Shown here piece by piece: positions 1-64,000 of a stretch of 64,000 nucleotides of DNA. Every line of letters starts with the position of its first letter. Within the stretch, counting starts at the first letter, position 1. A model generated the notes under the pieces. That model made no database searches, was not told the DNA's origin, and saw only the letters and a program-made list of their open reading frames with translations. Source of the DNA: Thiomicrorhabdus lithotrophica (GTDB lineage: Bacteria; Pseudomonadota; Gammaproteobacteria; Thiomicrospirales; Thiomicrospiraceae). Both the position numbers and the translations under genes were made by a program. The stretch is taken from positions 868,001-932,000 of the forward strand of contig NZ_CP102381.1 of the NCBI RefSeq assembly GCF_029201445.1. The letters are read 5' to 3'.

Positions 1-1
1 T

Positions 2-1780
2 ACTGGTTTAGGCGAATTGGGTATTGAAATTGGTAACAAAGTGTATTTTGATACGCTGACTATTTCAGTACCAGGTAAAGCACAAGAGATTCATTCTCTA
101 GCGGTAAATCAGGGATACAACTTAAGACCGATTGATGCCGACCATATTGGTGTTTCATTTGATGAGTCCACCACCGTTTCAGACCTGGAAACATTATGGA
201 AAATTTTTGGCGGTGAAGAGGCAGATAAACTTAATGCCGATGCATTAGTTCAACAGCAGGGCGAGGTTATTCAAGGCGAATTAGCGCGTACCTCTGGCTT
301 CTTAACTCACCCTGTATTTCATGAACACCGCTCCGAAACAGAAATGATGCGTTATATGCGCCATTTGGCCGATAAAGATTTAGCTTTAGATCGTGCAATG
401 ATTCCGTTGGGTTCTTGCACTATGAAATTAAATGCTACGGCTGAATTAATGCCGGTATCTTGGCCAGAGTTTGCCAATATTCATCCGTTTGTGCCACTTG
501 ATCAAGCTCAGGGTTATCAGCAAATGGTAACCGAATTAGAAAAAATGCTCTGCGAAACCACAGGTTATGATGCGGTTTCATTGCAACCTAATTCAGGTGC
601 CCAAGGTGAATATGCCGGCCTGCTAGCAATACGTGCTTACCATAAAAGTCGAAATGAAGCGCATCGAGACGTTTGTTTAATTCCCGCCTCGGCACATGGA
701 ACGAACCCTGCATCAGCACAGATGGTGGGTATGAAAGTAGTCGTAGTGAAAACCAACGCTAAAGGTGAAATTGACTTAGATGATTTGCAATCAAAGTTAG
801 AAAAGCATTCAGTCAACCTAGCGGCAATCATGATTACTTATCCCTCTACTCACGGTGTATTTGAGCAAAATGTTAAAACGGTATGTGATTTAGTTCATCA
901 GCACGGTGGTCAAGTGTATATCGATGGGGCTAACATGAATGCGATGGTTGGTGTAGCAGCGCCTGGCCATTTTGGGGGTGATGTCTCTCACTTAAACTTA
1001 CATAAAACCTTTGCTATTCCGCATGGCGGTGGTGGCCCGGGTGTTGGGCCAATTGGCGTAGGTAAGCATTTAGCGCCATTTTTGCCTGGTTATGCGGTTG
1101 TAAACGCAGAAAACGAACCTAAACAGGTTGGTGCGGTGTCAGCCGCTCCATGGGGAAGTGCTGGGGTCTTGCCGATTAGTTGGAGTTACATCGCAATGAT
1201 GGGACGTGATGGCTTAATTGAAGCTACGGCAACCGCTATTTTAAACGCCAATTATATTGCGCAACGTTTAGCACCACACTATCCGATTCTCTATAGCGAT
1301 GATAATGGCCTGGTGGCGCATGAGTGTATTATTGATTTACGCCCGATTAAAGAAGAGTCAGGTATTTCAGTAGATGATATTGCCAAACGTTTAATTGATT
1401 ATGGTTTTCATGCACCAACCATGTCTTTTCCTGTGGCTGGGACGCTCATGATTGAGCCAACCGAATCAGAATCCAAGGTGGAATTAGATCGTTTCTGTGA
1501 TGCAATGTTAGCCATTAAAGAGGAAATTAACGATGTCATGAATGGCGCGTTGGATGAAAATGATAACCCTCTAAAAAATGCACCTCATACTGCTGACTCT
1601 GTTATGGCCAGCGACTGGCCTCATGGTTATTCAAGAGAGTTAGCGGCATACCCCGTTGATAGTCTGCGTGATGTGAAATACTGGTGCCCGGTTGGTCGTG
1701 TTGACAATGTTTACGGAGACCGTAATCTAGTTTGTTCTTGTCCTCCGTTAAGTGATTACAGTGAAGAGGGAGAAGCGTAA
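2..1780 (+). CDS. gcvP: Glycine dehydrogenase (decarboxylating), P-protein, C-terminal part (left-truncated by window edge)
   Basis: PLP-dependent decarboxylase of the glycine cleavage system, which takes CO2 from glycine and passes the aminomethyl group to the lipoyl H-protein. The reading frame is open from the first bases of the window, so the gene starts further left; the first possible TTG at 17 is internal. Visible family motifs are [10 protein letters not shown], the run [13 protein letters not shown] and the PLP-lysine motif [16 protein letters not shown], with the lysine codon at 1004-1006. The C-terminus is complete. The stop overlaps the ATG of the next gene (TAATG), indicating translational coupling to an ACT-domain regulator. 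About 590 residues are visible. This fits the C-terminal 60% of a full-length (about 950 aa) P-protein; a split-type subunit 2 cannot be excluded without the upstream sequence. Confidence 0.93.
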
Positions 1781-2307
1781 TGAAAAAGTCTATTGTGATA
1801 AGCGTATTAGGCAATGACTCACCAGGCCTGGTTGAATCGCTTTCTAAAATCATTGTGGCACATGAGGGTGAATGGATAGAGAGCCGAATGGCGAGTCTTG
1901 CAGGTAAATTTGCAGGAATCTTAAGAATAGATTTACCTGCTACCAAAGTCAGAAGTTTTCAAATTGCATTACAAAATGCCGAGAATTTAGGTCTCAGTGT
2001 GATTTTTGAAGAGAGTGTTTCTTCTCAGCGTACTCCAGTAGAAAATCAGTTTGAAATAGAGCTTATTGGACAAGACCAACCGGGCATTGTGCATAGAATA
2101 TCTTCTGCACTTGCGCAAATGCACGCTAATGTTGATGAGCTTCATACAGAGGTGATTGAAGCCTCTATGTCTGGCGAGAGTCTTTTCAAAGCCAATATAA
2201 AATTGCATATCGCTAGTGATGTGAAATCCAGTGAGATAAGAGAACTATTAGAAGATCTCGCGAATGAGTTAATTGTCGATATTGAACTACTTGAAGCAGA
2301 TGCATAA
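1780..2307 (+). CDS. gcvR: GcvR-like ACT-domain regulator of glycine cleavage
   Basis: A 175-residue protein made of two ACT-like halves: residues about 3-75, starting with SIVISVLGNDSPGLVESLSK, and about 90-165, with IELIGQDQPGIVHRISSALA. The duplicated D-x-PG-[LI]-V motif is the usual amino-acid-binding turn of ACT domains. This architecture and size match GcvR, which in enterics antagonises the activator GcvA to repress the gcv genes. Its ATG overlaps the gcvP stop, which supports a link to glycine metabolism. The first PGLV is encoded by an exact copy of the dispersed ACCAGGCCTGGT palindrome (1821-1832). No DNA-binding domain is visible, so action by protein contact or ligand sensing is inferred. 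Confidence 0.75.
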   Translation: MKKSIVISVLGNDSPGLVESLSKIIVAHEGEWIESRMASLAGKFAGILRIDLPATKVRSFQIALQNAENLGLSVIFEESVSSQRTPVENQFEIELIGQDQPGIVHRISSALAQMHANVDELHTEVIEASMSGESLFKANIKLHIASDVKSSEIRELLEDLANELIVDIELLEADA

Positions 2308-2394
2308 TACGCTCTAATAAGTGTTAGAATATCCCGCAAATTTTGTAGGTTGTAAAGACCTTTTCATCGAATGAATACTGAATAATCCAAATAG

Positions 2395-3690
<1,296 letters not shown>

Positions 3691-3719
3691 TTTATTTAAA
3701 TTCAGATATAGCTACCTTT

Positions 3720-3747
3720 AAAAGCGACCAGGCCTGGTCGCTTTTTT
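3720..3747 (+). terminator. Rho-independent terminator of serS built on the dispersed palindrome
   Basis: A 26-base palindrome without a loop (3720-3745) with GCGACCAGG / CCTGGTCGC at its core, followed by a T run. Its centre is an exact ACCAGGCCTGGT copy at 3727-3738, so the iterated motif supplies the terminator stem. It lies between convergent serS and the MGMT-family gene and, being flanked by A and T runs, could work both ways. Confidence 0.85.
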
Positions 3748-3792
3748 TATGCCTAAATTTTACGAAAATAACTGCGTCTTGGTTATAAATGG

Positions 3793-4125
3793 TTAATCAA
3801 TAAAATCAAAAAATACATGATCAAAATCTATAATTTTGCCATCTTGGATAACAATACCTTCTTTGGTAAGCAATTCTATTTTATGATTTGAACCAAAAGC
3901 ATAACCTCCAAGACGTCCATCTGAATTGACAACACGATGGCAGGGGACGCTAACAGGATTAGGATTTTGGTTCATCGCATTACCTACGGCTTGATAAGCT
4001 TTACAGTTTAATGCCTGGGCAATCGCTTTATAGCTAGTGACACGGCCTTTAGGAATTTTAAGTAGTAATTCATAGCACAGCTCGTTAAACGTTAAGTTAT
4101 TGTTTTGTTTAGAATTGGAACGCAT
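3793..4125 (-). CDS. Small MGMT-family protein (methylated-DNA cysteine methyltransferase domain only)
   Basis: A 110-residue protein that corresponds only to the C-terminal active-site domain of O6-alkylguanine-DNA alkyltransferases. The wHTH region runs from NELCYELLLKIPKGRVTSYKAIAQAL. The acceptor motif is PCHRVV, so the reactive cysteine is kept. Alkyltransferase-like (ATL/YbaZ) proteins of the same length usually replace this Cys, so this is the active-site form in an ATL-sized protein. It could be a minimal alkyltransferase or an ATL relative. The gene is monocistronic, and a near-copy of the palindrome (4133-4141) sits just upstream of its start. Confidence 0.85.
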   Translation of the reverse strand: MRSNSKQNNNLTFNELCYELLLKIPKGRVTSYKAIAQALNCKAYQAVGNAMNQNPNPVSVPCHRVVNSDGRLGGYAFGSNHKIELLTKEGIVIQDGKIIDFDHVFFDFID

Positions 4126-4182
4126 CGATTTGACCAGGCCTGATTAATTACATAAATTTTACATAAAAAAGCCCAAAACGTC

Positions 4183-4210
4183 TTGCAATAATCTCTGAGA
4201 ACTCTATAAT
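4183..4210 (+). promoter_or_regulatory. Promoter of tRNA-Ser(UGA)
   Basis: TTGCAA (4183-4188), a 16-base spacer and a perfect TATAAT (4205-4210), followed 17 bases later by the mature tRNA 5' end. This is a typical strong sigma-70 stable-RNA promoter. Confidence 0.75.
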
Positions 4211-4227
4211 ACGCAACATCAAAACAA

Positions 4228-4318
4228 GGTGGACTGGCTGAGTGGTTGAAGGCGGCAGTCTTGAAAACTGTTGAGGGTTTGTAGCCCTCCTGGGGTTCGA
4301 ATCCCTAGTCCATCACCA
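4228..4318 (+). tRNA. tRNA-Ser(UGA)
   Basis: A 91-nt class II tRNA with encoded CCA. The acceptor stem GGTGGAC pairs with GTCCATC. The anticodon loop CTTGAAA gives anticodon TGA (codon UCA). A long variable arm (TTGAGGGTTTGTAGCCCTCC) is present, and the T-arm is GGTTCGAATCC. The discriminator reads A rather than the usual G of tRNA-Ser. Its 3' end and terminator are imperfectly repeated at 12962-13023, marking it as the likely attachment site of the island that follows. Confidence 0.93.
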
Positions 4319-4329
4319 TATTTTGAAAA

Positions 4330-4364
4330 CCCCGCATAATCATTAGATTACGCGGGGTTTTTTT
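4330..4364 (+). terminator. Terminator of tRNA-Ser
   Basis: CCCCGCATAAT and ATTACGCGGGG form a stem with one mismatch, followed by seven T. A diverged copy lies at about 12984-13018, at the far end of the restriction island. Confidence 0.85.
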
Positions 4365-4595
4365 ATGTCCCAAATAAAGTTACAACCAAGTCACAACCAA
4401 ACCCAATACCATTGAATTTACGGTCAAAATGCTTAGCTTGATTGCTGAATTAATGGCGAGTGTATGGTTAAGTTTATCGTTGAGTTTGCGGTCAAGTTTG
4501 TACTTAAGTAAATTGTCTAGTTTATTGGGCTTCCATAACGCCTTGTGTGATAGTATCATCCTTAAATTACCGCTAATTTAAAGATAAAAGCACTC
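4365..4595. other. Non-coding start of the restriction island, no recognised element
   Basis: This AT-rich stretch between the tRNA-Ser terminator and hsdM holds no plausible gene, integrase remnant or tRNA. It contains several short repeats of a 'gttaagtt/gtcaagttt' type (about 4465-4520). I see no convincing function. The hsdM promoter should lie here, but no clear -35/-10 pair stands out. Confidence 0.4.
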
Positions 4596-6164
4596 ATGTC
4601 AGAAGAAGAAAAAAAGCTACTCGAACAACAGTTATGGAATATCGCTAACGCTTTGCGTGGCAAGATGGATGCCGATGAATTTAGAGATTACATTCTCGGC
4701 TTTATTTTCTATAAATACCTATCCGAAAAACTGTGCCTATACGCCAATACCTTAGAAGACAATTTTGATTACGCTAGTGTTGATGAAACCACCGAAGAAG
4801 GCGCTGAAATTGTGGCGGCAGTGGCGGAAGAAGCCATTGAAAAACTCGGTTACACTCTAAAGCCTTCTGAGCTATTCTCAGCGGTGGCCAAAAAAGGCTC
4901 GGCCATTGAAGGCGAATCGACCGATAACTTCATTTTGGGTGAGCTGCAAACCATCCTTAATAACATCGAACAATCTACCATGGGCACCGAGTCAGAAGAT
5001 GACTTTAATAAACTATTTGAAGACCTTGATCTTAACTCCAGTAAGCTCGGTAAAACCGAAAAGCAAAAGAACGAGTTAGTGTCTAAAGTGCTATCGCATT
5101 TAGATAAGGTCGATTTTCAGTTAGAAAACGCCAATGCCGATGTATTAGGTGACTCTTACGAATATATGATTGCTCAGTTTGCCTCGGGTGCCGGTAAAAA
5201 AGCGGGTGAGTTCTATACACCGCAAACCGTCTCTTCCATTCTGGCAAAAATCGTGACCGATGATAAAAGCTATTTAAAATCCGTGTACGATCCAACCTGT
5301 GGGTCTGGTTCGCTATTGTTGCGTGTGGCTAAAGAGGTGAAAGAAGTAGGGTATTTTTATGGCCAAGAGCTTAACCGCACCACCTACAACTTGGCACGAA
5401 TGAACATGATTCTGCATGATGTGAACTACAAACAGTTCGACATCAAGCAAGACGATACCTTAGAGCATCCACAGCATACTGACATGCAGTTTGAAGCGAT
5501 TGTGGCTAATCCGCCATTCTCCGCTCACTGGTCAGCCAATCAACTGTTTATGAGTGATGACCGTTTCTCGCAATACGGCAAACTCGCACCCAAAACCAAA
5601 GCCGATTTTGCCTTTGTACAACACATGATTCACCACCTGGCCGATAACGGCACTATGGCGGTGGTTTTACCGCATGGCGTATTATTCCGTGGTGCGGCAG
5701 AAGGCCATATTCGCCAATACCTCATTGAAGACCGCAACTATCTGGATGCGGTGATTGGCTTACCCGCCAATATCTTCTATGGCACCAGTATTCCCACCTG
5801 TATTTTGGTGTTCAAAAAATGCCGAACCAATCCTGATGACATACTGTTTATTGATGCCTCTAATGACTTTGAGAAAAACAAAAATCAAAACGCCCTAACG
5901 CCTGAGCACATTCAAAAGATGGTTAGCACCTATCACAATCGTGAAACGATTGATAAATACAGCTACGTAGCAGGCCTGGCAGAAGTTAAAGAAAACGACT
6001 ACAACCTCAATATCCCAAGATACGTGGATACTTTTGAGGAAGAAGAACCGATTGATTTAACGGCCGTGACGCAACAAATTAGAGTGTTGGATGCGGATAT
6101 GAAACAGACCGATGCGGTGATTGCGGACTTCTGCAAACAGTTGGGTATTGAGGCGCCGTTTTAA
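4596..6164 (+). CDS. hsdM: Type I restriction-modification system, N6-adenine methyltransferase subunit HsdM
   Basis: Modification subunit of a type I R-M complex; with HsdS it methylates adenines in a bipartite target. The 522-aa protein has the HsdM N-terminal helical domain (residues 8-150: LWNIANALRGKMDADEF, then YILGFIFYKYLSEK). The methyltransferase domain contains GEFYTPQTVSSILAKI, the SAM motif DPTCGSGSLLLR and catalytic NPPF (ANPPFSAHW). Its stop overlaps the hsdS ATG (TAATG). It is the first gene after tRNA-Ser and leads the island. The palindrome near-copy at 5971-5979 encodes AGLAE. Confidence 0.97.
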   Translation: MSEEEKKLLEQQLWNIANALRGKMDADEFRDYILGFIFYKYLSEKLCLYANTLEDNFDYASVDETTEEGAEIVAAVAEEAIEKLGYTLKPSELFSAVAKKGSAIEGESTDNFILGELQTILNNIEQSTMGTESEDDFNKLFEDLDLNSSKLGKTEKQKNELVSKVLSHLDKVDFQLENANADVLGDSYEYMIAQFASGAGKKAGEFYTPQTVSSILAKIVTDDKSYLKSVYDPTCGSGSLLLRVAKEVKEVGYFYGQELNRTTYNLARMNMILHDVNYKQFDIKQDDTLEHPQHTDMQFEAIVANPPFSAHWSANQLFMSDDRFSQYGKLAPKTKADFAFVQHMIHHLADNGTMAVVLPHGVLFRGAAEGHIRQYLIEDRNYLDAVIGLPANIFYGTSIPTCILVFKKCRTNPDDILFIDASNDFEKNKNQNALTPEHIQKMVSTYHNRETIDKYSYVAGLAEVKENDYNLNIPRYVDTFEEEEPIDLTAVTQQIRVLDADMKQTDAVIADFCKQLGIEAPF

Positions 6165-7432
6165 TGAATACGATTGTTGAACCACGAAGTCACGAAGGCA
6201 AGAAGAGTTTAGAGCCTGAGATGAGATTTATTGAATATGATAAATCATGGAATAACATTACTTTAGGTAAAGCTTTCACATTCTTAAATGGTTATGCATT
6301 TTCTAGTTTGGATTCAGTTAAAAACGGTGTGCGCTGGGTAAAAATTGCCGATGTTGGTATTCAAGAAATGAAAGAAAACTCAGTTTCGTTTTTACCATTG
6401 GAATTAAAAGAAAAACATGAAAAATTTGTTCTCAAAACAAATGATTATGTAATCGCTTTAACTCGGCCAATTCTTAATGGAAAGCTTAAGATTGCTAGGA
6501 TTAATGAGGCCTACAATGGAGCCTTACTTAATCAAAGGGTCGGTAAGCTCGAAACAAATCAGAATCAATCCTTCATTTATTATTTACTTCAGAACTCGTG
6601 GTTAATAGATAGGATAGAAAAGAATATTTTTGGTAATGAGCCACCAAATTTATCAATCAATCAAATTTCAGGTCTAAGTGTAAAGATTCCTGAGTTATCA
6701 GAACAACAAAAAATCGCTGATTTTTTAAGTTCGGTCGATAAAAAAATCGAACAGCTCACCGAAAAACACAGCCTACTCACCGAATACAAAAAAGGCGTCA
6801 TGCAACAAATCTTCACCCAACAAATCCGCTTCAAAGACAATCAAGGCAATGACTATCCTCAGTGGGAGGAGTCTAACATTGGTGCTATCTGCTCATTCTT
6901 AAAAGATGGAACTCACGGTACTCATCAGGACGAAGAAGGAAGTAAGTTCTTTCTTCTAAGTGCAAAAAACCTTAAAAATGGGAGGCTATCAACGACAGAT
7001 AATGAACGAAGAATTTCTGAGAACGAATTCCATAAAATTTATCAAAACTATAACCTTCAAAAAGGTGATGTTCTTTTGTCAGTAGTGGGAACGATTGGTG
7101 AGGTTCTTCTTTGGGAAGGTCACCCAAATATAGCATTTCAAAGAAGCGTTGCATTTTTTCGTTTTAAAAATCAGGTTCCAAGCTTCATGGTTCAGCTATT
7201 TCAGAATACTGACTTTCAACGTGAACTTAAAAGACGACAAGTTGTCTCTGCTCAGCCTGGAATATATTTAGGTGATTTATCAAAGATAATTCTTAGATTA
7301 CCTTCAGAAAATGAACAACAAAAAATCGCCAATTTCCTAACCGAAATCGACCAAAAAATTGACCAGGCCTGGTCAATCTTAGAACAAACCAAAGCCTTCA
7401 AAAAAGGTTTATTACAGAAGATGTTTGTGTAA
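6164..7432 (+). CDS. hsdS: Type I restriction-modification system, specificity subunit HsdS
   Basis: DNA-recognition subunit of 422 aa with the usual duplicated layout. TRD1 is at about residues 25-180 and a first conserved helix (SEQQKIADFLSSVDKKIEQL...) at about 181-225. TRD2 is at about 230-385, and a second conserved helix (NEQQKIANFLTEIDQKIDQ...) closes the protein. The two helices are also similar at the DNA level (from about 6703 and 7315), which is where domain-shuffling recombination occurs in this family. The second helix contains an exact palindrome copy (7362-7373) encoding DQAW. The target sequence cannot be predicted from the TRDs by eye. Confidence 0.95.
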   Translation: MNTIVEPRSHEGKKSLEPEMRFIEYDKSWNNITLGKAFTFLNGYAFSSLDSVKNGVRWVKIADVGIQEMKENSVSFLPLELKEKHEKFVLKTNDYVIALTRPILNGKLKIARINEAYNGALLNQRVGKLETNQNQSFIYYLLQNSWLIDRIEKNIFGNEPPNLSINQISGLSVKIPELSEQQKIADFLSSVDKKIEQLTEKHSLLTEYKKGVMQQIFTQQIRFKDNQGNDYPQWEESNIGAICSFLKDGTHGTHQDEEGSKFFLLSAKNLKNGRLSTTDNERRISENEFHKIYQNYNLQKGDVLLSVVGTIGEVLLWEGHPNIAFQRSVAFFRFKNQVPSFMVQLFQNTDFQRELKRRQVVSAQPGIYLGDLSKIILRLPSENEQQKIANFLTEIDQKIDQAWSILEQTKAFKKGLLQKMFV

Positions 7433-7448
7433 ATAGGAAGATATTTCG

Positions 7449-8381
7449 TTGAAAACTTATAATAAAGTAGCTATTTGGACAGTATTAATTTTATCACTGA
7501 TTCTTTTTACGATTTTTTTCTGGCATTTAGATTTTAGCCTCTATGCAGAAAATCTATTTGGTTTCAATGAATGGCAAATTACAAATTCGATCCAGCCAGG
7601 GTTGGATATAGCTACATCAGTTTCGGTAATTGTTGCGGTCATCATTTTTGTGGTTTCGATTTCTTATGAAAAGAGTAGAGAGCGTTTAGCTCAGAAGAAC
7701 CAATTTAAAATTGAAATATTGAAGCAGGCATTAAATCGGTTTTATGAATTAGAAAAACGAACTACCCATTCTCTAAAAAAGGTAGAAAATAAATTATTCA
7801 ATTATCAAGTACAAATTCAGATGATTGGGCATCATTTATACTTGTATCTATATGAAAAAGACGAAGTAATCAGAAAGCATGCTTTAGAAAGTATGAAAGT
7901 AGAAAATACTATAAATGAAGTATTGAATGTATATGTAAAAAAAGCATCTGAAGATCTCGTTTTGTATGATTATGCTAGTTTAGCAAGTATGAATATTGCT
8001 GATGAATTGAGAAAAATTCATGAAGATGTTGAAGTGTTTGAACAAGAAATTAAGATAGACCCTTTTATTCAGTGGGTTTTGGGAGCTGATAAGTTTTTAA
8101 CTTTGATAAGCGGTTTAAATAATTTTCTTTATGAATATGAATCTGATTTTGATGGCCCTGGTCATTATCCTAAGTGGCACATAAGAGGAGCTATTACTGA
8201 TCTAGATATGTATCGTTCTATGAGTAATAATTTTAATAATGACTATGACCTAAAAGTTTCTATGCTCAATGATTATCTAGAAGATAGTCAAGATGTACTT
8301 AAGTTATATTTAGATGGTCTTAAAGAGCTTAATATCTGTAAACAAGTCCTAATAAACGAAGTTAAACTGTTGCTTGATTAA
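7449..8381 (+). CDS. Unrecognised membrane/coiled-coil protein inside the type I R-M locus
   Basis: A 310-aa protein that I cannot assign to a family. It begins with TTG (AGGA about 10 bases upstream; no better ATG). It has two N-terminal membrane segments, residues about 8-27 and 53-73. A long, charged, mostly helical cytoplasmic region follows (SYEKSRERLAQKNQFKIEIL..., residues 73-310) with likely coiled coil around 75-135. No catalytic motif is seen. It lies 16 bases after hsdS in the same direction and before fic and hsdR. It looks like an accessory, possibly defence-related, island gene. Codon use is AT-richer than in hsdM/hsdR, hinting at a separate origin. Confidence 0.7.
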   Translation: MKTYNKVAIWTVLILSLILFTIFFWHLDFSLYAENLFGFNEWQITNSIQPGLDIATSVSVIVAVIIFVVSISYEKSRERLAQKNQFKIEILKQALNRFYELEKRTTHSLKKVENKLFNYQVQIQMIGHHLYLYLYEKDEVIRKHALESMKVENTINEVLNVYVKKASEDLVLYDYASLASMNIADELRKIHEDVEVFEQEIKIDPFIQWVLGADKFLTLISGLNNFLYEYESDFDGPGHYPKWHIRGAITDLDMYRSMSNNFNNDYDLKVSMLNDYLEDSQDVLKLYLDGLKELNICKQVLINEVKLLLD

Positions 8382-8386
8382 AAACG

Positions 8387-8430
8387 AAATAATTGGGGTC
8401 AGAGGAAATAATTGGGGTCAGAGTAAAATT
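8387..8430. repeat. Tandem REP-like sequence (two copies of an 18-mer)
   Basis: AAATAATTGGGGTCAGAG occurs at 8387-8404 and again at 8406-8423, the second continuing into TAAAATT. From memory, ATTGGGGTCAGAGTAAAATT is a widespread repeat near REP-associated (Y1/IS200-like) transposases in gammaproteobacteria. No such transposase gene is present here. Confidence 0.6.
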
Positions 8431-8456
8431 AAATAGACTTAATTTAATACGAATTT

Positions 8457-8468
8457 ACCAGGCCTGGT
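8457..8468. repeat. Dispersed palindrome ACCAGGCCTGGT, intergenic copy
   Basis: Exact copy inside the longer palindrome TTACCAGGCCTGGTAA, in the gap between the membrane gene and fic. No T run follows, so it is unlikely to be a terminator here. Confidence 0.9.
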
Positions 8469-8675
8469 AAGTTAGAATTTTTCTTGCGTTGTGCGTGGCT
8501 ACGAACCTTAGTTAGGGTACCTCTAAGGGTAAAGGCTTATTATGTGTTTATAGCGAAATGTCGTTATGACAAAACCGACACAATAGAATAATTTTAGTGG
8601 ACATTTTTGTAGACAAGAAATATAGTTAATTTTTTATAACTATTTGAATAGTTAATAGATTTTATACTTTACAGG

Positions 8676-9884
8676 TTGGACATTTTTTTGGACATTTTCT
8701 TGGACGATAATCTAACAAAGCGAATTGAGACGATTCGTTCAGGCGTTTTTAAATATCAGCTTGGGTTGAGTAAAGAGGCGTTAGCTTTGTTATTGCAAAG
8801 AGTGGTAGATGCTCAGGAACGTTTTCGCTCGTCGCCTCTTGCGCCTGTGGCCAATGAACTTGAAAAAGAAGTGGTGGTGAGCTCGGTATTTGGAACCAAT
8901 ACCATAGAAGGTGGTGAGCTTTCTGAACAGGAAACCGAAGAGGCTTTATCTTTAAGTCCTAAGCAAGTTCAAAACATTCAGCAAAAACGGGCTGTAAATA
9001 TTAGAAATGCTTACGATTATATTCGTGAAGTATCTGTACAAAAAAATTGGCAACCTTCTTTAGAAGATGTATTGCAGATACATAAGTTGGTTTATGACGG
9101 CTTAGAGTCGAGTAATGAACAAAATCATGAACAGTGCGATGAACAGAATGTACCTGGTGTATTAAGGGATAATCCAGACGGTATTGTGACACGAGTGGGA
9201 AATGCAGAGCATGGCGGTGTGTATAAGCCCCCTCAATTAGGAACAGACATTAAGTTACTGCTTGAGTCTTTGATTGCATGGCAGGCCGAACTGGCAGATA
9301 AAGGCATACCCGCTCTGATTCGTGCGCCTCTGTTTCATCTGTATTTTGAGTTGATTCACCCTTTTTGGGATGGTAACGGCAGGGTTGGCCGCGTTTTGGA
9401 AGCAGGCATTCTTTACTCTGAAGGGTTTCGTTATGCTCCGTTTGCTCAAGCAAATTATTATTTAAGCCATATTCACCAGTATTTTGCGCTGTTTAATCGT
9501 TCAAGAAAAGCGGCAGATAAAAAGAAAGATTTTCCGAATAACGCGTTTGTTGAATTCTTTTTAGAAGGGATGCTGGAAACCATTAACCATTTACATAACC
9601 GTGTAAATCGACTGATTCATATTGTTTTATATGAAGCGAGCTTAAAACGGCTGCATGATGATAAAGGCATTAATGACCGCCAGTATGCCATTGTCAATGT
9701 GGTTTTACACAATGGTTCAGGCATGGCGTTAAATCATTTAAAAAAAGCGCCTTGGTATTTGGCCTTGTATTCCAAATTAACCGATAAAACAAAATCTAGA
9801 GACTTGTCTAAATTAAAAGAGCTGAAACTGATAGTGGTAGATGAGAATGGGCATTTGGCGCCTGGATTTGTTGAAGATTTTTAA
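8676..9884 (+). CDS. Fic-family adenylyltransferase (AMPylase)
   Basis: A Fic-domain protein that would transfer AMP (or another nucleotide part) to a protein hydroxyl. It has the full active-site motif HPFWDGNGRVGR at about residue 227 of the longest frame. Upstream is an inhibitory-helix motif of the (S/T)xxxE(G/N) type, TNTIEG, at about residue 75, as in class II Fic enzymes. The C-terminal third looks like a winged-helix region. The start is uncertain: three TTG codons (8676, 8688, 8700) sit in a tandem TTGGACATTTT repeat and no ATG is available. It lies between the membrane gene and hsdR. Fic genes are known as frequent passengers in type I R-M loci. Confidence 0.9.
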   Translation: MDIFLDIFLDDNLTKRIETIRSGVFKYQLGLSKEALALLLQRVVDAQERFRSSPLAPVANELEKEVVVSSVFGTNTIEGGELSEQETEEALSLSPKQVQNIQQKRAVNIRNAYDYIREVSVQKNWQPSLEDVLQIHKLVYDGLESSNEQNHEQCDEQNVPGVLRDNPDGIVTRVGNAEHGGVYKPPQLGTDIKLLLESLIAWQAELADKGIPALIRAPLFHLYFELIHPFWDGNGRVGRVLEAGILYSEGFRYAPFAQANYYLSHIHQYFALFNRSRKAADKKKDFPNNAFVEFFLEGMLETINHLHNRVNRLIHIVLYEASLKRLHDDKGINDRQYAIVNVVLHNGSGMALNHLKKAPWYLALYSKLTDKTKSRDLSKLKELKLIVVDENGHLAPGFVEDF

Positions 9885-9903
9885 TGAATAGCGCCTAATA
9901 GTT

Positions 9904-9915
9904 ACCAGGCCTGGT
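9904..9915. repeat. Dispersed palindrome ACCAGGCCTGGT, intergenic copy
   Basis: Exact copy within TACCAGGCCTGGTA in the 77-base gap between fic and hsdR. Confidence 0.9.
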
Positions 9916-9961
9916 AGGTTTGTTTGGTAAAGAGGTTTTTGAATGTATTTAAAAGTGATAT

Positions 9962-12832
9962 ATGACAAATAAAGTAGCAGATTCACAAGGTGTGTATTTT
10001 TCTGGTCAGCTTCAGTCGGAAGCTCAGTTGGAAAACAATCTAATCCAGCAGCTTTCCAGTCAAGGCTATGAGCGAGTTTCTATTGAAACGGAAACCGAAC
10101 TTTTATCCAATCTAAAAAGCCAACTAGAAAAACATAACAAAACCACTTTCTCGGATAATGAATTCAGCAAAATCCTCAATCACCTAAACAAAGGTAATGT
10201 TTACGAACGTGCCCAAACCCTTCGAGATAAGTTCAACTTAAAGCGAGATGATGATTCGACTTTGTATATTGAATTCATCGACCAAATAGAGTGGTGTCAA
10301 AACCAGTACCAAGTCACCAATCAAGTCACCATAAAAGGTGAGTACGAGAATCGCTATGACGTGACGATTTTGATTAATGGCTTACCTTTGGTTCAGATTG
10401 AGTTAAAACGCCGAGGATTAGAGCTTAAAGAAGCCTTTAACCAGACCAATCGTTATCACCGTCACTCTTATGGAGCGGGCACAGGTCTGTTTCAGTATAT
10501 TCAGTTGTTTGTGATTAGTAATGGCGTAAACACCAAGTATTACGCTAACAACCGTAAACAGTCCTTTAAACAAACCTTTTTCTGGTCAGATAAAGACAAT
10601 CAAGCGATTACCCAGTTAGAAAGTTTTGCCAAAACCTTCCTAGAAAAATGTCATCTATCCAAGATGATTACCAAATATATCGTCTTAAATGAAACAGATA
10701 AAATCTTGATGGTATTGCGTCCTTACCAATACTTTGCAGTAGAAGCGATTATTGATAAGGTTAAAAACTCGGTTCACAATGGCTATATATGGCACACCAC
10801 GGGTTCAGGTAAAACTTTAACCTCCTTCAAAGCAGCGCAAATCCTTACCAACTTACCTAAGGTCGATAAGGTGGTGTTCTGTGTTGACCGTAAAGACCTG
10901 GATTACCAAACCGCCAAAGAGTTCAACTCGTTTAGTGAAGGCAGTGTAGACAGTACCGATAACACTCAAAAGCTAGTGCAGCAGTTTGGTGACGATACTA
11001 AGCTGATTGTGACGACCATTCAAAAGCTGAATACCGCGATTATGAAAGAGCGTTATAAAACGGCGATGGAACCGCTTAAAGATAAACACATTATCTTTAT
11101 CTTTGATGAGTGTCACCGCAGTCAGTTTGGGGAAACCCATCAACGCATTACCGAATACTTTAACCACTATCAAATGTTCGGCTTTACGGGCACCCCAATT
11201 TTTGCTGAGAACGTCGCCAAAAACAAACTCGGTAAACGCACCACTAAAGACCTATTTGGGGAATGTTTACATAAGTACGTCATTACCGATGCGATAAGAG
11301 ACGATAACGTGCTTAAATTCGCTGTGGAGTATATCCGCACCTTTAAACAGCGTGATACGGTGCAAGACATTGAAGTACAAGACATCGATACCAAAGAGGT
11401 GATGGAGTCGCCACAACGCTTAGAAGCGATAGTGGATTACATCATTGCTAACCACGACCGTAAAACCCATGCTAAAGAGTTTACCGGCATGATGTGTGTG
11501 AGTTCGGTAGATGTTCTGACCGCTTACTACGATATATTTAAAGCCAAAAAAGAAGCGGGTGAACACAACCTGAAAATAGCCACGATCTTTAGCTATGCCG
11601 CCAATGAAGACGATAAAGATGCGGACGACAGTATTCCAGAAGAAACAACCGACATGGAAGGTAAAGCGGTCAATCAACATAGCCGTGATAAGTTGGAATC
11701 GTACATTGGTGACTACAACCAAATGTTTGGCACCAAATACACCACCAAAGATTCTAAATCGTTTTACAACTATTACAACGAATTGGCAAAACGTGTAAGA
11801 GATAAGCAAGTCGATATTCTGCTAGTCGTGAATATGTTCTTAACCGGCTTTGACTCCAAACCACTCAATACCTTGTATGTAGATAAGAACCTTAAATATC
11901 ATGGATTGATTCAAGCATTTTCACGCACCAACCGAATCATGGGTGAGAAAAAATCCCAAGGTAACATTGTCTGCTTCCGTAACCTCAAACAAGCCACCGA
12001 TGATGCGATTGGATTGTTCTCGGATAAGAATGCCAAAGACACCATTATCATGGAGCCTTATGAAAACTACGTTGAGCAGTTCAATGAGGCGTTAGAGGCG
12101 TTAAGAAGTATTGCCCCTGATGTAGATAGTGTGAACGACTTGCAATCGGAAGAAGACAAGTTCAACTTCATTAAAGCCTACCGTGAGTTGATGCGAGTCT
12201 ATAACGTTTTGGCGACTTTTACCGATTTTGAGTTTGACGATTTAGCGATTAACGAACAAGAATACGCTGACTACGGCAGTAAGTATCTTGATTTGTATGA
12301 CAGCGTTAAGAATGACCGCCAAAAAGAAAAAGTCTCCATCTTGAATGATGTGGACTTTGAATTAGAACTGATTCATCGTGATGAAATTAATGTGACTTAT
12401 ATTCTTAAGTTGTTAGGGCAATTGAAAGACGCACCAAAAGAAGAGCATGAGAATCGTAAGAAAAACATCATTGATATGCTTTCTGGCGATGTGGGTATGC
12501 GTTCTAAAAAAGAGCTGATTGAGAAGTTTATTCACGAGAACTTACCCGAGATTCAAAACGGTGGTGAAGTAGAACAACGATTTAAACAATTCTGGCAAGA
12601 GCAAGACAAAGCCGAGATTGAACGAATCTGTTCTGAGGAAGGTCTTGACCAGGAAAAGGTCAAAAAGCTGATTTCAAGCTATCTATTTACCGAAAAACTA
12701 CCTTACCGTGATGATGTTGTGGATACCATGCATCAAAAACCCACCATCTTAAAACGTAAAACGGTTTCTCAACGTATTTTAGATAAGATGTTGGATTACA
12801 TTAAGACTTTTGTTGATGGAGCGCCGGAGTAA
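9962..12832 (+). CDS. hsdR: Type I restriction-modification system, restriction/translocase subunit HsdR
   Basis: Motor and nuclease subunit, 956 aa. The N-terminal PD-(D/E)xK nuclease shows YDVTILINGLPLVQIELKRRG (D about 133, ExK about 147-149). The SF2 helicase core has Walker A TTGSGKT (about 280), DEAD-type box FDECHRSQFG, motif III FTGTP and a C-terminal helicase lobe with LLVVNMFLTGFD and FSRTNRI. The last 200 residues are the helical HsdM-interacting region. The size and HsdM type fit an EcoR124-like (type IC-like) system; this is an inference. hsdR is separated from hsdMS by two accessory genes, an order often seen in loci with inserted passengers. Confidence 0.97.
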   Translation: MTNKVADSQGVYFSGQLQSEAQLENNLIQQLSSQGYERVSIETETELLSNLKSQLEKHNKTTFSDNEFSKILNHLNKGNVYERAQTLRDKFNLKRDDDSTLYIEFIDQIEWCQNQYQVTNQVTIKGEYENRYDVTILINGLPLVQIELKRRGLELKEAFNQTNRYHRHSYGAGTGLFQYIQLFVISNGVNTKYYANNRKQSFKQTFFWSDKDNQAITQLESFAKTFLEKCHLSKMITKYIVLNETDKILMVLRPYQYFAVEAIIDKVKNSVHNGYIWHTTGSGKTLTSFKAAQILTNLPKVDKVVFCVDRKDLDYQTAKEFNSFSEGSVDSTDNTQKLVQQFGDDTKLIVTTIQKLNTAIMKERYKTAMEPLKDKHIIFIFDECHRSQFGETHQRITEYFNHYQMFGFTGTPIFAENVAKNKLGKRTTKDLFGECLHKYVITDAIRDDNVLKFAVEYIRTFKQRDTVQDIEVQDIDTKEVMESPQRLEAIVDYIIANHDRKTHAKEFTGMMCVSSVDVLTAYYDIFKAKKEAGEHNLKIATIFSYAANEDDKDADDSIPEETTDMEGKAVNQHSRDKLESYIGDYNQMFGTKYTTKDSKSFYNYYNELAKRVRDKQVDILLVVNMFLTGFDSKPLNTLYVDKNLKYHGLIQAFSRTNRIMGEKKSQGNIVCFRNLKQATDDAIGLFSDKNAKDTIIMEPYENYVEQFNEALEALRSIAPDVDSVNDLQSEEDKFNFIKAYRELMRVYNVLATFTDFEFDDLAINEQEYADYGSKYLDLYDSVKNDRQKEKVSILNDVDFELELIHRDEINVTYILKLLGQLKDAPKEEHENRKKNIIDMLSGDVGMRSKKELIEKFIHENLPEIQNGGEVEQRFKQFWQEQDKAEIERICSEEGLDQEKVKKLISSYLFTEKLPYRDDVVDTMHQKPTILKRKTVSQRILDKMLDYIKTFVDGAPE

Positions 12833-12925
12833 TTTCGAGGTGGTATTACATAAGAACGATTGATATAAAACTATGAGTAACAATGAAAAAAGCGGGTAAT
12901 ATTGAGGGTAATATATTTAAATAAT

Positions 12926-12955
12926 GTCTAAATCTTTTTATTTTAGGATTTAGAC
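12926..12955. other. Perfect hairpin near the right end of the island
   Basis: GTCTAAATC and GATTTAGAC form a 9-bp stem around a T-rich 12-base loop, just before the tRNA-like repeat. There is no T run directly after it, so it is a weak terminator candidate for hsdR or a structure at the integration boundary. Confidence 0.5.
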
Positions 12956-12961
12956 GAATTT

Positions 12962-13023
12962 CTAGTCCACCATATTTTGAGAACCTCGTATAGGAATTGA
13001 CTTATGCGGGGTTTTTTTATGTC
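12962..13023 (+). repeat. Right-end attachment-like repeat of the tRNA-Ser 3' end and terminator
   Basis: CTAGTCCA...CCATATTTTGA.AACC...CG.ATA...GCGGGGTTTTTTTATGTC repeats the sequence at about 4305-4370 with a three-base gap and several mismatches. Together with the intact tRNA-Ser copy it brackets the type I R-M genes. This is the signature of tRNA-targeted integration; no integrase remains between the repeats. Confidence 0.7.
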
Positions 13024-13054
13024 TAAAGTTTTTTGTTATTTAAATCTTTGATAC

Positions 13055-13082
13055 AAAAAAAACCCGTATATAAATATACGAG
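13055..13082 (-). terminator. Terminator of the acidic-repeat/coiled-coil gene pair
   Basis: Read on the - strand, CTCGTATA-TTTA-TATACGGG is followed by eight T, just after the stop of the membrane-anchored protein. Confidence 0.8.
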
Positions 13083-13112
13083 CTTTCTATTTTGCAAAAG
13101 TGGCTAGTAGCT

Positions 13113-14318
13113 TTATTTAGCTTTGTAGCTATATGGAGCTGGTTCTTTTGGCGCTTCGGTATACTTTTTAATTGTTTTTTGCATATCTAGCATTTGTTGT
13201 TGCATCAGGCTTTGTTGCTTATGTAAATTTTTAAGTTCGTTCAGTACCGTGTTATTAGATTGTACTTTTGAGCCGGATTTCACACCTAGACGATCTTGAA
13301 TATCTTTCAATGTTTTTGCCTGTTTTCTAATTAGCCAGCTAATATCATTCAGTTTTTTAATTTGTTTTTCGGTTAAACCAGAACCAGTAGTTGGTGTTGG
13401 TGGGTTTAGTTTAGTTTGTAATGATTTTTGTTCAGCTAAGACCTTTTCGACCATATTTTTTAGTTCAGAGAACTCTTGAACTAATATCTCAGTTGCTTTT
13501 GATTGAGTGTCATGGATTTCTTTAGCTGGCTTTATTTCATGCAAACTAAGCTCTTTCGCCATTGAATGATCAGCCTCTTTTTTATGAACGGTCTTCCCGG
13601 CCTCAGGTGTTTCATGTTTATCATTAGGCGTTTCATTGTGCTCAGTTTCATGCGTATTTCCAGAGCTTACACTGTCTTTATCAGGCACAACTGTTTCGAG
13701 ATGTTTAGTTTCTAGGTTATTTGAATCATCATGGGGAACACTGATAACGGTATTTTTGAGGGCCGTATTTTGTTTAGAAACTTGAAATGTAAGCATTTCA
13801 ACAACCGAAGCGAGTTCGTCAATTTTCAATGTGATTTTTTTATTTAGAAGCGTATTTTCAGTGGTAATGATGTCTAGTACTTCACCTTTAAATTGTGCTT
13901 CTTGTTTTTGCATTGTATAGAGTAGATACCCCATGGCACCTAATGCAATTAAGCTGAAAACAATAGAGGTCACAAGCATGATGGTAAAGCTACTTTTCGC
14001 TGATTTAAAATCTTTAGCGGCATTACGTACCGCTTGTCGCCAATTGAAATTTGATTCAGTCAATTCAAGCGCTTGAGATTTAAGTGAATCGGCTTGTTTG
14101 ATTGATGATTGAGCGGCCTGATGACTTTGTATTGCAGCTTCTTGGGCTGTTTTAGCTGTTTCTAAAGCCAGTAGATTTGCATCCGTTGATGCTTTAGCAT
14201 TGCTTTCATTCACTTGCTGGGTTTGGCTGATATTTTTTTGCATAGAAGCTTCTAAATCTTGAGTCGATTCCTCAAGCTGTTCAACTTCTTGTAATAGATC
14301 ATCAACAATATCGCTCAT
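13113..14318 (-). CDS. Unrecognised membrane-anchored coiled-coil protein
   Basis: A 401-aa protein of unknown function. Residues 1-105 are a predicted cytoplasmic coiled coil containing NLLALETAKTAQEAAIQSHQ. One membrane segment (about 111-136, FTIMLVTSIVFSLIALGAMG) follows. The region after it is a long, hydrophilic, low-complexity part with coiled-coil stretches around 140-180 and 270-395, probably periplasmic. It starts 9 bases after the stop of the acidic-repeat gene, so the two form an operon. Both share the signature LLALET(A/S)K(T/K)AQ(E/A)(A/S), suggesting that the proteins interact or derive from a common module. No enzymatic motif is visible. It could be structural or a polar-localisation factor, but I see nothing that proves either. 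Confidence 0.75.
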   Translation of the reverse strand: MSDIVDDLLQEVEQLEESTQDLEASMQKNISQTQQVNESNAKASTDANLLALETAKTAQEAAIQSHQAAQSSIKQADSLKSQALELTESNFNWRQAVRNAAKDFKSAKSSFTIMLVTSIVFSLIALGAMGYLLYTMQKQEAQFKGEVLDIITTENTLLNKKITLKIDELASVVEMLTFQVSKQNTALKNTVISVPHDDSNNLETKHLETVVPDKDSVSSGNTHETEHNETPNDKHETPEAGKTVHKKEADHSMAKELSLHEIKPAKEIHDTQSKATEILVQEFSELKNMVEKVLAEQKSLQTKLNPPTPTTGSGLTEKQIKKLNDISWLIRKQAKTLKDIQDRLGVKSGSKVQSNNTVLNELKNLHKQQSLMQQQMLDMQKTIKKYTEAPKEPAPYSYKAK

Positions 14319-14327
14319 AGATTTTGC

Positions 14328-15836
14328 CTATTCTGCTTTCATTTGCGCAATTCGAGCTTTAATGCTCTCATTCACTGTTTTTAAATATGCATTTTTTTCT
14401 TGAATTTCCGCTAGCTGACTGGCTGTTTCTGCACTTGTTTGAGTTGTATCTACCATTGTTAAATCAACACTATAACCAGCTTGTTTAGCCGCTTCAAATG
14501 CTCGTTCTGCAGCAGAAAAGGTTGCCTCAATAGCTTGTTGAGTGCGTTCTGCAGAAGCTTGAGCTTTTTTAGATGTTTCCAAAGCTAAAAGGGTGGCTTC
14601 TTGTGCTGTTTGCTTAACTTCTTCTGCAATGCTTTGAATAGATTGATCAATTTCAATCGCCTCTTCCATGCTTGAAACCGAAGCGCCTGTTTGCTCTATT
14701 AGTTCCAAATCTTCATGGCTTGATTCTTTCATTTGAGTTGGTTCTACTATTGCATCCGCATCAATCAGTTCTTCAACTTCTTCAGGAAGGTTAATAGGTT
14801 CATCTGAAATAGCGTCAGTATCATCCATAGCCACATCTTCAATGGAACCTACATCAATATCTTCTACAGTAGCTTCGTTGCCAGAATCAGTGGATGTTGC
14901 TTCGTTAGTGTCTACTTCTAGCTCTTCTGTTTCTGAAAGAGCGTCTAAATCCATATCTTCCAGGCCAGCTAACTCATCCATATCTTCAATAGAGGTTTCA
15001 TCAGCTATTACTTCAGGGATTGCTTCACTGCTTTCAGTTTCGAGTTCTGGTGTCTCTGCGAGGGCGTCTAAATCCATATCTTCCAGGCCAGCTAACTCAT
15101 CCATATCTTCAATAGAGGTTTCATCAGCCATTACTTCAGGGATTGCTTCACTGCTTTCAATTTCGAGTTCTGGTGTTTCTGCGAGGGCGTCTAAATCGAT
15201 ATCGTCCAGGCCAGCTAAATCATCCATATCTTCAATAGAGGTTTCATCTGCCATTACTTCAGGGATTGCTTCACTGTTTTCAGTTTCTGTTGTTTCTGCA
15301 AGAGCATCTAAATCAATATCGTCCAGGCCAGCTAACTCATCCATATCTTCAATAGAGGTTTCATCTGCCATTACTTCAGGGATTGTTTCACTACTTCCAG
15401 TTTCGAGTTCTGGTGTTTCTGGGAGGGCGTCTAAATCAATATCATCTAGGTCTGCTAAGCTATCCATATCCATATCCATATCATCAATAGAGATTTCATC
15501 AGAAACTTCTGTATCTTCAGTGTCTTTAATTTCAACTTCAGTTTCAACTTCAGTATTTGCGTCAGCCATCAGAGCATCAATATCATCTAAATCTAAGTCG
15601 ATACCTTGTAAATCGGTGGTTGAAATATCAGCATCTTCTGATGTGGGCGTTACACTTTGTGGCTCTTCTTTATTTTCTAATTCACCAGGAAGGTCTTCTA
15701 AAGTGTTTAGAAGATCATCAGCATCAAAGTTCTCTAAGTCATTCAAAGAATCACTTAAATCATTGCTTATGTCGCCCATCATTGAGAGCATTTCTTGGGT
15801 GGCTTTGTCATCTTTTTCTGTATCAATCTCTGACAT
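14328..15836 (-). CDS. Unrecognised acidic protein with tandem 41-residue repeats
   Basis: A 502-aa, strongly acidic, mostly disordered protein. The ATG at 15836 is preferred over 15845 because the AGGA ribosome site abuts the first ATG and lies 9 bases before the second. Residues about 115-305 hold four to five copies of a unit of the form EAIPEVMADETSIEDMDELAGL(D/E)D(I/M)DLDALAETPE. DNA periods are 123, 123 and 117 bases between 14981 and 15344. The C-terminal 120 residues are an Ala/Gln-rich coiled coil with ATLLALETSKKAQASAERTQ, shared with the next gene. There is no signal peptide or membrane segment. Function unknown. The near-identical DNA repeats would allow copy-number change by slippage. 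Confidence 0.75.
   Translation of the reverse strand: MSEIDTEKDDKATQEMLSMMGDISNDLSDSLNDLENFDADDLLNTLEDLPGELENKEEPQSVTPTSEDADISTTDLQGIDLDLDDIDALMADANTEVETEVEIKDTEDTEVSDEISIDDMDMDMDSLADLDDIDLDALPETPELETGSSETIPEVMADETSIEDMDELAGLDDIDLDALAETTETENSEAIPEVMADETSIEDMDDLAGLDDIDLDALAETPELEIESSEAIPEVMADETSIEDMDELAGLEDMDLDALAETPELETESSEAIPEVIADETSIEDMDELAGLEDMDLDALSETEELEVDTNEATSTDSGNEATVEDIDVGSIEDVAMDDTDAISDEPINLPEEVEELIDADAIVEPTQMKESSHEDLELIEQTGASVSSMEEAIEIDQSIQSIAEEVKQTAQEATLLALETSKKAQASAERTQQAIEATFSAAERAFEAAKQAGYSVDLTMVDTTQTSAETASQLAEIQEKNAYLKTVNESIKARIAQMKAE
14953..15440 (-). repeat. In-frame tandem repeats within the acidic protein gene
   Basis: Successive copies share 'catccatatcttcaatagag' at period 123 (14981 to 15104 to 15227) and then 117 bases (15344); a more diverged copy follows toward 15480. 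All periods are multiples of three, so variation in number would keep the frame. Confidence 0.85.
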
Positions 15837-15970
15837 GGCTGGCATTCCTATCCACTAAAAAGTCATCAAAATATGAATTTTGAAGGTGATTACTTAGGTT
15901 TATTCATAAAAATTATGTAATTGTATTAAGCATATTGTATGCCATTGGATAATAGGTTGTTTTCAATATA

Positions 15971-16627
15971 TTAAAAGTTCGCAGAGCAATCAAAAGAGAG
16001 CAACTCTTCGGTAATAGGATGTGTGAAACTTAGAGTTTTGGCGTGAAGTAATAATCTATTGGATAGCTGCAGGCTATATGGGTCAGCATAGAGGTTGTCG
16101 CCAAGAATAGGGTGCCCAAGCGATTTCATGTGGAGTCTAAGTTGGTGTGAACGACCTGTGATCGGCGTTAACTCAACTAAAAAAGATTCTGGATTTTGTT
16201 GAAGGACTTTCCAGAATGTTTGTGCGCCTTTTCCCTGTTTGAAATCAATCATCTGTAATGGACGTCGATCCCAGTCACAACGCATAGGCAGATTGGTATA
16301 GCCAGATGGCGTGTTTAGGTGGCCGGAGCAAATCGCGTGATAGGTTTTTTGGGTTTGACGCTCTTGAAACTGGCGGCTCAAATGTCGATGTACTTCTGCG
16401 GATCGAGCGACAACCATTAGACCTGAAGTGTCCATATCTAGACGGTGAACGATTTTGGCGTCAGGAAAGTTGATAAGCAGATGAGATAATAAACACTCTT
16501 GTTTATCTGCACCACGACCAGGCACAGAAAGCAGCCCGCTAGGTTTGTTGGCTACAATAAGATGATCATCAGAATAGATAATCCAGCTGGTATCAAATTG
16601 AAATTGTGTCGATGGCAAAGAGTGCAT
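15971..16627 (-). CDS. rluA: Dual-specificity RNA pseudouridine synthase RluA
   Basis: A 218-aa pseudouridine synthase without an S4 domain, the size and layout of RluA (23S rRNA U746 / tRNA U32). It shows IVANKPSGLLSVPGRG near the N-terminus, the catalytic motif IVHRLDMDTSGLMV (Asp about 65) and the C-terminal TPITGRSHQLRLHM. It is divergent from the phosphatase gene and probably monocistronic. Confidence 0.92.
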   Translation of the reverse strand: MHSLPSTQFQFDTSWIIYSDDHLIVANKPSGLLSVPGRGADKQECLLSHLLINFPDAKIVHRLDMDTSGLMVVARSAEVHRHLSRQFQERQTQKTYHAICSGHLNTPSGYTNLPMRCDWDRRPLQMIDFKQGKGAQTFWKVLQQNPESFLVELTPITGRSHQLRLHMKSLGHPILGDNLYADPYSLQLSNRLLLHAKTLSFTHPITEELLSFDCSANF

Positions 16628-16703
16628 TTTAAGTGTGAGCCTTGTAAACTAATGGGCTTATTTTAAACGAATGTTTTACCTGAAAAGAAAAGGTTTATGC
16701 GCT

Positions 16704-17186
16704 ATGAGTAAAGTTTCTGTTTTGTTTGTCTGTCTTGGCAATATTTGCCGTTCTCCAACGGCCCACGCAGTGTTTAGAAAAATGGTACAAGATAATGGTT
16801 TGCAAGATGTGATTGATATCGATTCGGCTGGAACGGCAGCTTATCACGTTGGTAAACATCCAGATACTCGCTCAATGGAAACGGCTAGAAACCGTGGAAT
16901 TGAGATGTTGGATTTAAGAGCGAGAAAAGTGGATTTTGGAGACTTTTATGTTTATGACTATATTTTAGCTATGGATGAAGAAAACTATCATAACTTGCTT
17001 GATATCGCATTGCCTGAACATAAAGACAAAATACAGATGTTTTTAGATTATACCTCTGAGTTTGAAGAGTCTGAAGTGCCTGATCCTTATTATGGTGGAG
17101 CACAAGGTTTTGAACATGTATTTGATTTGGTTGATTCTGCTTCTCAAGGCTTGTTAGATCATATTAAGAAGACGCATTTGGTTTGA
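16704..17186 (+). CDS. Low-molecular-weight protein-tyrosine phosphatase
   Basis: 160 aa. The P-loop is at the very N-terminus, VLFVCLGNICRSP (Cys10-x5-Arg16), and the general-acid motif DPYYGG is near residue 120. The ATG at 16704 is chosen because it puts the P-loop at the family position; an in-frame ATG at 16671 would add 11 unconserved residues. The substrate is unknown, and there is no adjacent tyrosine kinase or capsule gene. It is monocistronic. Confidence 0.92.
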   Translation: MSKVSVLFVCLGNICRSPTAHAVFRKMVQDNGLQDVIDIDSAGTAAYHVGKHPDTRSMETARNRGIEMLDLRARKVDFGDFYVYDYILAMDEENYHNLLDIALPEHKDKIQMFLDYTSEFEESEVPDPYYGGAQGFEHVFDLVDSASQGLLDHIKKTHLV

Positions 17187-17485
17187 TTATTTAGAGAGCT
17201 TTACACGAGATGAATTCACGGCTAAAAATGGCTTAAATTAGTCTACTCTTTGTTGGTAAACTTGCGAATAGCTAGCTATTCGCTGCCTTTTCCGCCTTGA
17301 TTAGAAAAATTTAATCTAATTTTTATCTCGCACATCACTCGTACAAAGCTCTCATTTAACTATTTAGCTTACACATCCGCGCAATAGAGTCTACAGGCCT
17401 GGTAGTTTATTCAAATCTTAAAATTTAGATATAAAAAAAGCACCGTTAGGTGCTTTTTTATTGCTGTTTAAAAGTTAAAAAGTGG
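17187..17485. other. Intergenic region with a diverged dispersed repeat and palindrome near-copy
   Basis: No gene is seen. It contains TCTCGCACATCACTCGTACA (repeat at 17326-17350), similar in 21 of 25 positions to 36044-36068. It also has the palindrome near-copy TACAGGCCTGGTA at about 17392-17404 and the rne terminator. Confidence 0.5.
17433..17459 (-). terminator. Bidirectional terminator downstream of rne
   Basis: AAAAAAAGCACC-GTTA-GGTGCTTTTTT: an 8-bp-plus stem flanked by A and T runs, between convergent rne and the phosphatase gene. Confidence 0.85.
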
Positions 17486-19999
17486 TTAGTCTTCTGAACC
17501 TTCTTTTGCAGCAGCTGGCGCTTCAGTTGTTTCTGAAGTTGCTTTTTTAGTGCGTGTACTAGAAGAGCGTGGTTTACGTGGACGTGAACGTCTTCTTGGT
17601 TTTGGCTTCTCATCGCTACTTTCTGCAACATTTCCGTTTATATCCGAAGAATTATCTTCAGCTTGTTCGCTAACAGATTCTGTTGGAGTCGTTGGTTCAA
17701 TGTTGGTTTCTTCTGTTAGAGCAACTGGATTAATCACCTCTTGAGGAGTGTTCTCTTGAGTTGAAACCTCTTGTACCACAACTTCCGCAGTGATGTTTTC
17801 TGTAGTTTCAACAGGAGCACTGGCAACGGGTTGTTCTGTAGTAGGGGCAAGAGAGTCAATTGACATCTCTGCAGCACCTGCTGGAGCGCGTCTACGGCTG
17901 TTGTAGCTACGACTGTTGTATCGACTTCGGCGTTTCCCTCCACTGCGACGGCCTTTACCTTCCTGTGCTTTAGGCGTTTCAGTAGCTGCAATATTCGTTT
18001 CTGTAGAAGTTTCTTCAGTTGCTAAAGGCACATCGTTCTGTGCTTTTTTATCAACGTTCGATGATTCTTCTCTATCACGACGGTTACGATTATTACGTCT
18101 ATTACTTGGTTTACGCGCTTTCTCTTGATTTTGATCATTTTGCTGGTTTTCAGCTTGGTTCTCTTGAGGGCGCTTATTACGATTATTGCGGTTACGATTA
18201 CGGTTATCACCACGGCCTTCATTATTGCGACGACGGCTGTTATTGTTACGACGCGTATTGTTATTGCGGCTGCGTGGTTTTACCTGTTCTTCTTCGGGCT
18301 CTTCTTTGCTAAATAAAGCCTTCCAAACACGGGAAAATAAACCTGGTTTTTGTTCAGTGCTTGCTTGAGTTTGAACTGGCGCAGTAGCTGCCGGAGGAGG
18401 CGCAGTTGGTTGCAAATTTTGCACTGCAGGCTCTTCTTTTTTAGCTTCTTTGGTTGGTTCAGTTTTTAACTCTGTTTCAGGCATGGCTATTTCTTTAATT
18501 TCATAGCTTGCATTTTGCGGTGATTCTTCTCCTAGACGTGTTCGTTCCATAACATACTGTGGTGTTTCTAGATGTTCATTAGGAACAATAAGAATGTGTA
18601 GGCTATGACGATCCTCAATCTTGATGATTTGATTGCGTTTCTCATTTAATAAGAATGTAGCGACATCAACAGGTAATTGAACCGTTACGCGACGAGTATT
18701 CTCTTTCATGCTTTCTTCTTCAAGCAGACGCAAGATAGAAAGACCTAAAGATTCAACACCACGAATAACACCTACACCGTGACAGCGAGGGCAGACAATT
18801 TGTGTTGATTCTTCAATCGAAGGACGGAGTCTTTGGCGAGACATCTCTAAAAGGCCAAAGCGTGAAATCTTACCAATTTGTACACGTGCGCGATCGGATT
18901 TAACTGCTTCACGCATTTTATTTTCAACTTCACGTTGATGACGGTTAGAGTGCATATCGATAAAGTCGATTACTACTAGGCCGCCTAAGTCACGAAGACG
19001 TAGCTGACGAGCGATTTCGCAGGCCGCTTCCATGTTGGTGTTGAAAGCGGTATCTTCAATATCCGTCCCTTTAGTGGCTCGGCTTGAGTTGATGTCGATC
19101 GCGGTTAGGGCTTCTGTGATATCAATCACAATCGACCCACCAGAAGGCAGGGTAACTTCTCGCTGGTAGGCTGATTCAATTTGAGATTCAATCTGGAAAC
19201 GAGTAAATAAAGGAATCGTATCTTGATACGGTTTTACTTTGTAAACTTGCTGTGGCATGACATGTTGAATGAAATCACGTGCTTTATGGAATACTTCCAT
19301 GTTGTCGATAATGATTTCACCAATGTCTTGGCGCAGGTAATCGCGGATTGCCAAAATAACGATGTCTGATTCTTGGTGAATCAAGAAAGGCGCTTCTTTT
19401 TCTACCGAGGCGGCTTTGATTGCATCCCAAAGTTGAATAAGGTAGTTAACACCCCATTGTAACTCTTCTGTATTTTTGCCTACACCTGCAGTACGGATAA
19501 TTAATCCCATACCTTCGGGTGTTTCTAAGTCACGTAAGGTGTCGCGAATATCTGTACGCTCATCACCTTCAATGCGACGTGAGATACCACCTGCTTTAGG
19601 GTTGTTTGGCATCATTACGACATAAGGACCTGCTAAGGTGATTTGGGTTGTTAAGGCTGCACCTTTATTGCCACGTTCTTCTTTTTGAACTTGAACAATA
19701 ATTTCTTGTCCTTCTTTCAAAACATCTTTGATGCCTGGACGACCAGAACCTGCTTCTTTTTTAGGGAAGTATTCTTCGGCAATTTCTTTGAAGGGTAAAA
19801 AACCGTGGCGTTCAGAACCGTAATCGACAAACGCGGCTTCTAAACTAGGTTCGATTCGAGTGATTTTACCTTTGTATACATTGGCTTTTTTCTTTTGGTG
19901 ATGTGGTGTTTCCACATCTAGGTCGTAGAGGGTTTGACCATCTACTAGGGCAATGCGAGTCTCTTCTGCTTGAGTCGCATTAATTAGCATTCTTTTCAT
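17486..19999 (-). CDS. rne: Ribonuclease E
   Basis: Main endoribonuclease for mRNA decay and rRNA/tRNA processing, 837 aa. The N-terminal catalytic half has [18 protein letters not shown], an S1 RNA-binding domain (about 35-125), metal-ligand segments [14 protein letters not shown] and VVIDFIDM, and the Zn-link CPRCHG (about 405-410). From about residue 500 it is a disordered scaffold. This is Pro/Glu-rich at first, then Arg/Asn-rich (ARRM-like, about 575-700), and ends in an acidic/basic low-complexity tail. The divergent rluC and the long leader match the enteric arrangement, where RNase E autoregulates through its own 5' UTR. Confidence 0.97.
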
Positions 20000-20674
20000 G
20001 CTTTTCTCTTTATAGTTGAGCTGAGCAATATTTTAAAATAGACGAATGCAGACGAGAGGCTAGTTACCAGGCCTGGTGAAAGTTTTAGGCGGGTTGTTTC
20101 CACAAAAAGCTAAGTATTGTTAGACGTTTATCTCAGTTTCTTTGCTGAGTCTAACGGGTTTTATTACAATTAAATCTTAGTAGTATTTAAAGGTGTGAAT
20201 GCCGTATTGCATTGCACTAAAAATATGTCTTGTTTTCTTTTTGGGTAACACTGTTATCGAGCTAAATGATGTTTGTTATTTTTGTTTATAGTCACTTGCT
20301 CTAGCCATCAGAAACTACTTTTTGAGTTCTGATATATATACTTTCAGCCTGTTTTTTCTCGTGTCATTTATAAAGTGTCTTAAGGCTTTATAGTTCAAGT
20401 TCAGTCTTTTATGGCTGAAAGAATCTATTTGGAGCACTGCACTTATAAACTTTGCTGGTACGTTTAATTTAATTTAGATTTTGTCTGTTTAAACTAAATA
20501 GGTACGGGCTGTGTATCGTCTTATATTTAAGATGTATGGCTCAGAGTTTTTAATTAAATCAACAGTGGTTATTTGGTGAGTATTTCTCACGCGATGCCAC
20601 AATTGGCTAAAAATTCTTGCACTTTTTCGTGTGCTACGAGTACATCGCTCATAAAAATAAGCTTGGCAAATATA
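20000..20674 (-). promoter_or_regulatory. Long leader (5' UTR) and probable promoter of rne
   Basis: The 795 bases between rne and rluC hold no plausible gene. On the - strand, TTGCAT (20692-20697), a 17-base spacer and TATATT (20669-20674) form a reasonable promoter, giving a leader of about 660 nt. Long structured leaders are known to mediate RNase E autoregulation in E. coli. An exact palindrome copy lies inside the leader at 20066-20077. Promoter choice is by eye only. Confidence 0.45.
20066..20077. repeat. Dispersed palindrome ACCAGGCCTGGT in the rne leader
   Basis: Exact copy, about 67 bases upstream of the rne start codon; it would form a short hairpin in the leader RNA. Confidence 0.9.
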
Positions 20675-20794
20675 TCACCCATTTTATTGCAATGCAATGA
20701 CAATTTTGTTATATGCGGTTAAACTGTGCCCCAATTGGGATGGTTTTATAAAAATAGACTGTTTATTGAGGTCTAAATAGGTGTTAGTAAAGTT

Positions 20795-21739
20795 ATGAGT
20801 GCAAAAGTACAGTTAGTGGATGTAGGACCAGAAGATGCTGGTCAGCGATTAGATAATTTTCTAATGCGTCATTTACGAAAAGCACCTAAAACACTTATTT
20901 ATCGAATTATTCGTAAGGGTGAGGTTCGAGTGAATAAAGGCCGTGCTAGAGCCAATACTCGAATAGAAGCAGGTGATGTGGTTAGGATTCCCCCCGTTAC
21001 TGTGCCGGATAAAGTGGTGGTAAATGAATCTGATATTCCTGACATACAGCTTAAACGTATTGAAGAAAGTATTCTTTTTGAAGATAAAGATTTAATGGTG
21101 ATTAATAAACCATCTGGTTTTGCTGTGCATGGTGGTGGTGGAATTAACTGGGGTGTGATAGAAATTTTAAGAGTACTTAGACCATTGGCTAAGCGTTTGG
21201 AGTTAGTTCATCGTATTGACAGGGATACTTCTGGTTGTTTATTGATTGCTAAAAAAGCCTCTGTTTTAAAACATCTGCATGCTCAGATGAGAGCGGATCA
21301 GTTTGACAAGCGTTACCTTGCAATAGTAATGGGGAGCTGGCCAAAAAATTCACAAAAAGTGGATTTACCGTTAAGAAAAGATCATTTACCTGATGGTGGT
21401 TGGCAAGTTAAAGTCGCTCAGGATGGAAAAGAGGCTATTAGTTTCTTTAAGGTTGAACAGCATTTAAAAGGTGCGGATTTAGTTTCGGTCAAGCTCAAAA
21501 CGGGAAGAACGCATCAAATTAGAATACATGCTTTAGCCAAAGGTTGCGCCTTAATGGGGGATGATAAATATGGTAGTCGTGAAGTGAATAAAAAATATCG
21601 TCCTTTAGGTATGAAGCGTTTAGCGTTACATGCTCAGTTTTTAGGGTTTACCCATCCTGTTACTGAAGAAAGAATGTTGTTTGAAGCGCCATTATGGCCT
21701 GATTTTAAAAAAATTATCCAAGCCTTAAGTATTGCTTAA
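20795..21739 (+). CDS. rluC: 23S rRNA pseudouridine synthase RluC
   Basis: 314 aa. N-terminal S4 RNA-binding domain (residues about 15-75: QRLDNFLMRHLRKAPKTLIY), followed by the RluA-type catalytic domain with INKPSGFAVHGGGG, the catalytic motif LVHRIDRDTSGCLL and LKTGRTHQIRIHA. Position next to and divergent from rne is characteristic of rluC (U955/U2504/U2580 of 23S rRNA). The HAD gene follows 29 bases later. Confidence 0.95.
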   Translation: MSAKVQLVDVGPEDAGQRLDNFLMRHLRKAPKTLIYRIIRKGEVRVNKGRARANTRIEAGDVVRIPPVTVPDKVVVNESDIPDIQLKRIEESILFEDKDLMVINKPSGFAVHGGGGINWGVIEILRVLRPLAKRLELVHRIDRDTSGCLLIAKKASVLKHLHAQMRADQFDKRYLAIVMGSWPKNSQKVDLPLRKDHLPDGGWQVKVAQDGKEAISFFKVEQHLKGADLVSVKLKTGRTHQIRIHALAKGCALMGDDKYGSREVNKKYRPLGMKRLALHAQFLGFTHPVTEERMLFEAPLWPDFKKIIQALSIA

Positions 21740-21768
21740 GGTCTTTAAAACAAAATTACGGAAATAAA

Positions 21769-22434
21769 ATGCAAGAGTTAAAAAAGTATAAAGCGGTCAT
21801 TTTTGATTGGGATGGCACCTTGATGAATTCAGAAGCACGGATTGTTGACGCAATTCAAATAGCAGCAAAAGAGACGGGTTTACCAGTGCTGTCTTATGAT
21901 GAATCTAAGCAGATTATTGGTTTGAGTTTAGAAAAAGCAATTTTAGGACTTTATCCAGGGCTTGAGCAATCACAGGTGGTGGCAATGTCTGAAGCCTATA
22001 CGCAATGCTTTTTAGAAGAAAGTAATGTTGACATGGTTCCATTTGATGGAGCAGAAGCGTTATTGTTGAATTTAAAACAACAGGGTTTGAAAGTGGCTAT
22101 TGCTACAGGCAAAAGCAGAAAAGGTCTAAATGCGGTTTTAGCTGAAACAGGGTTTGGAGTGTATTTTGATATGACACGTACGCCAGTTGAGTCGGCATCT
22201 AAGCCTGATCCATTGATGCTTACGCAGATTCTTGAAGAATTTGGTTTGAATGTGTCCGACGCGGTAATGATTGGAGATACTACTTTTGATATGGAGATGG
22301 CGCAAAATATTGAAATGGATCGAATCGCTTTGAGTCATGGTGTGCATCAAACGGAATTGTTGTTGGACTATAACCCTGTAGCTACGTTAGATTCTCTAAA
22401 TGAATTGAACATGTGGTTAATGAATAATATCTAA
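21769..22434 (+). CDS. HAD-family phosphatase (phosphoglycolate phosphatase-like)
   Basis: 221 aa with HAD motif I FDWDGTLMNSE, motif II region VAIATGKSRKG, motif III lysine (SKPDPLML) and motif IV IGDTTFDMEMAQ. The cap domain is inserted between motifs I and II. This gene follows rluC in many gammaproteobacteria. The substrate is unknown; a housekeeping role in clearing small phosphate esters is likely. A convergent hairpin follows the stop. Confidence 0.88.
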   Translation: MQELKKYKAVIFDWDGTLMNSEARIVDAIQIAAKETGLPVLSYDESKQIIGLSLEKAILGLYPGLEQSQVVAMSEAYTQCFLEESNVDMVPFDGAEALLLNLKQQGLKVAIATGKSRKGLNAVLAETGFGVYFDMTRTPVESASKPDPLMLTQILEEFGLNVSDAVMIGDTTFDMEMAQNIEMDRIALSHGVHQTELLLDYNPVATLDSLNELNMWLMNNI

Positions 22435-22464
22435 AAAGTTACTTTGTAAAGAAGTGTCTTTTAT

Positions 22465-22508
22465 AACTTACCAGGCCTTTATTACCCCCTTGCGGGGTGT
22501 GGTAAGTT
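22465..22508. terminator. Convergent hairpin between the HAD gene and maf, containing a split palindrome
   Basis: AACTTACCA (22465-22473) and TGGTAAGTT (22500-22508) are perfect inverted repeats enclosing a second stem, ACCCCCTTGCGGGGT. The left arm reads into ACCAGGCCT, as if a palindrome copy had been opened by an insertion. There is no clean T run; it probably acts as a bidirectional terminator or barrier. Confidence 0.55.
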
Positions 22509-22522
22509 GGTTTGGTAGGTCA

Positions 22523-23140
22523 TTATTGGTTTACTATTGGTAGCGGATAACCCATTTCATAAAAGATGTCGGTCAACGCCATTAGTGGCAAGCCAATTAA
22601 AGCATTTGGGTCTCGGCTGTCTATTTGTTTAAAGAGGGTTACTCCTAAACCTTCTGATTTAAAACTTCCCGCACAATTCAATGGCTGTTCTAACTCAATA
22701 TAGTTATGAATTATCTCATCTGACAGTGTCCTAAAATGCACAATTGTTGTATCTAGGTACTCATAGCTTTGACCGGTTGAGGTATTGCAAACTACCAGGC
22801 CTGTATAAAATGTAATCTTATTGTGACTGAATTGCTGTAATTGTTTAACGGCCTTTTCAACGGTATGTGGTTTGCCTATGGGTTGGTTGTTAAATACAGC
22901 GCACTGATCGGATGTGATAATAATATTGTTTGGGTATTTGGTTTTAAACACGTTAGCTTTAGCGCGAGAAAGTCGTAATACCATATCTTTTGGTGTTTCG
23001 GTGTCAAGAGGATGCTCATCAATATCAGGTGAGTCTTGAATAAATGGAATGTGCAGTTTATCGAGTAAGGCTTTTCTAAATGGAGAAGTAGAGCCTAGCA
23101 CAACTTGTGGAAGTATTGGGTTGGTTTGATTTTTGGTCAT
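22523..23140 (-). CDS. Maf/YceF-like nucleotide pyrophosphatase
   Basis: 205-aa Maf-family protein that hydrolyses non-canonical or modified nucleoside triphosphates (YceF: m7GTP). It shows VVLGSTSPFRKALL at the N-terminus, the SRAKANV motif and the catalytic-Asp motif IITSDQCAV. Its neighbours (rluC, yceD, rpmF) fit the YceF branch. It is the only gene on the - strand within a co-directional cluster of 16 genes. The palindrome near-copy at 22794 encodes TGLVV. Confidence 0.9.
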   Translation of the reverse strand: MTKNQTNPILPQVVLGSTSPFRKALLDKLHIPFIQDSPDIDEHPLDTETPKDMVLRLSRAKANVFKTKYPNNIIITSDQCAVFNNQPIGKPHTVEKAVKQLQQFSHNKITFYTGLVVCNTSTGQSYEYLDTTIVHFRTLSDEIIHNYIELEQPLNCAGSFKSEGLGVTLFKQIDSRDPNALIGLPLMALTDIFYEMGYPLPIVNQ

Positions 23141-23346
23141 TTTTTTTACTCAATAACAGGGTTTAATTTATTTAAAATCTAACGTAAGTTAACAAACCGT
23201 TTTTTCAATAAAAAACCTTTGTTGTTATGAAGCTAGAAGGCTTGTTTGGACAAAGCTCGTTAAGCTTTTAAAAATTATGCGTTTTTTTAGCTTTTTTACA
23301 GAGTTTTTTTTGACTTCAATAGGGTATGCGAGTATGATTCGCGCCT

Positions 23347-23889
23347 ATGTTTAATAAGCTACCTGATTTCATTGACCCTATTTACTCGGTAAATCATAAT
23401 AAACGATTTAATGGGCGAGTCAACCAAAGCCGTTTAAAACGCGTGGTTGAGGTGGTGAATGAAGCCGATCGCGAGGTCGATGTTCAGATAGAATTTTTCT
23501 ATGATAAGGCGTTAAGATTTCCCGCCTTTACTATGAAAATTGAAACCAGTTTGAATTTGCAATGTCAGCGTTCTTTGAAAGCATTTGACTTGCCTGTAGC
23601 CGCTGAAATAAAAGGTGTGTTTACAGAAACGCTGGCATTAACACAAGATTTACCAACAGATGTTGAAGTTTACGAACTTGATGGTGAAGAAAAAATTTCA
23701 CTTTTTGAGTTAGTAGAAGAAGAGTTATTATTATGTGTGCCTTTGGCACCTGTAGATAATAACAGTTCTGCTCCTGAATTTGATGGAGCCTCGAAAAATA
23801 CAAATGTTGAAAATCAGCAGGGGCAAGTCGAAAAAGACGAGCCACAAAAGCCAAACCCTTTTGCTGTATTGCAAGGGTTAAAAAAATAG
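23347..23889 (+). CDS. yceD: YceD/DUF177 protein, 23S rRNA accumulation factor
   Basis: 180-aa DUF177 protein with the conserved core LQCQRSLKAFDLPV (residues about 75-90) and the C-terminal EELLLCVPLAPV. It sits 30 bases before rpmF (L32), the universal partner of this family; loss of yceD affects 23S rRNA levels in E. coli. The C-terminal 35 residues are hydrophilic and variable. The Shine-Dalgarno site is weak. Confidence 0.92.
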   Translation: MFNKLPDFIDPIYSVNHNKRFNGRVNQSRLKRVVEVVNEADREVDVQIEFFYDKALRFPAFTMKIETSLNLQCQRSLKAFDLPVAAEIKGVFTETLALTQDLPTDVEVYELDGEEKISLFELVEEELLLCVPLAPVDNNSSAPEFDGASKNTNVENQQGQVEKDEPQKPNPFAVLQGLKK

Positions 23890-23919
23890 ATTTAAAGATT
23901 ATAAACTTAGGAGATTGCC

Positions 23920-24096
23920 ATGGCAGTTCAAAAAAGTCGTAAAACACCTTCAAGACGTGGTATGCGTCGTTCTCACGATGCACTTAGTCCAGCTACATTA
24001 ACTGTAGATGAAACTACTGGTGAAGTTCACCGTCGTCACCATGTAACGGCTGATGGATACTACAAAGGTAAAAAAGTAGTTCAAGATAAGGCGTAA
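23920..24096 (+). CDS. rpmF: 50S ribosomal protein L32
   Basis: A 58-aa basic protein: [20 protein letters not shown] followed by the usual bL32 body ending [18 protein letters not shown] precedes the ATG by 6 bases. There are no CxxC zinc motifs (C-minus form). It lies between yceD and plsX, as in most gammaproteobacteria. Confidence 0.97.
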
Positions 24097-24102
24097 TTTA
24101 TC

Positions 24103-25143
24103 TTGGCTATTACTATTGCCGTAGATGCAATGGGCGGTGACCACGGTTTAGCGGTCACTGTTCCAGCATCAATCGATGCTCTCAATACATTCTCTGATAT
24201 TCATATTGTTTTAGTTGGTCAAGAACCTCTTGTTCAGGCTGAATTAGAAAAACATCAATATGATGCCTCTCGAATCACTCTTCAACATGCTGATCAAATT
24301 GTTGAAATGGATGATTTGCCTTCAAAAGCTCTACGTAACAAACGCCAATCTTCGATGCGAATTGCCCTTAATTTAGTTAAGGATGATGAAGCTCAAGCAT
24401 GTGTGAGTGCTGGTAATACTGGTGCGCTAATGGCTGTGGCTAAGTTTGTGCTAAAAACAATTCCTGGAATTGACCGTCCTGCTATATGTACTTCTATGCC
24501 AACTATGAAAGGTCATGTACATGTTTTGGATTTAGGGGCAAACGTGGGTTGTACCGGTGAAAACCTAATGCAATTTGCTTTGATGGGGGCCGTTTTAACC
24601 CAGGCGGTAGATGATAATCCTAAACCGCGTGTTGGGCTGTTAAATATCGGTGAAGAAGAAATTAAAGGTCATCAGCGCATTAAAGATGCTCACAAATTAC
24701 TTAGCGATACATCAATTAATTATATTGGTTACGTTGAAGGTGATGATATCTACAAGGGCGATACAGATGTTGTCGCTTGCGATGGTTTTGACGGCAATAT
24801 TGCGTTAAAGGCTAGCGAAGGGGTTGCTAAAATGATCTCTTTTTATCTTAAAGAAGCCTTTACTAAAAACCTGTTGACTAAGTTTGTCGCTTTATTGGCT
24901 TATCCTGTTCTAAAGTCATTTAAGAGTAAGGTTGATCCTAGAAAGTATAATGGTGCTTCTTTATTGGGCCTACGTAAAATCGTGATTAAGAGTCACGGTG
25001 GTGCTGATCAATTCTCCTTTTCTAATGCTATTGCAGAGGCGCGTTTAGAAGTTATTAAAAACGTGCCTGAGTTAATTTCAGCAGAAGTTTCAGTGCTGTT
25101 AAAACAGCAGTCTGATAACTCAGAGTCTAAATCTGCAGATTAA
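24103..25143 (+). CDS. plsX: Phosphate acyltransferase PlsX
   Basis: 346 aa. Converts acyl-ACP to acyl-phosphate, the first step of phospholipid synthesis with PlsY. The N-terminus is ITIAVDAMGGDHG, and CVSAGNTGALMA and CDGFDGNIALKA are family motifs. The start is TTG, six bases after the rpmF stop; the Shine-Dalgarno AAGG lies inside the last codons of rpmF, so translation is probably coupled. It heads the fab operon. Confidence 0.96.
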   Translation: MAITIAVDAMGGDHGLAVTVPASIDALNTFSDIHIVLVGQEPLVQAELEKHQYDASRITLQHADQIVEMDDLPSKALRNKRQSSMRIALNLVKDDEAQACVSAGNTGALMAVAKFVLKTIPGIDRPAICTSMPTMKGHVHVLDLGANVGCTGENLMQFALMGAVLTQAVDDNPKPRVGLLNIGEEEIKGHQRIKDAHKLLSDTSINYIGYVEGDDIYKGDTDVVACDGFDGNIALKASEGVAKMISFYLKEAFTKNLLTKFVALLAYPVLKSFKSKVDPRKYNGASLLGLRKIVIKSHGGADQFSFSNAIAEARLEVIKNVPELISAEVSVLLKQQSDNSESKSAD

Positions 25144-25229
25144 GCCAATCCACGATTTTTGGTGACTTAAGTCACCAAATTGTTGTAAGGTAAGCAGTCA
25201 TTCTAGACTGCCAAGCAATAAGAAAAAAT

Positions 25230-26207
25230 ATGAATCAAAAAATCTACAGCCGTATTATTGGTACGGGCGGGTACCTACCAGAAAAAATCCTAACGAATTT
25301 AGATCTAGAATCAATGGTTGAAACCAGTGATGAATGGATTCGTGAACGAACAGGTATCCAACAGCGTCATATCGCAGCGGATGGGCAAACCACTTGTGAT
25401 TTAGCCGAACAAGCTTCTAATCGTGCTATTGAAATGGCTGGTATTGATGCCAGTACAATCGATTTAATTATCGTGGCTACGACTACTCCTGATAAAACTT
25501 TCCCTAGTACAGCCTGTTTGCTTCAGCAAAGGCTGAATATTCACGGCTGTCCAGCTTTTGATGTGCAAGCGGTCTGTTCCGGTTTTGTATATGCATTAAG
25601 TGTGGCTGACCAGTTTGTTAAGACGGGAATGTCTAAACGCGCTTTGGTGGTTGGAGCTGAAACGCTTTCTAGAATTACGGACTGGTCTGATAGAAACACT
25701 TGTGTACTGTTTGGTGATGGTGCGGGTGCGGTGCTATTAGAAGCGTCAGAAGAGCCTGGTATTTTATCAACGCATATTCACGCAGATGGTCAGTACGAAG
25801 AGTTGCTTCATGTACCTTCTGGTGTTTCAAAGCTACCTTCAGCAGATACCGTTGCTGAACGTTCTATGCAGATGAAAGGTAATGAGGTCTTTAAAATGGC
25901 GGTCAATACTTTAAGCCGTATTGCTAAGGAAACGTTAGAAGCGAATGGCATGCAAAAAGAAGATATTGATTGGCTGGTGCCTCATCAAGCAAACCTAAGA
26001 ATTATTATGGGTACGGCTAAGAAGCTGAAATTAACTGAAGATCAAACGGTTATAACGGTTCATAAGCATGCTAATACCTCAAGTGCATCCGTGCCAATGG
26101 CTTTAGACGAAGCGATTCGTGATGGCCGAATTCAACGTGGGCAAACCTTACTGTTAGAGGCCTTTGGTGGCGGGTTCACTTGGGGCTCAGCCCTAATTAA
26201 ATATTAA
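25230..26207 (+). CDS. fabH: Beta-ketoacyl-ACP synthase III
   Basis: 325 aa; condenses acetyl-CoA with malonyl-ACP to start fatty-acid synthesis. The catalytic triad is visible: Cys116 in [11 protein letters not shown], His in VPHQANLRI and Asn in [12 protein letters not shown]. Length and order (plsX-fabH-fabD) are canonical. Confidence 0.98.
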
Positions 26208-26264
26208 GCTTATCTTTAAGTCGATAAACGGTATTAAGTTACAAACTTTATAGGAATTTAAAAT

Positions 26265-27188
26265 ATGTCATACGCATTTGTTTTTCCCGGTCAAGGTTCA
26301 CAATCTGTTGGAATGCTGGCAGAACTGGCTGAAGCTCATTCTCAAGTTCAAGAAGTGTTTTCTGAAGCTTCGGACGCTTTAGGTTATGACCTTTGGGATT
26401 TAGTACAAAATGATGCAGATGGTAAATTAAATCAAACAGACATTACTCAACCAGCCATGTTAGCTTCTGGTATAGCGGTTTATCGTACTTTAGCTGCTCA
26501 AACTGATTTAGCACCTGCCTTTATGGCTGGGCATTCTTTGGGCGAATATACGGCACTTGTCGCTAGTGGTTCTTTGGGTTTGGCTGAAGGTGTGACTTTA
26601 GTTGCACAGCGTGGCAAGTTAATGCAGTCTGCAGTGCCAGCAGGACAAGGTGCTATGGCCGCAGTGTTAGGTTTAGAAGATGCTCAAGTGGTTGCCGTTT
26701 GTGAACAAGCAGAAGGTATTGTTGAAGCAGTAAACTTCAATTCACCAGGACAGGTAGTCATTGCTGGAAATAAAGCAGCAGTAGAAGCGGCAATGGAATT
26801 GGCAACTGAAGCGGGGGCTTCTCGTGTTGTACCGTTGCCTGTAAGTGTGCCTTCACACTGTTCTCTAATGAAACCTGCAGCTGTTCAATTAGCTGAAACT
26901 TTAGCGAATATGGATATTACGATGCCATCGGTGCCTGTTTTACACAATGTGCACTTTAGTCAGGCTCAGTCACCAGAAGAGATTAAAGAGTTGTTGGTTC
27001 AGCAGTTATACCGTCCTGTTCAGTGGGTAGAAACGGTTAATGCAATGAAGGCACAAGGTGTTGAGTCGCTATATGAGCTAGGACCAGGTAAAGTGCTGAT
27101 GGGCTTGAATCGTCGTATCGATCGTAAAATGGGAATGCAGCCAGTATTCGATAATGCTTCTTTAGAAAAAGCACTAGCAAGTTTGTAG
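26265..27188 (+). CDS. fabD: Malonyl-CoA:ACP transacylase
   Basis: 307 aa; loads malonate onto ACP. It has FVFPGQGSQSVGML at the N-terminus, the nucleophile motif GHSLGEYTAL (Ser about 91) and VPVSVPSHCSLM with the catalytic His. Confidence 0.98.
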   Translation: MSYAFVFPGQGSQSVGMLAELAEAHSQVQEVFSEASDALGYDLWDLVQNDADGKLNQTDITQPAMLASGIAVYRTLAAQTDLAPAFMAGHSLGEYTALVASGSLGLAEGVTLVAQRGKLMQSAVPAGQGAMAAVLGLEDAQVVAVCEQAEGIVEAVNFNSPGQVVIAGNKAAVEAAMELATEAGASRVVPLPVSVPSHCSLMKPAAVQLAETLANMDITMPSVPVLHNVHFSQAQSPEEIKELLVQQLYRPVQWVETVNAMKAQGVESLYELGPGKVLMGLNRRIDRKMGMQPVFDNASLEKALASL

Positions 27189-27281
27189 ACAAATTTATAG
27201 AATGGCGTTTATTCATTCAATTTAAGAAAAGTTTTCTTTAGCTTTATATAAAATAAAGCACGCATAAACAAGGTGGAAAAA

Positions 27282-28022
27282 ATGTTAACAGGAAAAGTCG
27301 CTTTTGTAACAGGTGCCAGCCGAGGAATTGGTAAAGCCATTGCATTAGATTTGGCAGCACAAGGTGCAACCGTAATTGGTACAGCAACCTCTGATAAAGG
27401 TGCTGAGGCTATCTCTGCTTATTTGGCAGAAGCGGGTGCAACCGGCGCTGGTAAGTGTCTTAATGTAACCAATGCAGATGCAATTACAGAAGTGTTAGCT
27501 GAAGTCACCAAAGAATTTGGTGTGCCAACAATCTTAGTTAATAACGCTGGAATTACTCGCGACAATCTATTAATGCGTATGAAAGACGAAGAGTGGGATG
27601 ATATTATTCAGACCAACTTAAGTTCTGTATTCCGTATGAGCAAAGCTTGTTTACGTGGCATGATGAAAGCTAAAGGTGGTCGTATTATCAATATCGCTTC
27701 TGTTGTAGGTGTGATGGGTAATGCAGGACAAACTAATTACGCAGCGGCCAAAGCCGGTATTATTGGTTTCAGTAAGTCATTAGCACGTGAAGTAGGTGCG
27801 CGTAATATCACTGTTAACACGATTGCTCCAGGTTTTATTGATACTGATATGACCAAAGCCCTTCCAGAAGAACAAAGAGCCGCGTTAACGACTCAGATTC
27901 CTTTACAAAGTTTAGGTCAGCCAGAAGATATTGCTAAAGCGGTTACTTTTTTAGCCGGTGATGGTGGGTCTTATATTACTGGTCAGACATTAAATGTTAA
28001 TGGTGGTATGTACATGGTTTAA
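27282..28022 (+). CDS. fabG: 3-oxoacyl-ACP reductase
   Basis: 246-aa short-chain dehydrogenase: GASRGIGKAIA cofactor loop, NNAGITRDNLL, and catalytic Ser-Tyr-Lys with YAAAKAG. The ATG at 27282 is chosen over an upstream GTG (27273) because AGGTGG at 27271-27276 is the ribosome site for the ATG. It performs the NADPH-dependent first reduction of fatty-acid elongation. Confidence 0.98.
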   Translation: MLTGKVAFVTGASRGIGKAIALDLAAQGATVIGTATSDKGAEAISAYLAEAGATGAGKCLNVTNADAITEVLAEVTKEFGVPTILVNNAGITRDNLLMRMKDEEWDDIIQTNLSSVFRMSKACLRGMMKAKGGRIINIASVVGVMGNAGQTNYAAAKAGIIGFSKSLAREVGARNITVNTIAPGFIDTDMTKALPEEQRAALTTQIPLQSLGQPEDIAKAVTFLAGDGGSYITGQTLNVNGGMYMV

Positions 28023-28191
28023 CCTGTAAAGGGTTATAAATCATAGAGTTATTTGTTATATAAAGTAATTTTATGGATTGAACTTCGCTAAAATCAGATT
28101 AAATGCTTGAAAATATCGGAAGATAGAGCGAAAATACGTCCAAATTTAAATAATTTCATTTTTATCATAAAAAAACAAATTGGAGAATTCC

Positions 28192-28425
28192 ATGAGCAGT
28201 ATTGAAGATCGCGTTAAGAAAATCGTAGTTGAGCAATTAGGTGTAGAAGAAGATCAAGTAACAGCTGATGCTTCATTCGTAGATGATTTAGGTGCGGATT
28301 CTCTTGATACAGTTGAATTAGTAATGGCTCTAGAAGAAGAGTTTGATTGCGAAATTCCTGATGAAGAAGCTGAAAAAATCTCTACATTAGCGATGGCTAC
28401 AGCATACGTTAACGCTAACTTATAA
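28192..28425 (+). CDS. acpP: Acyl carrier protein
   Basis: 77-aa acidic carrier with the phosphopantetheine site GADSLD (Ser37). GGAG at 28182-28185 selects the ATG at 28192 rather than a TTG at 28180. It is preceded by a 170-base gap that probably contains its own promoter and followed by a strong terminator, in keeping with its high expression. Confidence 0.99.
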
Positions 28426-28469
28426 GTTAATGTTTAAGTAATTAACTCAATAAGAGTTGATTACTTAGA

Positions 28470-28497
28470 AAAAAGCCGTTTTTTAGCGGCTTTTTTT
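28470..28497 (+). terminator. Terminator/attenuator after acpP
   Basis: AAAAAGCCG-TTTTTTAG-CGGCTTTTTTT. It may set the acpP to fabF expression ratio. Confidence 0.8.
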
Positions 28498-28602
28498 GTA
28501 TTCAAAGCTCGTAAAAGAGTCAGACAATCTTAGATTGTTAATATGAATTCAAGTTTAAGTCAGTGAAGACTTAAATTATCTAAAGAATAAGAGGGTGCTA
28601 TT

Positions 28603-29838
28603 TTGTCTAAGCGTCGAGTGGTGATTACTGGATTAGGTGTTCTTTCAGCTGTTGGTTTGAACGTTGAAGAAAACTGGTCAAATATTTTAGCGGGTAAAAG
28701 TGGAATTGATTACCTCACTAAATTTGATACTGACCCCTTTTCAGTAAAGTTTGCCGGTGAACTTAAAGGGTTTGATGTTACTCAATACATCGTGCCTAAA
28801 GAAGCTAAAAAAATGGACCCTTTTATTCATTATGGTATTGCTGCGGGTGCGCAGGCTATAAAAGACTCCGGCTTGGAAATTACTGAAGAGAATGCGCCGC
28901 GCATTGGTGTTTCTATGGGTTCTGGTATCGGTGGGATTGGTTCAATTGAAACACAGCATAATGCCATGTTAAAAGCCCCACGCCGTGTATCGCCATTTTT
29001 TGTTCCAAGTTCCATCATTAATATGATTTCAGGAAATCTATCTATTATGTTCGGTCTAAAGGGACCAAACATGGCGATTGGAACAGCTTGTGCAACAGGC
29101 ACTCACTCTATTGGTGATGCGGCCCGTATGATTCAATACGGTGATGTTGATGTAATGGTTGCAGGTGGAGCAGAGTACGCGACAACTGAGCTAGGTTTAG
29201 CAGGTTTTGCTGCTGCACGCGCTTTGTCTACTCGTAATGATAACCCACAAGCGGCAAGTCGTCCTTGGGATAAAGATCGCGACGGTTTTGTATTAAGTGA
29301 TGGTGCGGGTGCGGTTGTATTGGAAGAGTATGAACAGGCTAAAGCGCGTGGCGCCACTATCTATGCTGAAGTATTAGGTTTTGGTATGAGTGGGGACGCG
29401 TATCATATGACTTTACCAGCGGCGGGTGGTGAAGGTGCTGGGCGTTGTATGGCAACAGCTCTTAATAATGCTAAATTAGATCCAAGTAAAATTAATTATA
29501 TTAACGCTCATGGAACCTCGACTCCTGCTGGCGATGTTTGCGAAACGAGTGCTGTTAAAGGTGTTTTTGGAGATCATGCTTATAACTTAGCCATGAGTTC
29601 TACTAAATCTATGACAGGACACGCTTTGGGTGCTGCTGGAGCAATGGAAGCCGTCTTTACCGCATTAGCACTTAAGAACCAACAGTTACCCCCAACCATT
29701 AACCTTGAGAACCCTGATGAAGGGTGTGATTTAGATTACGTGGCAAGCGGCGCACGTGATGCAAAAATTGATTACGCTCTATCTAATTCGTTCGGTTTCG
29801 GTGGAACCAATGCCACCTTAGTTCTAGGTAAAGTATAA
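28603..29838 (+). CDS. fabF: Beta-ketoacyl-ACP synthase II
   Basis: 411 aa; elongating condensing enzyme. Nucleophile motif [12 protein letters not shown], catalytic histidines in [11 protein letters not shown] and [13 protein letters not shown], and the C-terminal [13 protein letters not shown]. It starts with TTG, preceded by GAGGG. An unusual start codon at this gene may tune its level against FabB/FabH. Confidence 0.98.
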
Positions 29839-29961
29839 AACTTTCGATTTTACCGAGGATTTTAAAGCTGAATTAGTCATGATTTTATTGATACCAAATG
29901 CTCAAACTCAAGTAAACTGTACGATTCAATAATTACTGAATTTAGAGCAGATTATCAATCA

Positions 29962-31425
29962 ATGACTTTTTCGGCTAACAGTCAGGCAAGTACGCAATCA
30001 AGTGGAACTATGCCACTAATCCAAACATTCGATTTTAAAGAGCTACCAGGCCTGGTAGCTTCAGATATTGATTTATCCAAATTACATCAGCTAAACCCAC
30101 AGCGTTATCCTTTTTTGTTAGAAAGCGTTGCTAAAGGGGCTTTAGGTGAGTTTGATATTCTATTTGCTTATCCACAAGAAACTCTTCAGTTAGAATCGTT
30201 TGACCAAGCACAAAATTTCATTGAGCGTGCTCAACAGCAGTTTGAAATCCAAATTGATGAAACTATGGTTAATGAATCAAACTTACCTTTTATCGGTGGT
30301 TGGTTTGCTTATTTTAGCTATGACTATGCGCAAGTTGTTGAACCTGTTTTAAATTTACCTAAGCCTAAGTTCCCTTTAGCCAACTTAACTCGTGTTCCTG
30401 CGGCGATTATTATTGAGCATGCTACAGGCATTGTAAGCCTAGTGGCTGAGCCAAAGTTTCAAGATTGTTTACCACAAATGCAAGCTGATTTAGTGGCTGC
30501 AATGGCTTTGGAATTTGATGAGGTTACCGTGGGTGTCACTGCAACCAAAGAAGAGCCTGAACCAAAATACTTGACCGGCGTTGAGGCGATTAAAGAGTAT
30601 ATTTTGGCTGGCGATGTGTTTCAGGTTAATCTTTCTCGCTTGTGGCAGGTCGAGTTAAAAAAGACCGCTGACTACTTATCTGTTTATCGTGCTTTAAGAA
30701 AGTCGAATCCTGCTCCGTTCGCCGCTTTAGTCAATTTTAATGATAGTGGTAAAGTCAATAATCACCAGGCCTGGCAGATTATGAGTTCATCTCCAGAGCG
30801 CTTAGTGAAATATCAAAAGCCATGGGTAGAAACTCGTCCCATTGCCGGCACTCGTAAGCGTGGTAAGGATGATGCCTCTGATAAAGCCTTAGTGACGGAG
30901 TTAATTGAACACCCTAAAGAACGTGCTGAACACATTATGTTAATTGATTTAGAGCGTAATGATTTAGGACGAATTTGCCAGCCGGGTTCTGTGGAAGTGA
31001 ATGAATTGATGGTGGTGGAGACTTATGAACATGTTCATCATATTGTTTCCAATGTAAGAGGTAAGTTACAGGCGGGTTTATCACCTTTAGATATTATTCA
31101 TGCACTATTTCCAGGTGGAACCATTACCGGTTGTCCTAAGATTCGTTGTATGGAAATTGTCGCTGAATTGGAGCAGATGCCAAGAGAGGCTTATACGGGT
31201 TCTTTAGGTTACATCAATTTAGACGGCTCTTTAGATTTGAATATTTTAATACGCACGATGATTCAGTTTGAAGAAAACGGTCAACCGATTGTACAGTTTA
31301 GAGCCGGCGCAGGCATTGTTACCGATTCACAAGCTCCGCATGAACTAACCGAAAGCCGACATAAAGCGAAAGGTCTGATTAAGGCATTTGAGCTAGATAG
31401 TACGTTGGAGTCAAATAATGGCTAG
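29962..31425 (+). CDS. pabB: Aminodeoxychorismate synthase component I
   Basis: 487 aa; makes 4-amino-4-deoxychorismate from chorismate with glutamine amidotransferase PabA, for folate synthesis. It has the chorismate-binding motifs FQVNLSRLW, RPIAGTRKRG, LIDLERNDLGR and FPGGTITGCPK. Its end overlaps pabC by 8 bases, so the two folate genes are coupled. Two palindrome copies lie inside: exact at 30045-30056 (PGLV, within a 20-bp perfect palindrome) and a one-mismatch copy at 30764 (HQAW). Confidence 0.95.
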   Translation: MTFSANSQASTQSSGTMPLIQTFDFKELPGLVASDIDLSKLHQLNPQRYPFLLESVAKGALGEFDILFAYPQETLQLESFDQAQNFIERAQQQFEIQIDETMVNESNLPFIGGWFAYFSYDYAQVVEPVLNLPKPKFPLANLTRVPAAIIIEHATGIVSLVAEPKFQDCLPQMQADLVAAMALEFDEVTVGVTATKEEPEPKYLTGVEAIKEYILAGDVFQVNLSRLWQVELKKTADYLSVYRALRKSNPAPFAALVNFNDSGKVNNHQAWQIMSSSPERLVKYQKPWVETRPIAGTRKRGKDDASDKALVTELIEHPKERAEHIMLIDLERNDLGRICQPGSVEVNELMVVETYEHVHHIVSNVRGKLQAGLSPLDIIHALFPGGTITGCPKIRCMEIVAELEQMPREAYTGSLGYINLDGSLDLNILIRTMIQFEENGQPIVQFRAGAGIVTDSQAPHELTESRHKAKGLIKAFELDSTLESNNG

Positions 31426-32305
31426 CCCATCTGTTGTTAGTTTGCCAGTTGATACTTGGGTTAATGGTGAGCCGCACAGCACGATGAGCATTCATGATAG
31501 AGGCTTGCAGTATGGTGATGGTTTCTTTACGACGATTTTGATTAATAACCAGCAAATTTTAAACTGGTCTGCACATTGGCAACGAATTAAACATTCGTGT
31601 AAAGCTCTAAATTTCCCTGTTCCAGATAGTGAGCAGTTAAAAGGCTGGATAGTAAAGGCGCTCTTAAGTTATTTAAATGGAAAACAAGAGCAAAACTGTG
31701 TACTTAAAATACTGTTTACACGAGGTGTAGGTGGGGTAAGCTATCAAGCTCCAAACAGGACAAAGTTGAATTGTCTGTTTATTATTAAACCAAGTCCAAT
31801 AGCGAACATAGAAATAGAAAATCAGCCGATGGAAGTGGGTTTATGTAAACATTTAGCCTCTATATCAGGCCTGGCAGGGATTAAAAGCTTAAATCGTCTA
31901 GAAAATGTATTGGCTCGAACTGAGATTGTCACAAATGGCTTTTCTGAAGGAATTATGTGTAATCATAATCAGCAAGTCGTATGCGGTACTCAGTCTAATG
32001 TATTTATCATTAAAAATAAGCGGGTGCTAACATCCAAACTTGATTTAAGTGGTGTAGAAGGCACAACACGTTATCGGTTGATGTCTCTTTTGCCTGATTT
32101 AGGTTACCAAGTGGAAGAGGCTGAATTAACCCTTGAGCAGTTTCATCAAGCTGATGAATTGTTCTTTAGTAATGCGGTTCGCGGTGTTCAGCCAGTAAAT
32201 AAATTTTTAAACACTGAGTTTTGTTGTGAACAAACAAAATCAATCCACCAGGCCTGGTTAAACTGGCAGCTTAAAAATGCGATTAATATTAAAGAATTTG
32301 TTTAG
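31418..32305 (+). CDS. pabC: Aminodeoxychorismate lyase
   Basis: 295-aa class IV PLP aminotransferase-fold enzyme; releases p-aminobenzoate. HDRGLQYGDGFFTTILI is the family N-terminal motif, and the PLP lysine lies in LAGIKSLNRLENVLAR. The gene overlaps pabB and is directly followed by mltG. Two palindrome copies occur: a near-copy at 31866-31874 and an exact one at 32247-32258 (HQAW). Confidence 0.95.
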   Translation: MASPSVVSLPVDTWVNGEPHSTMSIHDRGLQYGDGFFTTILINNQQILNWSAHWQRIKHSCKALNFPVPDSEQLKGWIVKALLSYLNGKQEQNCVLKILFTRGVGGVSYQAPNRTKLNCLFIIKPSPIANIEIENQPMEVGLCKHLASISGLAGIKSLNRLENVLARTEIVTNGFSEGIMCNHNQQVVCGTQSNVFIIKNKRVLTSKLDLSGVEGTTRYRLMSLLPDLGYQVEEAELTLEQFHQADELFFSNAVRGVQPVNKFLNTEFCCEQTKSIHQAWLNWQLKNAINIKEFV

Positions 32306-33391
32306 ATGATGAGTGAAGAACAGCAAAATACAACCAATAATACTTTGCCAGTAAAACCGAAAAAATCGTGGTTTAAAAAAGTGATTATCTTATTTTTAGT
32401 GATTGTTATTGCTGGATTGGCTTATGGTTATAGCTTGTTTCAGGCGTTTATCACCGCGCCCATCTCCAATCAAACAGCTCCCATTCATCTAACCATTACG
32501 CCTGGCAGTTCTGTATCTAAGGTTGCTTATCAATTGCATCAACTCGGCTTTATGCCAGAACCCAAATGGTTTAGTTGGTATGCACGTTATCAAAAAAAAC
32601 AGCATGTAATTAAAGCAGGTGAGTTTGAAATTCAGCCTAGCTGGACGATTGATGAACTATTAACAGGTTTGGAAAATGCTAAGAATATTCAATACCCAGT
32701 GACGATTGTAGCGGGTCAAACGATTCAACAAACATTACAGATGATTCAAGAGTTACCTAAGATAAAAAAAGAGCTGGATATTAGCGATATTAAAAGCCTA
32801 CAAACTTTGTTTAATATCGATAAAAAAATCCAAGATAAATATCCTTATGCAACGATTGAAGGGATGCTTCTTCCCGAAACGTATCACTATCAATTAGGTG
32901 ATACCGATAAACAGATTATTTTAAGAGCGCATCAGGCCTTACAAGCCAAATTAGACCAGGCCTGGCAGAGTAGAGATACAAAATTACCGTACAAATCAAA
33001 ATATGAAGCTTTAATTATGGCCTCTATCGTGGAAAAAGAGACTGGGTATGCACCAGAAAGACCATTAATTGCAGGTGTTTTTATCCGTAGAATGAAGATT
33101 GGCATGCGTTTACAGACTGATCCAACCGTCATTTATGGCATTGGTCAAAGCTATGATGGCAATATTCGCAAAAGAGACTTACTCAAAAAAACGGCTTACA
33201 ATACCTATAAAATAGATGGTTTACCGCCAACCCCTATTGCTATACCAAGTGCAGAAGCAATTCAAGCGGCTCTAAATCCAACTAAGACTAAAGCGTTATA
33301 CTTTGTTGCAAAAGGTGGTGGAGAACACCATTTTTCTAAAACATTGATAGAGCATAATCGAGCAGTACAAAAATATTTACTCAGTAAGTAA
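32306..33391 (+). CDS. mltG: Endolytic murein transglycosylase MltG
   Basis: 361 aa. One N-terminal membrane anchor (about 22-42), a LysM-like subdomain (LTITPGSSVSKVAYQLHQLG) and the YceG catalytic domain with the glutamate in MASIVEKETG, plus RLQTDPTVIYG and NTYKIDGLPPTPI. It cleaves nascent peptidoglycan strands and sets glycan length. Two adjacent ATGs (32306, 32309) are possible starts. The palindrome copy at 32955 encodes DQAWQ. Confidence 0.96.
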   Translation: MMSEEQQNTTNNTLPVKPKKSWFKKVIILFLVIVIAGLAYGYSLFQAFITAPISNQTAPIHLTITPGSSVSKVAYQLHQLGFMPEPKWFSWYARYQKKQHVIKAGEFEIQPSWTIDELLTGLENAKNIQYPVTIVAGQTIQQTLQMIQELPKIKKELDISDIKSLQTLFNIDKKIQDKYPYATIEGMLLPETYHYQLGDTDKQIILRAHQALQAKLDQAWQSRDTKLPYKSKYEALIMASIVEKETGYAPERPLIAGVFIRRMKIGMRLQTDPTVIYGIGQSYDGNIRKRDLLKKTAYNTYKIDGLPPTPIAIPSAEAIQAALNPTKTKALYFVAKGGGEHHFSKTLIEHNRAVQKYLLSK

Positions 33392-33420
33392 ATCGTATTG
33401 AAGTTACCAAAGGACACAAA

Positions 33421-34062
33421 ATGTTAGGTCAATTTATTACTTTAGAAGGCACTGAAGGTGCTGGAAAATCAACCAATTTAATGTTTATAAAAGATTGGTT
33501 AGCGGCTAAAGGAATTGATTTAATTGTCACTCGTGAGCCAGGAGGAACCGAAATAGGTGAGGCAATCCGAGCGGTTTTATTGAATAAAAATTACACAGCA
33601 ATGCAAGCTGAAACGGAACTGTTGCTGATGTTTGCTGCTCGAGCACAACACTTGAAAGAAAAAATATTACCAGCCCTTGAGCAAGGAAAGTGGGTTGTTT
33701 CCGATCGTTTTACAGATGCAACTTATGCCTATCAAGGTGCTGCCCGTGGCATGTCATTTGAGCGGATTGCTGAAATCGAAAACTGGGTACAGCAGGGGTT
33801 CTTTCCGAATACGACGTTTATCTTTGATTTACCTATTGAAATTGGCATGGCAAGAGTGGCTTCGCGTGGCGGTGAGACGGATCGTTTTGAACAAGAAAAG
33901 CATGACTTCTTTGAAAAAGTCCGTTCTGCTTACTTGCAAAGAGCTTCAATGGCACCAAAACGTTATACCATTTTAGATGCTAGCCAGCCTTTAGAACAAG
34001 TTCAGAAAGCCATTGTGAATCGTTTAGAAGAAATGATGCTGGCTGTGGAGAAAATGGCGTGA
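33421..34062 (+). CDS. tmk: Thymidylate kinase
   Basis: 213 aa; dTMP to dTDP. P-loop EGTEGAGKST, TREPGGTEIGE, the DR(F)TDATYAYQG motif and a LID-type segment ASRGGETDRFE. Its stop overlaps the holB GTG by four bases. Confidence 0.98.
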   Translation: MLGQFITLEGTEGAGKSTNLMFIKDWLAAKGIDLIVTREPGGTEIGEAIRAVLLNKNYTAMQAETELLLMFAARAQHLKEKILPALEQGKWVVSDRFTDATYAYQGAARGMSFERIAEIENWVQQGFFPNTTFIFDLPIEIGMARVASRGGETDRFEQEKHDFFEKVRSAYLQRASMAPKRYTILDASQPLEQVQKAIVNRLEEMMLAVEKMA

Positions 34063-35084
34063 GTCAAACAGACCCCGTTTATCAAGCCTACCCATGGTTA
34101 AGTCCACAGTGGAATCAATGGCAGCAGTTGTCAGGTCGTCTAGGTCATGCCTATTTATTGTCTGGACCTAAGGGGATTGGTCTACATGCTTTTGTAAACG
34201 CTGTGGCGCAGGCCGTTTTATGTAAACAGCCGCAGAATGGACAAGCATGTGGACAATGTACTAGTTGTCATTTATTTGTTACTCAACAACACCCGGATTT
34301 TTCTCAACTAAGGCGGTTAGAAGATAAAAAAGACATTACGGTTGATCAGGTCAGAAGCCTAATCTACAAGCTTAACGAAACCTCTCACCAAGGTGGTTAC
34401 AAGGTTACGTGGATTGATGGCATTGAATACTTGAATCAGTCCGCCTTTAATGCGCTTTTAAAGTCCCTTGAAGAACCTGCACAACGAACCTTATTTTTAC
34501 TCACCACCCATCAAGTGGATAGACTGCCTGCAACAATAAAAAGTCGTTGTCAGCAAATGAACTTTACGCCTCCTGCTATGCCCGATGCTATCAGCTGGTT
34601 GCATAATCAAGCCCCGCAAGTGGATGAGGCTTTGATTAAGCGTGCTTTACGTTTAAATTGGGGTGCGCCAATTCAAGCTCTAGATTGGATTCAAGCAGGC
34701 ATGTTTGATGAAGACAATCAATGGAACAATGATTTAAAACAAATTCAATCAGGACGTAAAACCGCTTCACAATCGGTTACTGAATGGCTTAAATGGCAGC
34801 AACCAGAGCGTGTATTTGATTATTTTTATCAGTGGAGTGTTTCAGCAGTTCGCTCGGTTATGTATCAAACCAATCCAGACGCACCTGTGCCATCTAATAA
34901 CCAAGTACAAAACTGGTTACGTTTTCAGCAAGCGGTGTTAACAGCAAAGCAAAACTGGTTAGCGAATGCGAATAAAGAACTGCTTCTAGAAAGTTTATGT
35001 CTAGAGTGGTTAAGCATTCAGCAAAGTGAAGAACCATTAGAAACCGTATTTCAGTCAAGAATTCAAAAAGGAAAATTAGCGTGA
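34059..35084 (+). CDS. holB: DNA polymerase III delta' subunit
   Basis: 341-aa clamp-loader subunit. GTG start in a GTGA overlap with tmk. A zinc module, CKQPQNGQACGQCTSCHLF, sits at about residues 52-70, followed by the sensor-type stretch SAFNALLKSLEEP and SRCQQMNFTPP. The P-loop is degenerate (LSGPKGIGLHAF), as usual for delta'. It overlaps tatD by four bases. Confidence 0.95.
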   Translation: MSQTDPVYQAYPWLSPQWNQWQQLSGRLGHAYLLSGPKGIGLHAFVNAVAQAVLCKQPQNGQACGQCTSCHLFVTQQHPDFSQLRRLEDKKDITVDQVRSLIYKLNETSHQGGYKVTWIDGIEYLNQSAFNALLKSLEEPAQRTLFLLTTHQVDRLPATIKSRCQQMNFTPPAMPDAISWLHNQAPQVDEALIKRALRLNWGAPIQALDWIQAGMFDEDNQWNNDLKQIQSGRKTASQSVTEWLKWQQPERVFDYFYQWSVSAVRSVMYQTNPDAPVPSNNQVQNWLRFQQAVLTAKQNWLANANKELLLESLCLEWLSIQQSEEPLETVFQSRIQKGKLA

Positions 35085-35854
35085 TTGTCGATTCTCATTG
35101 CCACCTCAATATATTGCCAGAAGATAAAGTCGGTAATGTCGATGAGGTCATTGCCAAAGCCAAAGAACTCGGTGTTGAAAGAATCTTGTGTGTGGCAATA
35201 AACCCTGAACAGTGGCAAGAAGTCATTGCCTTAGCGGATAACTATGAATGTGTTTATGCTGCTATAGGTGTTCACCCTTGTGAAGAAAAATCTGTGTTGG
35301 TCTCGGATGAAGAGCTGATTAAAGCGGCATCTCACCCTAAAGTAATAGCGATTGGAGAAGTGGGATTGGACTATTTCCACTTTGAAGGTGAAGAGGATAT
35401 GACTTGGCAGCATAATCGTTTTAAACAGCATATTCGTATTGCAAAACAATTAGATAAACCTCTGATTATTCACACCCGAAACTCTACCCCGGATTGTTTA
35501 AGTATTTTAAAACAAGAGGGCGCTCAAGAGGTTGGCGGCATTATGCACTGCTTTGTAGAAGATTTAGCTACAGCAGAGCAGGCGATTGAAATTGGTTTTT
35601 ACATCTCTTTTTCAGGGATAGTGACATTCAAAAACGCCAAAGAACTTAAGACTGTGGCGCAAGCTTTACCTTTAGATAAGATTTTGGTTGAAACCGATTC
35701 ACCCTATTTAGCGCCAATGCCATTCAGAGGCAAAACCAATCAACCAGGCTATACACATTATGTGGTTCAAGAAATAGCAGATTTAAAATCACTGCCTTTT
35801 GATACGGTTGCTGATGCCACAACCGCTAATTTTAATCGTTTGTTTAAATTATAA
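35081..35854 (+). CDS. TatD-family metal-dependent hydrolase
   Basis: 257-aa TIM-barrel hydrolase (YcfH/TatD type). Metal ligands are in VDSHCHLN, GEVGLDYF, IIHTRNS and ETDSPYLAP. GTG start overlaps the holB stop. Family members act as DNases or D-aminoacyl-type hydrolases; the exact substrate here is not known. It ends the cluster; pilZ, often found between holB and tatD, is missing. Confidence 0.93.
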   Translation: MIVDSHCHLNILPEDKVGNVDEVIAKAKELGVERILCVAINPEQWQEVIALADNYECVYAAIGVHPCEEKSVLVSDEELIKAASHPKVIAIGEVGLDYFHFEGEEDMTWQHNRFKQHIRIAKQLDKPLIIHTRNSTPDCLSILKQEGAQEVGGIMHCFVEDLATAEQAIEIGFYISFSGIVTFKNAKELKTVAQALPLDKILVETDSPYLAPMPFRGKTNQPGYTHYVVQEIADLKSLPFDTVADATTANFNRLFKL

Positions 35855-36137
35855 GATTTACTATAAGATCTTTGAACGAGAGAATTCATATCAGAGGTGC
35901 CCCTTGTGGGCATAAGAGAGGCCAAAATTTTACCTGATTGTTTTCCTACCCCAATATTTCTTCCGTTGGTCAGTGACTTGCCAATTGTCCAATGTTAGCT
36001 AAGTTTTCCGTTTCAAGCAATCAGCTAAATTTTTATCATTTTTTCTCGCGCCTCACGCGTGCAAAGCTTTTGCTAAGCGACTAATATAGCCTTCAACTAT
36101 TTTTTCTAAAACTCGAAACATACTTAAGAGAGTCCCT
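35855..36137. other. Intergenic region with small hairpin and diverged dispersed repeat
   Basis: No gene is seen. TGCCCCTTGTGGGCA near 35898 is a small hairpin. TCTCGCGCCTCACGCGTGCA (repeat at 36044-36068) resembles 17326-17350, and the AT-rich stretches before both copies are also alike. Confidence 0.4.
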
Positions 36138-37961
36138 ATGAGAACAATGGCCGCTGAAAAGCCTAAAAAAATTAAAGTAACGGCATCATCTGAGCGTTCT
36201 TACACTTGGCAGCGTATCTATGATTTAGTGGTTCAACATAAACCAGAATTGATTAAGGCAAATATTATTGCATTTTTTGCCATGCTTGCCACCGTTCCAC
36301 TACCGATGCTATTGCCTATTCTAGTGGATGAGGTCTTGCTGGATAAGCCTGGCCCTATTGTCGCTTTTTTGCAAATTTTTGTCTCATCAGACTGGTATAC
36401 AGCGACTTATTATATTGTGGCAATTACGATTATCACCATTGTTCTGCGTGGAATAGGTTTGGGGTTAGGCGTTTGGCAGATGCAGCAATTCACGGTTATT
36501 GCAAAGAATGTCACCTATAAAATCCGTAAAGATCTATTAGGACGGGTACAGGGGGTTTCCATGGCGCAATATGCTTCGATGGGAAGCGGTAGCGTATCGG
36601 CCACCATGTTGAACGATGTAAATACCATTGATACTTTTTTAGGCACGACGGTAAGTAAGCTTATTATTGCTGTGTTTTCATTAGTGGGTATCAGTTTGGT
36701 GTTGTTTTGGCTTAACTGGCAGTTAGCGATATTTATTTTGTTGTTTAATCCTATTGTGGTCTATTTCACTATGGTTATGGGACGCAGAGTTAAGACGCTA
36801 AAAAAAGATGAAAACACTGCTGTCGATGCTTTTCAGCAATCGCTTACTGAGACTTTAGATGCGCTTCAACAAGTTCGAGCCGCCAATCAAGATACGAATT
36901 TTTTTGATAGAGTAAGAGAGCACGCCTTTTCTATAAAAACCCATTCGGAGGCATTTACTTGGAAAAGTGATGCGGCTAGCCGATTTTCATTTATGATTTT
37001 CTTAGTTGGGTTTGACCTCTTTAGAGGAGTTGGAATGCTAATGGTCGTCTTTTCTGACCTTTCTATTGGGCAAATGATTGCGGTATTTGGTTATCTTTGG
37101 TTCATGATGGGGCCTATACAAGAACTGTTAGCGATTCAATATGGTTACAGTGCAGCAAGTGGGGCTTTGCAACGTATTAATGAGGTTTTAGATTTAAAGC
37201 AAGAGCCTAAATATCAACAAAAGAAAAACCCTTTTATTGCCTCTGATGCGGTTTCTGTTGCGGTGAAAGATTTATGTTTTAGTTATCCAGGTAAATCAGA
37301 ATCCGTTTTGCAGAGTCTTAACTTTAAGATTGAGGCAGGTGAAAAACTGGCGTTAGTAGGGGCTAGTGGTGGTGGTAAAACTACCTTAGTTCAATTGCTA
37401 CTTGGCTTCTATGAAGCGACCAGTGGGCAAGTGTTTTATGATGATGTGCCAATTACTGAAATTGGTCAGTCTATTGTCAGGGCAAATGTGGCAACGGTCT
37501 TACAGCATCCCGCTTTGTTTAATCAAACGATTCGTTTTAACTTAACATTAGGACAATCTTTACCAGATAAAGCTTTGTGGTTAGCACTTGAGCAGGCTCA
37601 ACTTGCCGATACTATTAATGCATTAGATGATAAGCTTGATTCGATTGTTGGTCGTAATGGTATTAAATTGTCTGGTGGGCAACGCCAAAGATTGGCTATT
37701 GCTCGTATGATTTTACAAGATCCAAAAGTCGTTATTATGGATGAAGCCACTTCGGCTTTAGATATGGAAACTGAACGAAAATTGTATGAAGATTTGGCAC
37801 CATTTTTAGCAAATCGTACAACATTGATTGTCGCGCATAGACTAAGCTCAATCCGTCAAGCGGATAGAATTATGGTGTTTGAAGATGGACATATTATTGA
37901 ATCAGGTAGTCATGATGAACTCATGGCACAAGCAGGTACTTATCATAAGTTGTATCGATAA
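36138..37961 (+). CDS. ABC-type exporter (fused permease/ATPase)
   Basis: 607 aa, a half-transporter of the MsbA/multidrug type. Six membrane segments lie between about residues 35 and 325 and the nucleotide-binding domain between about 365 and 600. Walker A is GASGGGKTTL, signature LSGGQRQRLAIARM, Walker B VIMDEATSALD and H-loop IVAHRLSS. It works as a homodimer in the inner membrane. Its substrate is unknown; lipid or drug export is typical. It is monocistronic and ends in a strong terminator. Confidence 0.93.
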   Translation: MRTMAAEKPKKIKVTASSERSYTWQRIYDLVVQHKPELIKANIIAFFAMLATVPLPMLLPILVDEVLLDKPGPIVAFLQIFVSSDWYTATYYIVAITIITIVLRGIGLGLGVWQMQQFTVIAKNVTYKIRKDLLGRVQGVSMAQYASMGSGSVSATMLNDVNTIDTFLGTTVSKLIIAVFSLVGISLVLFWLNWQLAIFILLFNPIVVYFTMVMGRRVKTLKKDENTAVDAFQQSLTETLDALQQVRAANQDTNFFDRVREHAFSIKTHSEAFTWKSDAASRFSFMIFLVGFDLFRGVGMLMVVFSDLSIGQMIAVFGYLWFMMGPIQELLAIQYGYSAASGALQRINEVLDLKQEPKYQQKKNPFIASDAVSVAVKDLCFSYPGKSESVLQSLNFKIEAGEKLALVGASGGGKTTLVQLLLGFYEATSGQVFYDDVPITEIGQSIVRANVATVLQHPALFNQTIRFNLTLGQSLPDKALWLALEQAQLADTINALDDKLDSIVGRNGIKLSGGQRQRLAIARMILQDPKVVIMDEATSALDMETERKLYEDLAPFLANRTTLIVAHRLSSIRQADRIMVFEDGHIIESGSHDELMAQAGTYHKLYR

Positions 37962-37997
37962 AATTAAATCAATATTTTAGGTTTTGTAAATACAAAT

Positions 37998-38033
37998 AAA
38001 AAAGCCAGAGTTCATTAAGAACTCTGGCTTTTT
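37998..38033. terminator. Bidirectional terminator between ABC exporter and folD
   Basis: AAAAAGCCAGAGTTC-ATTAA-GAACTCTGGCTTTTT: a 10-bp GC-containing stem flanked by A and T runs. Confidence 0.9.
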
Positions 38034-38052
38034 GCTTGTTTAAACTAAAGTT

Positions 38053-38064
38053 ACCAGGCCTGGT
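38053..38064. repeat. Dispersed palindrome ACCAGGCCTGGT between convergent genes
   Basis: Exact copy flanked by AAGTT and AGCTTT, 20 bases beyond the terminator and 22 bases before the folD stop. Confidence 0.9.
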
Positions 38065-38085
38065 AGCTTTAATTAAAGCGTAATC

Positions 38086-38946
38086 TTAAACTTTACAATC
38101 TAGGTGGTAAGCCACTTGCATCGTATTTTCAAGTAATGTAGCAATCGTCATTGGACCAACACCGCCTGGAACTGGCGTAATCCAACCGGCTTTTTCTTTA
38201 GCAACATCATATTCAACATCACCACAAAGTGTTCCATCATCTAAACGGTTGATTCCCACATCAATCACGATAGCGCCATCTTTAATCCACTCGCCTTTAA
38301 CCATGTTAGGAATACCAACACCTACCACCACTAAGTCTGCTTCAGAAACTTTTTTAGCTAAGTCTTTCGTAGCACTGTGGCAAACCGTTACTGTCGCACG
38401 TTCATTTAATAGCTCTAGCATCATTGGAACACCAACAATATTAGATGCACCAACAACCACTGCGTTCAAACCTCGTAAAGGAATACCTGTTTTAGCCAAC
38501 ATCGTCATAACACCATGTGGAGTGCAAGGTGCCAGTTGAGGCATGCGAGTGGCTAAACGACCCACGTTATATGGATGGAAGCCATCTACGTCTTTACAAG
38601 GGTGAATGCGTTCAATAATTTCTTCCGGATCGATTTGATTGGGAACGGGTAGTTGCACAATAATGCCGTGAACATCATCATCAGCATTTAACTTATCAAT
38701 CAGAGCTAAAACTTCTTCTTGAGATGTGTCTGTAGGAAGAACAACAGATACATCGTTAAAACCCGCTTTTTGGCAAGCTATCTTCTTATTGCGAACATAA
38801 ACCTGAGAGGCAGGGTCTTCGCCAACCATAATAACGGCAAGGCCTGGTGCTTTTTTACCCAAAGCTACTTGCTTATCCACTTCTTGTTTAATTGATTCAC
38901 GTAACTCAGCCGCAATAGCCTTACCGTCTAAAATTTTTGCAGTCAT
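38086..38946 (-). CDS. folD: Bifunctional methylenetetrahydrofolate dehydrogenase/cyclohydrolase
   Basis: 286 aa; interconverts 5,10-methylene-, methenyl- and 10-formyl-THF. It shows [10 protein letters not shown], the catalytic [25 protein letters not shown] and the Rossmann-type [13 protein letters not shown], with [13 protein letters not shown] at the end. The start at 38946 (MTAKI) with an upstream GAGG is preferred over an ATG 25 codons earlier, whose extra residues are unconserved. Confidence 0.97.
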
Positions 38947-39255
38947 TTGTCCTCTCATCCTACATAAATAATAAAATTTGCTGAATATCATAACGTATTT
39001 ATTCATTAGACAATAATTCATAATTATTGATAAGCAGTATATTTACTATTTGTTGTAAAAAAGCGGTTAAAAGAAAAGTGATATTTAATTGAGTAATCTA
39101 GGTGAATTTGAATAATCAATAGGTTAGGGCATATTCCAAAGACCTGTTCTGCTAAAGAAGGAGGAGGACGTAATTAAAATGTAAAAAAACCTAAAAATGT
39201 TCTTTTTTCTTGTTGACAGCAATAGGGGTGCTCTATACAATACGCCCCATCTTAT
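38947..39255. other. Intergenic region upstream of the tRNA cluster
   Basis: No gene is supported. It holds the folD upstream region and the tRNA operon promoter at its right end; otherwise it is AT-rich sequence. Confidence 0.5.
39213..39241 (+). promoter_or_regulatory. Promoter of the tRNA-Pro-Arg-His operon
   Basis: TTGACA (39213-39218), a 17-base spacer and TACAAT (39236-39241), then a GC-rich discriminator (ACGCCCC) typical of stringently controlled stable-RNA promoters, 14 bases before tRNA-Pro. Confidence 0.85.
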
Positions 39256-39332
39256 CGGAGTGTAGCGCAGCTTGGTAGCGCACCTGTTTTGGGTACAGGT
39301 GGTCGGGGGTTCAAATCCCTCCACTCCGACCA
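39256..39332 (+). tRNA. tRNA-Pro(UGG)
   Basis: 77 nt with encoded CCA. Acceptor CGGAGTG/CACTCCG; the anticodon loop TTTGGGT gives TGG; T-arm GGTTCAAATCC. The 5' C is typical of bacterial tRNA-Pro. Confidence 0.95.
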
Positions 39333-39393
39333 TATTCTTATTGCATTGAAGATGTTCAGCATCTTCAGTACGATAGTCAAAAGGTTCGATTAC

Positions 39394-39470
39394 GCGCCCA
39401 TAGCTCAACTGGATAGAGCATCGCCCTTCTAAGGCGAGGGTTTCAGGTTCGAATCCTGATGGGCGCACCA
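39394..39470 (+). tRNA. tRNA-Arg(UCU)
   Basis: 77 nt with encoded CCA. Acceptor GCGCCCA/TGGGCGC; the anticodon loop CTTCTAA gives TCT; T-arm GGTTCGAATCC. Confidence 0.95.
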
Positions 39471-39511
39471 TTCACTTGGTGTGATCCTTCTACAATTAGT
39501 ATATCTACTAT

Positions 39512-39588
39512 GGCGGGCGTAGCTCAGTTGGTAGAGTCCCGGATTGTGATTCCGGTTGTCGCGGGTTCAAGCCCCGTCGCTCGCCCCA
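39512..39588 (+). tRNA. tRNA-His(GUG)
   Basis: Begins with the extra G-1 typical of tRNA-His and has encoded CCA. Anticodon context GGATTGTGATTCC gives GTG; T-arm GGTTCAAGCC. It ends the three-gene tRNA cluster. Confidence 0.95.
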
Positions 39589-39870
39589 TTTTTCTTCTTG
39601 TTTGTCTATTTGCTTCTTTTTTCCTACTTTTGTATTACATATTTTCTATTAAGCTTTTCCTTCAAATAATTTGTTTTTATAAAACTTAATTTTTTATTGC
39701 ACCATATTGATGCTATTTAGTTCTTTTTAGATACAATTTAAGGTTTTAAGTTACCTGTTCCTTTCTATTTATTTTCAAAAACCCTTTTAAAACGCTATAT
39801 CTATTACTTGGTACTTCTTTTGCTTTATCGGTATTACCCTTTTTTAAATTAGTAATACTGGAGTTGTGAA

Positions 39871-40857
39871 ATGAAGTCTAAGATATTTTCTAAAACGTTT
39901 GGTTTGGTAGCGGGTCTCGCTATGAGTGCAATGACTTGGCAAGCAAATGCGGCTGAGCCTTTAAAGATTGGTTATAGTGATTGGCCTGGATGGGTTGCTT
40001 GGGAAGTAGCTATTGAGAAGAAGTGGTTTGCTAAAGAAGGCGTGGATGTAAAGTTTGAATGGTTTGATTACGTTGCATCTATGGATGCTTATGCAGCGGG
40101 TAAATTAGATGCTGTACACATGACTAACGGGGATGCGTTAGTGACCGGTTCTACTGGTGCACCAAGTGTCATGATTTTACTTAATGATTACTCTAACGGT
40201 AACGATATGGTTGTTGGTAAAGCTGGTGTTGAATCTATCAAAGACCTTAAAGGTAAAAAAGTAGGTGTAGAAGTTGGTTTTGTTGCTCACCTAATGTTAC
40301 TAACAGCTTTAGATGCCAATGGTATGTCTGAGTCTGATATTACTTTAGTTAACGTTCCTACCAATGAAACCCCACAAGTTCTAGCGTCTGGTGAAGTGGA
40401 TGCAATCGTTGCTTGGCAACCAAGTTCTGGTCAAGCTTTAAGCATGGTTCCAGGTTCTAAAGCGGTATTTACGTCTGCTAACAATCCAGGAATTATCTAT
40501 GATGGTTTATCTGTAAACCCTGCTAGTCTTTCAAGTCGTAAAGCTGACTGGGAAAAGGTTTTAAAAGTTTGGTATAAAACAGTCGATTACATTAATGATC
40601 CTAAAACACATGATGAAGCGGTAGCGATTATGGCTTCTCGTGCAGGTCTATCTGCTGAAGAATATGCGCCATTCCTTAAAGGAACTAAGCTGTTAACTTT
40701 AAAAGAAGCAAAAGCCGCATTTAAAAAAGGTGATGGGCTAGATTCTATCTACGGTTCTACGAAAGTGTCTGATGACTTTAACGTAGCTAACAAAGTTTAT
40801 GATGCTCCTCAAGATATCGATACCTATTTCGATGCATCTTTAACGAACGGTCTTTAA
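39871..40857 (+). CDS. ABC transporter periplasmic substrate-binding protein, NitT/TauT type
   Basis: 328 aa with a Sec signal peptide (cleavage after WQANA, about residue 27) and no lipobox. The mature protein begins [19 protein letters not shown], the common start of NitT/TauT (SsuA-like) binding proteins, and continues [14 protein letters not shown] and DAIVAWQPS. No permease or ATPase is adjacent. The matching NitT-type permease and ATPase are in the opposite operon at 52.1-54.0 kb. It most likely delivers the nitrogenous substrate of the carboxylase pathway, urea- or guanidine-like. The ligand itself cannot be read from the sequence. Confidence 0.9.
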
Positions 40858-40883
40858 TCTAATAAAGAATATTCGTTAAACCT

Positions 40884-40920
40884 ACCAGGCCTGGTTGTTT
40901 TATAAGTTACCAGGCCTGGT
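40884..40920. repeat. Two adjacent copies of the palindrome ACCAGGCCTGGT
   Basis: Exact copies at 40884-40895 and 40909-40920, spaced 25 bases start to start, downstream of the binding-protein gene. Either can form a hairpin. They may attenuate read-through so that the binding protein is made in excess over the downstream genes. Confidence 0.85.
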
Positions 40921-41009
40921 ATGTCCTGTGTCCATTAATACAATGTGAGCACAGGGCAACTTCTATTCATTTCCTATATTTAACTATTGTTGTAATCATG
41001 AGGTATCAC

Positions 41010-42023
41010 ATGAAAAAAAGTTCACTGTTTTTTAGACATGATGATGCTTTGTTTCCAACAATTCTTGCTCTGTTATATGTATTGAGCACCTATTTTTTTG
41101 GATTTGGATTGATACTTTCCGAATCTATTTGGTTGAATCTTATTGGTGTCGTTTTATTAGCCCATTCAATGGTGATTGCAGCCTATCTTATTCATGAAGC
41201 CGCGCATTTAAGTGTCTTTAAATCTAAAAAACACAATAAGTGGTTTGCTGAATTTTTATTGTGGATAACGGGTAATAGTTATTCTGCGTTTGATGATATT
41301 CAACGTAAGCATCAACGCCACCATACTGACCGTGCGGATATTGTCTCTTTTGACTTTAGACCCATTCTTGAAAAGCACCCAATAGTATTAAAAACCATTA
41401 ACTTGTTTGAATGGTTCTATATCCCAGCGTTAGAAGTGTTAATGCATCTATTAGTGATGGTTTTACCTTTTATCAAAGCGGATAGAAAATCTCGTAGAAC
41501 CAGAGTGTTAATCGTATTAGCTTTAAGGGTTTTTATGTTTAGCTGGCTTGCCTCTATCTCGATTCATGTTTTGTGGCTCTACCCATTAGCGTATTTGCTG
41601 TTTATGACTGTCATGCGTTTTATGGATGTACACCAACACACTTATGAAGTGTATGAAACCTTAGATAAACCAAGAGGAGCGGAGGCGCGTTTAAGAGATA
41701 GAGAGTTTGAAGAGCACAATACCTATTCAAATTTACTCTCTGTTAAATACCCTTGGGTAAATCTTTTGGTTTTGAATTTTAGTTATCACAATGTACATCA
41801 TGATCAACAAATGCAGCCTTGGTATCGTTTACCTAAAATCCATCATGAGAAATATGGTGATGAGTATCAGCAAATACTGACGTTTAGACACCTCATTAAA
41901 AGCTTTCATAAATACCGAGTACCTCGTGTTGTAAATGGTGATCCCATTGATTTACCTGTTAAACAAGATGAAGGTGAAACCTTTATTGGTGTTGACGGTG
42001 TCTCTTTTTTAACCGCACATTAA
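41010..42023 (+). CDS. Membrane fatty-acid-desaturase-like di-iron enzyme
   Basis: 337 aa with about four to six membrane segments. It has the three histidine boxes of the membrane di-iron desaturase/hydroxylase family: HEAAH (about residue 62), HQRHH (about 103) and HNVHH (about 255), with HQHTY between. The ATG at 41010 is preferred (GAGG 5 bases upstream) over one at 40998. The family includes desaturases, hydroxylases and monooxygenases. Here it sits in an operon-like row with an MBL hydrolase, a TIM-barrel protein and a DMT transporter beside a guanidine/urea-carboxylation operon. An oxygenase acting on the transported substrate is therefore as plausible as lipid desaturation; this is an inference. 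Confidence 0.85.
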   Translation: MKKSSLFFRHDDALFPTILALLYVLSTYFFGFGLILSESIWLNLIGVVLLAHSMVIAAYLIHEAAHLSVFKSKKHNKWFAEFLLWITGNSYSAFDDIQRKHQRHHTDRADIVSFDFRPILEKHPIVLKTINLFEWFYIPALEVLMHLLVMVLPFIKADRKSRRTRVLIVLALRVFMFSWLASISIHVLWLYPLAYLLFMTVMRFMDVHQHTYEVYETLDKPRGAEARLRDREFEEHNTYSNLLSVKYPWVNLLVLNFSYHNVHHDQQMQPWYRLPKIHHEKYGDEYQQILTFRHLIKSFHKYRVPRVVNGDPIDLPVKQDEGETFIGVDGVSFLTAH

Positions 42024-42044
42024 TCCTTATTTAGTAGGCTAAAT

Positions 42045-42827
42045 ATGACCCAAGTAAAAAAGTTTTGGCCTATTTTGACTGGCCGCCATCATTATGAGAA
42101 AACGCTATCTACTCGTGGGCGTGGTCATGGTGAAATTATTAAAGCTCCGATATTGGCCTATTTAATTGAAACCCAAAATGGCCGAATACTATTCGATGTG
42201 GGTTGTGATTATCAAAAGATTAAACAACCAGGCCTACGTAAACACTATTATGAGCATGATGGTTTTCCGTTTGGGCCTCCTGAGATGGAAGAAGAGGAAC
42301 AGTTACCTAATAAATTACAAATTTTAGGTCTACAGCCTGAAGATGTTGATGTGGTTTTTTGTAGTCATTTGCACTTTGATCATGCCGGTGGTTTATGTGA
42401 ATTTTGTCAGGCGGAAGTGCATGTTCATACAAGTGAAATGCAAGCGGCTAAAGACCTTGCTGATGATGCCTATTTTACATCTGATTTTGATTTACCACTA
42501 AATTGGAAAATACAACATGGGGAGTATGATTTAGTTCCTGGTGTCAGTGCCATTGAAACCCCTGGCCATACGGCTGGGCATATGTCGATGATGATTGAGT
42601 TGCCTAAAGGTCAGCCCATTATTTTGGCTGGGGATGCGGCAGATTTGGTTGAGAATCTAGAAGATGAAGTTCCACCAGGCCTGTGTTGGCAAGACAATGA
42701 ACAAATGGCGATTGATAGCATTAAAAAACTCAAACGGCTAAGTCTTCAACAAAAGGCTGTTCTATGGCCAAACCATGATTGGGATTTTTTTCAGAAACAT
42801 AATGTTTTCCCTAGTTTTTTTGAATAG
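42045..42827 (+). CDS. MBL-fold metallo-hydrolase (lactonase-like)
   Basis: 260 aa. Metal motif SHLHFDHAGG, further ligands in TPGHTAGHMS, LAGDAADL and PNHDW: a complete two-zinc site of the N-acyl-homoserine-lactonase/glyoxalase II superfamily. The N-terminal part (FWPILTGRHHYEKT...IIKAPILAYLIET) resembles AHL-lactonase-like proteins. The substrate is unknown. In this operon it could hydrolyse an ester, lactone or amide intermediate. Two palindrome near-copies lie inside (42237, 42674). Confidence 0.88.
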   Translation: MTQVKKFWPILTGRHHYEKTLSTRGRGHGEIIKAPILAYLIETQNGRILFDVGCDYQKIKQPGLRKHYYEHDGFPFGPPEMEEEEQLPNKLQILGLQPEDVDVVFCSHLHFDHAGGLCEFCQAEVHVHTSEMQAAKDLADDAYFTSDFDLPLNWKIQHGEYDLVPGVSAIETPGHTAGHMSMMIELPKGQPIILAGDAADLVENLEDEVPPGLCWQDNEQMAIDSIKKLKRLSLQQKAVLWPNHDWDFFQKHNVFPSFFE

Positions 42828-42838
42828 TTTAGTTTTGA

Positions 42839-43696
42839 GTGATGGGTATGAAGTTACAGACTTTTAAAACCTTATGGGGTAACACTTTGTCTATTCATGA
42901 TGCTTGTCAGGAAGCACGTTTAGCAAAGTTTGACGGTATTGAAGGGCGAGCCCCACAAACACAGCATGAAAGAGTGCTGTGGCTAGATGCATTAGAGCAA
43001 AATCACGCTGCTTATATTGCAGAAATTGTTACAGGTGAAGATTATGTTCCTAACCGTAAATGGAGCGTTCAACAGCATTTAGATGACTTGGCGTTACAGC
43101 TAGAAAATTCTCTGCCTTTAAATCCGCTTTTTGCAACCGCTATTGCAGGGCTAGATGCTTGGTCTGAAGAACAGTCAATTGAATTCTTTAAACAGGCAAT
43201 GGCTTTGGCAGATGACAAGGATATAGTCATTAGTTTTGAAACGCATCGTAGTCGAAGCCTTTTTAACCCTTGGGTGACTCAGAGAATTGTAGAAGCACTT
43301 CCACAAATCAAATTAACGGCAGATATCAGTCATTGGTGTGTGGTTTGTGAAAGACTAATGGATTCTGAAATAGAAACCATTAAAGCGATTGCTGGTAATG
43401 TCTACCATATACATGGTCGGGTCGGATATGACCAAGGCCCGCAAGTTCCAGATCCTGCCGCACCAGAGTATGCTGAAGCGTTAGCATCACATGAGCGAAT
43501 ATGGCAACTTTTTTGGACTCAACAGTTGAATCAAAATAGAAAAATGACAACCCTGACTCCCGAATTTGGCCCCGATGGTTATTGTCATTTACAGCCTTAT
43601 ACTCAGCAGCCGGTTGTAGATATTTGGAAGATAAATCAATGGATGAATCTTCGACAACAAGAACACTTTAAAGATTTTATTGAAGCGAGCCTATGA
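42839..43696 (+). CDS. Sugar-phosphate-isomerase/epimerase-like TIM-barrel protein
   Basis: 285 aa resembling the AP-endonuclease-2/xylose-isomerase-like TIM barrel. It has SIHDACQEARLAKFDGIEGR near the N-terminus and likely metal ligands in SFETHRSRS, TADISHWCVV and HIHGRVGYD. The reaction is not identifiable. Its end overlaps the transporter gene by four bases, and the start (ATG 42839, or the one six bases on) is 11 bases after the MBL gene. Confidence 0.8.
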   Translation: MMGMKLQTFKTLWGNTLSIHDACQEARLAKFDGIEGRAPQTQHERVLWLDALEQNHAAYIAEIVTGEDYVPNRKWSVQQHLDDLALQLENSLPLNPLFATAIAGLDAWSEEQSIEFFKQAMALADDKDIVISFETHRSRSLFNPWVTQRIVEALPQIKLTADISHWCVVCERLMDSEIETIKAIAGNVYHIHGRVGYDQGPQVPDPAAPEYAEALASHERIWQLFWTQQLNQNRKMTTLTPEFGPDGYCHLQPYTQQPVVDIWKINQWMNLRQQEHFKDFIEASL

Positions 43697-44586
43697 AAAA
43701 CCTAACTCAGCATGCACAATTTCCAGTATTGGTATTATTCGTTGCTTCATTTTTTTGGGGCTTAAGCTGGCTACCACTTAAATCATTAAATCAAATGGGG
43801 TTTGACGGGGCTGTACTTATCTTCTTCTCTTATGGACTATTATCACTAGTTTTTTTGCCGTTACTGTTTTTACAACGCTCCTATTTAGTTTCTCATTTAA
43901 AACCCTGGTTATTAATCTTTTTACTGGGTGGCGGTGCTAACTTTGTATTTAACTATGCGTTGATTTATGGTGAAGTCATTCGTGTAATGGTGTTGTTTTA
44001 TCTATTGCCATTATGGGGTGTTTTAGGAGGTAAGTTCTTTTTACATGAACATGTTGATGCAAAGGGTTGGTTAGCGGCAGGTTTAGCGATTTCAGGCGCG
44101 TTCCTGATTGTGGGTGGATTTAAAGTATTTGAAACGCCACCCAGTTGGATAGATTTTTTAGCGCTATTATCAGGCTTTTTGTTTGCGATGAATAACGTTG
44201 TATTTCGTGCAAATCAAGACTTTCCAATGATTCCAAAGCTCAGTGCATTATTTATAGGAACGACGGTCATGTCTGGTCTGCTCTTTTTTATTCAAGGCGC
44301 AGAGATTCCTCAAGATGTGAGTTTACCAGCATGGCAGCTGTTAGCATTCTACGGTTTAGTTTGGTTGCTTATCTCTAACTACGGCTCACAATGGGGAGTG
44401 ACACATATGCCAGCAAGTCGTTCTTCCATTATTATCATTACCGAGTTGGTTGTCGCGGTTATATCCGCGGTATTGATTGCCAATGAAACCATTAACTTAA
44501 TTGAAGGAGTTGGTGGTGTGCTTATTGTAACCGCTGCGGTATTAGAAGCCTTAAGAAATACCGATGAAGAAAAAAGAACCACTTAG
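43693..44586 (+). CDS. DMT/EamA-family membrane transporter
   Basis: 297 aa with about ten hydrophobic segments and the duplicated EamA layout, e.g. FFWGLSWLPLKSLNQMG in the first half and ITELVVAVISAVLIANE in the second. ATGA overlap with the TIM-barrel gene shows coupling. It probably exports or imports a small metabolite of the pathway. Followed by a convergent terminator. Confidence 0.9.
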   Translation: MKNLTQHAQFPVLVLFVASFFWGLSWLPLKSLNQMGFDGAVLIFFSYGLLSLVFLPLLFLQRSYLVSHLKPWLLIFLLGGGANFVFNYALIYGEVIRVMVLFYLLPLWGVLGGKFFLHEHVDAKGWLAAGLAISGAFLIVGGFKVFETPPSWIDFLALLSGFLFAMNNVVFRANQDFPMIPKLSALFIGTTVMSGLLFFIQGAEIPQDVSLPAWQLLAFYGLVWLLISNYGSQWGVTHMPASRSSIIIITELVVAVISAVLIANETINLIEGVGGVLIVTAAVLEALRNTDEEKRTT

Positions 44587-44627
44587 TTTATGTATTTGAT
44601 TCAAAAACCTAAATGTTCATCTTTATC

Positions 44628-44666
44628 AAAAAGCCCCGCTAATAATGATTTACTAGCGGGGCTTTT
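44628..44666. terminator. Convergent terminator between the two accessory operons
   Basis: AAAAGCCCCGCTA and TAGCGGGGCTTTT form a perfect 13-bp stem with a 13-base loop; it ends transcription from both sides. Confidence 0.93.
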
Positions 44667-44689
44667 AAGTTAAAAACCGGTAAAAAAAA

Positions 44690-46498
44690 CTAGTCAGCAG
44701 GGCGCTGTTTCATCCAATTACGCCAGCCACCTGTTTGCGTGATTTCTGTTGCCCCTTCGATACCGCAAGGTTCACAAATAAAACCGACTACTTCACTGCC
44801 ATCAATGAGTTCTACTTTACCTAAACCTAGTGGCGATGGAATTAATGCTAAGAATGAGCCTAAGTGTTGTTTTGGCATTGCCCAAACTTCCAGTTCAATC
44901 GATTCACCTTGCGAGGATGTTTTTACCAGGCCTGGTTTCAATATAGGGCGACTCGAAAGTTCATAAAACTGATATTTTGGTGCAGTTTTTGTAATCTTAA
45001 TTAACTTTGCACCGCGTTCAATTAACTGGCTATTGAGTGGGAATCCCATCAAATGAGCACCAACAACAGCAAGTGGAATAGTTTGTGAATTGGTAAAGTA
45101 CAATCCATTGGCATCAGGCACTTTCGTTTCTTTAGCACCAGCCGTGCTGACAAATTCTTTATGTAACTCATCGGAAAGTTTTAAGAGCGCGTTGTCACTG
45201 CCAGCAGGGGCAAAGAAGGTGACACCTGTAGGTAAGTCATCTTTTCTAAAGCCTGTAGGCATGGCAATCGCCGCGTAATCCAATAAATTCATAAAGTTAG
45301 TGTAGGTACCTAATATTGAATTAAGCCCAATTGGATCATTTTCAACGTCTTCAATACTATAAATAGAAGGTGTTGTCGGTGTCATCATGCAATCTATGCC
45401 AGATTCATCCCAAATGAGTTGAGTTTGGCGTTGCGCTTTTTGTAGAGCATAACTGCCTTTATAAGCATCTGCAGCAGATAGATTTCGTGCGCCTGCAATA
45501 ATGGCACCGACGGTTGGATCCATTTGTTGTTCATGTTTTTGCATAAACTCTTCTACTGCAACGTAGCGTTCTGCCACCCAGGCACCACCATAGAGAAGTT
45601 TAGCGGTACCTAACCAAGCTTGAAAGGGGACTTCTTTTAGCTCAAACCCTAGATTGTGTAATGTAGAGATAGCCTGTTCAAAGTTATCTTCAGCTAAAGT
45701 ATCACCTGCAAATATGCGGCTCGCTTTATCAGGTATACCAATGACGGGTTTTGTATTCCAAGCAGGTGGCGTCAAGTTGCTTTTATGGCGACTAAATTCA
45801 TCTTCAGTATCAAATACGGCACTGACTTGTAAAACGTCGTAAGCGTCTTGCGAGTTAAGTGCAAAAATACTCACGACATCTTGCGAACGAACCGCAGGCA
45901 CAACCCCTTTAGTGCTTAATAGGCCTTTGGATGGTTTTAGACCAATTAAGTTGTTAAATGCGGCAGGGACTCGTCCCGAACCTGCGGTATCGGTGCCTAA
46001 AGAGAAGCTACAAAGGTTAAGCGCTAAAGAGACTGCAGATCCTGAACTTGAGCCGCCTGAAATCATTTTAAAATCAAAGCTGTTGTGACACGGGCCATAA
46101 GGTGAACGCGTACCTACCAGGCCTGTCGCAAATTGATCAAGATTGGATTTACCTACAGGAAGGGCGCCAGCCTCAAGTAATTTTGTAACAACCGTTGCTG
46201 ATTCAGTCGGTAAATTGGTAAATTCTTTACAAGCGGCGGTGGTTGGAATATTAGCCAAATCAATATTGTCTTTAATGACAAACGGCACTCCCCAAAGAGG
46301 AAGACTGTTAGGCTCTGAATTTTCCAGTCGACTTAAATAGGGTTCTAATTCATTTTCATTTAATAAGTGAATAAACAGATTGTAGTTGTCATATTCTTGT
46401 GCATTTTCACGCAATACCTTCATTAAGGCTCTTGGTGTTAAATCGCCATTTTGATACTGCTGTTTAAGTGCAGATAAGGTTAGGTTTAATTCATGCAT
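44690..46498 (-). CDS. atzF: Allophanate hydrolase
   Basis: 602 aa; hydrolyses allophanate to 2 NH3 + 2 CO2. Amidase-signature domain with the catalytic Lys in [19 protein letters not shown] and [16 protein letters not shown]-terminal domain of about 150 residues ([18 protein letters not shown]...) is typical of this family. The ATG at 46498 overlaps the carboxylase stop by 8 bases. It contains the exact palindrome at 44925-44936 and a near-copy at 46116. Confidence 0.95.
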
Positions 46499-49400
46499 CT
46501 TCAGATACCTCAAGAATCATTAAGGCTTGACCGGTTTGGATTAGGTCACCTTCATTCACTAAAATTTCAGTAACGGTACCCGCTGTTTCAGCGGTAACGG
46601 GAATCTCAATTTTCATTGTCTCTAGAATGGCAATAGTGTCATCTTCTTTAATGACATCCCCTGGTTTTACTTGAATTTTCCAAACACTTCCTGTGATAGG
46701 TGAGGTTGCTGCTTCAAACCCTTCTGGAATTTCAGCCATGACATCGCTTTGAATTTCATCTTGAGTTTCCGCTTCAAAATTCGCTAAACCAGACTCTTCC
46801 CAATAGAGGCGTTCCGCTTCGAAAGCCGCTTGTTGTTGAGTTTGAAAGGTTTCAATACTTTCATTGTTTTCTGCCAGGAACGCTTGGTACTTATTGAGCG
46901 ATAGTTCGGTTTCTTCAATTTCAATATCGTAACGTCCTAATGGGAAGTCTAAACGTGCCTGCGCTAATTCCTCTTCTGACACAGGATAGTATTGAATTTG
47001 GTCAAAGAAGTTCAGTAACCAAGGCTTACCTTCTTTAAAGAATTTTGTTTGGTGATAGGCGTTCCACATCTGAATCGTACGTCCAACAAACTGGTAACCA
47101 CCTGGGCCTTCCATTCCGTAAACACACATATAAGCACCACCAATACCCACTGCATTTTCTGGTGTCCAGGTACGAGCTGGGTTGTATTTGGTGGTAACCA
47201 AGCGGTGGCGTGGGTCCAGTGGTGTGGCGACTGGCGCGCCAAGATAAACATCGCCTAACCCCATAACTAAATATTTGGCATCAAATACAATACGTTTTAC
47301 ATCTTCAATACTGTCTAAACCGTTAATACGACGAATAAAGTCAATATTACTTGGACACCAAGGTGCATCTGGACGCACGGTGGTCATGTATTTTTCAATC
47401 GCTAATTTGGTGCTTGGATCATCCCACGAGAGCGGTAAACGAACAATACGGCTTTTAACCGTTAAGTCTTGACCAGAAGAAATCTCGTCTTCTAAAGTAA
47501 TCAGTTTTTCGATTAACTCAGCTTGAGAAATTAAACGAGGATCATAATGTACCTGTAAAGAACGTATGCCTGGTGTTAGATCTTTTAAGAACGACCAGGC
47601 CTGGTTACTTGATTCTTTGTTTTCTTTTAAACGTTCAAATAGTACCTGAATACGGAAACGTAACGCTAAATCGAGTTCCATTGCGCCATATTCAATTAAC
47701 ACATGGCTATCACCTGAGCGACGATATTTAACGCCAAATTCATGATTTTCTGCACTGATTTCATGCGCTAAACAAGACTGTTCAGTTGAACTCGTTAAGA
47801 AGTTTAAAGCGGGTACAGTTTTCGCAGTTAAGGTTTTAATCGCATTCTCTTGAGATTTGATCGCTTGTTCTGCTTCAGCGGTTGATACGGCTTTAAAACG
47901 AACTTTATCGCCTGGTCGTAATTGCCCCATTTTCCACTGTTCGGCTTCGATGATGGTTGCAGGGCAGACAAAGCCGCCTAAGCTTGGGCCATCTTGCGCA
48001 AGAATAACCGGCATATCACCAGTAAAGTCGATAGCGCCTATGGCATAAGGGTTGTCGTGAATATTGGATGGATGAAGACCCGCTTCACCACCATCTTTAC
48101 GTGCCCATTGTGGTTTAGGCCCAACTAAACGAATTCCTGTTCGGCTAGAGTTGTAGTGTACTTTCCATTCGGCAGCAAAAAAGCTTTCTATATCACTTTC
48201 TGTAAAGAAGTCTGGGCAACCTTGAGGCCCATAAATAACCGCTATTTCGTATTCATTGGTTAAGGTTGGAATCGCTTTTGTTGGGATTACCTGTAAGTTA
48301 GATGGTATTTCTATATCGTGCAGACGTAAGACGTCACCCGTACGCAATAAACGGCCACCATGCCCACCAAACTTTCCTAAAGAGAAAGTGGTTTTACTGC
48401 CCATATAATCAGGTACATCAAAACCGCCTAGTACGGCTAGATAAGAGCGTTGACCAAGATTTTTAATGACTTTAGTTTTTAGCTGTTGGCCCGCTTTAAC
48501 CATAACGGGTTGCCAAAGTGGAATCGCTTGTTTATCTAAGGTAGGTTGAATGTCTGCACCTGTGATACAGATAACGGTATCCGTATCAAAGGTTAAGCTT
48601 ATTCCTGATACGGCCATTTCAATAGTCGCGGCTTCTTCATCGTTACTTAAGCAACGGTTGGCTAAACGATGTGAAAGGGCATCCATTGGTCCTGAAGGTG
48701 GTACACCAATATCCCAGTAACCGACTCGTCCAGGATAACTTACCAGCATTGAATGTGTACCAGGGTTAGTCACTTCAATTGTGTTAGGTGAATGGGTAAA
48801 ACCGTTTAGAAATTGAGTATAAAGCTGTGTACCTTGTTTGAATGCTGGAGCATGACTGAGTGCTTCTAAATAGGTAATGTTGGTTTCAAAACCGTCAATT
48901 CTGGCTTGTGCTAAGGCTTTTTGTAATGCGATGACAGCTTTTTCACGGTTGTCTGCTTTAACAATGATTTTAGCCATCATTGGGTCATAGAACGAGCTGA
49001 CTTCGGTACCGCGTTCACACCACGTATCGACACGACAATTTGATGGCATTGTCCAGCCAGTTAACTTACCACTGCTTGGTAAAAAGTTTTTAAATGGGTC
49101 TTCGGCATAAACACGCACTTCAATAGAGTGTCCTGAAGCCGCTGGAATTTGATCTGCACTTAGTGGTAATTTAGGTTCATAAGCGACTTTAATCATCCAC
49201 TCAACTAAATCCACACCACGAACTTCTTCAGTAATTCCGTGTTCAACCTGAAGACGTGTGTTAACTTCTAAAAAGTAAAATTCATTACAATCAGCATCAT
49301 AAACATACTCGACTGTACCGGCTGATTTGTAGTTAACGACTTTACCTAATTCAATGGCATGGATTTCCATTTGTTGAACCTGTTCTCGGCTAATACCGAC

Positions 49401-50129
49401 GGCAGGGGTTTCTTCAACCACCTTTTGATTTCGGCGTTGCAGCGAGCAGTCACGCTCACCAAATGAAACGACATTACCCAGTCCGTCACCAAAAATCTGA
49501 ATTTCAATATGACGTGCGTTAACAACAAACTTTTCTAAAAAAAGTCCTGCCTGACCAAACGAATTTTGGCTCAAGCGTTTAACCTGTTCAAAGGCATCGA
49601 TTAAATCGGTTTCACTGTCACATTTCTGCATACCAATTCCACCGCCACCAGCGGTACTTTTTAACATGACTGGGTAGCCAATCTTTAGGGCTTCAGTCAT
49701 GGCTTCTTCTAGAGAGTCTAGTAGACCTGAGCCAGGAAGTAGTGGAACTTCGGCTTTAATAGCAAGTTCACGAGCGGTATGTTTTAAACCGAAATCACGA
49801 ACATGTTCTGGAGCTGGGCCAATAAAACGAATTCCGGCAGCTTCACAGTCGTCCGCAAAACTGGTGTTTTCACTTAAAAAACCATAACCAGGGTGCACCG
49901 CATCAACGCCAAGTTTTATTGCCTCAGCAAGAATAAGCGGAACATTTAAGTAGGTTTCTGTTGCGGCGTTGCCAGGTAAAAAGATGACTTCATCGGCTTG
50001 CTGTACATGCAATGAAGCACGATCCGCATCAGACGCTAAAACAACCGATTTGATATTCATCTGTTTTAGGGTACGGATAATGCGGGTAGCGATAGCACCA
50101 CGGTTAGCGATAAGTACTTTGTTAAACAT
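46491..50129 (-). CDS. Urea/guanidine carboxylase (biotin-dependent)
   Basis: 1212 aa in the full urea-carboxylase order. The biotin carboxylase begins [20 protein letters not shown] and has [11 protein letters not shown]. The carboxyltransferase (KipA/KipI-like) occupies about 470-1050 with [18 protein letters not shown] and [11 protein letters not shown]. The C-terminal biotinyl domain carries [11 protein letters not shown]. The ATG at 50129 starts at the conserved [11 protein letters not shown]; an ATG 21 codons earlier is not supported. Enzymes of this type next to two DUF1989 proteins were shown to prefer guanidine over urea, giving carboxyguanidine. I cannot distinguish the two substrates by eye here. 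The exact palindrome at 47594-47605 encodes NQAWSF. Confidence 0.93.
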
Positions 50130-50287
50130 CTTAGTTTCCTTTTCAGACCGTTCTGAATCGTTTTGTTGACCAATTTTGTATGGTCTACCCAATAGGTCGT
50201 CCTATTGGGTTGTGTTTACTGCTGTTTGATTAAGCCGTTTCATTTGGTTATTCGGTATGAATTGGCGAATTATTCTTGAGGTTTGGT

Positions 50288-50932
50288 TTATTCCCAAATA
50301 ACCATTTCAACAGGGGTAGGGTTGTAGCCATTACAAGGGTTATTCAGTTGAGGGCAGTTTGATACTAAAATCAATGTATCCATATGCGCTTCCATTTCAA
50401 CGTATCGTCCAGGCGCTGAAATCCCATCATCAAAATCTAAATGGCCATCTGGTGAAACGGGTACATTCATAAAAAAGTTAATGTTGCTCGAAAGGTCTTC
50501 TTTTGTCATCGCTTTATCGTGGTTGCATTCACAATTACCTAAAGCCATTAAAAATGAGTCACGGCAAGAGTGCATATGACGTTTTTCAATCGCATAACGT
50601 ACGGTATTACTCTCGGCTGAACAAGCACCACCAATCGTATCGTGACGCCCACAAGTGTCATCCACAATGGTTAGCATGGGATTGTTTAAGTTTGAGCGTA
50701 ATACACTGCCTGTGGTTAAGTAGATGTTTCCCTGTTCACGAATGGTATCGGTTGCTGAATAACGCTCGCTATGATCTTTAGCGTTATAAAATAAGGTATC
50801 AACAGCCTCGTTGCCTTCTAAATCAACGATACGGAAACGTTGACCCGCTTTCACTTCATGCATCCAAGGTTCGCCGGCTTTTACTACTTCGCGGTACACA
50901 ATACGGTTTTCATCAAATTGTTTATTAGTCAT
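50288..50932 (-). CDS. DUF1989 urea-carboxylase-associated protein, probable carboxyguanidine deiminase subunit B
   Basis: 214 aa. It carries [20 protein letters not shown] (Cys and His ligands) and [26 protein letters not shown]. It pairs with the upstream DUF1989 gene; heterodimers of such proteins (CgdAB) deiminate carboxyguanidine to allophanate. The start at 50932 overlaps the preceding gene by 8 bases; an ATG 26 codons further up is unconserved and lies inside that gene. Called subunit B by position only. Confidence 0.85.
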
Positions 50933-51677
50933 CTGGGTTCTCCCCGTAAAAGATTTTGGTGTTGTAGTAAGCGCGTTGGTTTTCGGCACGGTGTAAGCGA
51001 CAAGCGTCATCGGCTTTTACTTCTTCAGCTTTAAATACACTTAGTTCAATAGGTTGCGGTGCATACTCTGGACTTGTATCCATCGGGTGTTGTGCGGTAG
51101 ATAAACTGACGATGCAGTCCATCTCAAAACGTAAGTCGACGAAGTCGCCAGCAGTAGAGTTATTTTCAATAAAGGTCATTGAACCATCATCTTCAACTCG
51201 TACCTTAGAAAACCAGTTGAGGTTTGGCACGATATCACTGGCGTTTAAACCCCATTTAGTTAGTTCATTAATGAGGCTGTCATACCCATTTTTAAAATAG
51301 TCGTTATGCGCACTTTGGTAGTCTTTTTCACCGTATTTGGCTTTTAAGGTCTTTGCATTAGATAAACCACCAATGGTGTCATGCCATCCACAAGTATCGG
51401 CAATGACTGAACACATTACGCGTCCCATGTCACTGAAGCACATATTTGGCGTGGTTAAAAATGCCGTCTTTTGTGCCTTAAGCGTATCAGGCATGTTGTA
51501 GCGTTCATTCTTAACTTCAAGGTTGTTAATTAACATGGCTACATTCGCTTTACCTTGAATATCTGTAATTCTTAACACCGTGCCGCGGCGAATGACGCCA
51601 GACCAGTGAGCTCCTGCGGGTAACGATTCTGACCAGATAAAGCCGTTATAGGTTGTTGGTTGAGTGGCATCAGTCAT
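50925..51677 (-). CDS. DUF1989 urea-carboxylase-associated protein, probable carboxyguanidine deiminase subunit A
   Basis: 250 aa, homologous to its downstream neighbour. It has [17 protein letters not shown] (catalytic/metal Cys and His), [15 protein letters not shown] near the N-terminus and [19 protein letters not shown]. It overlaps both the NikR-like gene and the second DUF1989 gene by 8 bases. The long C-terminal tail ([24 protein letters not shown]) is typical of the larger subunit. Confidence 0.85.
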
Positions 51678-52140
51678 TAGAACCCTCCTGAGTTAAACTG
51701 CTGGTTGATGTATAAATTGGCGGTAAGGCCGATTGAGTTAAATATAAGTTGCCATTTTTAACACCACGATTGCTCTGCATTTCATCACTAATACGCTTTA
51801 ATTCTTGAGCTGGGCCCTGCATTAGGTTGACTTCTAGAGTATGGTGATTCATTAGTTGAATCTGTGTACTAGAGATAATCTCAGCAACATGCTGGTGTTT
51901 AAGATGGTTTAGTTTTTGTTGCAGGCCTGGAACCGAGTGGTCATAGACCATAGTAAAGGTACCGGCCATAATTTCGTTTGTATGGTCTTGGCTAAAAGCC
52001 GCCGCTTCTTTTCGGATAATCTCTGCTAATAGGGCAGAGCGGTTGTTAAAACCACGAGCATGCATAAGATTATCAAGTTGTTCTATTACGTCTTCTGGTA
52101 ATGACGCACTTGTTCTGATAAGTTTGCTATTTTGTGTCAT
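51670..52140 (-). CDS. NikR-like ribbon-helix-helix regulator with an altered metal site
   Basis: 156 aa. N-terminal RHH DNA-binding domain (residues 6-47: KLIRTSASLPEDVIEQLDNL...RGFNNRSALLAEIIRKEA) and a C-terminal ACT-like tetramerisation domain (about 57-140, ending in NRGVKNGNLYL), both clearly NikR-like. Aligned to E. coli NikR, the Ni ligands His76, His87, His89 and Cys95 correspond to His82, Gln93, Gln95 and Thr101. Three of four ligands are therefore gone. It probably senses something other than nickel and controls this operon, in which it is embedded between the ABC ATPase and DUF1989 genes with an 8-base overlap. Confidence 0.85.
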   Translation of the reverse strand: MTQNSKLIRTSASLPEDVIEQLDNLMHARGFNNRSALLAEIIRKEAAAFSQDHTNEIMAGTFTMVYDHSVPGLQQKLNHLKHQHVAEIISSTQIQLMNHHTLEVNLMQGPAQELKRISDEMQSNRGVKNGNLYLTQSALPPIYTSTSSLTQEGSND

Positions 52141-52142
52141 TG

Positions 52143-53054
52143 TTAAAATATATCCGGTACTTCTGAGTTGACTGAAACCATGCGAACCATGCTGAGCTTA
52201 TCTTCCATATCCACTTCAGTTGTCGGTGGATGCACAAGTTTTTCTAAATATTCTTTAGTGGCAAAAAACTCAGGGCTTAACAAGGTTTCTTCTTTTCTAG
52301 GACGAGGTAAAGGAACGCTTAAGGTTTCCTGAACTCGTCCAGGGTTTGCTTCTAAAATTAAAATTCTGTCGGCTAAATAAATCGCTTCGTCTAAATCGTG
52401 GGTGATAAAGAAAATCGTGATGTCGATGTTCTGCCAAATTTCCAATAAATAACGCTGCATTTTTAAACGATTTTGCGGATCTAGAGCGGCAAACGGTTCA
52501 TCCATAAGCAGAATTTTAGGTTGATTGGCTAGGGCTCTAATAATCGCAACGCGCTGTTTCATTCCACCAGATAACTGGTGTGGGTAAGCATTTGCAAACT
52601 TCTCAAGCCCAACTAAATCAATCCATTGAAACGCTTCAGCTTCAGCCGAGTTTTTAGACATGCCACTTTCAGTTAGGCCAAACATCACGTTTTGCTTTAC
52701 TGTCATCCATGGAAATAGCGAATAACTTTGAAATACCATGCCTCTGTCTGGACCAGGCCCATCAACCAGATCGTCATCAATATGAATAGCACCCACTTCA
52801 TGGGTTTCTAACCCGGCTATTAAGCGAGCCAAAGTTGATTTACCGCAACCTGAAGGCCCAACTACACAGACAAATTCACGTTTGTAAGCGGTAAAGTCAA
52901 TCGAATTAAGCACATTGATTTTTTTACCTTTATGCTCAAAGGTTTTATGCAGGTTTGAGATGGTTAAGGCTTTAGGGCGCTGAAGAATGCGAGCATTTCT
53001 GTCTTTAATTTCAGGCGTATACCAAGCTGCTAAAGGGTGAATGTGTTTTAACAT
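52143..53054 (-). CDS. NitT/TauT-type ABC transporter ATPase
   Basis: 303 aa. Walker A GPSGCGKSTLARL, Q-loop MVFQSYSLFPWMTV, signature LSGGMKQRVAIIRAL, Walker B ILLMDEPFAALD, H-loop FITHDLDEAIYLADR. A 30-residue N-terminal extension precedes the domain. It is 9 bases after the permease and matches the binding protein at 39.9 kb by family. Confidence 0.95.
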   Translation of the reverse strand: MLKHIHPLAAWYTPEIKDRNARILQRPKALTISNLHKTFEHKGKKINVLNSIDFTAYKREFVCVVGPSGCGKSTLARLIAGLETHEVGAIHIDDDLVDGPGPDRGMVFQSYSLFPWMTVKQNVMFGLTESGMSKNSAEAEAFQWIDLVGLEKFANAYPHQLSGGMKQRVAIIRALANQPKILLMDEPFAALDPQNRLKMQRYLLEIWQNIDITIFFITHDLDEAIYLADRILILEANPGRVQETLSVPLPRPRKEETLLSPEFFATKEYLEKLVHPPTTEVDMEDKLSMVRMVSVNSEVPDIF

Positions 53055-53063
53055 TTGGTTCTC

Positions 53064-54038
53064 CTATTTACCTGTATGCCAAGGGAATAATCGTTTACCA
53101 ATTTGAGCTAATAAAATATCGGTAATTAGGCCAATTAATCCAATAATCAGAATAGCTGCGAAAACGTTATCAAAGTTCTTATAGCGCGCTTGTTGGGTAA
53201 TGAACCAGGTAATCCCAGAGCTTGTTCCAATTAGCTCAGCCACAATCAGGTAAGTCCAAGCCCAGCCTAGAAGGATGCGCATATCTCTATATAAGTCAGG
53301 CAAAATACCAGGCAAGATAACGCGTCTAATCATGCGAAATCCTCTGCAACCCAATGTTAGAGAGGCTTCTACTAAAGCCATGTTCAGTTTCCTGGTTGTT
53401 GTAGACACAATTAATACCATTTGGAAAAAGGTTCCAATAAAGATAATGGCAATTTTAGGTGCATCGTAAATTCCTAAAATGGCAACGGCTAAAGCACCAA
53501 AAGCCGGTGCGGGTAGGTATCTAAAAAATTCTGTAAACGGCTCAATTAAATGTGAGGCCGCATTGTACGTCCCAGCGAGTATTCCTAATGGAACACCAAA
53601 TAACATCGCCCAGAAAAAGCCCCATGCAATGACACTGATTGAGTGGCCTAAGCTTTCATGTAACCAAGGCTCACCATTTCGTTTTGGAGGCGTGGTAAAT
53701 GCGGTGTAAAGTGCAGTAACTACTTCATGTGGAGCAGGCAAATAAACTGGATTGACTGGAAACCCTTGAGGTAAGGTGCTCATATCAATTTGTGGGTTTT
53801 CAGCGATTTTTTTATCAACCTCTAACTGAAAAACCTCTTTATCAACTACGGTCCCTTCACGAAAATAACTTACGCCTCCAGGTTGAGTAACCTCAACCTG
53901 AGGGTGCCATATAAATGGTGTATAGCTGACGAGACACCAAAGAAATATGGGAATAGCAAAGCTAGCGAACGTGAGCAAGCGAGCGGATTTTTTATCGACT
54001 GGTGTTCTAGGTATGGCCCAGCTTTTTAAGCGACTCAT
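53064..54038 (-). CDS. NitT/TauT-type ABC transporter permease
   Basis: 324 aa. Membrane segment at about 25-45, a roughly 70-residue periplasmic insert (PQVEVTQPGGVSYFREGTV...), then five segments. The EAA-type loop (EASLTLGCRGFRMIRRVILPGILPDLYRDMRI) contacts the ATPase. First gene of the - strand operon; the 183 bases upstream contain no recognisable guanidine riboswitch or clear regulator site. Confidence 0.93.
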   Translation of the reverse strand: MSRLKSWAIPRTPVDKKSARLLTFASFAIPIFLWCLVSYTPFIWHPQVEVTQPGGVSYFREGTVVDKEVFQLEVDKKIAENPQIDMSTLPQGFPVNPVYLPAPHEVVTALYTAFTTPPKRNGEPWLHESLGHSISVIAWGFFWAMLFGVPLGILAGTYNAASHLIEPFTEFFRYLPAPAFGALAVAILGIYDAPKIAIIFIGTFFQMVLIVSTTTRKLNMALVEASLTLGCRGFRMIRRVILPGILPDLYRDMRILLGWAWTYLIVAELIGTSSGITWFITQQARYKNFDNVFAAILIIGLIGLITDILLAQIGKRLFPWHTGK

Positions 54039-54221
54039 AAGGATTGACTCGTATTATAGTGAATTAGTTATTACTTTTTTCTAAAAACGTAATAAGCAAT
54101 GGTTGTGCCATGCCTAAAAGTTTATAGATTTCAGGTGGTTAAGTTGTTTTTATGATTTTACTGATAATAGAGTGGTTTAGAATGATGCAGGTTTGTTCTT
54201 AAATAGCACAGTTGTGGTGCG

Positions 54222-54968
54222 TTACAGTATTTTTCGGATTGAGGTTTGACCAGATGATAATATTTTGATGGTGTCAGGCAGCTTTATAACGGCTTGTCCT
54301 TGAGGATTTACACCTAAATAAATGCCTTGCTCTTCGATATCAGGTGAAATTAATTTGACCGTTTCATCTATTCTAAATAAGTCATTGAGTTGCCAATAAT
54401 GAGCAAGTTCTTGTTGCGAGTAGTTTTGTAGCTCTGATTGTTGGATTTTTTTGAAAAAGTTTTGGAAAAAAACTTCTAAATCAAAGTGCTTTACTAAGCT
54501 AGAGCCTTCTAATAACGGATTTTCTGCCGATGCATCTCGGTTAATTCCAATTCCGATGATAAAAGCACGATAGTCTTTCTTAATAACCTGCTCAATTAGA
54601 ATGCCAGCCACTTTACCTGAATCATTAAAAATGTCATTAGGCCATTTTAAATACAAAGTTTCTGCGGTGAGTTCAGTTAATGTTTGGTGCAGTAAGCTCG
54701 CAATATGCAAACTTACCAGGCCTGATAAAACGTAGTCTTTATCAACGGGGAAGGCCAAAGAGAAAATGGCGGACTTTTCATTTGTTAACCAGCTACGTTT
54801 TTGTTGGCCGTAACCTGCGGTTTGATTTTTTGTAGTACAGAATAAGGGTTTATTAGGTCTCTTTTCTGATACATAATCTTTTAAAAAACGGCTAGTCGAA
54901 TCAACACTCTCTAAAGAAATGATGTCATAGTTTTTGTGGTGGATTGTTGTCACGCTTGTTTCAGCCAT
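54222..54968 (-). CDS. birA: Biotin--protein ligase (no HTH domain)
   Basis: 248 aa. Catalytic domain with ESVDSTSRFLKDYV, AGYGQQKRSW (the biotinyl-AMP loop, normally GRGRxGRxW, here substituted) and LKWPNDIF, then a C-terminal SH3-like domain. It lacks the N-terminal DNA-binding domain of E. coli BirA, so it is a ligase only. Located just upstream of the operon containing a biotin-dependent carboxylase, which needs it. The palindrome near-copy at 54715 encodes LSGLVS. Confidence 0.92.
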   Translation of the reverse strand: MAETSVTTIHHKNYDIISLESVDSTSRFLKDYVSEKRPNKPLFCTTKNQTAGYGQQKRSWLTNEKSAIFSLAFPVDKDYVLSGLVSLHIASLLHQTLTELTAETLYLKWPNDIFNDSGKVAGILIEQVIKKDYRAFIIGIGINRDASAENPLLEGSSLVKHFDLEVFFQNFFKKIQQSELQNYSQQELAHYWQLNDLFRIDETVKLISPDIEEQGIYLGVNPQGQAVIKLPDTIKILSSGQTSIRKIL

Positions 54969-55025
54969 GGTTTAGTAGTTTCTTTTGTTAATCATTTATT
55001 TTGTAAATGCCATTTTATCGAAATT

Positions 55026-57566
55026 TTAGCACTTTCGTTGTCGATTAACTTGTAGAGAACGTCCCGCTTTTTCTTCTAGAGGTTTATCTGGCCAACGATG
55101 TTTAGGGTATTTACCACGCATCTCTTTGGCAATTTCAAAATAGGAGTCTTGCCAAAAGTGGTTTAAATCGCTGGTGATTTGAATCGGCCTACGAGCTGGA
55201 GAAAGCAGTTCAAAACTTAAAGCCACTTGCTCAAAACCGATTTTAGGTGAGCTGATTTCGCCAAATAATTCCTGTAGTTGAATAGAAATAGTTGGTTGTT
55301 TACCTAATTGATATTCAATAGCGACTTTTTTACCCGAAGGGGCTTGGTAGTGAGTAGGAGCTTGTTGCTCTAAATTCTGTAATTGTTCATAGCTGAGTTT
55401 CGCTTTAAGAAGAGAGGCTAAATCCAGTTTAGAAATATCTGACCACTGTTTGATATGGCTTAAATAGGGTGCGCACCAGCTATCAAAATCATTAAGTAAT
55501 TCAGAACGAGTAAACCCTAGATAATCCTCACTGTATTGCGCTAACCAATTAACACGATTTAACCACTTTAAGGTTTCTGGCTTCCAGGGTAAATCGTCTA
55601 GTTTTGTGCGTTTTAAATGCTCAATAATACAAGTCTGAATTTCTTCTTTTGTTAGGTTTGTAGAGGGTTTAATGTGTAAGCTAAGCGCACCAAGTTTGGT
55701 TCTAGTAATACCTTCTACTTTTTGTTTTTTTGGGTTAAAGGTTATTTCATTTTCTTGAATAATCTGATCAGCAAACACGGCCTCAATTTCATTTTGCGTT
55801 ATGGGCATGGCAATAAAGATTTTGCCATCTTTTCTTTGCCCATCTAGGTTGGTAACCACTAAATATTCATTTTGATTAAGTGAATCATTTTCAGGCAAAA
55901 AAGTGCCTTTGCCATTGCTGAGTAAGTATCGATTGCCTTGATTACTTCTGCGTTGTGCAATTCTATCGGGATACGCTAAAGCAATGCATTGTGCCGTGCT
56001 CAGCTGTGTAGTCTTTTCATTGGCCGTTAATGACAGCTTAGCCATACGTTTTTGCCAGTTTTGACTGTTGATTAAAGCCTCTTTAGTGGCACTTTTAAGT
56101 ACAGTACTTTGCACTGAGTTAGGGTTGATCTTATAGCTTTCTAACGCTTGAATGCGGTCTTGTAAATTGGCACTGTATGAGTTTTTTAATATATCTCGTT
56201 CACTTAATAAGGCGGCAATATCACAAATCAATTCTTGAGATTTCATGACTTTTTGTGGCTGGAGCAATATTTTAGCTAAGCGCGCAGAAAGACCGAGTTG
56301 CATGGCCTGTTTACCTAACGCCGTAATCGTACCTTTAGCATTCAAAAAACCAAGTGTTTGCAGCAACTCTTGCGAAATTTTAATGTGTGATTCAGGTGGC
56401 GGTGTTAACCAACGCATGTTTTGCGGATTGCTTTCACCCCACATGGCGGTTTCTAAACATAGGTCGGTCAAATCGGAACTAAGCATGGATTCTTGTTCAA
56501 ATTCAGGGCGAGTTCTGTGTTCAGCTTCTGTCCATAATCGATAAGCGTGGCCAGAACTTAATCTACCAGCACGGCCAGCACGTTGTTTGGCAGATGCTTG
56601 TGATATTTTTTGAGTGAGCATACGGGTCATGCCGCTACTTGAATCGTAACTGGCTCGGCGAACGAAACCATTGTCTACAACGATGCCAATGCCTTCTATG
56701 GTTAAACTGGTTTCGGCAATATTGGTCGAAAAAATAATTTTGCGTTTTCCATGCTTGTCAAAAGCTAAGGCTTGGTTTTGTTGTTGCGGTGTTAAGCTGC
56801 CATACAAAGGGATAAGGCTATATTCTTCTGTGGGAAAGTTTTCTTCTGCCTGCTTAATCGCCTGCATAATTTCGCCTTTACCTGGTAAAAATACCAGGCA
56901 GTCACCATTATGCGATTGCATAGCTTTGTGAATCGTTTGAATCAATGTTCTGTTCACAACCTGCCAGGCCTGGTTGTTTAGGCTTTGTTCTAAATAGTGG
57001 TATTCAACAGGAAAGCTACGGCCAGGACACTCTATGATAGGAGCATTGTTTAAGAAACTACTTAAAGATTGGTCTTCTAAAGTCGCTGACATTAATAATA
57101 GTTTAAGGTCTTCACGCAAAGCCGATTGGCTATCTAGACATAAAGCCAATGCTAAATCAGCCTCTAAAGATCGTTCATGAAATTCATCAAAAATCACCAG
57201 GCCTGTGCCGTTAAGTTCTGGGTCTTGTTGTAAGCGACGAATTAAAATTCCTTCTGTCACAATCTCTAATTTGGTTTCGGCGGATATTTTGCGCTCATTT
57301 CTTACTTGATAGCCCACGGTTTTGCCAACAGACTCACCCAATTTTTTTGATAAAAACTGTGCAAGGGAGCGCACCGCTAAACGGCGAGGTTCAAGCATGA
57401 TGATTTTTTGACCATTTAACCAAGCAGAATTTAATAAATGTAGTGGTACTTGAGTAGATTTACCCGCGCCTGGCTCTGCTTTTAAAATACTATTTAGATT
57501 GTTGGCTACCGTTAGTTCAATCTCAGGTAAGAAATCATAAATAGGCAAGTTGGTGTTATCAGTCAT
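55026..57566 (-). CDS. hrpB: ATP-dependent RNA helicase HrpB
   Basis: 846 aa DEAH-box helicase. Walker A EPGAGKSTQVPL, DEFHERS (DEAH box variant DEFH), motif III LLMSATLED, motif VI AKQRAGRAGRLSSGHAYRLW, and the HrpB-specific C-terminal domain ending in MRGKYPKHRWPDKP. The cellular role is poorly known. It carries palindrome copies at 56964-56973 (NQAWQV) and 57196 (TGLVI). Confidence 0.96.
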   Translation of the reverse strand: MTDNTNLPIYDFLPEIELTVANNLNSILKAEPGAGKSTQVPLHLLNSAWLNGQKIIMLEPRRLAVRSLAQFLSKKLGESVGKTVGYQVRNERKISAETKLEIVTEGILIRRLQQDPELNGTGLVIFDEFHERSLEADLALALCLDSQSALREDLKLLLMSATLEDQSLSSFLNNAPIIECPGRSFPVEYHYLEQSLNNQAWQVVNRTLIQTIHKAMQSHNGDCLVFLPGKGEIMQAIKQAEENFPTEEYSLIPLYGSLTPQQQNQALAFDKHGKRKIIFSTNIAETSLTIEGIGIVVDNGFVRRASYDSSSGMTRMLTQKISQASAKQRAGRAGRLSSGHAYRLWTEAEHRTRPEFEQESMLSSDLTDLCLETAMWGESNPQNMRWLTPPPESHIKISQELLQTLGFLNAKGTITALGKQAMQLGLSARLAKILLQPQKVMKSQELICDIAALLSERDILKNSYSANLQDRIQALESYKINPNSVQSTVLKSATKEALINSQNWQKRMAKLSLTANEKTTQLSTAQCIALAYPDRIAQRRSNQGNRYLLSNGKGTFLPENDSLNQNEYLVVTNLDGQRKDGKIFIAMPITQNEIEAVFADQIIQENEITFNPKKQKVEGITRTKLGALSLHIKPSTNLTKEEIQTCIIEHLKRTKLDDLPWKPETLKWLNRVNWLAQYSEDYLGFTRSELLNDFDSWCAPYLSHIKQWSDISKLDLASLLKAKLSYEQLQNLEQQAPTHYQAPSGKKVAIEYQLGKQPTISIQLQELFGEISSPKIGFEQVALSFELLSPARRPIQITSDLNHFWQDSYFEIAKEMRGKYPKHRWPDKPLEEKAGRSLQVNRQRKC

Positions 57567-57736
57567 AGAGCCTTTAAAGTGGTTGGATTTTAGATTAGTC
57601 GCTATTATAAATTTTACAGGCCTGGTAAGGCATAGAGTTTGTAGATAAATTTAACAGAGCATTTATTTAAAACCAATTCGGTTTAGAATGAAGCAGTGAT
57701 AACTATTTAAAAATCATTACGAGCAGAGGCGTGAGT

Positions 57737-59011
57737 ATGTTTGAGTTAGCCAAACAGAGATTAGAACCCGTTTTTAAGTATATAAATGTAGACGAAGAGG
57801 TGATAGATCGTCTTTCAGTGGCCAAACGTTCCATCATTGCGAGTATTCCAGTAAGAATGGATAACGGTGAACTAAAGATTTTTACAGGTTACAGAGTGCA
57901 ATATGACGATACTCGTGGACCTACTAAAGGCGGAATTCGTTATCACCCAAGAGTAAATCTGGATGAAGTGACCTCCTTAAGCTTTTGGATGACGGTTAAG
58001 TGTGCTGTGGCAGGTTTACCGTTTGGAGGCGCAAAAGGTGGGGTGATGGTTAATCCTAAGGATCTTTCAAAACTCGAACTTGAACGTTTATCTCGTGGAT
58101 ATATTCGAGCTTTTGCCGATGTGATTGGTGAGTCTAGAGATATTCCAGCGCCAGATGTTTATACCAATAGCACTATCATGGGTTGGATGGCTGATGAATA
58201 TTCCGTTATTTCAAGACGCCAGGTTCCGTCAATGATTACTGGTAAACCAGTACATTTAGGTGGTTCTGAGGGGCGAGAATCGGCCACAGGACAAGGTGCT
58301 TTATTTTCTTTGAATGAATATGCACGCCGTAAAGGCTATAAGGCGTCAGACATTACGGTGGCGGTTCAAGGTTTTGGTAATGTGGGTTATCACTTTGCTA
58401 GACTGGCTAAAAAAAGTGGTTATAGAGTAGTGGCTGTATCCGACTCTAGAGGAGCTATCTATAGCTCATCAGGCTTAAATGTTGAAGATGTTTATCAGTT
58501 TAAGCAGCAAGAGAACGAGTTGGCTTCAGTCTATTGTGACGGCACAGTTTGTAATATGTTGGATTATGAAAGCCTTACCAATGAAGAGTTGCTTTTGTTA
58601 GATGTAGATGTCCTGGTTTTGGGCGCATTAGAAAACCAAATTACCCAGTTAAATGCGGATGAAATCAAGGCTAAAACCATTTTAGAGATAGCAAACGGGC
58701 CTGTAACACCTCAAGCAGATGAAATATTGGAGGCGAATGGTGTAGATGTCATTCCCGATGTTTTAGCTAATTCTGGTGGGGTAGTAGTGAGTTATTTTGA
58801 GTGGGTTCAAAATCGCTCTGGACTTTATTGGGAAGAGAAAGAAGTCCACACTAAACTAAAAAAAATCATGAGTAAAGAATCAAACATCGTTTACGATTTA
58901 GCGTTAAGCCATAATTGCTCGTTAAGAACCGCCGCCTATATTCATGGAATAGAACGTTTAGCCGGAGCGATTGATGAGCGTGGTAACCGTAAATATTTCA
59001 AGAGTATTTAA
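57737..59011 (+). CDS. Glu/Leu/Phe/Val dehydrogenase (glutamate dehydrogenase)
   Basis: 424 aa. Substrate motif KGGIRYHPRVNLDE, catalytic Lys in PFGGAKGGV, PAPDVYTNS and the Rossmann motif VAVQGFGNVGYHFA. The ATG at 57737 has AGAGG 7 bases upstream and is preferred over a GTG at 57731. The length fits NAD-type hexameric GDH. Assimilates or releases ammonia, plausibly useful beside a pathway that yields ammonia. Confidence 0.93.
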   Translation: MFELAKQRLEPVFKYINVDEEVIDRLSVAKRSIIASIPVRMDNGELKIFTGYRVQYDDTRGPTKGGIRYHPRVNLDEVTSLSFWMTVKCAVAGLPFGGAKGGVMVNPKDLSKLELERLSRGYIRAFADVIGESRDIPAPDVYTNSTIMGWMADEYSVISRRQVPSMITGKPVHLGGSEGRESATGQGALFSLNEYARRKGYKASDITVAVQGFGNVGYHFARLAKKSGYRVVAVSDSRGAIYSSSGLNVEDVYQFKQQENELASVYCDGTVCNMLDYESLTNEELLLLDVDVLVLGALENQITQLNADEIKAKTILEIANGPVTPQADEILEANGVDVIPDVLANSGGVVVSYFEWVQNRSGLYWEEKEVHTKLKKIMSKESNIVYDLALSHNCSLRTAAYIHGIERLAGAIDERGNRKYFKSI

Positions 59012-59067
59012 CAGACATTAGGGAATCAATGTTATTGAATTAAAAAATTTAACAAAGGAATTTAACA

Positions 59068-59619
59068 ATGTTTGGAAGAAGTAGCCTTTTAAAAAGTACT
59101 TTAAACCTGGCAGTAGGATTTATTATGTTTGGATTACTTGCAACAGCACAAGCGGCAGAATTAAAAATTGGCGATAAAGCGCCAGAATTTAATTTATTAA
59201 ATCAGGCGGGTGAAACCATTTCTTTAAATCAATACAACGATAAATGGGTTGTTCTCTATTTTTACCCAAAAAATGATACGCCAGGATGCACTGAAGAAGC
59301 CTGTAGTTTTAGAGACAATATTAATCGCTTAATTGCACAAAAAGCCGTTGTGCTTGGTGTTTCGTTGGACAGTCAGGAAAGTCATGCAGATTTTGCTAAA
59401 AAGCATGAGTTGCCTTTTAATCTATTAGCCGATGAAAGCGCAGAAGTCACTAAACAATATGGCGCACTGTTAGATTTAAAAGTCATTAAGTTTGCTAAAC
59501 GCCATAGCTTTATTATTGATCCGAAGGGCAATATTGCTAAAATTTATAGAAGTGTAAACCCAAAAGAGCATGTTAGAGACGTCATGAAAGATTTAAAGGC
59601 GTTACAAGATAGAGAGTAA
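59068..59619 (+). CDS. Exported Bcp/PrxQ-type peroxiredoxin
   Basis: 183 aa. Signal peptide (about 1-30, ending AQA) and a thioredoxin-fold AhpC/TSA domain. The peroxidatic Cys is in FYPKNDTPGCTEEAC, with the possible resolving Cys five residues later, as in atypical 2-Cys PrxQ. The signal peptide implies a periplasmic peroxidase, unlike cytoplasmic Bcp. It shares a bidirectional terminator with ssrA. Confidence 0.92.
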   Translation: MFGRSSLLKSTLNLAVGFIMFGLLATAQAAELKIGDKAPEFNLLNQAGETISLNQYNDKWVVLYFYPKNDTPGCTEEACSFRDNINRLIAQKAVVLGVSLDSQESHADFAKKHELPFNLLADESAEVTKQYGALLDLKVIKFAKRHSFIIDPKGNIAKIYRSVNPKEHVRDVMKDLKALQDRE

Positions 59620-59646
59620 TATTTAAACCATAATATTCAGGCAATA

Positions 59647-59682
59647 AAAAAGCCCACTATTCTATAAAGAGTAGTGGGCTTT
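59647..59682. terminator. Bidirectional terminator between peroxiredoxin and ssrA
   Basis: AAAAAAGCCCACTATTC and its complement around TATAAA, with A and T runs at both ends; it ends the peroxiredoxin gene (+) and tmRNA (-). Confidence 0.9.
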
Positions 59683-59687
59683 GGTGT

Positions 59688-60044
59688 TGGTGGAGCTGGG
59701 AGGAGTCGAACCCCCGTCCGCGAAGCCGCCATCTAAAAATCTACATGCTTATTTGGTCTATTAATTTAACCCTAATGCTACCCGGCCAGCAGGGATCACA
59801 TTCGGCGAGTTTGTTAATTTGATGCTAAATACCCAAACACGCACTTAACACGGTTCTATGTAAGATGATACAGCGATCAGGGGCCATAGACAACTTGCCT
59901 GAGCTGCACTAGCGGCCTAAGCTGCTAGAGAGTAGTTATCGTCGTTTGCAACTATAACAAAATTGAAATAAAGATTTACGTGCATCATTCAGGCACGACA
60001 TGCATCTCAAACTTTGAACTCCCCGTCGAAACCAGTACAGCCCC
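59688..60044 (-). ncRNA. ssrA: tmRNA
   Basis: 357 nt, one-piece. The 5' GGGGCTGTACTGGTTTCGAC and 3' GGTTCGACTCCTCCCAGCTC + CACCA form the tRNA-Ala-like domain. The tag frame resumes at 59949 on the - strand and reads ANDDNYSLAA before TAG at 59919-59917. smpB lies upstream on the same strand, its usual partner. The tag keeps the ...LAA end recognised by ClpXP. Confidence 0.97.
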
Positions 60045-60232
60045 GAATTTGGTATTCAGGATTTGTATCGTCTAAAGAGATAAACCTAAGAGTTGAAGTA
60101 TTATTGGGGGTGAATCAAAATTATTCAAGGGAAGGAAGTGATAAAAACCGTAAATAGGTTGAAATTCCAGTGAATTTACTCAAATTCCCTAACCTTTTGG
60201 TAAAAAGCGAGGGAATGTTTTAGATATTGAGA
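60045..60232. other. Gap between smpB and ssrA
   Basis: 188 bases without a gene; it must contain the ssrA promoter or processing site on the - strand, but no convincing -35/-10 pair was identified. Confidence 0.4.
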
Positions 60233-60709
60233 TTAAAAGTCATTCTTTAGAATACGTTGTTTATCTCTATTCCAATCACGTTCTTTCATGGTGGCACGTT
60301 TGTCGTGCTGTTTTTTACCTTTAGCTAGGCCAATAGCTAATTTAACTTTGCCTTCTTTCCAATAGAGTTCTAAAGGAATAACCGTAGAGCCTTCAATATC
60401 GATTAAACCTCGTAAACGGTTAATTTCTCTGCGGTGTAGTAGTAGTTGGCGAGTACGTAGTGGGTCATGCACATTATGAGTAGAAGCGGTAATCAGCGGA
60501 GTGATTAAAGCGCCAAACAACCAGGCCTGGTTATCTTTAAACATGACATAGCTTTCACCCAGTTGAATTTTACCTGCACGTAAACTCTTTACTTCCCAAC
60601 CTTCAAGGCTTATGCCTGCTTCGATGGTGTCTTCAATAAAATACTCAAAGCGCGCTTTTTTATTTTTTGCGATGGAGTTAGATTTGGTTTGCGGTTTCTT
60701 TTTTGCCAT
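60233..60709 (-). CDS. smpB: SsrA-binding protein SmpB
   Basis: 158 aa; delivers tmRNA to stalled ribosomes. [20 protein letters not shown] near the N-terminus, [19 protein letters not shown] and the basic C-terminal tail [20 protein letters not shown] are all diagnostic. The exact palindrome at 60520-60531 encodes NQAWLF. Confidence 0.98.
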
Positions 60710-60801
60710 GATTTTTGTCTTTTGAGCGTTCTATCATTATTAAAGTGTTGTGTGTTTAATGGTATGGATCCGGTCTCAATAAACGCACGATTTTGAATTA
60801 T

Positions 60802-60821
60802 ACCAGGCCTTTATGCCTGGT
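60802..60821. repeat. Split palindrome hairpin ACCAGGC-CTTTAT-GCCTGGT
   Basis: The two half-sites of the dispersed palindrome are separated by a six-base loop. It lies 11 bases after the stop of the - strand unknown gene and before smpB. No T run follows on either strand, so termination is uncertain. Confidence 0.7.
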
Positions 60822-60831
60822 GCGTGGGTGC

Positions 60832-61593
60832 TTATTTAAGTTTGCGATTCGTTAGGCAAAAATCCATCACTTCTTGTGGCACAAACGCATTCATTCTTTG
60901 TGTGTTCCATTCAAATTTACGCACTAAATCTTGATTGCTTTCTAATGTGAACTTAACGGTTTGGCCATTTTTTACAGCTTGGTTGATTTGCTCAAAAAAA
61001 TCTCTAGCATCATCAGGCGTTTTTCCAGGTCTAAAACTTGGCATCTCTTGAAAGGTAAAAGAGTAGAAAAAGCTCATACCTAACAGGCCTGGTTGTATTT
61101 TGTTTTCTGTTTTAAATAGGTTAGTTAGGTGTTTGTTTTGACCGCCTACGGAAACATCGTAGTTTTCATAGTCATCTTCTATCGTCACTTTTAATGATTG
61201 CTTGTCATCGTAAATATAACCGTGTTTTGCAAACTTGGCAGAAGCGTTAGGTAACTCACCGTCATCTAATAGATTTTTTTCTTGTTCAGTATATTGCAGA
61301 CTGAAATTGGTGAAAAATGGTTTGCAACGTAGCTGTATGGCAGCTTGTTCACCATAGTTTTTGGGAATATAAAGAACGGTGGCGTTAGTGATTTCATCCG
61401 TAAAATCATTAGCCTGGTATTTCACTACCCAGCTATCGGAAATAAACTCACTCTCTTTTGGTGGGTTTTCAATGAGTTGGTTTTCAGCGTAAGCAGCGCT
61501 TAAGCTTGCACTTAATAAAAGTCCAGCTATAAATTGAAACTTTAGTTTGCTTGGTGAATGATCAAATTGATTTTTCAAAAAATATAAAATCAC
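60832..61593 (-). CDS. Exported protein of unknown function
   Basis: 253 aa, not recognised. A hydrophobic signal segment (about 20-36, FIAGLLLSASLSAAYA) suggests export to the periplasm. The mature part has no membrane segment and no obvious catalytic motif. It contains two widely spaced Cys (about 95 and 246), which could form a disulfide. Monocistronic, between smpB and divergent ratA. Real coding is supported by a clean signal peptide and the absence of a competing frame. Confidence 0.7.
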   Translation of the reverse strand: MILYFLKNQFDHSPSKLKFQFIAGLLLSASLSAAYAENQLIENPPKESEFISDSWVVKYQANDFTDEITNATVLYIPKNYGEQAAIQLRCKPFFTNFSLQYTEQEKNLLDDGELPNASAKFAKHGYIYDDKQSLKVTIEDDYENYDVSVGGQNKHLTNLFKTENKIQPGLLGMSFFYSFTFQEMPSFRPGKTPDDARDFFEQINQAVKNGQTVKFTLESNQDLVRKFEWNTQRMNAFVPQEVMDFCLTNRKLK

Positions 61594-61749
61594 GTATTTC
61601 TCCTTAAGAAAGCACTCATAAATTCACTGATGATTATTTATTCTAACATTCAGCTTAATGAATCGGGCTTTGTTATAATATTTGCCTTGAATTTATAACG
61701 CCAGCTCGTTTGTTTTTAGTAACTAACGTAGTAACTACCTAAGAATTAT

Positions 61750-62181
61750 ATGAAGAAAATTGCCCGAACCGCTTTGTTACCCTACTCAGCAGAACAAGTT
61801 TATAAGTTAGTGAATGATGTAAAGTCTTATCCAGAGTTTTTACCTTGGTGTGGCGGTTCTGATGTGCTTGCAGAGTCTGAATATGAGATGCAAGCGAGTG
61901 TGACGATTGCCAAGGCGGGTATTAAACAAACATTTGAGACTCGCAACCACTTAGTGCCAAGTGAACGTATTGAAATGCACCTGGTTAACGGGCCTTTTAA
62001 GTCATTGCGTGGTGAGTGGGAGTTTAAAGTTTTAGATGTGGATGCTTGTAAAATTTTATTTGAAGTCGAGTTTGAAGTGAGTAGCGGAATCTTAAACGCC
62101 GCGATTGGCCCAATCTTTGAACATATTGCGAGCACTTTGGTGGATTCATTTTGTGAACGTGCTAAACAGATATACGGTTAG
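61750..62181 (+). CDS. ratA: RatA/COQ10-like START-domain protein
   Basis: 143 aa. START/polyketide-cyclase fold with ARTALLPYSAEQVYKLVNDV and YPEFLPWCGGS, the family signature, ending CERAKQIYG. In E. coli RatA (YfjG) inhibits 70S formation; relatives bind ubiquinone. It lies between divergent smpB (across the unknown gene) and rnfH, the classical neighbourhood. Confidence 0.93.
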   Translation: MKKIARTALLPYSAEQVYKLVNDVKSYPEFLPWCGGSDVLAESEYEMQASVTIAKAGIKQTFETRNHLVPSERIEMHLVNGPFKSLRGEWEFKVLDVDACKILFEVEFEVSSGILNAAIGPIFEHIASTLVDSFCERAKQIYG

Positions 62182-62191
62182 GAAGTGTTAA

Positions 62192-62482
62192 ATGAGTGCG
62201 AAGATTAAAATTGAAGTTGCTTATGCCTTGGAAGAGATTCAATACCTGTTTTCGGAATCTGTGGAAGAGGGAACAACCGTTATTGAGGCGTTAAAAGGCT
62301 CTAAGTTATTAAAAGAGTTACCAGGCCTGGTTATTGATAAAGTCGGTATATTTGGTAAATTAGTCACATATGATACGGTGTTGCGAGAAGGGGACAGAAT
62401 TGAAGTGTATCGTCCTTTAAAAGTGGATCCGAGAGATCGCAGAAGACAAAAAGTTGAAGAAGAGCGTAAAGCCGCCAAGTAA
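62192..62482 (+). CDS. rnfH: RnfH-family ubiquitin-like protein
   Basis: 96 aa, beta-grasp protein (RatB/YfjF) with KIEVAYALEEIQYLFSESVEEG and the C-terminal DRIEVYRPLKVDPRDRRR. It starts 10 bases after ratA. Function is unclear in general. An exact palindrome at 62320-62331 encodes PGLV. Confidence 0.93.
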   Translation: MSAKIKIEVAYALEEIQYLFSESVEEGTTVIEALKGSKLLKELPGLVIDKVGIFGKLVTYDTVLREGDRIEVYRPLKVDPRDRRRQKVEEERKAAK

Positions 62483-62543
62483 GTTTTTAGCTGATTTCAA
62501 TACAAGTTTAATATTAAAAGTTAAATATCAAAACTAAGTCTAT

Positions 62544-62582
62544 AAAAAAGGCCTGAATAGCATAGTGTTATTCAGGCCTTTT
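62544..62582. terminator. Convergent terminator between rnfH and bamE
   Basis: AAAAAAGGCCTGAATA and TATTCAGGCCTTTT arms, stem about 12 bp. Both arms contain AGGCCT, the core of the dispersed palindrome. Confidence 0.9.
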
Positions 62583-62618
62583 CTTTAAGCTGGATTAATA
62601 TTTACTAGCGTTTATTAA

Positions 62619-63029
62619 TTAAAACCAACCTAACCCTAACCAAGAATCATCTTCTTTAAGCTTTACATTTTGTTCAGCCATTTTCCAACTATTTAATAAA
62701 TTATCATTATCAAACTTTAGCACTAGGTGTTTTGCTAAGTTTTTAGTCTGAGAGTTTTCAGTCGAAGTGTAGTAAATGTATTCCCAGTGTTTAGGGTTAA
62801 ATGCATTTTGACCCATTGGAGGTCCTAATAATTCTCTAACTTGGGCTTGAGTTAAACCCTCTTGAAGCAGTTTTACTGACTCGTTAGTCATTACATTGCC
62901 TTGAGTCAACGGTGCTTTATAAGGTTCAAGGTAAGAACAGCCTGCAAGTAAGCTTAAACTGAATAATCCCGCCAAAAGAAGCGCAGTAAAGTGGTAAGGT
63001 TTTTTTAGAGAAGTATTTACTTTAGACAT
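62619..63029 (-). CDS. bamE: Outer membrane assembly lipoprotein BamE
   Basis: 136 aa. The signal peptide ends in a lipobox (LSLLAGC, Cys about 32), followed by the SmpA/OmlA fold: GLTQAQVRELLGPPMG and WEYIYYT. Part of the BAM complex for outer-membrane proteins. The ATG at 63029 (MSKV) is chosen because the preceding 21 codons are unconserved. It is divergent from fur, as in Pseudomonas. Confidence 0.94.
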   Translation of the reverse strand: MSKVNTSLKKPYHFTALLLAGLFSLSLLAGCSYLEPYKAPLTQGNVMTNESVKLLQEGLTQAQVRELLGPPMGQNAFNPKHWEYIYYTSTENSQTKNLAKHLVLKFDNDNLLNSWKMAEQNVKLKEDDSWLGLGWF

Positions 63030-63160
63030 GCTTTCCTCAGAATGAACAGTGGCTTGATATAAGCTCTGTAGAGCGTTTTTTAGTAAACGCAATATTTCTA
63101 TTTAAATTTTAGTTAAAGATAATTTAAGGTATTATACACACTATTATTGATATGCACCTT

Positions 63161-63189
63161 TTGACATATCAATTAAATTTTTTGAATAT
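63161..63189 (+). promoter_or_regulatory. Possible fur promoter
   Basis: TTGACA (63161-63166), a 17-base spacer and GAATAT (63184-63189) in the AT-rich bamE-fur intergenic region. The -35 is perfect and the -10 poor. Confidence 0.4.
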
Positions 63190-63258
63190 TTGAGTATTCA
63201 GATTGCGTTTGATTAAATAGAAATTTTGAACAAATCGTTGGTTAAATTAGAGGATGTT

Positions 63259-63669
63259 ATGAGCGGAGCAGAACTCAAAAAAGTCGGTTTAAAAGTAACC
63301 TTACCAAGGCTAAAAATTTTAGAAATTTTAGAGCGTGCTGGTGAAGAGCATCATTTAACGGCTGAAGACGTTTATAAAATTTTGCTTGAACAGGGTGAAG
63401 AAGTTGGTTTGGCAACCGTTTATAGAGTCCTTACACAGTTTGAACAGGCTGGAATTGTTAGACGTTTAAACTTTGAAAATAACATCTCAATTTTTGAATT
63501 AGATACGGGTGATAATCATGATCACCTAGTTTGTTTAAAAAGTGGACGTGTTAAAGAGTTTGTAGATCCGGTTATTGAGAGTCGTATTCAAGAGATTGCC
63601 AAAGAAAATGGTTATGATTTATCAGGACACAGTTTGGTGATTTACGGAGCTTTGCCAGAAGAATCTTAA
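63259..63669 (+). CDS. fur: Ferric uptake regulator Fur
   Basis: 136 aa. DNA-binding wHTH (VTLPRLKILEILE...HLTAEDVYKILLEQGEEVGLATVYRVLTQFEQAGIVRR) and a dimerisation/metal domain with GDNHDHLVC. The ATG at 63259 has AGAGGA upstream; a TTG 11 codons earlier is not preferred. The second Cys of the E. coli CxxC structural zinc site is Ser here (CLKSG), as in several other Fur proteins that lack that site. Confidence 0.96.
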   Translation: MSGAELKKVGLKVTLPRLKILEILERAGEEHHLTAEDVYKILLEQGEEVGLATVYRVLTQFEQAGIVRRLNFENNISIFELDTGDNHDHLVCLKSGRVKEFVDPVIESRIQEIAKENGYDLSGHSLVIYGALPEES

Positions 63670-63692
63670 AATCCTATAAATCTATTTTTCAT

Positions 63693-63724
63693 AAAAAAGG
63701 GGCTTAAATTTAAGCCCCTTTTTT
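63693..63724. terminator. Convergent terminator between fur and recN
   Basis: AAAAAAGGGGCTTAAA / TTTAAGCCCCTTTTTT: a perfect palindrome with A and T runs. Confidence 0.92.
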
Positions 63725-63793
63725 GTTAACGCTTTTTTTTATGCTGAACATTTTAAATGTTTAAAATAAAACCAACTGCGTATTTCACCAAAG

Positions 63794-64000
63794 TTATACC
63801 GTTTTACTCTGCGCGGTATCTAGCATCTCTTTAGCGTGGTTTAGAGTTTGCTCGGTTAGGGTTAAGCCTCCTAACATTCTGGCTAACTCTTCTACTCGTT
63901 GTGCAGGTTCAAGACGGTTTACTTGAGTCGTGGTGACATCCCCTTGGGTTTGTTTAGCAATGTGCAAATGGTTATGGCCATGAGAAGCGACTTGTGCCAA
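63794..64000 (-). CDS. recN: DNA repair protein RecN, C-terminal end (truncated by window edge)
   Basis: The last 68 residues are visible: QVASHGHNHLHIAKQTQGD (SMC-like head, after the signature region) and RVEELARMLGGLTLTEQTLN, as in RecN C-termini. The reading frame continues beyond the right edge. Neighbourhood bamE-fur-recN fits gammaproteobacteria. Confidence 0.9.
   Translation of the reverse strand: MAQVASHGHNHLHIAKQTQGDVTTTQVNRLEPAQRVEELARMLGGLTLTEQTLNHAKEMLDTAQSKTV

Follow-up and report, generated by a model that had tools for sequence, protein, structure and literature searches.

Why does a cassette led by a binding protein and a membrane oxygenase converge on a guanidine carboxylase operon in Thiomicrorhabdus lithotrophica, and could it supply that operon with its substrate? 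In the 64,000-nucleotide stretch analysed here (the window), a plus-strand cassette and a minus-strand operon meet at about 44.6 kb. The open reading frames of the original prediction are present with the coordinates and strands used below, and its family assignments agree with our Pfam and NCBIfam domain scans. For TIM, the carboxylase and the allophanate hydrolase, the true start may lie downstream of the GTG or TTG codon listed.

The guanidine carboxylase operon

The minus-strand operon comprises genes for an ABC transporter permease (53064..54038) and ATPase (52143..53054), both assigned by domain scan, a NikR-like ribbon-helix-helix regulator (51670..52140; NikR_C with RHH), two DUF1989 proteins, UAAP1 (50925..51677) and UAAP2 (50288..51010), a carboxylase (46491..50192) and an allophanate hydrolase of the AtzF type (44690..46513). 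It has no binding protein gene of its own; the only one in the locus opens the plus operon. The carboxylase scores 1810.4 bits against TIGR02712 (cut-off 1303.85), UAAP1 348.5 against TIGR03425 (205.95), UAAP2 353.3 against TIGR03424 (284.7) and the hydrolase, with Amidase and AH_C domains, 730.1 against TIGR02713 (511.05). Both carboxyguanidine deiminase subunits (CgdAB) and the hydrolase thus exceed curated cut-offs, as expected of the guanidine carboxylase pathway. UAAP1 had no match among PDB sequences at E 1e-5.

Asp at positions 1584 and 1330 of the K. lactis enzyme is the criterion that separates guanidine from urea carboxylases in the available part of PMC11410670. In alignment to 3va7/5i8i, D721 of the window carboxylase, in GAIDFTGD, corresponds to position 1330, and D980, in GLGDV, to position 1584 as counted by hand; position 1330 is Asp, not Asn, in this protein and in all 20 homologous genes that were compared. 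By these residues and scores, the minus operon is the guanidine carboxylase/carboxyguanidine deiminase/allophanate hydrolase route that had originally been predicted, and guanidine, not urea, is indicated as the compound of the pathway.

Linkage of the cassette to guanidine genes

The cassette, all on the plus strand, begins with SBP (39871..40857), an NMT1/SsuA-type periplasmic binding protein by Pfam and NCBIfam scan, copies of which (71-92% identical) occur with the cassette in 15 family relatives. DES (40998..42023) is a PF00487 membrane di-iron oxygenase (FA_desaturase, 129.9 bits) with the His boxes HEAAH, KHxxHH and YHNVHH and the C-terminus IGVDGVSFLTAH; the box histidines are invariant across 19 homologues. 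MBL (42045..42827) is an AHL-lactonase-like metallo-hydrolase (Lactamase_B, 68.9 bits) with an HxHxDH motif that is invariant in 14 aligned homologues; its nearest NCBIfam model is the AHL lactonase AiiA equivalog, which it fails (159.2, cut-off 375). TIM (42839..43696) is a xylose-isomerase/D-tagatose-3-epimerase-like barrel that scores weakly (24.5 bits, below Pfam's 31.1) and has E133, D161, H189 and E241 invariant in 21 homologues. DMT (43693..44586) is an EamA-type transporter, matched by EamA in two stretches; small guanidinium exporters belong to the same superfamily. Among PDB sequences, no match was obtained for the DES profile at E 0.01 or the TIM profile at E 0.1, and the best hits of the single TIM protein were unrelated chains with E values of 0.27 or more. 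The structure prediction of DES had a pLDDT of 50.7.

The plus cassette belongs with the guanidine operon. The originally proposed search for co-occurrence showed that, of 37 family genomes, 16 have both DES and a deiminase gene and 21 have neither, with no discordant case; separation of the two operons in relatives, named beforehand as a refuting outcome, was not seen. In a draw from the class, a deiminase gene is present in 9 of 11 DES genomes against 29 of 369 overall (Fisher test, relatedness ignored). In other families, DES and guanidine genes share one gene run (G154) or lie near each other (G369, G162). UAAP1 over its cut-off is absent from two DES genomes, G202 and G297 (the latter with a weak match of 116.6 bits), in a check that covered the DES genomes other than G449, G524, G532, G578 and G770. 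Among the stretches compared, three pairs overlap in part (L051/L066, L045/L070 and L025/L075), and L031 is apparently the same contig as G333:C173. DES was found in 7 of 398 genomes drawn from the phylum, all of its own class, at three loci in the search of genome contigs and, among plasmids, as one 34% match in Gloeothece. A neighbouring FolD gene was rejected as part of the module; among the stretches from the 15 family relatives, only four (L015, L016, L017 and L022) have it beside the cassette.

The two operons share an operator. The palindrome TATTAC-N14-GTAATA lies at 39832..39857, 14 bp before the SBP start, and at 54069..54094, 31 bp before the permease start; in the 2.5 Mb genome it occurs only at these two promoters. 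There are 31 exact matches in 41 stretches, each with a module gene's projected start 9-121 bp downstream; they include the window's two, which are not independent of the pattern because it was read from the window first. The search took in 9 of the 21 module-free family genomes. The exact operator was not found in G369 and G119, though a NikR-like gene is present there. The NikR-like protein of the window, without the nickel ligands, is probably the regulator: ligands His, His and Cys of the His, His, His, Cys set of NikR nickel regulators are replaced by Gln, Gln and Thr. The Cys is Thr in 13 of 13 cases, and the two His replaced by Gln in the window are kept in L060 and L064. The protein scores just over the cut-off of one NikR model (105.6, cut-off 105) and under that of TIGR02793 (73.9, cut-off 175.45). 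Among the papers listed for NikR, or for Hydrogenovibrio, with guanidine, none was relevant by its title.

Guanidine-I or guanidine-II riboswitches precede DES or an SBP-DES operon in 12 of the 30 DES loci scanned, a set that includes stretches of about 4 kb (L078-L082) and leaves aside L047 (G202) and L048 (G247). The window yielded none at gathering scores, nor did its positions 39000-55000 at E<=2, and none was detected before DES in 12 of the 15 family relatives. A chance neighbourhood was rejected on the concordance, the shared operator and the riboswitches. A lipid desaturase was likewise rejected for DES: the best NCBIfam lipid-desaturase model gives 21.7 bits (cut-off 500), and no lipid genes were seen among annotated neighbours (the flanks in G202 and G247 are hardly annotated). 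At annotated DES loci the context is guanidine genes, and the plus-operon genes do not occur mainly with lipid or unrelated genes, the other outcome that would have spoken against the original prediction.

A proposed route to guanidine and its rivals

Given no separation of the operons in relatives, no lipid genes among annotated neighbours, riboswitches before DES in relatives and a shared operator in the window, an upstream module that frees guanidine is a well-supported prediction. The original proposal had been guanidine or urea; the guanidine part stands, and urea is not indicated. We think it fairly probable that both operons belong to a single guanidine regulon in which DES hydroxylates an N-alkylguanidine and TIM fragments the product, the guanidine passing to the carboxylase. 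The ABC importer (SBP, permease and ATPase) would take up guanidine and a substituted guanidine, and DES would hydroxylate the carbon adjacent to the guanidino nitrogen. TIM, the putative lyase, would split the carbinolamine into guanidine and an aldehyde, the job of MgdL in the published methylguanidine pathway, and carboxylase, deiminase and allophanate hydrolase would then turn the guanidine into ammonia and CO2. MBL might hydrolyse a by-product or else the substrate in a cyclic form, DMT, originally cast as a possible exporter of the leftover, could move substrate or excess guanidinium, and the NikR-like protein may sense a pathway compound, not nickel, and act at the shared operator. As substrate we tentatively favour methylguanidine, followed by creatinine or creatine, or otherwise another N-alkylguanidine; what speaks against methylguanidine is that MBL, creatininase-like and glutamine-synthetase-like partners, none of them needed for such a route, are common neighbours.

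A urea route, with the cassette freeing urea from a substituted urea, could draw on the carboxylase model still bearing the name urea carboxylase and on the nearest model of SBP being a 'urea' one, scored below its cut-off. We rejected it as highly improbable on Asp1330, found in the window and in those 20 homologous genes, and on CgdAB in the minus operon; the guanidine riboswitches in relatives also argue against it. It seems unlikely, too, that the cassette, within the guanidine regulon, has a protective task, removing or exporting toxic guanidine analogues or modifying membrane lipids when guanidinium accumulates. An import binding protein heads the cassette, in G154 a single gene run holds DES, TIM, all three genes of the ABC importer and the carboxylase pathway, and TIM, MBL and the MgdL-like partners have no obvious lipid role, for all that DES is of the desaturase superfamily, a DMT transporter is the last gene, and export genes are also under guanidine riboswitch control in the available text of PMC12186494.

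The main rival substrate is creatinine or creatine, on account of five more distant DES clusters in which creatininase or a close homologue is present. DES would hydroxylate creatinine (to creatol) or creatine, and MBL or a creatininase-family hydrolase would open the ring, yielding methylguanidine or guanidine plus a C2 acid. In G142, G297, G449, G770 and G532, DES is part of a cluster that is headed by a guanidine-I riboswitch and includes a creatininase gene; the proteins of G142 and G297 score 351.8 and 352.7 bits against TIGR04448 (cut-off 235), and the other three are assigned by identity only (67-70% to that of G142). Each cluster also has a biuret-hydrolase-like protein and one or two SDRs; MBL is present in three of the five and an MgdL-like protein in four. 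Of 16 family genomes, 10 add creatininase-family and type III glutamine-synthetase-like genes to the module, and creatol and N-methylguanidine, reported as oxidation products of creatinine in the accessible part of PMC3775425, would suit this substrate. Creatininase and guanidine carboxylase both appear in the portion of PMC12625717 available. Yet the family's creatininase-like protein reaches 122.7 bits against TIGR04448, far under the cut-off, and has no match at E<=1e-10 in the T. lithotrophica genome or in five other DES genomes of the family, and the domain scan revealed no SDR in the window cassette. We regard degradation of creatinine or creatine as possible but doubtful.

Comparison with known systems

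In the gca operon of Vreelandella boliviensis, MgdH and MgdL were assayed and demethylate methylguanidine to guanidine and formaldehyde, MgdL being the type of lyase that breaks N-(hydroxymethyl)guanidine (PMC12508155, available part). In G275 the gene order is DES-MBL-HRI-DMT instead of the DES-MBL-TIM-DMT of the T. lithotrophica family. We infer that HRI is MgdL-like from its D-x-R pair, like D49/R51 of MgdL, and from gene arrangement; in G206 a member of the HRI family comes after a 2OG dioxygenase, on the downstream side of the carboxylase (no match to allophanate hydrolase was found in that stretch). Across 32 DES loci, in fetched stretches of at most about 20 kb each, TIM lies beside DES in 24, HRI in five, neither in three and both in none. 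The exchange of HRI for TIM comes from a single genome, G275, and the other four HRI loci also have creatininase-family and SDR genes. The T. lithotrophica genome has no match at E<=1e-6 to the putative MgdL-like query P0001, and a 2OG/Fe(II) dioxygenase like MgdH is absent among the 17 region proteins scanned with Pfam. Plasmids gave no match to the MgdL-like protein and, for the G206 dioxygenase, 328 records with 2OG oxygenases under 60% identity.

A front end that pairs an oxygenase with a lyase has been published for methylguanidine, with other enzymes, and the original description of the module as previously undescribed is right only in part. No account of this module turned up in the literature searched. 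What is new would be a variant of the MgdH/MgdL logic. Alike are the oxygenase and proposed lyase before guanidine carboxylase, deiminase and allophanate hydrolase, the ABC importer, the guanidine riboswitches in relatives and the MgdL-like protein in the TIM slot of G275. In contrast, the oxygenase is a membrane di-iron protein of the desaturase superfamily and not a 2-oxoglutarate dioxygenase, a TIM barrel takes the place of MgdL, MBL and DMT are added, in some genomes along with creatininase-like and glutamine-synthetase-like genes, and the window has a NikR-like gene and operator; the chemistry, assayed there, is here proposed. It is quite possible, if short of probable, that the locus represents a second, unrelated way to free guanidine: a desaturase-superfamily oxygenase acting on a small charged guanidino compound, a TIM-barrel lyase and a NikR-fold regulator with guanidine or a derivative as ligand instead of nickel, the sister creatininase version being an oxygenase route from creatinine to guanidine. 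Few enzymatic reactions are known to yield free guanidine despite widespread guanidine riboswitches, according to the same part of PMC12508155. What the locus suggests is an enzyme pair, present in several families of a single bacterial class, that may make it; it also connects guanidine release with creatinine-type compounds and brings in a candidate protein regulator, in contrast to the riboswitches used elsewhere.

With the known guanidine carboxylase pathway, the window shares the carboxylase, two deiminase subunits, hydrolase, signature residues and curated scores; it differs in that the binding protein sits in the convergent cassette and a NikR-like gene lies within the operon, and in that no guanidine riboswitch, a common though not a general control of this pathway, was detected. 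As in bacterial creatinine degradation, creatininase-family genes accompany DES in many genomes, but the T. lithotrophica genome has no such match and an oxygenase is central. Like NikR nickel regulators, the regulator combines a ribbon-helix-helix with NikR_C, and we take its operator spacing to be like the 6-16-6 of the E. coli NikR site; unlike them, it does not keep the nickel ligands, and its site and target genes concern guanidine.

Two convergent operons and their conserved association

The minus-strand operon (54038 to 44690) encodes an ABC permease, its ATPase, a NikR-like regulator, the carboxyguanidine deiminase subunits UAAP1 and UAAP2, a carboxylase and allophanate hydrolase (AH). 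It converges with a plus-strand operon (39871 to 44586) for a binding protein (SBP), a desaturase-like membrane di-iron oxygenase (DES), a lactonase-like hydrolase (MBL), a TIM-barrel protein (TIM) and a DMT transporter. The ORFs and families named in the original prediction are all present. The importer genes are split, the sole binding protein heading the plus operon. Three tRNA genes and FolD lie 5' of the plus operon, BirA and HrpB 5' of the minus operon. The closest named DES, at 70%, is that of Hydrogenovibrio sp. JE_KL2.

By a criterion published in PMC11410670, guanidine carboxylases are recognised by Asp at Kluyveromyces lactis positions 1584 and 1330. Alignment to 3va7/5i8i places Asp721 of the window carboxylase (GAIDFTGD) opposite yeast Asn1330, and the Asp1584 equivalent is kept (D980, in GLGDV). 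Asp occupies position 1330 in all 20 readable homologous carboxylase genes (21 stretches; L022, L060 and L063 are unreadable there). UAAP1, UAAP2 and allophanate hydrolase of the window pass their cut-offs. The predicted substrate of the minus operon is guanidine, not urea. In a family relative (G021, L016 13257-18637), a HinT-like gene and two long ORFs occupy the ~5 kb between the intact allophanate hydrolase gene and a 107-residue fragment matching it.

DES was found in 16 of the 58 relatives searched and UAAP1 in 18. Within the family (G000-G036, some incomplete), both occur in the same 16 of 37 genomes and neither in the other 21, a concordance of the kind that the original prediction proposed to look for; the genomes with UAAP1 and no DES (G037, G055) are both outside the family. 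Among 369 genomes drawn from the class, DES occurs in 11, UAAP1 in 29 and both in nine; in the remaining two DES genomes, G202 and G297, no UAAP1 match exceeds the cut-off, and G297 shows a weak one. Fisher's test, ignoring relatedness, gave 7.8e-11 for the family and 1.6e-9 for the class. A phylum draw yielded DES in 7/398 genomes, all of the same class; the UAAP1 search took in two of these, the other five being G449, G524, G532, G578 and G770.

The convergent order of the window recurs in L015, L017, L018 and L024. The operons are colinear in L023, L027, L028 and L029, where the carboxylase operon is followed by DES-MBL-TIM-DMT-SBP, and G154 (L045) has a single run, SBP-PERM-ATP-CRN-GS3-DES-TIM-UAAP1-UAAP2-carboxylase-AH (PERM/ATP, permease/ATPase; CRN, creatininase-like; GS3, type III glutamine-synthetase-like). 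DES genes and carboxylase pathway stand side by side in G369, and TIM-DES lies ~8 kb from the SBP-led operon on the same contig in G162. The first stretches of G013, G019, G026 and G003 (L019-L021, L026) contained no carboxylase. The follow-up, which covered G013, G019, G003 and UAAP1 of G026 (L030 being outside it), located the carboxylase close by in G019 and G003 and on another contig in G013, and UAAP1 ~22 kb from DES in G026. Gene order is variable and the gene set constant; the plus operon belongs with the guanidine operon.

Riboswitches and a shared operator

Guanidine-II aptamers lie directly 5' of DES in three genomes of the same genus (G008, G017, G025) and in G333, G162 and G154, with scores of 34.6-40.6 bits (gathering 32). 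A guanidine-I riboswitch precedes DES in G275 (75.3 bits; gathering 63), and others precede SBP-DES in G142, G297, G449, G532 and G770, so that 12 of the 30 DES loci scanned have a guanidine riboswitch before DES or SBP-DES. These riboswitches link DES to guanidine. At gathering scores none precedes DES in the window or in 12 of 15 family relatives, and the window region has none at E<=2. In G578 and G524, TIM-DES adjoin an ABC transporter, and the short loci scanned there contained no riboswitch.

Inspection of the two window promoters revealed a common palindrome, TATTAC-N14-GTAATA (39832-39857 and 54069-54094), which is absent from 100 shuffled versions of the window. The genome has exactly these two sites. 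As it also contains two sites of the reversed control, one or two sites per genome are expected by chance, and it is the placement of the sites, not their number, that counts. The 41 stretches compared (796,860 bases, window included) contain 31 exact matches, the two of the window and 29 others, each of them 9-121 bp 5' of a projected SBP, permease, creatininase-like, DES or carboxylase start. Genome-wide, 41 operator sites occur in the 16 family genomes with the module versus 15 of the reversed control, 36 of the 41 being within ~25 kb of DES, UAAP1 or CRN; nine module-free relatives hold three versus five. Outside the family, the sites fall at the module in G162 (2/2) and G333 (1/1). There is no exact match in G369 and G119, both with a NikR-like gene, nor in G154 and G275.

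The likely, still putative, binder of this operator is the NikR-like protein. Read as GTATTA-N16-TAATAC, site 1 has the spacing of the Escherichia coli NikR site. Two His and a Cys of Pyrococcus horikoshii NikR (2bj1), known as nickel ligands, are replaced by Gln and Thr, respectively, in the window protein, which makes nickel an unlikely ligand. The Cys is Thr in all 13 homologues of alignment A3, and the two His are retained in L060 and L064. Our guess is that the ligand might be guanidine or a derivative. This NikR-family regulator without the nickel ligands (51670-52140) is a conserved member of the guanidine operon.

Another palindrome, the 12-bp ACCAGGCCTGGT, has 15 sites in the 64 kb (including 40884, 40909, 44925 and 47594), two of them between SBP and DES, and none in 100 shuffles of the window. 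Present in 12 of 87 loci compared, several from the same genome or overlapping, it resembles dispersed repeats of the uptake-signal or HIP1 type.

Putative chemistry and its relation to known routes

The proposal of an upstream module freeing guanidine gains support from independent regulatory evidence, its chemistry being putative. In the published methylguanidine route (PMC12508155), the 2OG dioxygenase MgdH is followed by a lyase, MgdL (A0A265DXW6), with catalytic residues D49 and R51 located in a modelled beta-barrel. G206 carries, downstream of its carboxylase, a 2OG dioxygenase gene whose end overlaps that of the next gene, which encodes an HRI1-like protein (HRI, the MgdL-like family) with D-L-R; a 295-aa ORF without family match separates carboxylase and dioxygenase, and the stretch has no allophanate hydrolase match. 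D-L-R is conserved in 7/7 HRI1-like members read, and all six genomes with this family among the 369 of the class draw have UAAP1.

The order DES-MBL-HRI-DMT in G275 compares with DES-MBL-TIM-DMT in the family. Over 32 DES loci, TIM adjoins DES in 24, HRI in five (G275, G142, G449, G532, G770), neither in three (G202, G247, G297) and both in none. The simplest reading is that DES would stand in for MgdH and TIM for MgdL. An MgdL-like gene without apparent oxygenase partner occurs in L060 (G119), HRI-DMT-SBP-PERM-ATP-CRN-GS3-NikR-UAAP1-UAAP2-carboxylase, a stretch with no DES match. On a Gloeothece verrucosa plasmid (L052), a 34% DES relative adjoins ectoine synthase, GNAT and tryptophan halogenase genes, which suggests biosynthetic use of a related oxygenase.

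The TIM structure model (mean pLDDT 82.9) has D-tagatose 3-epimerase as its best Foldseek match. In VIA-align it resembles epimerases and C-glycoside deglycosidases alike, with tied top rows (best 50 rows: Z 20.9 to 18.8, rmsd 2.7-3.6, 235-253 residues). Glu133, Asp161, His189 and Glu241, invariant in 21 homologues, sit on strands in the model, as do the metal ligands of the superfamily. Such likeness of a modelled fold is no evidence of function.

MBL is present in 23 of 32 DES loci. In ten of the 16 family genomes the module is joined by a creatininase-family protein, next to which lies a type III glutamine-synthetase-like one; at the thresholds used, the genome of the window has neither. 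Creatininase is encoded in the DES clusters of G142 and G297, and a 67-70% identical homologue in G449, G770 and G532. Because these five distant clusters, which also carry SDRs and an isochorismatase-family protein, have creatininase or its homologue, creatinine or creatine remains a candidate substrate of the module. In other families of the class (L083, L084, L085, L044, L050), guanidine-I-led SBP-DES-SDR-(SDR)-(DMT)-creatininase-isochorismatase-(MBL)-(HRI) clusters are a candidate oxygenase route for creatinine.

Searches of the open-licence literature, judged mostly by title, yielded no account of either this enzyme set or the regulator. The locus is best filed under guanidine catabolism, as a putative new form of its oxygenase-plus-lyase front end.
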